DNA from: Melioribacteraceae bacterium
Lineage (GTDB): Bacteria; Bacteroidota; Ignavibacteria; Ignavibacteriales; Melioribacteraceae
Direction: 5' to 3'
Assembly (NCBI GenBank): GCA_026983795.1
Contig: JALSTI010000224.1
Coordinates: 1 to 40,554, forward strand
Length of the DNA stretch: 40,554 bases
Positions 1 to 40,554 of the stretch are shown here, one piece after another. The notes beneath the pieces are model-generated. The model was not told the DNA's origin, ran no database searches, and was given only the letters and a program-made list of their open reading frames with translations. The position numbers and the translations under genes were made by a program. Every line of letters begins with the position of its first letter. Within the stretch, counting starts at the first letter, position 1.

Positions 1-400
<400 letters not shown>

Positions 401-506
401 ATTAAAATTTATTAAAAACGGCTTATGGATTCATTTTACCATTCAATCTTTCATTAATTTTTTTGAATAGATTGGTCCTTCGCGTTTTTACGCGCAGGCA
501 AGGTTT

Positions 507-620
<114 letters not shown>

Positions 621-631
621 TTTTTATTTTA

Positions 632-657
632 ATCCGGCTTTTTTGCCGGATTTTTTA
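632..657 (+). terminator. Rho-independent terminator of the rRNA operon
   Basis: Hairpin 'aatccggcttttttgccggatttttt' just after 5S. Confidence 0.8.
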
Positions 658-677
658 TTTTAAATAAGTTAACGTTT

Positions 678-2345
678 TTAATGTGATATTTCCCGCGCGC
701 CTAGCTTTTCTATTAATGCAACTATAAGGGGATTATCTTCCCCTGTTTCAATTTTATGTTTTTCGCTAGACGAATTTCCGCGTTCCGGTGTTTTTTTATT
801 TGAAAGGATTTTCTTTTCACTCTCAGATAATTTTTCTTCGGAAAATTCAAACCTTACGTTATTCCCAAAGATTGCTTTCCCTTTTTTTCTTAAATATTCA
901 CACTCTTCTTTTAAGATCGATGCATCTTCAGAATGCTCCACTTTAAGTTTAATTACATTTCCCTCCAGACTAACCGGTTTTACAGACGACATTATGGACC
1001 CAAGCGTGAATTTTTCCAGGTTTATTTGATCGATGAAAAAAATCCACTTTTGGATAATTTTTTCAAAAACAAAATCCTTTTCTCCGTTTTTATTTTTCCA
1101 TGCATGTGTTTTTACAGGTTCGGTACTTGGTGAAGAAGGTTTTATAATTTCTTTGTGCGTTTCGTTAGCTTTTACAGGTTTTTCTTTTGTAGATGTAGAA
1201 TCTTCAGTCAGAAAATCCTTTTTTTTTAGCTGGTTTAACAGTTTTGTTATAGTAGTAGATTTTTCCAATCCTATCAATTGGGATAACGAAACTTCAATTT
1301 TAAGTTTAGGATTTTGTGTGAATTTAAGTTCGGTTTGAACATTATTTAGAAATGTAAGAATTCTTAGAATATCAGCTTCACTAAACTTATCTTTATATTC
1401 TAAATATTTAGATTTAAAATTTTCTGAGGTTTCTATTAATTTTGAATCTTTTCTTATTACAACGGTTAGTAAATTTCTGAAATGTTCAACCAAACCGTTC
1501 AAAAAATCAATATAGTTCCATCCGCGTTCGTAAATTTGAGTGGAAATATTAAAAGCGGTTTCGAAAGTTTTATTTAAAATTGAGTCTGAAATTTGGAAAT
1601 AAATTTCTTCGTCAATCAAATTCAGCATTTTCTTTACTTCATCAGATTTTATATCCTTACCGCAAAATGATACAACTTGATCGAAAATACTTTCGGCGTC
1701 CCTAAGTGCCCCGTCGGCTTTCTTTGCAATTATTGTAAGTGATTCGTCATCTATCTTAATATTTTCCGCAGCGGAGATGGTTTTTAATGTCGATTTGATT
1801 TCTTTTAATTCGATTCTTCTGAAATCGAACCTTTGGCATCTTGAAACAATTGTAAGGGGAACTTTATGTACGTCGGTCGTTGCGAAAACAAAAATAGTAT
1901 GTTCCGGAGGTTCTTCCAAAGTTTTAAGTAATGCGTTAAAAGACTCGGTTGTTAACATGTGAACTTCATCGATGATATAAATTTTATATTTACCGATTGT
2001 AGGTGCATATTTAACCGATTCCCGCAATGTTCTGATTTCCTCAATTCTTCTGTTTGATGCTCCGTCAATTTCTATAACGTCCATTGTTTGTGAATCATCA
2101 AATTTTTTACACATATCGCATTCGTTGCACGGCTCACCGTCTTGCGGGTTCAAACAATTCAATGCTTTAGCTAAAATTCTTGCCGTTGTAGTTTTCCCAA
2201 TTCCCCTGGGACCGGCAAAAATATAGGCATGACCAATTCTGTTATTTATCAACGCATTTTTTAATGTTGTAGTAATATGATCTTGACCAATAACCTCCGA
2301 GAATTTTTTCGGTCGCCATTTTCTGGCAGTAACAACAAATGTCAA
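678..2345 (-). CDS. dnaX: DNA polymerase III subunit gamma/tau
   Basis: Walker A 'GPRGIGKTTTARILAKALNC', zinc-binding Cys cluster, 'IDEVHMLTTESFNALLKTLEEPPEH', sensor 'TIVSRCQRFDF'. Confidence 0.97.
   Translation of the reverse strand: MTFVVTARKWRPKKFSEVIGQDHITTTLKNALINNRIGHAYIFAGPRGIGKTTTARILAKALNCLNPQDGEPCNECDMCKKFDDSQTMDVIEIDGASNRRIEEIRTLRESVKYAPTIGKYKIYIIDEVHMLTTESFNALLKTLEEPPEHTIFVFATTDVHKVPLTIVSRCQRFDFRRIELKEIKSTLKTISAAENIKIDDESLTIIAKKADGALRDAESIFDQVVSFCGKDIKSDEVKKMLNLIDEEIYFQISDSILNKTFETAFNISTQIYERGWNYIDFLNGLVEHFRNLLTVVIRKDSKLIETSENFKSKYLEYKDKFSEADILRILTFLNNVQTELKFTQNPKLKIEVSLSQLIGLEKSTTITKLLNQLKKKDFLTEDSTSTKEKPVKANETHKEIIKPSSPSTEPVKTHAWKNKNGEKDFVFEKIIQKWIFFIDQINLEKFTLGSIMSSVKPVSLEGNVIKLKVEHSEDASILKEECEYLRKKGKAIFGNNVRFEFSEEKLSESEKKILSNKKTPERGNSSSEKHKIETGEDNPLIVALIEKLGAREISH
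1219..1227 (-). other. A9 slippery run in dnaX (candidate programmed frameshift or transcriptional slippage site)
   Basis: Coding strand CTA AAA AAA AAG GAT TTT CTG ACT GA. The -1 frame stops at ...AAA GGA TTT TCT GAC TGA and the +1 frame at AAA AGG ATT TTC TGA. Confidence 0.6.
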
Positions 2346-2369
2346 AATTAACTCCGGCTGATATTTTTA

Positions 2370-2876
2370 TTAAAAATTTAAAGTGTTAAAATTAATTTTA
2401 TTGGATAATAAATTTAACATTTTTTCCATATAAATTTTATCCAGTTCGGTAAATGCAGCAAAATCATAACTATCTAAATCAAGCACACCAATTAATTCCC
2501 CATTATTGAAGATGGGAAGAACGATTTCCGAATTTGAACCTGAATCGCAGGCAATATGTCCGGAAAATTTGTGGACGTTCTCAACAATTAAAGATTCTTT
2601 CTTTTCGGCAACCGTTCCGCATACTCCGCTTCCCACCTCAATTTTGGTGCATGCAACTTTACCTTGGAAAGGTCCAAGGTATAAAGACCCGTTTTTCAAA
2701 AAATAATATCCAATCCAACTAATTTTAGGAAAAGAATCTTTTAGTACGGCAATAAAATTAGAAAGATTAGAAATTACAGGTATATTTGGTTCTAAAACAG
2801 AATCCATTGATTTTAATAAAGTTTCGTAAACGGATTTTTCTGTCGAGCGGTCTATTTTCGTACTTTCGTAATGCAT
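2370..2876 (-). CDS. GAF-domain free methionine-R-sulfoxide reductase (fRMsr/YebR family)
   Basis: Motifs 'GPFQGKVACTKI', 'GSGVCGTVAEK', 'VHKFSGHIACDSGSNSEIVLPI' with the three conserved Cys positions. Confidence 0.9.
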   Translation of the reverse strand: MHYESTKIDRSTEKSVYETLLKSMDSVLEPNIPVISNLSNFIAVLKDSFPKISWIGYYFLKNGSLYLGPFQGKVACTKIEVGSGVCGTVAEKKESLIVENVHKFSGHIACDSGSNSEIVLPIFNNGELIGVLDLDSYDFAAFTELDKIYMEKMLNLLSNKINFNTLNF

Positions 2877-5317
2877 TATTTGGATTTTTTTCTGCTTGTT
2901 GTTTTTCTTTTTGAAGGTTTCTTTGTTTTAATATTTCCGAAAACATGCGGAATTGCTTCATTAATAGTGGAAATAGGTACAATTTCCAAACCTTCCAAAA
3001 TTTCCTTTTTAATTTCTTTTAGGTCTTTCTCATTTTCTTTCGGAATTAAAACTTTTTTTATTCCGCTTTGTTTGGCGGCTAAAAGTTTTTCATTCAAACC
3101 GCCGATAGCCAGTATATTTCCGCGCAGCGTTATTTCTCCGGTCATTGCAACATCGCATCTTGCCGGTTTACCGCTTAAGGATGAGTACATAGCCATCGTC
3201 ATAGTAATTCCCGCCGAAGGTCCGTCTTTTGGAATAGCTCCTTCGGGAAGATGGATATGAATTTCCTTGCCTTTGTAAAAGTTGGGGGATAATCCTAATT
3301 CCTTTGCATTAGAACGTAAATAACTTAAAGCCGCTTGAGCGGATTCTTTCATTACATCGCCAAGTTGACCGGTAAGAGTAAGTCGTTCGCTTCCGCTCAT
3401 TACAGTTGTTTCCACCTGTAAAATGTCTCCGCCAACGCTCGTCCATGCCAGTCCCGTTACCGATCCTATTTTGGGTTCTTTTGTAATTTTCGATTTTTTG
3501 AATTTGGGAACTCCCAAATTATCTTCAACTTTCTTTTCGTCAATAATATATTTTGATTTTAATTTTTTATTTTTACCGTTATCCGATTGGTTGAGAATAA
3601 TATCCCGCGCCGTTTTTCTAAGGTTGGTAGCAATTTCCCTTTCCAAATTTCTAACGCCAGCTTCTTCGGTATATTCTTCAATAATTTTTAGAATTGCTTT
3701 ATCGGTAAATTCCACGTTAAATTTTTCGAGACCGTGCGCTTTAATTTGTTTTGGAATAATATGTCTTTTTGCAATTTCAAGTTTTTCAAATTCCAGATAA
3801 CCCGGCAGTTCAATTATTTCCATTCTGTCTTGCAAAGGTAATGGAATATTGTATCTTACATTAGCGGTTGTAATAAACATTACTTGGGATAGATCATATT
3901 CAACGTCAAGATAGTGATCGTTAAAGCTGTTGTTTTGTTCGGGGTCTAAAACTTCCAGCATAGCGCTTGACGGATCGCCGCGAAAATCCATGCTCATTTT
4001 ATCAATTTCGTCCAACAACATAATCGGATTTACTGTTTTTGCTTTCCGCATAGATTGAATTATTTTCCCCGGCATTGATCCTATGTAAGTTCTTCTGTGC
4101 CCTCTTATTTCTGCTTCGTCGCGCACGCCGCCCAGACTAATCCGTACAAACTTCCTTCCAATTGCGCGGGCAATAGATTTTCCCAACGAAGTTTTTCCAA
4201 CTCCGGGAGGTCCTACAAAACAAAGTATTTGTCCTTTCATTTGTTTAACCAAATTTAAGACAGCAATATGTTCAACAATTCTTTCTTTCGGTTTTTCCAA
4301 CCCATAATGATCTTCGTCCAAAATCTTTCTTACATTTTTTATATCAAGGTTGTCTTTTGTTTTTTTGAACCAAGGGACTTCAATTAGCCAATCTAGGTAA
4401 TTTCTAATTACGGTCGATTCGGGTGAGCTGGGGGGTGTTTTCTTTAACTTGTTCAGTTCTTCAATTGCTTTTTCCCTTGCGGCTTTTGGCATTTTAGCTT
4501 TTTGAATCCGCTCTTTTAATTTTACAAATTCCGGTGAAATTTCTTCTTCTTCACCAAGCTCTTCTTGAAGAATTCTTATTTGTTCTTGAATAATAAACTT
4601 TCTTTGGGTTTTGGTAATGTTTTCCTGAACTTTATTCTCAATTTCCTTTTCTACTTTTAAAATATCTATTTCGGAGCTTAAAATTTTAATTAACAAATAA
4701 ATTTGATCCTTAATGGAATATTCCTGTAAAACGGATTGTTTTACTTCAATAGGTTGATTAATATTTGCAGCTACATAAAATACTTTACGGTCGGGTTCGT
4801 CAATATTTTCGTAAGCGCTAATAGCTTCGCTGGGAATATTTCTGTTTATCTTAACGTAATCTTTAAATTTTGCAGAGAGTTGGCGAATTAATGCGTTCAA
4901 TTCTGTAGGATCTTCTTCCGGCGGTAAAATTATTTCAATCTCAGCTTCAAAAAACTCCGGATTTTTTACAAATTTTTTAATCTTACCTTGCAAAACTCCG
5001 TCGACTAAAATTTTCATTAGTCCGTTAGGTAATTTAAGTATCTGAATTATTTTAGCTATAGTTCCTTCTTTATAAATGTCTTTTGGCGTTGGGTCTTCGA
5101 TGTTTGCCTGTTTTTGAGCTGAGAGAAATATATATTTTGAATTTTCTAATGCATAATTTGCCGCTCTTATCGATTGCTCTCTTCCTACTAATACCGGAAA
5201 AATCATATATGGAAAAATTACCGTATCTCTTAACGGTAAAACCGGTAGAATTTTTGGAATATCTTCAACTATTGATTCGCTGGGTTTTATTTTTTTTGTT
5301 TTGTCATTCATATACAA
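2876..5317 (-). CDS. lon: ATP-dependent endopeptidase La (Lon)
   Basis: N-terminal LON domain 'LPVLPLRDTVIFPYMIFPVLVGRE', Walker A 'GPPGVGKTSLGKSIA', catalytic Ser motif 'PKDGPSAGITM'. Confidence 0.97.
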   Translation of the reverse strand: MYMNDKTKKIKPSESIVEDIPKILPVLPLRDTVIFPYMIFPVLVGREQSIRAANYALENSKYIFLSAQKQANIEDPTPKDIYKEGTIAKIIQILKLPNGLMKILVDGVLQGKIKKFVKNPEFFEAEIEIILPPEEDPTELNALIRQLSAKFKDYVKINRNIPSEAISAYENIDEPDRKVFYVAANINQPIEVKQSVLQEYSIKDQIYLLIKILSSEIDILKVEKEIENKVQENITKTQRKFIIQEQIRILQEELGEEEEISPEFVKLKERIQKAKMPKAAREKAIEELNKLKKTPPSSPESTVIRNYLDWLIEVPWFKKTKDNLDIKNVRKILDEDHYGLEKPKERIVEHIAVLNLVKQMKGQILCFVGPPGVGKTSLGKSIARAIGRKFVRISLGGVRDEAEIRGHRRTYIGSMPGKIIQSMRKAKTVNPIMLLDEIDKMSMDFRGDPSSAMLEVLDPEQNNSFNDHYLDVEYDLSQVMFITTANVRYNIPLPLQDRMEIIELPGYLEFEKLEIAKRHIIPKQIKAHGLEKFNVEFTDKAILKIIEEYTEEAGVRNLEREIATNLRKTARDIILNQSDNGKNKKLKSKYIIDEKKVEDNLGVPKFKKSKITKEPKIGSVTGLAWTSVGGDILQVETTVMSGSERLTLTGQLGDVMKESAQAALSYLRSNAKELGLSPNFYKGKEIHIHLPEGAIPKDGPSAGITMTMAMYSSLSGKPARCDVAMTGEITLRGNILAIGGLNEKLLAAKQSGIKKVLIPKENEKDLKEIKKEILEGLEIVPISTINEAIPHVFGNIKTKKPSKRKTTSRKKSK

Positions 5318-5894
5318 GTATTTTTATATTATTTTAAGGGGATGTAATATACCAAAATTAGTTAGGGCTATCAAGAAAATCAATGTGTTTAATATTTAAC
5401 CACTCTATTCTTATCGTTTTTTAAAATTAACTTTTGTCCTCAAAAAATAAAAAAGAACTCTGGATGAGTCAGTAGTTATTTCCGGAGATTTAGCAATTGT
5501 TCATTTTTTCTTCATGTTTTCTGTGGTTAAGCAAAAAAGACGTTTCACATTTTACATCTTCCGGTTGAGGTTCACCGGCTTTTTCACAAAAGGAGGCAAG
5601 GTAAAAACAGAGTTGCACAAGGAATCATAAATTCAGCTTGAGATAGATGTTTACAACCCTTTAACTTTTTAACGTAACACATTTCAATCAGTTGATGTGT
5701 GGTAATCTGCGGTAGTGTAAGTACTTAGCCGCAAAAGCGCGAATTATAATTTTTCATAGCTGCGCCGTAACAAGATTATCAAAACCGGTGAGTGATCAAC
5801 GGTATCTGTGAAAATTTTTCCATTGTTTATTGAATTCTCATGTTTTTTGTATTTTATTATTCTGTTTTTAGAATTTATTGTTTGATGATGAAAT

Positions 5895-6662
5895 ATGCTG
5901 CCTAAGGTAATAGAAATAGCAAAAGAAGCAGGCGAATTAATTAAAAATAATTTCGGTAAAAGTCACGAGATAAAGTATAAAACAAATGTAGCGAACATTG
6001 TTACGGAAACGGATAAAGCAGCCGAAGATTTGATTATTAAGTTTGTTAATAAAAATTTTCCCGGACATGGAATTTTATCGGAAGAAATTGGAATGATTAA
6101 GGGTACAACTGAGTATTTATGGGTAATAGACCCATTGGACGGTACTACTAATTTTGCTCATGGTTTGCCAATATTTGTTGTTTCAATTGCAGTTTTGAAA
6201 AACAACCAAGTAATTTACGGCGTTGTTTACGATATTATGAGAAATGTTGTATATAAAGCGGAAAAGGGATGCGGTTCTTTTGCAAATCAAAATCGGTTAA
6301 GCGTTAGTAAACGGACAGATTTGGCTAAATGTTTGTTGGCTACCGGTTTCCCGTATGATGTAGCAAAAAATCCATCTAATGTGTTTAATAAATTTACAGC
6401 CTTTCTAAGAAAATCGAGAGCCGTTAGACGATTAGGATCGGCTGCCTTGGACAGTTGTTTTGTTGCAGAAGGAATATTTGACGGATTTTGGGAAGTTTCT
6501 ATTTTCCCTTGGGATATATTAGCTGGAAAATTAATTATTGAAGAAGCCGGTGGATTAGTCTCGGATTTCAATGGTAATAAAATTGGAATTAATACTAAAC
6601 AATTTTTGGCTACAAACGGATTGATTCATAAAGATATGATGAAGATTCTTAATGAAAATTAG
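5895..6662 (+). CDS. suhB: Inositol monophosphatase family protein (SuhB-like)
   Basis: 'LSEEIG', 'WVIDPLDGTTNFAHGLP', 'WDILAGKLIIEEAGG' motifs. Confidence 0.9.
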   Translation: MLPKVIEIAKEAGELIKNNFGKSHEIKYKTNVANIVTETDKAAEDLIIKFVNKNFPGHGILSEEIGMIKGTTEYLWVIDPLDGTTNFAHGLPIFVVSIAVLKNNQVIYGVVYDIMRNVVYKAEKGCGSFANQNRLSVSKRTDLAKCLLATGFPYDVAKNPSNVFNKFTAFLRKSRAVRRLGSAALDSCFVAEGIFDGFWEVSIFPWDILAGKLIIEEAGGLVSDFNGNKIGINTKQFLATNGLIHKDMMKILNEN

Positions 6663-6663
6663 G

Positions 6664-6915
6664 CTAATTCTTTATAGACCGGCCTATCCAAATAAGCACA
6701 ACGGCTCCGAGTGTTGCCACTATAATGCTTCTAAGATTAAAACCGGTCACTCCATATCCACCAAGTAACGACATGATAAATCCTCCTATAAAAGCGCCGA
6801 TAATTCCTAATAAAATGTTTGAAATACAACCGTGTTTTTTTCCGTTTGGACCGGTTATTTTATGCGCTAACCAGCCGGCTATTGCACCCATAAATATCCA
6901 ACTAATTATTCCCAT
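6664..6915 (-). CDS. GlsB/YeaQ/YmgE family small membrane protein (transglycosylase-associated)
   Basis: 'GIISWIFMGAIAGWLAHKI...GCISNILLGIIGAFIGGFI' matches the family pattern. Confidence 0.88.
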   Translation of the reverse strand: MGIISWIFMGAIAGWLAHKITGPNGKKHGCISNILLGIIGAFIGGFIMSLLGGYGVTGFNLRSIIVATLGAVVLIWIGRSIKN

Positions 6916-7033
6916 TTTTCATACCCTTTGCATTTTTATGTTGAAAGTAAATCCCTTTTCTATAATAAATTAGAGCAATAAGAGAGTTAAAAAAAGTTGA
7001 GATTAAAAATCCATTTGCTTATTTTTATAAACT

Positions 7034-7723
7034 ATGTCAAAAAAAATTATAATAGCAATTGACGGACCGGCTGCATCCGGTAAAAGTTCGGTAGCAAAGT
7101 ATTTGGCAACCAGATTAGGCTTTACTTATTTAGATACCGGCGCAATGTATCGCGCAATTACTTATCTTGCATTAAAACATGATGTTGTAAATGATCATGA
7201 TGCTATTGTAAAATTAGTGAAAAATATTGATTTACAATTGAAATTTGAGAACGGAATAACGCATGTTTTTTTGAATGGTGAAGATGTTACTCCGTTTATT
7301 CGAACCCCTGAAGTGAATGAAAAAGTAAGCGAAGTAAGTAAAATTCCAGAAGTAAGGAATGAATTGGTTAACATTCAAAGGCGTCTTGGCGATAATGTGA
7401 ATCTTGTTGCTGAAGGTAGGGATACAACTACTGTCGTTTTCCCAAATGCAGATTTGAAAATTTATTTAACAGCCGATTTGCATGAGAGAGCGAACAGACG
7501 GTTCGATGAATATAAAGAAAAAGGAACTAGAATTTCTTTTGATGAAGTTAAAAGCAATTTGAAAAAAAGAGATAAAATAGATAGTCAACGTTCGGTAAGT
7601 CCTTTATCCAAAGCAGAAGATGCATTTGTGTTGGATACTACCGATTTAACTATTGAAGAAGAAATTCAAAAAATTATTCAAAAAGTGGAACAAATTAAAT
7701 TAAATAAAAAAATAGAAGTTTAA
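7034..7723 (+). CDS. cmk: Cytidylate kinase
   Basis: 'IAIDGPAASGKSSVAKYLATRLGFTYLDTGAMYRAITYLAL', 'VAEGRDTTTVVFPNADLKIYLTA'. Confidence 0.96.
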   Translation: MSKKIIIAIDGPAASGKSSVAKYLATRLGFTYLDTGAMYRAITYLALKHDVVNDHDAIVKLVKNIDLQLKFENGITHVFLNGEDVTPFIRTPEVNEKVSEVSKIPEVRNELVNIQRRLGDNVNLVAEGRDTTTVVFPNADLKIYLTADLHERANRRFDEYKEKGTRISFDEVKSNLKKRDKIDSQRSVSPLSKAEDAFVLDTTDLTIEEEIQKIIQKVEQIKLNKKIEV

Positions 7724-7821
7724 AAAGCCATCCTAATTGTTATGTTAAATTAAATTTATATCGTAATACTAATTTTTGATGGCGGAATTTGTTATTACGA
7801 ACCTAATTAGTTGGAGGCTAA

Positions 7822-9825
7822 ATGACCGAAGAAGTAAAAGAGAATATTGCTGAAGAAAAAAAGACTGACTCTATTGATCGTGCTAAATTTTTTAATGCTG
7901 ATGAATATAGTGAAGAAGAATTACAGACTTTAGCTAAACTTTATAATGAATCATTCCGTGATTTTAAAGAAGGTGAAATTATAAGCGGAACAATTGTGGG
8001 TTTTGCCGGGGATAATGTTGTGATAGATGTCGGTTTTAAATCCGACGGTACTATTCCTAAAGCAGATTTTGCATCTACCGACGATCTTAAAATTGGCGCG
8101 CAAGTGGATGTTGTTGTTGAAAGTGTTGAAGATGAAGAAGGTAATTTGCAATTAAGTAAAAAACGTGCCGACTTTTTGAAAGTGTGGGCTAAAATTCTTG
8201 ATGCTTACGAAAACGAAACTATTCTTACCGGGAAAATTCTTAAAAGAATTAAAGGCGGTATGGTAGTTGACTTAATGGGAATTGAAGCTTTCTTACCCGG
8301 TTCGCAAATCGATATTCGTCCGGTTAGAGATTTTGACGCATTCGTAGGACAAACGATGGATTTCAAAATTGTTAAAATTAATATTCCTACCGAAAATGTT
8401 GTCGTTTCCCACAAAGCCTTAATCGAAGAAACTATTTCCGATCAGAGAAAAGAAATATTGGACAGCTTGGAAAAAGGTCAAATTCTTGAAGGTACGGTAA
8501 AAGCTATTACGGATTTCGGAGTGTTTGTAGACCTTGGTGGAGTGGACGGGTTAGTTCATATTACCGATTTAAGCTGGGGAAGAATTAATCACCCGAGCGA
8601 AGTGGTAAAATTGGACGAAAAAATTAAAGTGGTTGTAACCGATTTTGATACCGAAAAGAAAAGGATTTCTTTAAGCTTAAAGCAATTGGTCCCGCATCCT
8701 TGGGAAAATATCGATGAAAAATATAAAGTGGGCGATAAAGTTTCCGGTAGAGTTGTTTCTTTAACCGATTACGGCGCTTTTATTGAAATAGAAAAGGGAA
8801 TTGAAGGACTAATTCATATTTCCGAAATGAGCTGGACACAACATATAAGTCATCCTTCCCAATTCGTTTCTATGGGGCAAATAGTTGAAGCGGTTATTTT
8901 AAGTCTAGATAAAAATGAAAAGAAAATTTCACTCGGAATGAAACAGCTTACACCGGATCCTTGGCAAGAATTGATGAAAAAATATCCCGTCGGTTCAAAA
9001 CATACCGGAACAGTTAGAAATTTAACTAATTTCGGTGTTTTTGTTGAACTTGAACCTGGAATTGACGGATTGGTTCATATATCAGATTTGTCATGGACTA
9101 AAAAAGTTAGACATCCCGGAGAAATTGTGAAGAAAGGTGAAAAGCTGGAAGTTGTAGTTTTAGGAATTGATACCGAACAAAGGAAAATTTCATTGGGACA
9201 TAAACAGGTAGAAGATAATCCTTGGGATTCTTTCGAAAACATCTACAAAGTTGGCTCTATTGTAACAGGTAAAGTGGTTAGAATTATTGAAAAAGGCGTT
9301 ATAGCCGAACTTCCTGCCGGCGTTGACGGATTTGTTCCCGCATCGCAATTATCCACTACTAAAATTAAAAACTTGTCATATTCATTTCCGGTAAATACCG
9401 AACTTGAAATGCAAGTAATTGAATTTAGCAAGGAAAATAAAAGAATCGTTTTAAGCGCTTTAGCCGTTTTGAAAAATAAATCCGATGAGGAAATACAAGA
9501 CTATATTACAACGCATAAGTTGGGTAAAGTTTCCGTTGAAAATATTAAGAATGCCGATCTGGGAAATATTGACACTTCAGTGTTTCACGAATATGAAGCT
9601 CCGCAAAAAGCAGAGCCTGCCGTAAAAACTCAAGCAGCGGAAGCAACAGAAACAGTAGAAAAAGATTCCGCTTCGGAAGAACAAAACGAAAATGTCAAAG
9701 AACCGGCTGAAACTCAAACCGTCGAAGCAACTGAAGAAACTAACGCTGAAGCGGAAGTTAAACCGGAAGAAAAAACTGAAGAAAAAACCGAGACCGGGCC
9801 GGCTGATAATACGGAACAAGAATAA
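7822..9825 (+). CDS. rpsA: 30S ribosomal protein S1 with acidic C-terminal tail
   Basis: Serial S1 repeats (e.g. '[48 protein letters not shown]'). Glu/Ala/Thr-rich tail. Confidence 0.95.
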
Positions 9826-9845
9826 AAATCCATTTATTTAACTGA

Positions 9846-9875
9846 AGGCTGTGGCTTAACTCCATAGCCTTTTTT
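9846..9875 (+). terminator. Rho-independent terminator after rpsA
   Basis: 'aggctgtggcttaactccatagccttttttatt' hairpin plus T-run. Confidence 0.75.
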
Positions 9876-9881
9876 ATTACC

Positions 9882-11210
9882 ATGAAAAAGAAAGTAGCAT
9901 TAAATACTTTAGGCTGCAAGCTTAATTATGCCGAAACATCATATATAGCAAAAGAATTTTTGCAAAACGGATATGAAATTGTTGAGTTTAACAATTTTGC
10001 CGACGTTTATGTGCTTAATACTTGTACGGTGACCGAGAATGCCGAACGTGAGTGCAGACAAATTGTTAGGCGTGCCCGTAGAAAAAATCCCGGAGCTTCA
10101 ATAATTGTTACCGGTTGCTACGCTCAACTCCGCCCCAAGCAAATTGCAGAAATTGACGGCGTTGATTTGGTGTTGGGTAATGATGAAAAATTTGATATTT
10201 CAAACTATAATTTATTCGATGAAAAAGGCAACCTTTCGTGTATTAATGTTACATCTTCAGGCGGATTAAAAGAATTCCATCCGGCTTTTTCTTCGGAGGC
10301 GGATAACAGAACAAGAGCATTTCTTAAAATTCAAGATGGATGCGATTATAAGTGTTCCTTCTGTACTATTCCGCTTGCCCGCGGCAGCAGTAGAAGCGCT
10401 AATCCCGGGTTATTAGTGGACCAGTTTAAAAAATTGTTAGATAACGGTTATAAAGAAATAGTTTTAACAGGCGTAAATATTGGCGATTACGGTAAAAACG
10501 TTAATCTTAATTTTTATGAATTATTGGAAAAATTTGTGCAAATTAAAGGGAAGTTCAGAATAAGAATCAGCTCTATTGAACCCAACTTATTGACAAATGA
10601 TATTTTACAGCTCACAAAAGAAAACGAAAAAATTTGTAACCATTTTCATATCCCTTTACAAAGCGGCAGCAACGATATTTTGAAGTTGATGCATAGAAGG
10701 TATAAAAGGGAAGATTATGAAAAATTAATTTATAAAGCTAAAGAAATTATACCCGATTTGGGAATCGGAGTGGATGTGATTGTAGGATTTCCGGGAGAAA
10801 CGAAACGCCATTTTATGGAAACTTATAACTTTTTGCAAAATTTACCTGTTGAATATTTGCACGTGTTTACCTATTCGGAAAGACCTTTTACAAAAGCAAT
10901 TGAAATGCCTGGTAAAATTGAAATTCCCGAAAGAAAAAGACGGAATAATCTATTAAGAAGTTTGAGTGATAAAAAGCGGAATGAATTTAATAAAAGCTTC
11001 GTGAATAAAGAAGTTGAGGTATTATTCGAAACGGGAAAAACAGACGGATTTATTTACGGTTTTACTTCTAATTATATACGCGTAAAGTATCCCTTCAAAA
11101 CTGACTTGGTAAATAACTTTAAAAAAGTTATTATTACTTCAACCGATAACAATATTTGTTCGGCGGTAGAAAACAATCCGGAATATCAAAAACAAGAGGC
11201 GTTAGGCTAA
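9882..11210 (+). CDS. mtaB: tRNA (N6-threonylcarbamoyladenosine(37)-C2)-methylthiotransferase (MtaB-type radical SAM)
   Basis: UPF0004 domain 'LNTLGCKLNYAET', radical SAM CxxxCxxC 'CDYKCSFCTIPLARG', 'GVDVIVGFPGET'. Confidence 0.92.
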   Translation: MKKKVALNTLGCKLNYAETSYIAKEFLQNGYEIVEFNNFADVYVLNTCTVTENAERECRQIVRRARRKNPGASIIVTGCYAQLRPKQIAEIDGVDLVLGNDEKFDISNYNLFDEKGNLSCINVTSSGGLKEFHPAFSSEADNRTRAFLKIQDGCDYKCSFCTIPLARGSSRSANPGLLVDQFKKLLDNGYKEIVLTGVNIGDYGKNVNLNFYELLEKFVQIKGKFRIRISSIEPNLLTNDILQLTKENEKICNHFHIPLQSGSNDILKLMHRRYKREDYEKLIYKAKEIIPDLGIGVDVIVGFPGETKRHFMETYNFLQNLPVEYLHVFTYSERPFTKAIEMPGKIEIPERKRRNNLLRSLSDKKRNEFNKSFVNKEVEVLFETGKTDGFIYGFTSNYIRVKYPFKTDLVNNFKKVIITSTDNNICSAVENNPEYQKQEALG

Positions 11211-11215
11211 ATATA

Positions 11216-11944
11216 ATGATTAAAAATGTCATCCTTTCTTTACTTTTTACTGTTTCTGTATTTGCGCAAAGCTCTACAAAGAGTATAATGGAATTGAAAA
11301 GTAAAAAATTCACTCGGGCAGTTAACCATAATTCATTGAATATATTGAGTGAAAAACCCAAAAAGAAAAGCATAGGATTGGGAATTATTTACTCGCTTTT
11401 ATTACCCGGAATGGGGGAACTTTATGCCGAATCGTATCAAAGCGGAAAGTATTTTACAATTGCGGATGGTATGTTATGGAGCGTATTAGCCGGCTTTGAT
11501 ATTTATGGAATAAATCAAAGAAATAATTATCGTGCGTTTGCCCAATCTTTTGGGAATGTAAGCTCCGGTTCTAAGGAAGATAAGTTTTATGCGGATATCG
11601 GATTTTACGATAGTGTGGATGATTTTAATAAGGAAAAAGAATTAAACCGGGATTTTAATAATACATACGATCCTAAAACGCATTATTGGCGTTGGGAAAG
11701 CGATTCACAGAGGAAAGAATTCAGGAATATGTGGTCGTCAAGTGAAAATGCTTTTAACAATATTAGATTTGCAGTCGGTGCATTAATTTTGAACAGAATC
11801 GTTAGCGCGATAAATGCAGTTCGTTTAATTGCTGCATATAATAAAAACATTTCAACCGGATTATCCTGGAATATATCATTCGGTGTACAAAATAAAGTAA
11901 ATTTGCCGTCAACATTCGAAATGAAATTTTCCACTCATTTTTAA
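11216..11944 (+). CDS. DUF5683-like secreted/membrane protein
   Basis: ORF 11156-11944. The ATG at 11216 gives a signal peptide 'MIKNVILSLLFTVSVFAQ', then 'GLGIIYSLLLPGMGELYAESYQSGKYF'. Confidence 0.7.
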   Translation: MIKNVILSLLFTVSVFAQSSTKSIMELKSKKFTRAVNHNSLNILSEKPKKKSIGLGIIYSLLLPGMGELYAESYQSGKYFTIADGMLWSVLAGFDIYGINQRNNYRAFAQSFGNVSSGSKEDKFYADIGFYDSVDDFNKEKELNRDFNNTYDPKTHYWRWESDSQRKEFRNMWSSSENAFNNIRFAVGALILNRIVSAINAVRLIAAYNKNISTGLSWNISFGVQNKVNLPSTFEMKFSTHF

Positions 11945-11955
11945 CCGTATTATAT

Positions 11956-12566
11956 TTCTTTTAACCTCAGAGCCGGAAAGCTGCGGAGAAAATTAAATAT
12001 AAACCATTAATAAATTTCAAAGCTGTTTTTTTTTATTAAAATTCTATCTGTGAAAATCTGTTGCATCAGTGTTATCCGTGTTCCTTCTTTAACCGCAAAG
12101 GCGCAAGGACGCAAAGAAAATAAATATAAACCATTAATAAATTTCAAAGCTGTTATTTTATTAAAATTCTATCTGTGAAAATCCGTTGCATCAGTGTTAT
12201 CCGCGTTCCATCCCCTCAGTGCAAATCATAATTAATCGGTTTTTTCAGCGTCCAATTACTTTAACCGCAAAGGACGCAAAGAAAATAAATATAAACCATT
12301 AATAAATTTCAAAGCTGTTTTTTATTAAAATTCTATCTGTGAGTATCCGTTGCATCGGTGTTATCCGCGTTCCATCCCCTCAGTGCAAATCATAATTAAT
12401 CGGTTTTTTCAGCGTCCAATTACTTTAACCGCAAAGGACGCAAAGAAAATAAATATAAACCATTAATAAATTTCAAAGCTGTTTTTTATTAAAATTCTAT
12501 CTGTGAAAATCCGTTGCATCGGTGTTATCCGTGTTCCATCCTTCCTCAGCGTCCTATCTTCATTAA
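11956..12566. repeat. Four-copy intergenic tandem repeat (about 130-172 bp units)
   Basis: Units share '(t)ttaaccgcaaagg(..)acgcaaagaaaataaatataaaccattaataaatttcaaagctgtt...attaaaattctatctgtgaaaatccgttgcatc(g/a)gtgttatccg(c/t)gttcc'. Copies begin at about 11956 (divergent head), 12088, 12260 and 12424. Confidence 0.95.
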
Positions 12567-12657
12567 CCGGGAAGACAACTTTTATCCTTTTCGTTTTAAA
12601 TTTAACTTAATGTTTTAAATCCTTTTTGTAGATTTGATTATTAAAAAGAATAATTAA

Positions 12658-13392
12658 ATGTATAATTACAAATTAACAATTCAATATAACGGAACGCGCT
12701 ATAACGGTTGGCAATCACAGCCCGACGGTAATACAATTCAAGATAAAATTACTTATGCCGTTTCGGTTTTAACAAAACAAGAAATTTCATTGACCGCCTC
12801 GGGCAGAACGGATGCCGGCGTTCATGCGCTTGGTCAAGTTGCTAATTTCAAATATAATAAGGATGTAAATAAATCAAAATTTCTACATTCTTTAAATTCA
12901 ATTTTACCTGATGATATTTCAATTATTAATATGGAAAAAGTAAGCGATGAATTTCATTCAAGGTTTGACGCAAAAAAAAGAAGCTATTTTTATTTAATGA
13001 GTAAAATTAAATCTCCGTTCTACTTTCATTTTTCAAACTACGATACAAGATTTGCCGGGTTGGATTTACAAAAGTTAAACTTAATCTCAAAAGTATTACT
13101 GGGCGAACATGATTTTACTTCATTTACAAAGAAAAAAACGGAAACGGAAAATAAAGTTTGTAATATTTCTAAGATAAGATGGAGCGGAAATAATAATTTT
13201 ATAATTTTCAGAATTGAAGCCGACCGTTTCCTTCACGGAATGGTTAGAGCTATTGTCGGCACAATTTTATTAGCGGCAAGCAAAGACGATCCGGTTAATT
13301 TACTTGCCGAAATACTTAAATCAAAAAACCGGGAAGCAGCCGGACCGTCGGCTTTGGCAAAAGGATTGTTTTTATACAAAGTTAAATATTGA
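12658..13392 (+). CDS. truA: tRNA pseudouridine(38-40) synthase
   Basis: 'YNGTRYNGWQSQPDGNTIQ', catalytic 'ASGRTDAGVHALGQVANF', 'FLHGMVRAIVGTIL'. Confidence 0.96.
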   Translation: MYNYKLTIQYNGTRYNGWQSQPDGNTIQDKITYAVSVLTKQEISLTASGRTDAGVHALGQVANFKYNKDVNKSKFLHSLNSILPDDISIINMEKVSDEFHSRFDAKKRSYFYLMSKIKSPFYFHFSNYDTRFAGLDLQKLNLISKVLLGEHDFTSFTKKKTETENKVCNISKIRWSGNNNFIIFRIEADRFLHGMVRAIVGTILLAASKDDPVNLLAEILKSKNREAAGPSALAKGLFLYKVKY

Positions 13393-13402
13393 AAGGGGTT
13401 TT

Positions 13403-13888
13403 ATGGAAATTTTAGCAAACTATCATCCGCTTATAATTCATTTCCCAATTGTTCTTTTTTTATTATATATATTATTCGAGTTTATATCGCTTTTTTCAAC
13501 AAATAAAATTGTTTATAATATTGCAAATTTGATTTTATTTTTAGGGGTTTTGGCGGGAATAGCCGCAGTTCTTACGGGAAACCAAGCGGCTGAAGTTGCA
13601 ATGCGTTCGAATATTGGCAATACAAAATGGTTGGAAGAATTAATAGATAAACACGAACAATACGCAACTATTACCGTTTGGTATTTCGCTATTATTTTAA
13701 CTGTGCGTTATTTTTTAACTATTAAGAAAAAGTTTACACTTAAGCTCAAAATAACTTTTGTTATATTAGCAATTGTAGGTTCAATTTTTGTTTTTGAAAC
13801 CGGTGAACACGGCGGCGATTTGGTTTACGAACACGGCGTCGGGACATCGTTATTTCAGCAAAGTTTACAAAATTCTAATTCTAAATAA
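13403..13888 (+). CDS. DUF2231-like integral membrane protein
   Basis: 'NYHPLIIHFPIVLFLLYILFEF', four hydrophobic segments. ATG at 13403 is behind RBS 'gaaagggg'; the ORF call starts at 13304. Confidence 0.75.
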   Translation: MEILANYHPLIIHFPIVLFLLYILFEFISLFSTNKIVYNIANLILFLGVLAGIAAVLTGNQAAEVAMRSNIGNTKWLEELIDKHEQYATITVWYFAIILTVRYFLTIKKKFTLKLKITFVILAIVGSIFVFETGEHGGDLVYEHGVGTSLFQQSLQNSNSK

Positions 13889-13900
13889 AAATATTGATAA

Positions 13901-14500
13901 TTGAAATTTAGACTGTTAAATATTTTTCTGTTTGCTTTTATAATTACGACCGCTGCAAACGCTCAAAATTTAGAGTTTGGAAAGGCAAAAGGATTATTTA
14001 TGTCAATCGGGGTCGGACCGAGATTCCCTGTAGGCCAATTCAGTAACAGAATAAGTTTGGGAATGGGAATTGACCTGGCATTTTCATATACCGATAATAA
14101 ATATCTTCCCGTGTTTCTTTATACGAAGTTCGGATACCAACATTTCCCGGGTGATATGGACTTTTATAAAAATTCCAATTATTCAGCTTTTTCCAGTACT
14201 TTGTTTTCTATTGATGCAGGCGCCAGATATTTTTTCAATCCTTTGTTAAGAAATATTGTATTATTGATGCCTATAGCCGAGGTCGGATTGTCGTATAGCT
14301 TTTTGGAAAATTATCACGAATTTAAATTGGATAAAAATCAAAACAATTTTTTTGAATCCATCTCAAAATTCGGATTTCACGTGGGAGCCGGATTTTCAAT
14401 GTTTCTTTTGGATGTAATGACCAATTATTACTATTATTCCAATAGTCAATTTATTTCGTTTGACTTAAGATTAAGAATTCCAATTTTTGTAACAATGTAG
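13901..14500 (+). CDS. Outer-membrane beta-barrel-like secreted protein
   Basis: TTG start, signal peptide 'IFLFAFIITTAANAQ', alternating aromatic/hydrophobic strands, ends '...RIPIFVTM'. Confidence 0.6.
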   Translation: MKFRLLNIFLFAFIITTAANAQNLEFGKAKGLFMSIGVGPRFPVGQFSNRISLGMGIDLAFSYTDNKYLPVFLYTKFGYQHFPGDMDFYKNSNYSAFSSTLFSIDAGARYFFNPLLRNIVLLMPIAEVGLSYSFLENYHEFKLDKNQNNFFESISKFGFHVGAGFSMFLLDVMTNYYYYSNSQFISFDLRLRIPIFVTM

Positions 14501-14510
14501 AGGGGTAAAT

Positions 14511-15293
14511 ATGGAACTGCAAAATTTAATGTTTGAAATTGAAAATGAAATAGGTTATGTGACAATTAACCGCCCTAAAAAATTAAATGCACTGAATTCG
14601 AGAACAATGGATGAATTGAACCGGCTTTTTAACGAAATAAAATATAACGATGAGATAAAAGTAGTTATTGTAACCGGTGCGGGAGAAAAAGCATTTGTGG
14701 CGGGAGCCGATATTCGGGAGTTAAACGAATTGGACATGAATTCTAGCCGTACATTTGCGCAAAAAGGTCAAGCTGTTTTTAATTTAATTGAGAATTTGGG
14801 AAAACCGGTTATTGCAGCGGTAAACGGATTTGCGCTTGGCGGCGGTTGCGAATTGGCCCTGGCATGTCATATACGCATAGCATCTACTAATGCAATATTC
14901 GGTCAACCTGAAGTTAATTTGGGAATAATTCCCGGTTACGGCGGAACGCAAAGATTAGCTCGATTAATAAATACGGGCAGAGCTGTTGAGTATATTTTAA
15001 CCGGCGATATGATTGACGCTAAAGAGGCTTTCAGGTTAGGAATTGTAAATCATATATACCCTGCGGAAGAATTAATGGAAAAGGCAAATGAGATTGCAGG
15101 TAAAATTAAATCGAAGGGACAAATAGCCGTTAAATTGGCATTGAATGCAACGCTAAGTTCTGCGGATTTAAATTTGAAAGAGGGATTAAACTTGGAAGCA
15201 AATCTATTTTCGTTATGTACGGGGACGAAAGATTTTAAAGAAGGGACAAATGCATTTTTGGAGAAAAGATCTCCTAAATTTACAGGTAAGTAA
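14511..15293 (+). CDS. Enoyl-CoA hydratase/isomerase (crotonase) family protein
   Basis: 'AFVAGADIREL', 'AAVNGFALGGGCELALACHIRIAS', 'FGQPEVNLGIIPGYGGTQRLARL'. Confidence 0.94.
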   Translation: MELQNLMFEIENEIGYVTINRPKKLNALNSRTMDELNRLFNEIKYNDEIKVVIVTGAGEKAFVAGADIRELNELDMNSSRTFAQKGQAVFNLIENLGKPVIAAVNGFALGGGCELALACHIRIASTNAIFGQPEVNLGIIPGYGGTQRLARLINTGRAVEYILTGDMIDAKEAFRLGIVNHIYPAEELMEKANEIAGKIKSKGQIAVKLALNATLSSADLNLKEGLNLEANLFSLCTGTKDFKEGTNAFLEKRSPKFTGK

Positions 15294-15321
15294 CTGTGCT
15301 AATTAATTTTCTAAATCCGGA

Positions 15322-16341
15322 ATGATTGTAAAAAAAAGATTAATCTATTTTTTAATTGCTTTGGTCGTTTTGCTTTTGGTGGTAAATTTAATTCTTGACA
15401 AATTTAATCCGCCTAAAGTTCAAATTAAGCATAGTGAGGTTTCTCAAAATCTTATTGAAAAGAAATTTAAAAAGACGCTTTCGGAATATGGAATTAAAAA
15501 TGATTGGATAAAAAAAATAAATCCGAGTAAGAAAAAAGACAAATCACTGTTATATCTTTACCGTGTTTCCCTCCCTAATGATATTTCCGTTCCATTATTG
15601 ATCAGCGATCTTAAAAAGACGCTTGAAATATATGACGTTAATGTTAACGCCGAAGAAAAAAATAATTTTGGTAGTTCAGTTGTAACAATAGTGAATAATG
15701 GTAAAATAAAACTTAAAGCGGAATTTAAATATAAAGCCGGTATAAAAAGAAGTAGTTCCCGTATAGCTTTTATTTTGAGTAATATTAATTCGCTAAGCAA
15801 TGAAGATTTTAATTCCTTATTGAAAATCCCGTACAATTACGGAGTTATAATTTTACCCGATGCGGATACCGAAAGTTTGGCAAAACAAATCGAAAGTAAT
15901 AAAAAAGAATATTATTTAATACTAAACGATAATATATCCGATGAAAGATTTGAACTAAATAATGATTTTACCAAAGGTGTAGTAAACCGCGCTTTGAGTA
16001 ATATTTTTAAATTTTATAAAGGCGGTTCCTTTTTCTTAATAGATAATGAATCGGATTTATATAACAGCGCTGTAATTGAGTATATAAAAACCGTTTTGAA
16101 AAGAAACGGGAAAAAGTATTTTTACTTCCAGGATTTTACTAAACTGCATGGCGAGAGTAAAAAGGATTTGGAATCATTATGGGATTTTTATATCATGAAT
16201 ATTAAACCGCAAGAAACAAAAATTTTCGTAATATCTGCTGCGGATTTTTTATCGATTACGGATAAAATTGCCAATTATATACGAAAGGGAAATAAAGTTA
16301 GTTTGGCATCTAAAATATTAATAAAAAAAATAGAAAATTAA
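15322..16341 (+). CDS. Divergent polysaccharide deacetylase (YibQ)-like membrane-anchored protein, probably catalytically degenerate
   Basis: N-terminal TM anchor. 'RIAFILSNINSLSNEDFNSLLKIPYNYGVIILPDADTESLAKQIESNKKEYYLIL' resembles the YibQ fold, but the DD and HLPMEP motif positions are replaced. Confidence 0.5.
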   Translation: MIVKKRLIYFLIALVVLLLVVNLILDKFNPPKVQIKHSEVSQNLIEKKFKKTLSEYGIKNDWIKKINPSKKKDKSLLYLYRVSLPNDISVPLLISDLKKTLEIYDVNVNAEEKNNFGSSVVTIVNNGKIKLKAEFKYKAGIKRSSSRIAFILSNINSLSNEDFNSLLKIPYNYGVIILPDADTESLAKQIESNKKEYYLILNDNISDERFELNNDFTKGVVNRALSNIFKFYKGGSFFLIDNESDLYNSAVIEYIKTVLKRNGKKYFYFQDFTKLHGESKKDLESLWDFYIMNIKPQETKIFVISAADFLSITDKIANYIRKGNKVSLASKILIKKIEN

Positions 16342-16365
16342 ACTTTTATAATATAAACTTTGTAT

Positions 16366-17736
16366 TTATATTATGTTGCCTTCCATATCCAATTCAATAA
16401 TTTGCTGCGATGTTAACCTTTCAAGCTGCGGTTTAATAATATTTTTATCGCCAACAACCAGAATACTGATATATTCCGGCAGTAAATCATTTTTTGCGGC
16501 GGCTTCAACTTCCGCTAAGCTCGTTCTTTCAATATTATCAATATAAACGTTAAAATAATCTAAAGGTAAATCGTAAACCGTCATTAAGGTTAAATTACTT
16601 GAAACCTGGGAAAATGTTTCAAACATCGAGGGATACCTTTTGATCAAGTAGGATTTACTAAAATTTAGTTCTTCTTTGGAAATAAATTTTCTTATTCCGT
16701 CAATTTCTTTTAGTATTTCGCTAACGGACTCGCCGGCATGTTCGCTTTCCACACCGGTAGATACGATAAAAGCACTTCCGTTTTTATTATACTGGTAACT
16801 TGAATGCGCTCCGTATGTAAAACCTTTATCTTCGCGCAGATTTAGATTAATTCTACTTGAAAATTGTCCGCCCAATATGGAATTCATTAATGTTCTGGCG
16901 TAAAAGTCATCCGAAGTTCTGCCTCTTGAAATTTTCCCGATTCTAATTTCGCTTTGTGCGGAACCGTTTTTATGTACAATATAAAATTGCCTCTTTTTAG
17001 GTTTAATAACATTTTGGTTTTCTTCTATTGTCCGTTCGGCTTTCCAGTCTGTAAATTGTTTTTCTATTAATTTTAGAATTGTATTGAATTCTATATTGCC
17101 AACCACAATTAAAGTTGATGTACCGGGAGAAAAATTTCTTTTATAATTTTCCAATACATCCTGATGCGTAATGTTTTCAACATCTTTATAAGACCCAATA
17201 GAAGATGATTTATAAGGCGAATTTTCGAATAATATTTTCCTGAAAACGGAATTTGCAATATATTCCGGATCATCTTGCAATTGAATAATTTTTGTTAATT
17301 GTTTGTGTTTTTCCCTTTCAAAATCATCTTGGGTTAATCTCGGTTCTTTTACTATTAAAGAAAGAAGCTCCAAAGATTTTTCGAGGTGTTCTTTTAATGT
17401 TAACATAGAAACAGATAAAGATTCTTGATCGGTTTGGCAGCGCAAAATTGAACCGATGCTTTCAACTTCATCATCCAATTGCAATGCGGAATATTTGCCG
17501 GCACCTTCGTCGATTAAAAGCGAAAGTAAATAATTAAGTCCGCTTTTACCAACCGGATCTTTCTTGCTCCCCGAGTCGGCTACAAAGTTAAATTGCACAA
17601 TTGGCAAATTATTTTTTTCTACAAAAATTACATTTAACCCGTTTTGCAATTTTGTTTTTTTTATTTCGGGTAATTGAAATTCTATTTTCCCTTTTTCTTC
17701 AGGTTTTATACTTCTATCAATAATCATAACTTTCAC
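16366..17736 (-). CDS. M16 family peptidase-like protein, non-catalytic subunit type
   Basis: M16 architecture ('KLQNGLNVIFVEKNNLPIVQFNFVADSGSKKDPVGKSGLNYLLSLLIDEGAG', 'SSRINLNLREDKGFTYGAHSSY'), but HxxEH is replaced by NYLLS. Start may be GTG 17736 or ATG 17727. Confidence 0.9.
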   Translation of the reverse strand: MKVMIIDRSIKPEEKGKIEFQLPEIKKTKLQNGLNVIFVEKNNLPIVQFNFVADSGSKKDPVGKSGLNYLLSLLIDEGAGKYSALQLDDEVESIGSILRCQTDQESLSVSMLTLKEHLEKSLELLSLIVKEPRLTQDDFEREKHKQLTKIIQLQDDPEYIANSVFRKILFENSPYKSSSIGSYKDVENITHQDVLENYKRNFSPGTSTLIVVGNIEFNTILKLIEKQFTDWKAERTIEENQNVIKPKKRQFYIVHKNGSAQSEIRIGKISRGRTSDDFYARTLMNSILGGQFSSRINLNLREDKGFTYGAHSSYQYNKNGSAFIVSTGVESEHAGESVSEILKEIDGIRKFISKEELNFSKSYLIKRYPSMFETFSQVSSNLTLMTVYDLPLDYFNVYIDNIERTSLAEVEAAAKNDLLPEYISILVVGDKNIIKPQLERLTSQQIIELDMEGNII

Positions 17737-18356
17737 CAGTTTTGTGGTTTTCTTATTTGTGTTCCTGGAATAATTTCCGGTAATTGTGAATTTTTTAACA
17801 AACCCGTTCTTATTCTTTTAAAAAAATCGGCATTTTTCATTAATTCATTGGAAGGATGACTTCTACCAGGATGAATTAATCCGATTATTTTTTTAGGATG
17901 ATATTTTTTGACTAATTTTATTGCTTCAGCTAAATCACTGTCATTTGAAACAATTACAGCACATTCGTATTTATTTAACCAAGCGTCATTTAATAAATGA
18001 ACTGCTATATTTACATCCGATCCCTTTTCTTCGGTTTTAATAATATAAGCATATTTTTGTTTTTTTGAGGAATTAGCTAACGGTGCTTTTACTTCATGAG
18101 ATAAAAAATGACCGTAAAAAATTTTAATTTCCGGTATAAATTGTTGGAGGGCTTTTAAATAAATCTTTTGTCTTGATGGTTTTGTAGGGTCATACTTTCC
18201 GGAGACTATTGCAGTAAAATATTTTATCTCGGTAATTTCATTCGATTTATTAAGTAATTTTTGAAATAATTTTTTGAAATCGACCCATTTAAACGGTGTG
18301 CCTTTTACGGCTCCATAATAAAAATTAAATCCATCAATATAAACTATTGTTTTCAT
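17733..18356 (-). CDS. NYN domain (LabA/DUF88-like, PIN-type RNase fold) protein
   Basis: 'TIVYIDGFNFYYGAV', 'KTEEKGSDVNIAVHLLNDAW', 'CAVIVSNDSDLAEAIKLV'. ORF call extends to 18377; ATG 18356 is the likely start. Confidence 0.88.
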   Translation of the reverse strand: MKTIVYIDGFNFYYGAVKGTPFKWVDFKKLFQKLLNKSNEITEIKYFTAIVSGKYDPTKPSRQKIYLKALQQFIPEIKIFYGHFLSHEVKAPLANSSKKQKYAYIIKTEEKGSDVNIAVHLLNDAWLNKYECAVIVSNDSDLAEAIKLVKKYHPKKIIGLIHPGRSHPSNELMKNADFFKRIRTGLLKNSQLPEIIPGTQIRKPQNW

Positions 18357-18377
18357 ATAATAAGATATAAAAAGCAA

Positions 18378-18395
18378 GGGTCACCTAAGTGACCC
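18378..18395. repeat. REP-like palindrome GGGTCACctaaGTGACCC
   Basis: Perfect 7-bp arms with 4-nt loop, nested in a wider 'caaggg...cccttg' inverted repeat, immediately 5' of the NYN ORF. Confidence 0.7.
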
Positions 18396-18545
18396 TGCAC
18401 CCTTGGTATTAAAACCTAAGGGGAGATAAAAATATATTGTAAAATATCAAAAATATAATTTTAAAACAAATTAGAATTTCTTTCCTCTTCTTAAATTTTT
18501 CTAAGATAAAAATGTTTCCGGATTTTATGAAAAATTAATTTTAAG

Positions 18546-19817
18546 TTATGCATCTTTTTTTTGTATTACATTAAGTTCAACAAAATTTTTACTTAAATAT
18601 TTTTCCGTTACCGATTTTACATTTTCGGCGGTAACTTTTTCATAACGTCCTATATCATAAACAAACGAATTCGGCTCGTTTAAAAAGCAAGTATAATCGT
18701 TAATTTGATTAATAAGCGCATCAAGATTTTGTAAAGAGTACACATACGATGATTTATAAGCGTTAATAGATCGCCGGATTTCCTTTGCGGTTAACCCGTT
18801 TTTAATTATGTTTTCTATTTCTTTGAAAATTTCCGCTTTTATTGTATCGAGATCAATACCGGGTTTGGGAGTGGCTACTATTATAAACGATCCGTTAATT
18901 TTTGCCGAATATTGAAAAGCAGCTACATCTTGAGCTATTTGTTTATCGATAATTAAAGATTTATAAATCCTTGAGTTTTTAGTTCCGGTAAGAATATCGG
19001 CTAAAATATCCAAACTTGCATCGTCTTTTCCGTAACCTTTGTCGGATAACCAAGCAAGATATAATCTAGGTAGTTGAACATTATCTTCGTAAATTACTTT
19101 TTTATTTCCGGATATTTGTACGTCGGGAACGTTTAATTCCGGTAATGTCTTTTTATTCGGAATATCCTCGAAATATTTTTTTACAAGTTCTTTAGCTTCT
19201 TCAGTATCAAACTGACCACCGATAACCAAACTTGCATTTTGAGGACTGTAAAATGTGTTAAAAAAGTTTTTTACATCATCCAATGTATAGTTTTGTATAT
19301 CTTCCATCCACCCGATTGTTGGCCAACTGTAAGGATGATTTTTGGGATACAGTGCTGCGAATAGCTTTTCCCAGGCAAGTCCGTAAGGCTGGTTTTCATA
19401 ATTTTGCCTTCTCTCGTTTGAAACAACTCCTATTTGGTTATCCAATTTTTCTTGTGTTAGCGCGGGTAGCAAAAAGCCCATTCTATCGGATTCCAACCAT
19501 AAAACCATTTCAAGAAACGTTGCCGGAACCGATTCGTAATAATTTGTACGGTCTATACTTGTCGAACCGTTTAAATTTCCGCCCGCTTCTTGAATATAAC
19601 GGAAATGCATTTCTTTGGGAACGTGTTCGGAACCTTGAAACATCATATGTTCGAATAAATGAGCAAGACCGGTTTTCCCGGGCTTTTCGTATGATGATCC
19701 GACTTTATACCAAATATTAACGGCAACAATTGGCAGGGATTTGTCCTGGTAAAGTACAACATCAAGATTATTTTTCAGTTTGAGTCTTTCGTATTCAATA
19801 TCCAAAATATTTTTCAT
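18546..19817 (-). CDS. M16 family zinc peptidase (active type)
   Basis: 'GLAHLFEHMMFQGSEH' contains HxxEH. Downstream Glu in 'VVSNERRQNYENQPYG'. Confidence 0.94.
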   Translation of the reverse strand: MKNILDIEYERLKLKNNLDVVLYQDKSLPIVAVNIWYKVGSSYEKPGKTGLAHLFEHMMFQGSEHVPKEMHFRYIQEAGGNLNGSTSIDRTNYYESVPATFLEMVLWLESDRMGFLLPALTQEKLDNQIGVVSNERRQNYENQPYGLAWEKLFAALYPKNHPYSWPTIGWMEDIQNYTLDDVKNFFNTFYSPQNASLVIGGQFDTEEAKELVKKYFEDIPNKKTLPELNVPDVQISGNKKVIYEDNVQLPRLYLAWLSDKGYGKDDASLDILADILTGTKNSRIYKSLIIDKQIAQDVAAFQYSAKINGSFIIVATPKPGIDLDTIKAEIFKEIENIIKNGLTAKEIRRSINAYKSSYVYSLQNLDALINQINDYTCFLNEPNSFVYDIGRYEKVTAENVKSVTEKYLSKNFVELNVIQKKDA

Positions 19818-20026
19818 ATCTAAGTAAAAAAGTGTTCTGTAAAAAAGTTAATTAAATGAATTCACAAAACTAACAAAATAAAATTTAACGATGAGTTTTA
19901 ATTATAGGTTATTTGCGGTTAACCGTTGTAAGAATCCAAAGATTTTTAACATATTTTCAGAATTTAGATTTATTATGAACTTTGCAGGAAACAATCTTAG
20001 TTGTGGTTTACTATATTGTAATTTTA

Positions 20027-20051
20027 CAGGGAATGAAAATTTTGTTCCCTG
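20027..20051 (-). terminator. Hairpin after the ENPP gene
   Basis: 'cagggaatgaaaattttgttccctg' inverted repeat just 3' of the minus-strand gene. Confidence 0.45.
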
Positions 20052-20054
20052 CAA

Positions 20055-21269
20055 TTATTTTAAAATAAATCCGATTCTGTCTAACTTTCCGTCAATATTG
20101 CTTCTGGGAATGATGTTAAAAATTTTGCAAAGCAAAGGATAAATATCAATATTCCAAACTGTACCGGTCCTGTAATTTTTTTTGAAATGCGGTCCTGTTG
20201 CAATAAATACGCCATGCATATCTAATTGATGATTATCATAACCATGGTTTCCTTTGGAATTCTGATTGATGAATTTTTTTAAAGAACTATTTGTAACAAG
20301 CGACCAGCCTAAATCCGCTACGACAATTATAGGAAAAATGAAAGGATTTTCAGAGTAATGAAAATAGTCCGGCATCTCGGCTCTTTTGTAAACTTTGTAA
20401 TGATTTTCATGTTTCTTTAAAACATTATAAACGGAATCAATTTGATACCCGCGGGGTTTAATTAACAAGAACGGTTTTTCACCTTCTATTTTGTAATTAA
20501 ATCCTTTTAATATTTTTTCAATATTAATTACTTTTTTGGGTGATATTTCGGTCATTCCATGATCGGACACAAGAATGATATCAACGCTGTCTTTCATTTT
20601 AATTTCCGTGAGTTTTTTATTTAAATATCCGATTACGGAATCCAATGACGAAATAGCGGAATTAACTTGTTGCGAATTTGGTCCGTACTTATGTCCGTTA
20701 TCATCGGTATCATGAAAATAGAGAGTAATAAAATGAGGTCTGACGTTTTGAGGAAGTTGCAACCAATTAATTACGCCGTTCACGCTTGTCTTATGCGGTC
20801 TATGGTGATCATATCTTTCGAAATAGGTCGGGTGCCTGTAACTCAAACGCTGTTCCGAGCCTGGCCAAAAGTAGCTGGCGGATATTATTCCCTGTCTTTC
20901 CGCCGTTGTCCAAAACGGTTCACCCAAATACCATTTACTGTTTCTTACGGCGTTGGTATCGCGTAATTTATAGACCTCGTCTGTAAACGGATTTATAAAA
21001 TGGTTTGCTATTATTCCGTGGTGATCGATATACATTCCGGTTATAATCGAATAATGGTTAGGAAAAGTTTTGGTAGGGAACGCCGGTTGCAGCGATGAAG
21101 CGGATACACCGTTTTGTTTCATTTTATCCAGATTAGGTGTAATACCTCTGTTTGCATAATCCCAACGAAAACCGTCAAAAGATATCAGCAGAACATAAGG
21201 TTTTGGTTGAGCTGTTAAAAAAGATGTAAAAATAAATAAGTAAAAATAAAAAGAGAGTATTTTTTTCAT
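20055..21269 (-). CDS. Ectonucleotide pyrophosphatase/phosphodiesterase family (alkaline phosphatase superfamily), secreted
   Basis: Signal peptide. 'VLLISFDGFRWDYANRGITPNLDKMKQNGV', catalytic Thr in 'PTKTFPNHYSIITGMYIDHHGI', 'DDNGHKYGP', 'VSDHGM'. Confidence 0.92.
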   Translation of the reverse strand: MKKILSFYFYLFIFTSFLTAQPKPYVLLISFDGFRWDYANRGITPNLDKMKQNGVSASSLQPAFPTKTFPNHYSIITGMYIDHHGIIANHFINPFTDEVYKLRDTNAVRNSKWYLGEPFWTTAERQGIISASYFWPGSEQRLSYRHPTYFERYDHHRPHKTSVNGVINWLQLPQNVRPHFITLYFHDTDDNGHKYGPNSQQVNSAISSLDSVIGYLNKKLTEIKMKDSVDIILVSDHGMTEISPKKVINIEKILKGFNYKIEGEKPFLLIKPRGYQIDSVYNVLKKHENHYKVYKRAEMPDYFHYSENPFIFPIIVVADLGWSLVTNSSLKKFINQNSKGNHGYDNHQLDMHGVFIATGPHFKKNYRTGTVWNIDIYPLLCKIFNIIPRSNIDGKLDRIGFILK

Positions 21270-21525
21270 AATGTTCTCATTGAATATTTTGGTTGTTTAT
21301 TTAAGAAGTTTCTGATACTAAAAATAGATAAAATTTTCCCGTAAAATTTGCATTTAGATTGCAAAATTTACGGGATTTTTTTGTGCAAGATAAATAAAAT
21401 CCTCCGGAAAAGTTGGACTTAAAGTAAATATTAATTTATAAATGCCCAACTTTTTTACTTGCCTGCCTTGAAAGAAAAGGTTGAGAATTTTCATTTTAGA
21501 ACGGGTAAAAAGAAAAAACAAAAAA

Positions 21526-21550
21526 AAAGTCCGGCGCAAAGCCGGACTTT
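21526..21550 (-). terminator. Rho-independent terminator of the TonB-dependent receptor gene
   Basis: 'aaagtccggcgcaaagccggacttt'. On the minus strand it is followed by a T-run (+ strand A-run). Confidence 0.8.
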
Positions 21551-21574
21551 AATATTATAGCCACTTAATTAATT

Positions 21575-24277
21575 TTAGTAGCGTACGGAAATTCCAAGAT
21601 TGAATGATCTTGGTAAACCAAGAAATACTTCGGCTGCATCAGCTTGATGTGGATGAACAATTTTATGATTGACCCTGTATGCATTAAATCTACTGTTATC
21701 AACAGCATCTTGAACGTAAATTTTATCGAACAAGTTAAAGATATGACCGAAGATCTGGAAGTTAGTACCGCCCAAATTAAACAGATTAAGAGTAGCATGT
21801 AAATCTACCAGACTATAAGAAGGAGCTTTCCAACTTTGTCCTCTGTCTGTAGGATCTGTTCTACTTGTTGGTTCCCAATCGGCGTAGAAGTTATCATAGA
21901 ATTTATAAACGAGTTGTGCGCTAAATCCTTTGAATGGGAATACGGTAGCAGATAAAGCCAATTGAGTTTGAGGTGCATCACCAACTTTAAGATCTTTAAT
22001 GTAATAATTAAAATTCTGGTTTGGTGTATTTGGATCATTATAATCTTTAAATGTTCCTTGTACATCATCTGTATATTTCCAATTACCGAAAGAAGCTGCT
22101 GCGTCTAATCTGAAATATTTACTGGATTGATAAGCGCCCTCAAATTCAAGTCCGGAATGTCTGGAATCAACGCCTTGTAAGAAAATAAGCGCTTCGTCTC
22201 CGTTTGCTTTTCTAACGGAAATTGAATTAGCTCTATCTTTCCAAGTTGTATAGTAGAAATTTCCTTTAAGTGTTAATGCTCCGTCAAGTCCCGTATAATT
22301 AACACCGGCTTCGAAACTAATGAATTTTTCATTTTTAGGTTCGGCAGCTTTCGTTCCGGTTCTATCGTCAATAACTTGATCGAATATTGGCACTTTGGAA
22401 ACGTAACCGGCATTTGCGAATACGTCAACTTGTTGCGTGGCTCTGTAACTTGCACCGCCCTTAAATTGGTAACCATTAATAAAATCGGTGGCTACATTTC
22501 TTTCGCCGCCGTTATCGCCTTTTCTGAAATGATCGGTATAGTTATATTTAATCATAGACCAACCGGCGGTTGCATAAGCTGTTAGAAGATCTTTTGTATA
22601 TTCGCCTTGTGCATAAGCGCCTAACCAGCTTACATCATTTGTATTGTTATAAGCAATTTTATCGCCTAAGTGGGTTTGTCTGTTTGGGTGGAATTGATCG
22701 GAATTATCTAAATAATAGCTGCCGCCCAAAAGGTCTCTAACTTCCCTGTAATGGTCTATCGAAGCGATTCTTCCGTCAATACCGAAAGAAGTTTTGATGT
22801 TGTCGTTTACTTTATAATAAGCTTTGGAAATAATTCCCCAAGTCCATTGATCGTTACGACTGTTTCTTAAAATACCCAAGGAACCTGTACTGGAAGTATC
22901 GTTTCTGGCGATTGTTGCATCCCAATTAGCAACTCTGGAAGGACCCGAATAATCCCACACAATATGTCCTAAGGTTCCGGTACCGCCGCCGGTTCCGCCT
23001 GACCAATATGCAGTTGTATACAAACTGAATTTTTTAGAGAATTGAGAATACCAGTTTAAGTTTACAATCGGTTTATGGAAAAAGTTTTCTCTTTCATTAA
23101 TGAAAGTAGGGTTATATCTTTGATGAGGACCACTTTTTGAACCGAAAAATAAACTTTCGTTGTAATAAACATGTCCGTTATAAGAAGAACTAACAGAATT
23201 CCAGTTTTCATTATAAAATCTTCCCGCAGAAGCTTGAGGGAATTTATCAAGAGCTGCTTGCGAGTAGCCAAGTTCCTTTGCGAATTCATGACTATATGCT
23301 GCAATATTTTGTTTGTAAAGGTTTTGTCCGTGAAATTGAGGTGCGCCTAATGCATAAAGCTCAATTCTGTTTTTATCATTAATATTGTAACTGGCACCAA
23401 AGTAATATGCCCATGCATCTGTCCAAGTTTTATCAATAAAACCATCGCCGGTTTTACGTACAATTGTTGCACTCATTGCATATTTACCGTTTACCAAACC
23501 CGTATTGGCAGAAACAGTAGTTTTTCTAAAGTTTGCATTACCAAACTCTTGTTTTAATTTATATCCGGGTTTAGCGGCAGTTGGATCGGTTACAATGTTC
23601 ATTGTTCCACCGATAGAAGGAGTAGCTAAGTTGACTGCGCTTAATCCTCTTTGAACCTGGATAGAAGAAGTAGCATCTCCAACGCCATCCCAGTTAGACC
23701 AATAAACCCAACCGTTTTCCATATCGTTTACAGGAACGCCGTTAATCATAATAGCTACGTTTCTTTGATTAAAACCACGAACGTTAACTCTCGCGTCGCC
23801 GGCGCCGCCGCCTTGTTGTGTTGCATAAACTGAAGGCGTAGTGTTCAAAACCATGGGAACATCTCTCGATCCTAATTTAAACTCCATGTCTTTTTTGTCA
23901 ACATTAGTGAAAGCAACAGGAGTTTCTCTTTCTTTTGCTCTGTCGGCAAGAACAGTTACGGATAATGAAAACTCATGCTCTTTCATTGGGAAGTCAAGAG
24001 TCATATTGTTTGTAACGTTTACTTTTGATTCTACCCTTTCAAAGCCAACGTAACTGCAAACTATTGTATAAGAACCCTTATCCAGAGTTAATTTATATAC
24101 GCCGTTTGCATCGGAAGCCGCACCAATAGTAGTTCCTTTTACATATACATTGGCTCCAACAAGTTTTTCCCCGTTTGCTGCATCTGTTACTGTACCCGTT
24201 ACGGTATATTTCTGAGCAAATGCAACACTAGAAAAAAATAGGAGAAAAAGGACGAAATTTTTGTACACTTTTGTCAT
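21575..24277 (-). CDS. TonB-dependent receptor with N-terminal carboxypeptidase-regulatory-like domain
   Basis: Signal peptide. 'YTVTGTVTDAANGEKLVGANVYVKGTTIGAASDANGVYKL', plug 'VRGFNQRNVAIMINGVPVNDMENGWVYWSNWDGVGDATSSIQVQRG', C-terminal '...LGISVRY'. Confidence 0.95.
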   Translation of the reverse strand: MTKVYKNFVLFLLFFSSVAFAQKYTVTGTVTDAANGEKLVGANVYVKGTTIGAASDANGVYKLTLDKGSYTIVCSYVGFERVESKVNVTNNMTLDFPMKEHEFSLSVTVLADRAKERETPVAFTNVDKKDMEFKLGSRDVPMVLNTTPSVYATQQGGGAGDARVNVRGFNQRNVAIMINGVPVNDMENGWVYWSNWDGVGDATSSIQVQRGLSAVNLATPSIGGTMNIVTDPTAAKPGYKLKQEFGNANFRKTTVSANTGLVNGKYAMSATIVRKTGDGFIDKTWTDAWAYYFGASYNINDKNRIELYALGAPQFHGQNLYKQNIAAYSHEFAKELGYSQAALDKFPQASAGRFYNENWNSVSSSYNGHVYYNESLFFGSKSGPHQRYNPTFINERENFFHKPIVNLNWYSQFSKKFSLYTTAYWSGGTGGGTGTLGHIVWDYSGPSRVANWDATIARNDTSSTGSLGILRNSRNDQWTWGIISKAYYKVNDNIKTSFGIDGRIASIDHYREVRDLLGGSYYLDNSDQFHPNRQTHLGDKIAYNNTNDVSWLGAYAQGEYTKDLLTAYATAGWSMIKYNYTDHFRKGDNGGERNVATDFINGYQFKGGASYRATQQVDVFANAGYVSKVPIFDQVIDDRTGTKAAEPKNEKFISFEAGVNYTGLDGALTLKGNFYYTTWKDRANSISVRKANGDEALIFLQGVDSRHSGLEFEGAYQSSKYFRLDAAASFGNWKYTDDVQGTFKDYNDPNTPNQNFNYYIKDLKVGDAPQTQLALSATVFPFKGFSAQLVYKFYDNFYADWEPTSRTDPTDRGQSWKAPSYSLVDLHATLNLFNLGGTNFQIFGHIFNLFDKIYVQDAVDNSRFNAYRVNHKIVHPHQADAAEVFLGLPRSFNLGISVRY

Positions 24278-24692
24278 AAAGCATCCCTTTTTTTGTTATA
24301 AATTAAATTAATTAGTAGCGAAATTTAACAATAATTAAAAAGTAGTCCAATTTTTTTATCGAATTAACAAAAACTTAATATTGGACATTAATAAAAATTT
24401 ATTTTACCTTCTAAAAAGTAAGTCAATTTTGTCAAAATTTATACGAATATAATTTTAATTCAAATTATTGAGACAATTGTGTATTTTTATCAATTGCTCT
24501 TTGTTAACAACATTTAAAATACAAAATGTTGACGAATCTCAAAAGATTTTTTAAAATTTAATTTTACTATCTTTACCCAATAAAAATGCTTAATTTCTTC
24601 GTTTTTAAGTTAAATATTGATAATCTGCTTGAAATTTAGCGTTTTCCCCAGATAATTAAAAATTTTTCACTTTTCCGGGTGAGGTAAAAAAA

Positions 24693-25202
24693 ATGACATT
24701 TACAGATAAAAATATTCTAAAAAAATTAAAAGGAGTTCGACTTGTTATAACCGACGTTGACGGTGTTCTTACCGATGGCGGTTTGTATTATTCGGCTGAG
24801 GGTTTGGTTATGAAAAAGTTTAATGTAAAAGATGGAATGGGTACAAAACTTTTAAGTGATATAGGAATTGAAACAGGTATTATTACAACGGATGGCGAAA
24901 CTTCGGACTTAATAAAAAAACGTGCGGAAAGACTTAAGCTATCGTTTTTATATACGGGAATATGGGATAAAGAGATTAAGTTGAAAGAAATTTGCACCGA
25001 AAAAAAAATTTCACTTGAAAATGTTGCCTTTATTGGTGATGATGTAAATGACCTTTCTATTATAAATGATGTAGGTGTTTCTTTTGCGCCCAGCGATGCC
25101 GCTGCCGATGTTCGGGATGCAGTAGATGTAGTATTGAGCAAAAAAGGCGGAGAGGGAGCCTTTAGAGAACTTGCCGATTTAATTATAAAAGCCCAAATGT
25201 AG
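24693..25202 (+). CDS. KdsC-like HAD phosphatase (3-deoxy-D-manno-octulosonate 8-phosphate phosphatase family)
   Basis: 'VITDVDGVLTDGGLYYSAEG', 'GIITTDGETS', 'FIGDDVNDLSII'. Confidence 0.9.
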   Translation: MTFTDKNILKKLKGVRLVITDVDGVLTDGGLYYSAEGLVMKKFNVKDGMGTKLLSDIGIETGIITTDGETSDLIKKRAERLKLSFLYTGIWDKEIKLKEICTEKKISLENVAFIGDDVNDLSIINDVGVSFAPSDAAADVRDAVDVVLSKKGGEGAFRELADLIIKAQM

Positions 25203-25222
25203 GTTAACTTGCTAAATTGACC
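25202..25222. repeat. REP-like palindrome, type B variant (GGTTAACTTgctAAATTGACC)
   Basis: Same 21-nt layout as the 25700 copy (9-nt arms, 'gct' loop), with one mismatch and one G-T pair. Confidence 0.6.
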
Positions 25223-25287
25223 AGACATTATCTTGTTATAAATTAAAGTAAACGGTACAACTATAAAAATCAACCAATTTAAAATAT

Positions 25288-25308
25288 GGACAACTTGGCA
25301 AGTTGTCC
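25288..25308. repeat. REP-like palindrome, type A (GGACAACTTggcAAGTTGTCC)
   Basis: Perfect 9-bp arms, 3-nt loop. Identical copy at 26088. Confidence 0.92.
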
Positions 25309-25318
25309 TGTAAATATT

Positions 25319-26074
25319 ATGAAAACTTTTTATGAACGAAATCTTCCGCATTACACACCCGAAGGATATGTGTTTTTTGTTACTTCAAGATTAGCGGGTT
25401 CATTACCTAAAAGCGTGATTGAAAAATTGAAAAAAGAAAAACAGGAGAATGAAAAGCGTATCAGTGAGATTAAAAATCTAAAGGTTCGGAAAGAAGAATA
25501 TTACAAACAGCAGAAATTATATTTTTCTAAGTTTGATAATGCTTTAGATAGTTCTTCCCGAGGTCCTTATTGGTTAAAAAATGGAAGTGCTACTGAAATA
25601 ATAAGGGAAGCATTTCATTATAGAGATAAAAAAGTTTACCATTTATTTGCTTATACAATTATGCCTAACCATATCCATTTAGTGATTAAGCCTATTGTAG
25701 GTCAACATGCTATGTTGACCAAACAGAACGGTAATAAAACAAAACATAATTCCGGAAAATCAAACGGACAACTTGGAAAGTTGTCCTACAATTCTAATAA
25801 CAGACGGAATATAGGAAGGAAAAATCCTTCTCCTTATTTGCTGGGCGATATAATGGAATCATTGAAAGGATATACTGCATTTGAATGCAATAAAATACTT
25901 GATAGACAAGGACCATTTTGGCAGCATGAAAATTATGATCATGTTGTTAGGAATCAAGAAGAATTAGTAAGAATTATTAAATATATTGTGAATAATCCTG
26001 TTAAAGCAAAATTGTGTAAAACATCCGAAGACTGGAAATGGAATTATTATAATCCTGATTTAATTGGTTTATGA
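25319..26074 (+). CDS. REP-associated tyrosine transposase (RAYT, IS200-like Y1/HUH family)
   Basis: 'HYTPEGYVFFVTSRLAGSLP', HUH motif 'MPNHIHLVIKP', 'DIMESLKGYTAFECNKIL', 'FWQHENYDHVVRNQEELVRIIKYIVNNPVKAKL'. ORF call starts at 25286 inside a palindrome context; ATG 25319 is the likelier start. Confidence 0.9.
   Translation: MKTFYERNLPHYTPEGYVFFVTSRLAGSLPKSVIEKLKKEKQENEKRISEIKNLKVRKEEYYKQQKLYFSKFDNALDSSSRGPYWLKNGSATEIIREAFHYRDKKVYHLFAYTIMPNHIHLVIKPIVGQHAMLTKQNGNKTKHNSGKSNGQLGKLSYNSNNRRNIGRKNPSPYLLGDIMESLKGYTAFECNKILDRQGPFWQHENYDHVVRNQEELVRIIKYIVNNPVKAKLCKTSEDWKWNYYNPDLIGL
25700..25720. repeat. REP-like palindrome, type B (GGTCAACATgctATGTTGACC), inside RAYT ORF
   Basis: Perfect 9-bp arms. 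Translates in frame as part of 'VGQHAMLTK'. Confidence 0.9.
25766..25786. repeat. REP-like palindrome, type A (GGACAACTTggaAAGTTGTCC), inside RAYT ORF
   Basis: Differs from the 25288/26088 copies only in the loop (gga vs ggc). Translates as 'GQLGKLS'. Confidence 0.92.
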
Positions 26075-26087
26075 TAAATTGCGTTAT

Positions 26088-26108
26088 GGACAACTTGGCA
26101 AGTTGTCC
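26088..26108. repeat. REP-like palindrome, type A (GGACAACTTggcAAGTTGTCC)
   Basis: Identical to the 25288 copy, including flank 'tatggacaacttggcaagttgtcct'. Located 14 nt after the RAYT stop. Confidence 0.92.
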
Positions 26109-26134
26109 TACAAAATAATTATCCGTAGTTTTTC

Positions 26135-26186
26135 TTGCCTAATTCTATCCAAATCTTTATATTATAGTAAACAAATGTTTACTATA
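26135..26186 (+). promoter_or_regulatory. Putative sigma70-like promoter (TTGCCT-N17-TATATT) with 24-bp operator palindrome TATAGTAAACA-AA-TGTTTACTATA
   Basis: -35 at 26135-26140, -10 at 26158-26163, perfect 11-bp inverted repeat 26163-26186 over the expected start site, 25 nt before ATG 26212. Confidence 0.6.
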
Positions 26187-26211
26187 GTTGATCTATTTTT
26201 CTATACAAATT

Positions 26212-27906
26212 ATGAAGAAGGGTAAAAAAATAAGTCCGAATCCGGTTCTTCTTAATATGCATGAATATCGTCTTCCTAAAGATGAAAATCAACAAGCCCT
26301 AATTACAAAAATCCATACACCTATTCCCCGTAATAATGGAAGAGTGAAGTTTGATATTTACGATTATGGGATGCTCTTTAATGATGCGGCAACAAAAAAA
26401 ATAATTCGGGAGGGAAAAACTATCGGATGTTTTTACATAGAATCGCCGGGCATGCGTTCTTTACTTAAACGTTTATCGTGTGATACTTTTGAAATGCTGA
26501 CGGCAGCCAGTTCGGTTATTCGTCCCGGCGTTGCCGAAAGCGGAATGATGCAAGAATTTATTGCGCGCCATAAAGATCCCCGTCGAAGAAAATACTTGTT
26601 ACCGGAAATGGAGAAATATTTGGGCGAGACCTACGGCGTAATGATTTATCAAGAAGATGTAATTAAAATTGCACATCATGTTGCCGGACTTACGCTTGAA
26701 GAAGCAGATTTATTGCGGCGCGCAATGAGCGGTAAAATGCGCTCCCACGCTGCAATGCAACAATTATCCGATAAATTCTTTACCTCCTGCATTAACAAAG
26801 GGTTTTCAAAATATATAGCAAAAGAATTGTGGCGGCAGATTGAGTCATTTGCCGGATACGCATTTTGTAAAGCTCACAGCGCTTCTTTCGCGCTTCTCTC
26901 TTTTCAAGTCGCTTACCTTAAAGCTCATTACCCTGCACAGTTTATGGCAAGCGTGCTTAGTAACGGCGGCGGATATTATTCAGCTGCCGTATATATTCAA
27001 GAATGTAGACGTATGGGACTTAAATTACTTCTTCCGTCGGTTAATAAAAGTGTGTACGAATATAGAGGTTACGGAACTGCAGTCCGTATCGGATTGATGG
27101 CAGTAAAAAATCTTTCGCGTAAATCGATAAAAAAAATTATTGACGAACGGAAAAAAAACGGTCAATACACTTCGCTTGCAAATTTTTTAAGCAGAACAAA
27201 AATTGGATACGAAGAAACAGCAATATTAATAAAATGCGGAGCAATGGATTGTTTTAAGCAAACGCGCCCGACTTTAATGCGTTTGCTGGATGTTTATACT
27301 TATCAACGGAATATTGCGACTTCGTTGTGTAACGATTTGTTCGAAAAAAAATCATTGTATCTTGAACAAAAAGTTATAACCGGACGGCAATACAGTATTG
27401 AAGAAATTTGTGCTCTGGAACACAAAATACTGGGATATATGGTTTCAAGGCATCCTTTGGAATTTTTTGAGGAACTTGTTAATAACCATAGTGTTATAAA
27501 TGCGGAAGAAATGCATAAGTATGATAAACGTAAAATTACTATGGTAGGATGGTATATGACTTCCAAGCGAATTAAGACAAAAAAAGGGGAGATTATGAAA
27601 TTTCTTTCGCTCGAAGATTTAACCGGCACGTTTGAAGCGGTCATCTTTCCTGAAGTGTATGAAAAGTATGCGGGACTTACAACTTCGATGGGACCATATT
27701 TATTAGAAGGCGTGGTTGATGCGGCAAACGGGAACAACATAATTGTAAAAAAAATGAAAATCCTTTCCGGAGCAAATATAAAAACTGCATTGCAAAAAGA
27801 CAGTTCGGAAAATCAATATTACGGAGATGTTGAAAAAATAAGCGAGGAGGAATTTAGATTGGTTGATTCGCTCGGTAAGGAAAAATTGAGAAAAGCTTAT
27901 GTTTAA
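26212..27906 (+). CDS. DnaE2/ImuC-like DNA polymerase III alpha C-terminal protein lacking the PHP domain and most of the catalytic palm
   Basis: 'TIGCFYIESPGMRSLLKRL', 'AASSVIRPGVAESGMMQEFIARHKDP', 'YLGETYGVMIYQEDVIKIAHHVAGLTLEEADLLRRAMSGK', 'FAGYAFCKAHSASFALLSFQVAYLKAHYPAQF', C-terminal OB-like 'KKGEIMKFLSLEDLTGTFEAVIFPEVYEKY'. No PHP motifs and no PDIDLDF-type motif. Confidence 0.88.
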   Translation: MKKGKKISPNPVLLNMHEYRLPKDENQQALITKIHTPIPRNNGRVKFDIYDYGMLFNDAATKKIIREGKTIGCFYIESPGMRSLLKRLSCDTFEMLTAASSVIRPGVAESGMMQEFIARHKDPRRRKYLLPEMEKYLGETYGVMIYQEDVIKIAHHVAGLTLEEADLLRRAMSGKMRSHAAMQQLSDKFFTSCINKGFSKYIAKELWRQIESFAGYAFCKAHSASFALLSFQVAYLKAHYPAQFMASVLSNGGGYYSAAVYIQECRRMGLKLLLPSVNKSVYEYRGYGTAVRIGLMAVKNLSRKSIKKIIDERKKNGQYTSLANFLSRTKIGYEETAILIKCGAMDCFKQTRPTLMRLLDVYTYQRNIATSLCNDLFEKKSLYLEQKVITGRQYSIEEICALEHKILGYMVSRHPLEFFEELVNNHSVINAEEMHKYDKRKITMVGWYMTSKRIKTKKGEIMKFLSLEDLTGTFEAVIFPEVYEKYAGLTTSMGPYLLEGVVDAANGNNIIVKKMKILSGANIKTALQKDSSENQYYGDVEKISEEEFRLVDSLGKEKLRKAYV

Positions 27907-28002
27907 TTTTAAAATTTTTTTGAATTTTAAGTCAAATGGATTTTTATGGATTATATTTCTTAGATTTACATTTGTAATTTGAACACACGAGGGACCTGAA
28001 AA

Positions 28003-29121
28003 ATGGAAAGGAAAATAACCGGAATAATTTTATTAGTTATAATAATGACAGCCGGAACAATAACTAATGCACAAATTGCAACGGATGGCTGGGCTTTCGG
28101 CTTCGGCGGTGTCTATCCTAAATTTGTAAGTATTACTACTACATCGGTAGAACGTAGTAATAATTTCGGCGGATACCTCTCATTAAGAAGAGATTTTACC
28201 GAACACGTTTCATTAAGATTAAAAGCAAGTTACTTGAAAATGAAGTCCCTCGATTATAAAAATTTCAGTCCACCCAATTGGATACACGAAACTACCGAGG
28301 CTTTAACTGCAGATGTGGATTTTATTTATAATTTTGTCCCATGCAGTTTTATAACTCCTTATGCTCTTCTTGGTTTTGGAATTATTAATTATGACGTTAA
28401 TAATGCGCCTACTCCCTCCAGGGAGGGAAATCATCTCGATTATCAAATGAATTTAGGACTGGGTGCACTATGGAGAATAAACCAGGATTGGGGAATAAGG
28501 GCGGAAGTAAATTACAAAACTGTGAATGATAACGGATTGGAAGGTAATTCGGAGCTCGATGAAACTAAAGGCATTTTAGGAAGTAACGGCGATACGTATA
28601 TGACTTTCGGACTGGGAGCTTTGTACTATTTTTCACAAGGCAAACCATCAACTTTGTGCGGGAATTTACCAAACGGAGTAAAAGAAGTAATTAAAGAAGT
28701 TCCGGTAAAAGTTGAGAAAATTGTAGTTGATACTGTTTATGTTAAGAAAAAACAATATCAACGTAAAATAGTGTTGTTTGGAGTGAATTTTGAATTCGAT
28801 AAGGCAACACTCCGGCCCGAATCTTATCCTATTTTGGAATTTGTAACCAAAGAACTGAAACAATATCCCGATGTAAGAGTAGAAGTGCTCGGTTATACGG
28901 ATAGTATAGGACCGGAATTATATAATATACAACTCTCTAAGAAAAGAGCGGAAACGGTTAAAAGATTTTTAGTTGAACACGGAATTGATGCAAATAGAAT
29001 TTATGTTAAAGGCATGGGTGAAGCCAATCCTGTTAGAAGTAATGCTACAAGAATTGGCAGAGCGTTTAATAGAAGAATAGAGTTTAAAATTTACGGAACG
29101 AAAAATATTAGTAAAAATTAA
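28003..29121 (+). CDS. OmpA-family outer-membrane protein (beta-barrel plus OmpA C-terminal domain)
   Basis: Signal peptide. C-terminal 'GVNFEFDKATLRPESYPILEFVTKELKQYPDVRVEVLGYTDSIGPELYNIQLSKKRAETVKRFLVEHGI'. Confidence 0.93.
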   Translation: MERKITGIILLVIIMTAGTITNAQIATDGWAFGFGGVYPKFVSITTTSVERSNNFGGYLSLRRDFTEHVSLRLKASYLKMKSLDYKNFSPPNWIHETTEALTADVDFIYNFVPCSFITPYALLGFGIINYDVNNAPTPSREGNHLDYQMNLGLGALWRINQDWGIRAEVNYKTVNDNGLEGNSELDETKGILGSNGDTYMTFGLGALYYFSQGKPSTLCGNLPNGVKEVIKEVPVKVEKIVVDTVYVKKKQYQRKIVLFGVNFEFDKATLRPESYPILEFVTKELKQYPDVRVEVLGYTDSIGPELYNIQLSKKRAETVKRFLVEHGIDANRIYVKGMGEANPVRSNATRIGRAFNRRIEFKIYGTKNISKN

Positions 29122-29344
29122 ACTTGATGTCCATTTAGAAAAATAAACGCATTATTATAAAACCGGTTTGTTTTTCGCATTAATTATTAAATGAAAATTT
29201 TAACTCTAATCCTTACCTATGGTTTGTTGATGAAATAGGCAATTGCCATTAATATGAATATTCCGCAATAAAGTTTTTATAATTTCTCCCCTTAACAAAT
29301 TTAAAATTAAATTTATTTTGATTTTATCCGATGATAAAAGTTAA

Positions 29345-29371
29345 TTAGGACAAAATATCCTAAATTAATTA
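29345..29371. promoter_or_regulatory. Inverted repeat upstream of the 61-aa ORF (ttAGGAcaaaataTCCTaa core)
   Basis: 'ttaattaggacaaaatatcctaaattaa'; possible operator or UTR hairpin. Confidence 0.35.
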
Positions 29372-29424
29372 AAACCCGCTTTTACAATACCGGGGAACTA
29401 ACACATAAATACAAGGAGGTTTTT

Positions 29425-29610
29425 ATGTTAGTAAGTGGCGTATCAAACAATATAGCGTCGGTTTATATAAATCACCAGCATCAGCAATCACAAAAAGCGG
29501 TTGCCGAGCAAGGCGAATCTGCTGCCGAAGAACGAATTGAATCGGCTGCTGCCGAGAGAGCTGAGCAAGCTCAAAATGCTTCTTATGGCAAAATTGACAG
29601 ATATGCTTAA
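29425..29610 (+). CDS. Hypothetical small protein (61 aa), Ala/Glu/Gln-rich
   Basis: Strong RBS 'aaggaggtttttATG'. Sequence MLVSGVSNNIASVYINHQHQQSQKAVAEQGESAAEERIESAAAERAEQAQNASYGKIDRYA. A terminator-like hairpin follows. Confidence 0.7.
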   Translation: MLVSGVSNNIASVYINHQHQQSQKAVAEQGESAAEERIESAAAERAEQAQNASYGKIDRYA

Positions 29611-29731
29611 TTGTTTGTTCAAAGTTGCTTCAAAAGCATATTTATAGTTTGAAATTTTTACCGGAGCAAGAAATTAACAATCTTCCCGGTCTTCTTATAT
29701 AAATTACTTTTGAAATAGCTGTTTGTAAATT

Positions 29732-29773
29732 CTCCAACTTGTTGAATGTAGAAAAACAAGTTGGAGTTTTTTT
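29732..29773 (+). terminator. Rho-independent terminator
   Basis: 'ctccaacttgttgaatgtagaaaaacaagttggagttttttttt'. Confidence 0.8.
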
Positions 29774-29877
29774 TGCCAAAAATTTTTTTTACCAAAAAAT
29801 AGTTTATCAACCTTTCCGGTATAAGTAAATATTGAAATCCAAATGGCTTTTTTACCGGCGCTTCCGGCAGAAACCCC

Positions 29878-29918
29878 GCCTCTTCGTACCGAATAAAGCA
29901 TACTGAGCGGGCGGGGCT
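29878..29918 (-). pseudogene. Degenerate partial copy of tRNA-Pro (D-arm to T-arm region)
   Basis: Ungapped alignment to 30091-30131: 31 of 41 positions identical by hand count, including 10/10 at 'gcctcttcgt'. No acceptor stem. Confidence 0.6.
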
Positions 29919-30064
29919 AAAGTTGAACTTAGTCTCTCAATAAATATTCACCTTAGTTTTTAGAAAATTGTAAATATATTTGAGAATATTTTTTTACCGG
30001 CGGTTTGATTAATACAAAATATTTCAAGAATTTTAAAAAGATATGTTGATGCAGAAGCCAATTG

Positions 30065-30139
30065 TCGGGGTGGGGGGATTTGAACCCCCGGCCTCTTCGT
30101 CCCGAACGAAGCGCGCTGACCGGGCTGCGCCACACCCCG
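30065..30139 (-). tRNA. tRNA-Pro (anticodon CGG)
   Basis: Minus-strand CGGGGTG TG GCGCAGCCCGGTCAGCGC GCTTCGTTCGGGACGAAGA GGCC GGGGGTTCAAATCCCCC CACCCCG A. All stems form; anticodon loop TTCGGGA. CCA not encoded. Confidence 0.95.
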
Positions 30140-30290
30140 AAAATTTGTAGTTGTAAAAGTAATCTTCAACCTTCTATTTAGCAAATCTTTATTTAAAAAT
30201 ATTTTTATGCTTTTTAAGAATAGTTAAAATTTGATTCATTTTTTTTATTATTATTTAGTTCCACAAAATTTTTTATTGGCATAAATTAGT

Positions 30291-31262
30291 ATGAATATTC
30301 TTGTTACAGGCGGCGCCGGATATATAGGTTCTCATTTTGTTAGAAAATTATTAGTTAATAATCATCAAGTTATTGTTTTGGATAATTTAAGTCGCGGACA
30401 TGCCGAATCAATCCCTTCCGAAGCAATTTTTATAAAACAAGATATACTTGATTTTAACGGGTTAAATAAAAATTTACAAAATTTGGAAATTGACGTCATT
30501 GTTCATTTTGCAGCATTCGCTTACGTTGGGGAATCCGTAGAAAACCCTTCTTTGTATTACACTAATAATGTTGCGGGTAGTTTAAATTTGATAAAAGCCG
30601 CTATTCAAAATAATATTAAAAAATTCGTCTTTTCCTCAACTTGTTCCGTTTACGGTAATCCGGAAACCATACCAATTTCGGAAGATGAACCGACAAAGCC
30701 AATAAATCCGTACGCACATACAAAGCTGATGATTGAACAAATTTTAAATGATTTCGATAAGGCTTATAATCTAAAATATGTTGCATTAAGATATTTTAAT
30801 GCTGCGGGCGCTTCTACTGATGGGAAAATTGGTGAAAGTCACTACCCTGAACCTCATCTTATCCCATTGGTAATAAAAACGTTATTGGGTGAACGTGAGA
30901 AAATTTTTATTTATGGTGACGATTATGAGACACCTGACGGAACATGTATCAGAGATTACATACACGTAAACGATTTGGCGGATGCGCATCTTAAAGCAAT
31001 TCAATTTTTAGATGGAGGGAAGTCCGGCGTATTTAATCTTGGAACGGGTAGAGGTTATTCGGTTAAAGAAATTATTGAAACCGCAGAAAAAATAGCGGGT
31101 GTAAAAATAAATGCGGAAATTACAAAACGAAGACCGGGCGATCCGGCTGTTTTAGTGGCAAATAATAAAAAAGCAGCTGATATATTGGGGTGGAACCCAA
31201 AATTCAATCTTGAAGATATAATTTTAACCGCATATAAATGGCATAAAAATCCTAAATTTTAA
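30291..31262 (+). CDS. galE: UDP-glucose 4-epimerase
   Basis: 'MNILVTGGAGYIGSHFVRKL', 'FSSTCSVYGNP', YxxxK 'YAHTK', 'ALRYFNAAGA', 'CIRDYIHVNDLADAH'. Confidence 0.93.
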   Translation: MNILVTGGAGYIGSHFVRKLLVNNHQVIVLDNLSRGHAESIPSEAIFIKQDILDFNGLNKNLQNLEIDVIVHFAAFAYVGESVENPSLYYTNNVAGSLNLIKAAIQNNIKKFVFSSTCSVYGNPETIPISEDEPTKPINPYAHTKLMIEQILNDFDKAYNLKYVALRYFNAAGASTDGKIGESHYPEPHLIPLVIKTLLGEREKIFIYGDDYETPDGTCIRDYIHVNDLADAHLKAIQFLDGGKSGVFNLGTGRGYSVKEIIETAEKIAGVKINAEITKRRPGDPAVLVANNKKAADILGWNPKFNLEDIILTAYKWHKNPKF

Positions 31263-31268
31263 CTAAAT

Positions 31269-31805
31269 ATGAAAATAAATTATACGAATATAAAGGGCTT
31301 GATAATTTTTGAACCGGATATTTTTAAAGACGGCAGAGGATATTTTTTTGAAGCATATAATTTGAAAAAATATGAAGAGCTCGGCACAAAATTTGTTCAA
31401 GATAATATTTCAAAATCTCAAAAAGGAACTATAAGAGGCTTGCATTATCAAGTAGGAAAATTTGCCCAGGGAAAACTTTGCCAAGTAATTTACGGCAAAG
31501 TTTTGGATGTTGCTGTAGATATAAGAAAAAATTCTGAAACTTACGGCGAATATTTTTCGATCGAATTATCGGAAGATAATCATAAACAATTATGGATTCC
31601 GCCCGGATTTGCTCATGGGTTTTCAGTACTATCGGATAAAGCAATTTTCCATTACAAATGCACAAATTTTTACAATAAGGAATCCGAGCGGGCAATAGTG
31701 TTTAACGATCCGGATCTGAATATCGATTGGAAGGTTGAAAATCCTATAGTTTCCGAAAAAGATTTAAATGCAAAATTGTTCAATGAAATTCAAAATGATT
31801 TTTAA
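31269..31805 (+). CDS. rfbC: dTDP-4-dehydrorhamnose 3,5-epimerase
   Basis: 'DGRGYFFEAYN', 'FVQDNISKSQKGTIRGLHYQ', 'WIPPGFAHGFSVLS'. Confidence 0.94.
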   Translation: MKINYTNIKGLIIFEPDIFKDGRGYFFEAYNLKKYEELGTKFVQDNISKSQKGTIRGLHYQVGKFAQGKLCQVIYGKVLDVAVDIRKNSETYGEYFSIELSEDNHKQLWIPPGFAHGFSVLSDKAIFHYKCTNFYNKESERAIVFNDPDLNIDWKVENPIVSEKDLNAKLFNEIQNDF

Positions 31806-31826
31806 CAATATAGAATGGAGGAATAA

Positions 31827-33170
31827 ATGAAATTAGCCGTTATTGGTACAGGATATGTTGGTTTGGTAACGGGAACCTGTTTCGCGGAAGTTGGAAACGA
31901 TGTTACTTGTGTTGATAACGATCCTAAAAAACTTCAAAAATTAAGAGACGCGGAAGTGCCTATTTTTGAACCCGGATTGGATTTGTTGTTTTATAGAAAT
32001 ATTGCGAAAAAAAGACTGCATTTTACGGACGATTTAAAAAACGCCGTAAATCACGCCGAAATTATTTTTCTTTGTTTACCAACGCCACAAGGCGAAGATG
32101 GTTCGGCTGATCTTAAATATGTTTACGGTATTGCGGAAGATATCGGTAAAATTTTGCAGGAAGCGGGCGATAAAGATTTTAAAATTATTGTTAACAAAAG
32201 TACTGTTCCCGTAGGAACATCAAAAAACGTTACTAAAATATTGGAAAAGTATAATCTGAAAAATTTTGAAGTTGTTTCAAATCCGGAATTTCTCAGGGAA
32301 GGTTATGCAGTAGAAGATTTTATGAAACCGGATAGAATTATTATAGGCGCCAGAACGCCCGATGTAATGAAAAAAATGAAAATGTTATACGAAACTTTTG
32401 TGCGCCAAGGAAATCCCGTAATAGAAATGAATCCGGAAAGCGCCGAGGTTACAAAGTATGCCGCTAATTCATACCTTGCAATGAGAATTACTTATATGAA
32501 CGAATTGGCAAATTTTTGCGAAACCGTTGGTGCTAATGTTGATTTGGTAAGAAAAGGTATGGGCGCCGATACAAGGATAGGTAAAAGATTTTTGTTCCCT
32601 GGAATTGGTTACGGCGGTTCATGTTTCCCAAAAGACGTAAACGCCTTGTATAAAACATCACTTGAACATAATTCAGAAATGAAATTGCTTAAGTTGATCG
32701 ATCAAATTAATAAAAATCAAAAGTTGGTTCTTGTTGCCAAAGCGCTTAAACATTTTGATAATGACTTGAACGGAAAAACATTTGCTATTTGGGGCTTGGC
32801 ATTTAAACCGAATACGGATGATATGCGGGAAGCGCCCTCCATCTATGTAATAAATGAATTACTTAAGTTAGGCGCCAAAGTTCAAGCTTACGATCCTGAA
32901 GCAATGGAAAACGCTAGATTTTATTTTCACGATAAAATTACTTATTCGGAGGATGAATTTGACGCTCTTAAAGGTGCCGACGCGTTGATGTTATTAACGG
33001 AGTGGAATGAGTTTAGAAATCCCGATTTTGAGGAAATGAAAAAACTGTTGAAAAATCCGGTAATTTTTGACGGTCGTAATATTTTTCATAGAAGAAAAAC
33101 GAGAGAACACGGATTTACGCATTACAGTATCGGAAAAACTCCCGTTATTCCTGATGCATCTGAAGGGTAA
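31827..33170 (+). CDS. ugd: UDP-glucose 6-dehydrogenase family
   Basis: 'MKLAVIGTGYVGLVTGTCFAEVGNDVTCVD', 'SNPEFLREGYAVEDFMKPDRIIIG', 'GIGYGGSCFPKDVNAL'. Confidence 0.95.
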   Translation: MKLAVIGTGYVGLVTGTCFAEVGNDVTCVDNDPKKLQKLRDAEVPIFEPGLDLLFYRNIAKKRLHFTDDLKNAVNHAEIIFLCLPTPQGEDGSADLKYVYGIAEDIGKILQEAGDKDFKIIVNKSTVPVGTSKNVTKILEKYNLKNFEVVSNPEFLREGYAVEDFMKPDRIIIGARTPDVMKKMKMLYETFVRQGNPVIEMNPESAEVTKYAANSYLAMRITYMNELANFCETVGANVDLVRKGMGADTRIGKRFLFPGIGYGGSCFPKDVNALYKTSLEHNSEMKLLKLIDQINKNQKLVLVAKALKHFDNDLNGKTFAIWGLAFKPNTDDMREAPSIYVINELLKLGAKVQAYDPEAMENARFYFHDKITYSEDEFDALKGADALMLLTEWNEFRNPDFEEMKKLLKNPVIFDGRNIFHRRKTREHGFTHYSIGKTPVIPDASEG

Positions 33171-33172
33171 AA

Positions 33173-34297
33173 TTACCCTAAAATTTTTTTATAGTACTTT
33201 AAATATTGCGGGACAATATGCTTTTTGTCGAAATTCTTCACGGCTCGTTGTCTCGCATTTTCCGAAAATTTTTTATGTTTTTTATCGTTTGTCAGCAAAT
33301 CGATTGTATATTTTGCCATTCTGTTTATGTCCCCAAATTCGGCAATAAATCCACACTCGTTGTGTTTTACCAATTCCGGTAATCCGCCCACGCTCGAACT
33401 TACAACAGGAACACCGCAAGCCATCGCTTCCAATGCCGAAAGTCCGAAACTTTCGGATTGTGAGGGCATTAAAAAAACATCTCCCAACGGTAATAATTCT
33501 TCCAGCCGGTCTTGCTTTCCGAGGAATACGACTTCTTTATCTAATTTTAAATCCCGTACAAGCCGCTCGCAGTCGGAACGGTCCGGACCATCGCCGATTA
33601 ATAATAATTTAGCGGGGATTTTTTCTTTGACCATAGATAGAATTTTAATAGTGTCGCAAACTCTTTTTACCGGTCGGAAATTTGATGTGTGGATTAATAT
33701 TTTTTCACCTTTAGGTGCAATGTTTTTTTTAAGTGCTTCCGCATTTCTGGGTTTGTAAAGTTCCGTATCAACAAAATTGTAAATTACTTCAATCTTTTTA
33801 TCGATATTATAATTAGTAATTGTCTTCTCAGCCAAAAATTTTGAAACAGCTGTTACACCGTCGCTTTCTTCAATACTGAATTTGACTAATGGAAGAAAAG
33901 AAGGCTCTAATCCTACAAGAGTGATATCTGTCCCATGTAACGTTGTAATTATTTTAATATTAGAATTATTCTTTTGTAAAACTTTTTTTGCAAGATATGC
34001 GCTAACTGCGTGCGGAATTGCATAATGCACATGAAGTAAATCAATGTTTTCGAATTCTACTACTTCTAACATTTTGCTTGTTAAAGAAAGACCGTATAGC
34101 TGTTGTTCGAATAAAGGATAACTGCTTGTTTCCACTTCATGATAATAAACATTTTCAAAAAAGTGCCTTAATCTATGCGGCATTGCATAACTTATAAAAT
34201 GAACTTCATGATTGTGTAAAGCCAATTCTTTTCCCAATTCCGTTGCAACCACACCGCTGCCGCCGTATGTAGGATAACAAGTAATACCAATTTTCAT
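33173..34297 (-). CDS. bshA: N-acetyl-alpha-D-glucosaminyl L-malate synthase (bacillithiol biosynthesis, GT4)
   Basis: 'MKIGITCYPTYGGSGVVATELGKELA..HEVHFISYAMPHRL', 'HVHYAIPHAVSAYLA', 'TTLHGTDITLVG', 'SESFGLSALEAMACGVPVV'. Confidence 0.93.
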   Translation of the reverse strand: MKIGITCYPTYGGSGVVATELGKELALHNHEVHFISYAMPHRLRHFFENVYYHEVETSSYPLFEQQLYGLSLTSKMLEVVEFENIDLLHVHYAIPHAVSAYLAKKVLQKNNSNIKIITTLHGTDITLVGLEPSFLPLVKFSIEESDGVTAVSKFLAEKTITNYNIDKKIEVIYNFVDTELYKPRNAEALKKNIAPKGEKILIHTSNFRPVKRVCDTIKILSMVKEKIPAKLLLIGDGPDRSDCERLVRDLKLDKEVVFLGKQDRLEELLPLGDVFLMPSQSESFGLSALEAMACGVPVVSSSVGGLPELVKHNECGFIAEFGDINRMAKYTIDLLTNDKKHKKFSENARQRAVKNFDKKHIVPQYLKYYKKILG

Positions 34298-34435
34298 CTT
34301 GAACTTTCTGCTCTTTTAATTAATAAAAATTCCGTTGCTTAATTTAATTAAAAATCATCGCTAAATTAAAATTATTATTTTTACCGTTATAGTTTACCTT
34401 ATGTAATTACTTGAATTAAAATATAAATTTTTTTT

Positions 34436-35326
34436 ATGAAATTGTTAGTTATCGGACATTCCGTACTTGATAAAATTAATCGGGACAATAAAGTCGAAAC
34501 AAAACCCGGGGGAATATTCTATTCGGCGGTTACGTTGGCAAATTTGATGAATAAAAACGATGAAATATATTTAATGACAGAATTTGATAATATCAATATT
34601 AAATATTTCCGGAAGGTATACGAAAAGTTTAATTTAACGTTAAGTAAAAAAGTTGATGAAATCCCGGTGGTTAATTTGTTTATCCATCCCGAAAAAGAGC
34701 GGGATGAAATTTATAGTAAAATTCCGGGTCAAATGGAATTTAATTGGAATTTTGATTATTCGATATTTGATGGAGTTTTACTTAATATGGTTTCCGGAGT
34801 GGATATCCGTTTGTCCGATCTTCAAAAACTCCGTTCTAAAATTAAATGCCCGGTCTATTTTGATGTTCACACGTTTTCAAGGGAAGCCGATAGTAAACAA
34901 AACAGAAAATTCAGAACTATTCCCGGTGCTGATAATTGGTTGGTTAATACCGATATCGTGCAAGCAAACGAAAGTGAGTTGAGAACGTTATACAATTCGA
35001 AATGCGAGAATGAGATTGCCCGGTTTGTTCTTAATATGGGCGTTTCGGCTTTAATAGTTACAAAAGGGGATAGAGGAGTACGGCTTTATCGTAAGCAAAA
35101 GAATGATTTAACTTCCTTTTTCTTACCAGCTGTAAAAGTTAATTCGGTTAATGCAGTTGGTTGCGGCGATACTTTTGGTGCATCATTTTTTTATCATTAT
35201 ATTCGCACTTATGATTTTAATAAATCTTTACGGTATGCTAATATTGCGGCGGGAATTGTTACAGGATATAAAAAAATTGAAAATTACAACCGGTTAAAAT
35301 ATGATATCGACCAAGGACTTAATTAA
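34436..35326 (+). CDS. PfkB-family carbohydrate kinase
   Basis: 'LLVIGHSVLDKI', 'PGGIFYSAVTLANL', 'VTKGDRGVRLY', catalytic 'VNAVGCGDTFGASFFYHY'. Confidence 0.87.
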   Translation: MKLLVIGHSVLDKINRDNKVETKPGGIFYSAVTLANLMNKNDEIYLMTEFDNINIKYFRKVYEKFNLTLSKKVDEIPVVNLFIHPEKERDEIYSKIPGQMEFNWNFDYSIFDGVLLNMVSGVDIRLSDLQKLRSKIKCPVYFDVHTFSREADSKQNRKFRTIPGADNWLVNTDIVQANESELRTLYNSKCENEIARFVLNMGVSALIVTKGDRGVRLYRKQKNDLTSFFLPAVKVNSVNAVGCGDTFGASFFYHYIRTYDFNKSLRYANIAAGIVTGYKKIENYNRLKYDIDQGLN

Positions 35327-36218
35327 AAAACGTGTTTTGATTATTGGCTCTAACGGAATGTTGGGTCAGCGTCTAACAGAATACTTTATTAAAAAGAACA
35401 AGTTTGAAATTTTCTGTTGCTCCGCCGAAGATGAATCGTTTTATCCGGATGTAGAATATAAGAAAATTAACCTGGCTGAAAAAAAAGATGTAAAAAATCT
35501 GCTCCGTCATTTTTATCCCGATGTAATTATAAATGCTGCGGCTTATACAAACGTTGACGGTTGTGAGACGAACAAAGAATTAGCATGGAATATCAATGTT
35601 TTGGGAGTCGGATATCTTGCTCAATTTTCACGGGCATTTCAATCCCATTTAATACACATTTCCAGCGATTATGTCTTCGACGGTAAAAACGGTCCTTATA
35701 CCGAAAAAGACATCCCGAATCCGATTAGTTATTACGGAAGATCCAAACTTGCCAGTGAAAATGTTTTGAAAGGATCGGGAAGTAAATATACTATTATAAG
35801 AACCAATGTCTTATACGGTCCGGCAAAATTCGGCAGACCGGATTTTGTTAAATGGGTGGTTGGCTCTTTGAAAGAAGGGAAAGAAATTAACATTGTAACC
35901 GATCAAATTAATAATCCTACTTATTTAGATGATTTGGTTTTTGCAATCGGAAAAATAATTGAATTAAATAAAGAAGGATTGTACAATATAGGCGGACCGG
36001 AATTTTTATCGAGATATGATTTTACATTACGCATAGCCCGTTTTTTTAATTTGAACAAGTCACTTGTTAATCCGATTCTTACCGGAGAACTTAAACAACC
36101 GGCGCCCCGCCCGCTAAAATCGGGACTAATCACACTAAAAGCGGAAACGGAATTAAGTTATAAACCGCATTCAATAGAGGAATCTCTTTTGTTAATGCAA
36201 AAAGAATTAAACTTTTGA
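35301..36218 (+). CDS. rfbD: dTDP-4-dehydrorhamnose reductase family (SDR)
   Basis: 'VLIIGSNGMLGQRLTEYF', 'PDVIINAAAYTNVDGCETNKELAWNINVLG', 'HISSDYVFDGKNGPYTEKDIPNPISYYGRSKLASE'. Confidence 0.92.
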   Translation: MISTKDLIKKRVLIIGSNGMLGQRLTEYFIKKNKFEIFCCSAEDESFYPDVEYKKINLAEKKDVKNLLRHFYPDVIINAAAYTNVDGCETNKELAWNINVLGVGYLAQFSRAFQSHLIHISSDYVFDGKNGPYTEKDIPNPISYYGRSKLASENVLKGSGSKYTIIRTNVLYGPAKFGRPDFVKWVVGSLKEGKEINIVTDQINNPTYLDDLVFAIGKIIELNKEGLYNIGGPEFLSRYDFTLRIARFFNLNKSLVNPILTGELKQPAPRPLKSGLITLKAETELSYKPHSIEESLLLMQKELNF

Positions 36219-36223
36219 ATTTT

Positions 36224-37003
36224 ATGATTAAAAAGTATAATGGTTTTATATTCGATTTGGACGGGACCATTTACAGAGGTTCCAAAATAATTGATTATGC
36301 GGATAAAGTTGTAAACGAGTTGAAGAAACAAAATAAAAAAATACTGTTCATTTCAAACAAAACAACAGGCTCAAAAGATCAATATTATGATTTTTTAAAA
36401 ACTAACGGATTGGAAGTTGAGAAAAATGAAATTATAACCTCCACTGTGGTTATCCGGCAATATTTAATTAAGAATCATAAAGACGATAAATTTTTTGCGA
36501 TAGGCGAAAAAAATTTTATCGATGAATTAACAAACGGCGGACTTTTGTATTCCGCAGATCCGGATGAAATCGATATCGTTATAATTACGTTGGATAGAAC
36601 TTTAAGTTATACCAAATTGGAAATTGCGGCTAAAGCGCTTGAGAAAGGAGCTAAATTTTTTGCCGCAAACATTGATGATACATGTCCGGTTGAAAGCGGC
36701 GAAATAATGGATGCCGGCTCTATAATTACTGCGCTGGAAAAACGTACCCGTGTAAAACTTGAAAAACACTTTGGTAAACCGTCCGAATATATGATGAATG
36801 AAGTTAAGAAAAATATTGGAATTGATATATCCGAATGTTTGATTATTGGCGACAGACTGGAAACGGATATTGCGCTGGGCAATATTTTTGGCGTTGATAC
36901 CGCACTTGTTTCTACCGGTGTTACAAACTTCATAAACGGAAAATACAAACCTACCTATCAAATTAATTCTGTATATAATTTAATTACCGAGGAATTGGAA
37001 TGA
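36224..37003 (+). CDS. HAD-superfamily IIA hydrolase (NagD-like)
   Basis: 'FIFDLDGTIYRG', 'ILFISNKTTGSKDQY', 'CLIIGDRLETDIALGNIFGVDTALVSTGVT'. ORF call uses TTG at 36215; ATG at 36224. Confidence 0.9.
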   Translation: MIKKYNGFIFDLDGTIYRGSKIIDYADKVVNELKKQNKKILFISNKTTGSKDQYYDFLKTNGLEVEKNEIITSTVVIRQYLIKNHKDDKFFAIGEKNFIDELTNGGLLYSADPDEIDIVIITLDRTLSYTKLEIAAKALEKGAKFFAANIDDTCPVESGEIMDAGSIITALEKRTRVKLEKHFGKPSEYMMNEVKKNIGIDISECLIIGDRLETDIALGNIFGVDTALVSTGVTNFINGKYKPTYQINSVYNLITEELE

Positions 37004-39174
37004 AAAAAATTATGAATATTTCAGTATTGTTTTTATTGATAATTTCTTTTTCTGTTAATTTAGCTCAGAAAAAAACATTTACTGTAAAAGAAATTCAAAC
37101 GAATCCGGCATTTTACGGAAAGTCCTTATCCGGTGTAAAGTGGTTCGATTCCGGCAAGAAGTTTTCATTTATGAAATTCGATACCGTTTCTTCTTCGATG
37201 GCAATATTTGAACATGATGTTAAATCAGGTGCGGAAAAAATAATTGTTACCGGAAAAGACTTACAAATAGACGATGATCAACCTGCAGTTAGATTCAGAT
37301 ATTATCAATGGTCGCCCGATTCAAAAAAGATTTTATTTGCCACTTATCTGCTTCCGCGTTATTCAAAGCCGGGCGGTGATTTTTATATTTATAATATTGA
37401 AGAACCGAGCTTGCAAATAATAAAAGAAGAAAATCATAAACAATGGGTCCCGCAGTTTTCACCCGATAGTAAAAAAATTGCTTTTGTAAAAGATGATAAC
37501 ATTTTTGTATACGATCTTGATGAGGAAACTGAAACGCAGCTTACTACCGACGGCAACGGGATAATTCTTAACGGTCACTTCGATTGGGTTTACCAAGAGG
37601 AGCTTGGTGTTAAACAAGGCTGGAAATGGTCGCCGGATTCTAAAAAAATTGCTTTTTGGAGATTGGATCAATCAAAAGAACCTGAAATCAAAATTGCAAA
37701 GTGGGATTCCTTATATTTTAATTTTTTAACATTAAGGTACCCGAAGGTAGGCGCGCACAACGCAATTGTGAAAATCGGTGTGGTTAATGTAGAATCGAAG
37801 AAGACTAAATGGATGGACTTAGGTGAAAATGAAGACATATATATTCCGCGAATCAAATTTACAAATAATTCCGATATCCTGTCTGTACAAAGACTTAACA
37901 GGTTACAAAATCATCTTGAGCTATTGTTTTACGATGTCAATACCGGTAAGGGTAAAAGAGTATTAGACGAGAAAAGCGATGCCTGGATTGATGTTCATGA
38001 TGATCTTAGGTTTTTGAAAAAATCAAGCAGGTTTATTTGGAGCTCCGAGCGTGACGGATATTTACACCTTTATTTATTCAATAATAACGGATCGCTTCTA
38101 AATCAAATTACAAAAGGAAATTGGGAGGTTAAAAAATTAGTTGCCGTAGACGAAGATAATAATAAAATATATTTTACGGCAGATGAGCGAAATCCGGTAA
38201 ATTTGGATTTTTATTCGGTTAATTTTAACGGCGCAAATTTTACCCGATTGAGCAAAGAACCGGGTTATTATTCAGTAAGTATGACAGATAATTCACAGAA
38301 TTATATTTTGACTTATAGTAGTGCGAATAACCCTTCAAAAACTATGCTATTTAAAGGAAAAACAAAAGTAAAAGATTTAGTGGTTAATGATTTCTCTGCC
38401 TTTGAAGATTATGCCATGCCGGTTAAGCAGTTTTTAACTTTTAAAACAAGTGACGGTGTTAAGCTTAATGCATTTATGATAAAACCACCGGATTTTGATG
38501 AGGATAAAAAATATCCTGTGCTTTTCTATAATTACAGCGGACCCGGCTCCCAAATAGTTTTAGACAGCAGACGGAATTTATGGCATTACATGCTGGCTCA
38601 AAAGGGATATATAATTTTTGGGTTAGATAATCGCGGTACAGGCGGAAGAGGTACTAAGTTTAAACATTTGGTATATAAAAATTTGGGACATTGGGAAGTT
38701 AATGATCTGGTAGAAGGAGCAAAATATTTACGCTCGCTTTCTTATGTGGATTCGAACAGGATTGGTATTTGGGGATGGAGTTACGGCGGTTATACTTCGG
38801 CTCTTACTTTGGCAGAAGCTCCCGGATATTTTAAAATGGCCGTTTCTGTTGCCCCGGTAACCGATTGGAAATTCTATGATGACATTTATACGGAAAGATA
38901 TATGTCGTTACCAAACTTAAATCCCGAAGGTTACAAAACCAGCTCCGTTATTGAACATGCAGGCAATATAAAAGGTAAGTTGCTTCTGATTCACGGAACG
39001 GCAGACGATAACGTACATTTTCAAAATTCGGTTGAGTTAGTGAATGCTTTAATTGCAAATAATATTCAATTTACTACAATGTATTATCCCGGTAGAAACC
39101 ACAGTATTTACGGTGGTAATACAAGAATACATTTGTTCACTTTAATAACAAATTTCATTCTTAAAAATTTGTAG
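37000..39174 (+). CDS. S9 family prolyl oligopeptidase (DPP4-like), secreted
   Basis: Signal peptide. DPPIV N-terminal propeller '...HFDWVYQEELG', catalytic 'GIWGWSYGGYTSALTLAEAPGYFKMAVSVAPVTDW', 'HGTADDNVHFQNS', 'YPGRNHSIYGG'. Confidence 0.96.
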   Translation: MKKIMNISVLFLLIISFSVNLAQKKTFTVKEIQTNPAFYGKSLSGVKWFDSGKKFSFMKFDTVSSSMAIFEHDVKSGAEKIIVTGKDLQIDDDQPAVRFRYYQWSPDSKKILFATYLLPRYSKPGGDFYIYNIEEPSLQIIKEENHKQWVPQFSPDSKKIAFVKDDNIFVYDLDEETETQLTTDGNGIILNGHFDWVYQEELGVKQGWKWSPDSKKIAFWRLDQSKEPEIKIAKWDSLYFNFLTLRYPKVGAHNAIVKIGVVNVESKKTKWMDLGENEDIYIPRIKFTNNSDILSVQRLNRLQNHLELLFYDVNTGKGKRVLDEKSDAWIDVHDDLRFLKKSSRFIWSSERDGYLHLYLFNNNGSLLNQITKGNWEVKKLVAVDEDNNKIYFTADERNPVNLDFYSVNFNGANFTRLSKEPGYYSVSMTDNSQNYILTYSSANNPSKTMLFKGKTKVKDLVVNDFSAFEDYAMPVKQFLTFKTSDGVKLNAFMIKPPDFDEDKKYPVLFYNYSGPGSQIVLDSRRNLWHYMLAQKGYIIFGLDNRGTGGRGTKFKHLVYKNLGHWEVNDLVEGAKYLRSLSYVDSNRIGIWGWSYGGYTSALTLAEAPGYFKMAVSVAPVTDWKFYDDIYTERYMSLPNLNPEGYKTSSVIEHAGNIKGKLLLIHGTADDNVHFQNSVELVNALIANNIQFTTMYYPGRNHSIYGGNTRIHLFTLITNFILKNL

Positions 39175-39189
39175 ATATATTCCATATAA

Positions 39190-39215
39190 ACTAAGTCCCT
39201 TTGAGGGACTTAGTT
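39190..39215. terminator. Hairpin downstream of the S9 peptidase
   Basis: 'actaagtccctttgagggacttagtt', perfect 11-bp inverted repeat. Confidence 0.6.
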
Positions 39216-39380
39216 GATAAAAGCGATAGTTTGTCCAATTTTATAACCTACTTAAAAATAATATAATCCAATTGTATTAAATTGAATTTTTCTAAATTTG
39301 ATATTGTCAGTACTATATAAATTCATTTACTTTTTATCCCTTATTCTTTATATTCAGCTTAACAAATAGGTGAGGTTATT

Positions 39381-40554
39381 ATGAAAACTTCAAAGTGCTT
39401 TTTGTTTCTCCTCCTTTCGATTGCCGGTTTTTCCGCTGTCTTTTCACAATCAACCAATTTAAATTTAGATATTTATAAACAATTTATAGCTCAGCATAAA
39501 GATATGAGTGCCTCGCAATTGCTGAACATGTATCCCATAACTCCGTTTCGTAAAACTGTAAATAGCGGTTGGGCATCGGCATTATATCATGATTCGGTTG
39601 CCGCTAAGTATAATTTAACAGCTTACGAGAAGTCTTTAATTCAGCAGCATGGTTTTGTAGTAACTGAAAGGTTAAAAGAAAATTCCTTCGGTCGTCAATT
39701 CTCAAATATATATCACAAAGATTTGCCGGTTTTTATTTCGACGGATGCAATCCTTCATCCTTTGCACGTTTCGTATGATAGAATATTGAAAAATATTGAA
39801 GTTGGATTTATAATCCCCAAACTTCAAGAATTTCTCTCTAATCTATCGGCTAATATGACCGTATTAAATTCCAAGTATTCTGCAAATACGGAAATGCTTG
39901 TTATGTTAAAAGATGTTGACGTATATCTTTCGGTTGCAAAGGCGTTATTGACCGGTAATACAACAACGTATTATCCTGAAAACGTATCAAAAGTTGATAG
40001 TTTAATAATTAAAATTAATAAATATAAAGTAGATTCCGATAATTTATTTTCGAATGGTCCAAGGACTATTGATTTTAGTCAGTTTAAACCGCGAGCTCAT
40101 TATACGGATGAAACTTATCCTGAGCTTGCCAAGTATTTTAAAACCATGATGTGGCTCGGAAGAATTGAATTAAATTTGTTATCTCCGGACACATTAAATG
40201 AATCTTTCAACCAAACTATTAAAAGGCAAACAATAGATGCTTCTTTAATTTCAGAATTGATAGATGTTTCCGGCAGTTACAATCTTTACATGCAAATTGA
40301 ATCTATTATTAAAGTATTTGTTGGAGAGCAGGACAATGTGACGATTGATAACTTAAGAGAAGTTCTAGCCGATATTAATATTACGAATTCCGGGGAATTA
40401 TTAGATACGTTAAATCTTAAGAAGTTTCAGAATGATTTGGCTGAAAAAGCTTTTGCGGATCAAAAGATACTATCTCATATCTTATTCAACAATCCGGCAC
40501 AACCCGATAGTGTTAAACCTATATCTTCCTTCTTATTATTCGGGCAAAGGTTCG
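39381..40554 (+). CDS. DUF3160-like secreted protein, truncated by window end
   Basis: ATG 39381 behind 'gtgaggttatt'. Signal peptide 'KCFLFLLLSIAGFSAVFSQ', then '...FSNIYHKDLPVFISTDAILHPLHVSYDRILKNIEV...'. Read open to the window edge in manual translation of the first part; absent from the ORF track because it has no stop. Confidence 0.78.
   Translation, partial: MKTSKCFLFLLLSIAGFSAVFSQSTNLNLDIYKQFIAQHKDMSASQLLNMYPITPFRKTVNSGWASALYHDSVAAKYNLTAYEKSLIQQHGFVVTERLKENSFGRQFSNIYHKDLPVFISTDAILHPLHVSYDRILKNIEVGFIIPKLQEFLSNLSANMTVLNSKYSANTEMLVMLKDVDVYLSVAKALLTGNTTTYYPENVSKVDSLIIKINKYKVDSDNLFSNGPRTIDFSQFKPRAHYTDETYPELAKYFKTMMWLGRIELNLLSPDTLNESFNQTIKRQTIDASLISELIDVSGSYNLYMQIESIIKVFVGEQDNVTIDNLREVLADINITNSGELLDTLNLKKFQNDLAEKAFADQKILSHILFNNPAQPDSVKPISSFLLFGQRF

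Follow-up and report, generated by a model that had tools for sequence, protein, structure and literature searches.

RAYT-REP systems are thought to be domesticated relics of transposons, and the way in which their REPs spread is a standing question (PMC8266576). The described system closest to the locus reported here is TnpAREP subclass 2.4, of which in-frame REP insertions are a hallmark, and of this subclass only, according to the main text of Quentin et al. (2018, BMC Genomics 19:475; PMC6006769). The same text states that the REPs inside tnpAREP keep the reading frame, and that their usual place is a peripheral variable region between HuH and Y; it lists subclass 2.4 in parallel with group 4. 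This main text mentions neither a locus-by-locus match between REPs, nor copying of spacers, a fixed frame or a second in-frame loop, and it does not name the Ignavibacteria. Translated REPs have also been described elsewhere: intragenic GTAG/CGTC REPs are read in frame in various proteins, and the TAG of a REP can serve as the stop codon of flanking ORFs, but the main text of that study names DNA-repair and other genes and not RAYT genes (BMC Genomics 2013 14:522; PMC3733652). The palindromic elements of Rickettsia are likewise mobile units that sit in frame in many genes (reviewed in PMC10969869); however, they measure about 150 bp and belong to other families, whereas the host gene considered here is that of the element's own transposase.

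We analysed a stretch of 40,554 nt from a Melioribacteraceae bacterium (GCA_026983795.1, contig JALSTI010000224.1), called the window below; its genome is denoted G000 in comparisons, and Table 1 lists the features of its RAYT locus. The encoded protein barely exceeds the gathering cut-off of the Pfam Y1_Tnp model (PF01797; 23.1 bits, cut-off 23), and it matches the RAYT equivalog REP_Tyr_transpos of NCBIfam (NF047646) over residues 99-252 with E=4e-19 and 69 bits, under the curated cut-off of 80. Its sole PDB match by sequence (E=4e-7), and its sole fold match at E<=0.001 (E=3e-6), is Escherichia coli TnpAREP bound to a REP hairpin (4er8). The two proteins share the fold, and W94, Q95 and R104 of the GTAG-contacting stretch of the E. 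coli protein are conserved in the window protein (4er8 profile alignment: afWqhesyDhvvr / NIWQPRFWEHAIR); unlike the window protein, E. coli TnpAREP has 165 aa, lacks such a loop insertion and is associated with bulged REPs. FWQ and YIVNNP are both present, and their W, Q and Y are invariant in alignment A1. In an AlphaFold2 model built on the eight sequences of alignment A2, the core is ordered (mean pLDDT 72), and residues 129-171 form the only long stretch predicted to be disordered; it lies between the HUH strand (E117-124) and the next helix (H173-193). Since this loop, which covers most of the REPIN-encoded residues, is predicted to be disordered, the protein is likely to tolerate extra residues there.

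Table 1. Features of the RAYT locus, in window coordinates.
Feature	Position	Strand	Remark
Upstream REP-B with GTAG foot	25199..25222	+	pattern match
Upstream inverted REP-A, degenerate foot	25288..25308	-	forms an upstream REPIN-like pair with 25199-25222
RAYT / TnpAREP gene (Y1 HUH transposase), 251 aa from the conserved ATG	25319..26074	+	ORF open from an earlier ATG at 25286
HUH motif NHIH	25667..25678	+	histidines invariant in alignments A1 and A2
Internal REP-B with GTAG foot, in frame (V-G-Q-H-A-M-L-T)	25697..25720	+	24/24 nt identical in same-genus G006
Codons of the predicted disordered loop, pLDDT <50	25706..25834	+	residues 129-171 if the Lys codon at 25322 is number 1; AlphaFold2
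Spacer between the internal REPs, fast-evolving	25721..25765	+	64% nt identity to G006 over the 42 nt measured
Internal inverted REP-A with CTAC foot, in frame (G-Q-L-G-K-L-S-Y)	25766..25789	+	pattern match
Conserved W-Q pair	25919..25924	+	aligns with W94-Q95 of E. coli TnpAREP; role from PMC6006769
Y motif YIVNNP with the presumed catalytic tyrosine	25982..25999	+	Tyr invariant in A1 and A2
Downstream inverted REP-A with CTAC foot	26088..26111	-	pattern match

An earlier, sequence-only reading had reported five palindromes in and around this gene, and all of them are present (25202-25222, 25288-25308, 25700-25720, 25766-25786 and 26088-26108). Translation of the ORF also returns the peptides GQHAMLTK and GQLGKLS that it had read from the two internal ones. 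Over the whole window, there are 10 matches to the REP palindromes on both strands with at most 3 mismatches, against 0.06 expected from dinucleotide shuffles. REPINs are reportedly units of two inverted REPs with GTAG feet. While that reading placed the internal palindromes correctly, they are not two loose palindromes: because a GTAG foot (25697-25700) and a CTAC foot (25786-25789) are present, they make up a REPIN-like inverted pair, laid out as GTAG-REP-B ... REP-A-CTAC from 25697 to 25789, with a length of 93 nt, or exactly 31 codons. The unit has the layout of REPINs, but it lies within a RAYT gene; a text search of the REPIN paper (PLoS Genet. 2011 7:e1002132; PMC3116915) found no mention of REPs in RAYT genes or coding regions. 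Both the RNA and the DNA of 25690-25800 fold far better than shuffled sequences (z -4.5 and z -5.5, respectively). As for the palindrome at 25288, its 3' foot reads TGTA instead of CTAC, and although it falls inside the longest ORF (ATG 25286), it precedes the start at 25319 that is conserved among homologues; it most likely belongs to the 5' leader of the gene, as homologues align from ATG 25319 (M-K-T-F-Y).

The resemblance to subclass 2.4, as far as the main text of PMC6006769 describes it, extends to several levels. The window protein has the motifs NH[IFV]H, WQ and YIxNNP; the gene carries a variable insertion between beta3 and alphaC, here a linker of 16-94 aa across relatives; and the locus has GTAG-footed REPs both flanking the gene and in frame inside it. 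Less than 1 kb from the gene, GT[AG]G-footed REPs lie at 25199-25222 and 26088-26111, and the in-frame REPs within the gene are those of 25697-25789. Double-foot REPs, a further point shared with the subclass, occur in some of the relatives collected here (G017 and G169). The definition of the subclass also includes an insertion of 8 aa at the end of alphaB. Judged by its motifs, loop insertion and REP layout, the window locus is probably of the subclass-2.4 type.

The RAYT gene lies between a gene of the kdsC phosphatase family and a partial dnaE-like gene, and the kdsC-like gene ends in a TAG that belongs to the GTAG of the upstream REP (25199-25202). The same-genus genome G006 makes the same use of the REP foot as a stop codon (AAATGTAGGTCAAC). 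The dnaE-like ORF (26188-27906) aligns with DNA polymerase III alpha models in their C-terminal half alone, starting near position 560-590, and is therefore a dnaE or error-prone polymerase gene that is either partial or split. Ahead of this ORF, at about 26161-26188, lies another inverted repeat (ATTATAGTAAACAAATGTTTACTATAGT), which G006 retains and G008 retains in rough form. It looks like an operator of the LexA/SOS-box type, and the partial dnaE-like gene may be under its control. In G008, of the same genus, a B-type REP stands between the kdsC-like and dnaE-like genes and the RAYT gene is absent (L132, G008:C17, around 4033); elsewhere, this genome has no close relative of the window RAYT, only much weaker Y1 matches. 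Although it lacks a close RAYT, G008 holds several intact B-A REPINs. In the window's own genome, further A- and B-type REPs are few and decayed, and those examined are intergenic. The palindromes have further copies in the host genome and in both same-genus genomes (G006 and G008), contrary to what would have refuted the sequence-only reading.

We searched for relatives in 80 genomes of the family, 166 of the order and 398 of the phylum (overlapping sets), together with one GTDB contig scan, and collected about 55 RAYTs. Counted strictly, 21 genes of a 37-member RAYT clade carry a total of 29 GTAG/CTAC-footed palindromes in the ORF, compared with a mean of 0.4 in shuffled genes. All but one of these 29 fall within one and the same loop, the one that follows the HUH motif, and the GTAG foot is read as GTA-G in 15 out of 16 cases in the clade. 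The sequence-only reading had proposed that the segment should vary among homologues, and this is the case: the linker measures 16-30 aa without REPs (mostly 16 aa in the short outgroup clade and about 25-30 aa in most REP-free members) and 25-94 aa with REPs, the upper end being reached where several are stacked. Linkers are short or decayed in G086, G055 and G139, and internal REPs are absent or decayed in G044, G055, G047b, G139, G345 and most Bacteroidia rows. Parsimony on the tree yields 13 state changes for the internal REPs, at least 6 of them forced by well-supported branches. In two RAYT genes of Bacteroidia, G243 (L102) and G441 (L106), a footed REP is found in frame in an N-terminal helical loop instead, the frame of G441 being broken by a stop further downstream; given this other position, they count as independent insertions into the gene. 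Several REP-like palindromes make up the approximately 75-aa linker of the RAYT of G109 (L074), and a longer inverted repeat (GCGAGCAGGCCTGCC...GGCAGACAGGCTGCTCGC) is among them. The central proposal of the sequence-only reading, in-frame insertion of a B-A unit into the linker of the transposase itself, is supported by the variable linkers of homologues and the recurrence of the palindromes elsewhere; the segment is not an ancestral conserved domain.

The internal REPs resemble the REPs flanking their own locus. The mean similarity of internal cores to own-locus flanking REPs is 0.79, against 0.52 when loci are permuted (p=5e-5, with rows that are phylogenetically non-independent). This can be best seen in G064, which has two RAYT paralogues (a and b) whose protein cores are 69% identical. 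In each of them, the internal REPIN is nearly the same as the REPIN directly behind its own gene, spacer included (24/27 and 23/28 identical), whereas spacers compared across the paralogues share only 15-17 of 27-28 positions. Because even the spacer matches the REPIN behind the own gene, the match between internal and flanking units in G064 points to copying of units and not to convergence. The REPs of the two paralogues are identical at 50 of 51 positions, compared with 73% nucleotide identity in the gene core (p=4e-6). Furthermore, a tandem B-B arrangement is found both inside and behind the gene in G152, and the similarity between internal and flanking copies runs about 15 nt past the palindrome in G109. 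In G064a, G064b, G152 and G109, no more than about 1 kb separates the donor from the recipient, and the two share a strand. Between G000 and G006, the REP halves are identical at 47 of 49 positions and the spacer at 27 of 42 (p=1e-4). Purifying selection at the DNA level was considered for this pair, in view of the fully identical REP-B, and set aside: since other parts of the gene also contain identical runs, of 35 and 29 nt, and the synonymous counts are low, only the contrast between REPs and spacer is kept. We also considered the internal copy as the source of the dispersed G064 copies and found no support for it, as the spacers of the dispersed copies differ from the internal one.

In-frame REPs are not restricted to RAYT genes. 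In G064, the same B-REP is also translated in the same frame (VERKSSFAQ or variants) in unrelated proteins, some with C-terminal sorting-like domains, so the tolerance of in-frame REPs is not confined to RAYT. Five such loci (L114, L116, L121, L119 and L122) contain in-frame REP or REPIN units, with GTA as the first codon of the foot where it is intact, and in three of them the unit lies just 5' of the C-terminal sorting-like domain (NYPNPFNP ... VYDILG).

We suggest that REPINs are inserted and overwritten by the RAYT preferentially in cis, within a permissive loop, that the in-frame products survive, and that they have no dedicated role; we hold this to be the probable explanation, albeit by no means a certain one. 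The locus would then be a REPtron, composed of a subclass-2.4-type RAYT gene and its cognate REPs, with one REPIN inside the gene. This REPIN sits in the presumably disordered loop that links the HUH strand to the helix after it, and added in-frame codons would cost the protein little there. By acting on single-stranded REPs with a preference for nearby DNA, the RAYT might bring REPINs into the loop and keep overwriting internal and neighboring copies. Only insertions with an open, preferably hydrophilic frame would survive, and for this reason the coding sequence would be a by-product as well as a substrate-like site that is still, or was recently, active, without a dedicated role in control. 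This account builds on the observed REPIN-like structure, in-frame position, variable loop, turnover and copying between internal and flanking units, and on a loop whose disorder is predicted.

It would be tempting to regard the internal REPIN as favored by selection. The RAYT might limit its own expression by binding the hairpins of its mRNA or of its gene in single-stranded form, or the unit might act in cis in the spread of REPINs or be a master copy that is protected. There are several suggestive points. In the comparison of G000 with G006, the REP halves have been kept better than the spacer, a contrast that selection on the palindromes would explain as well; an internal pair is frequent in the clade (21/37 by the strict rule); the mRNA hairpins are strong; and internal REPs follow flanking REPs, as if one protein must recognize both. 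However, the copying of spacers accounts for this match without selection, many clade members, as listed above, lack internal REPs or have decayed ones, and REPs occur in the same frame in the unrelated sorting-domain-type proteins of G064. Synonymous conservation, taken alone, is also weak: 1 of 14 same-residue REP codons changed between G000 and G006, compared with 59 of 197 in the whole gene. We consider selection on the internal REPIN unlikely. It is rather unlikely, too, that selection maintains the coding-sequence REPIN as a working part, either as a protein-coding, self-linked substrate by which the RAYT senses or limits itself, or as a protected master copy that refreshes the flanking REPINs; if this were true, recombination could not separate the transposase from the element.

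Another mechanism that could lead to equal homogenization is host recombination or template switching between adjacent palindromes. General processes of this kind (RecA-independent recombination, or replication template switching at adjacent palindromes) would homogenize one ancient insertion and make RAYT activity unnecessary. With few exceptions, the insertions are in one loop and in one frame, as expected from a single old insertion, and because the rows compared are related, this pattern may in part reflect common descent; the short distance and common strand of donor and recipient in the four genes named above point in the same direction. In contrast, the in-frame REPs in a second RAYT loop and in unrelated genes indicate that new insertions do happen, and parsimony requires repeated state changes even where only well-supported branches are counted, so that we regard host processes on their own as quite improbable. 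An ancestral protein domain that is palindromic at the DNA level by accident, or plain chance, would have only the conserved position in the protein in its favor. The peptide differs between relatives and tracks the local REP sequence, which rules out an ancestral domain, and the shuffles leave neither chance nor low complexity as a source of the palindromes (0.06 expected in the window and 0.4 in the clade); we give these readings practically no credence.

In summary, in-frame REPs within the gene have already been published for subclass 2.4, and what is added here is their locus-by-locus homogenization, fixed reading frame and turnover. A coding loop that is rewritten by the gene's own REPs amounts to an alignable record of REP copying, in which frame, spacer and flanks reveal what moved where. 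The Ignavibacteria set, and above all the paralogues of G064, provides pairs for testing copying between known places.
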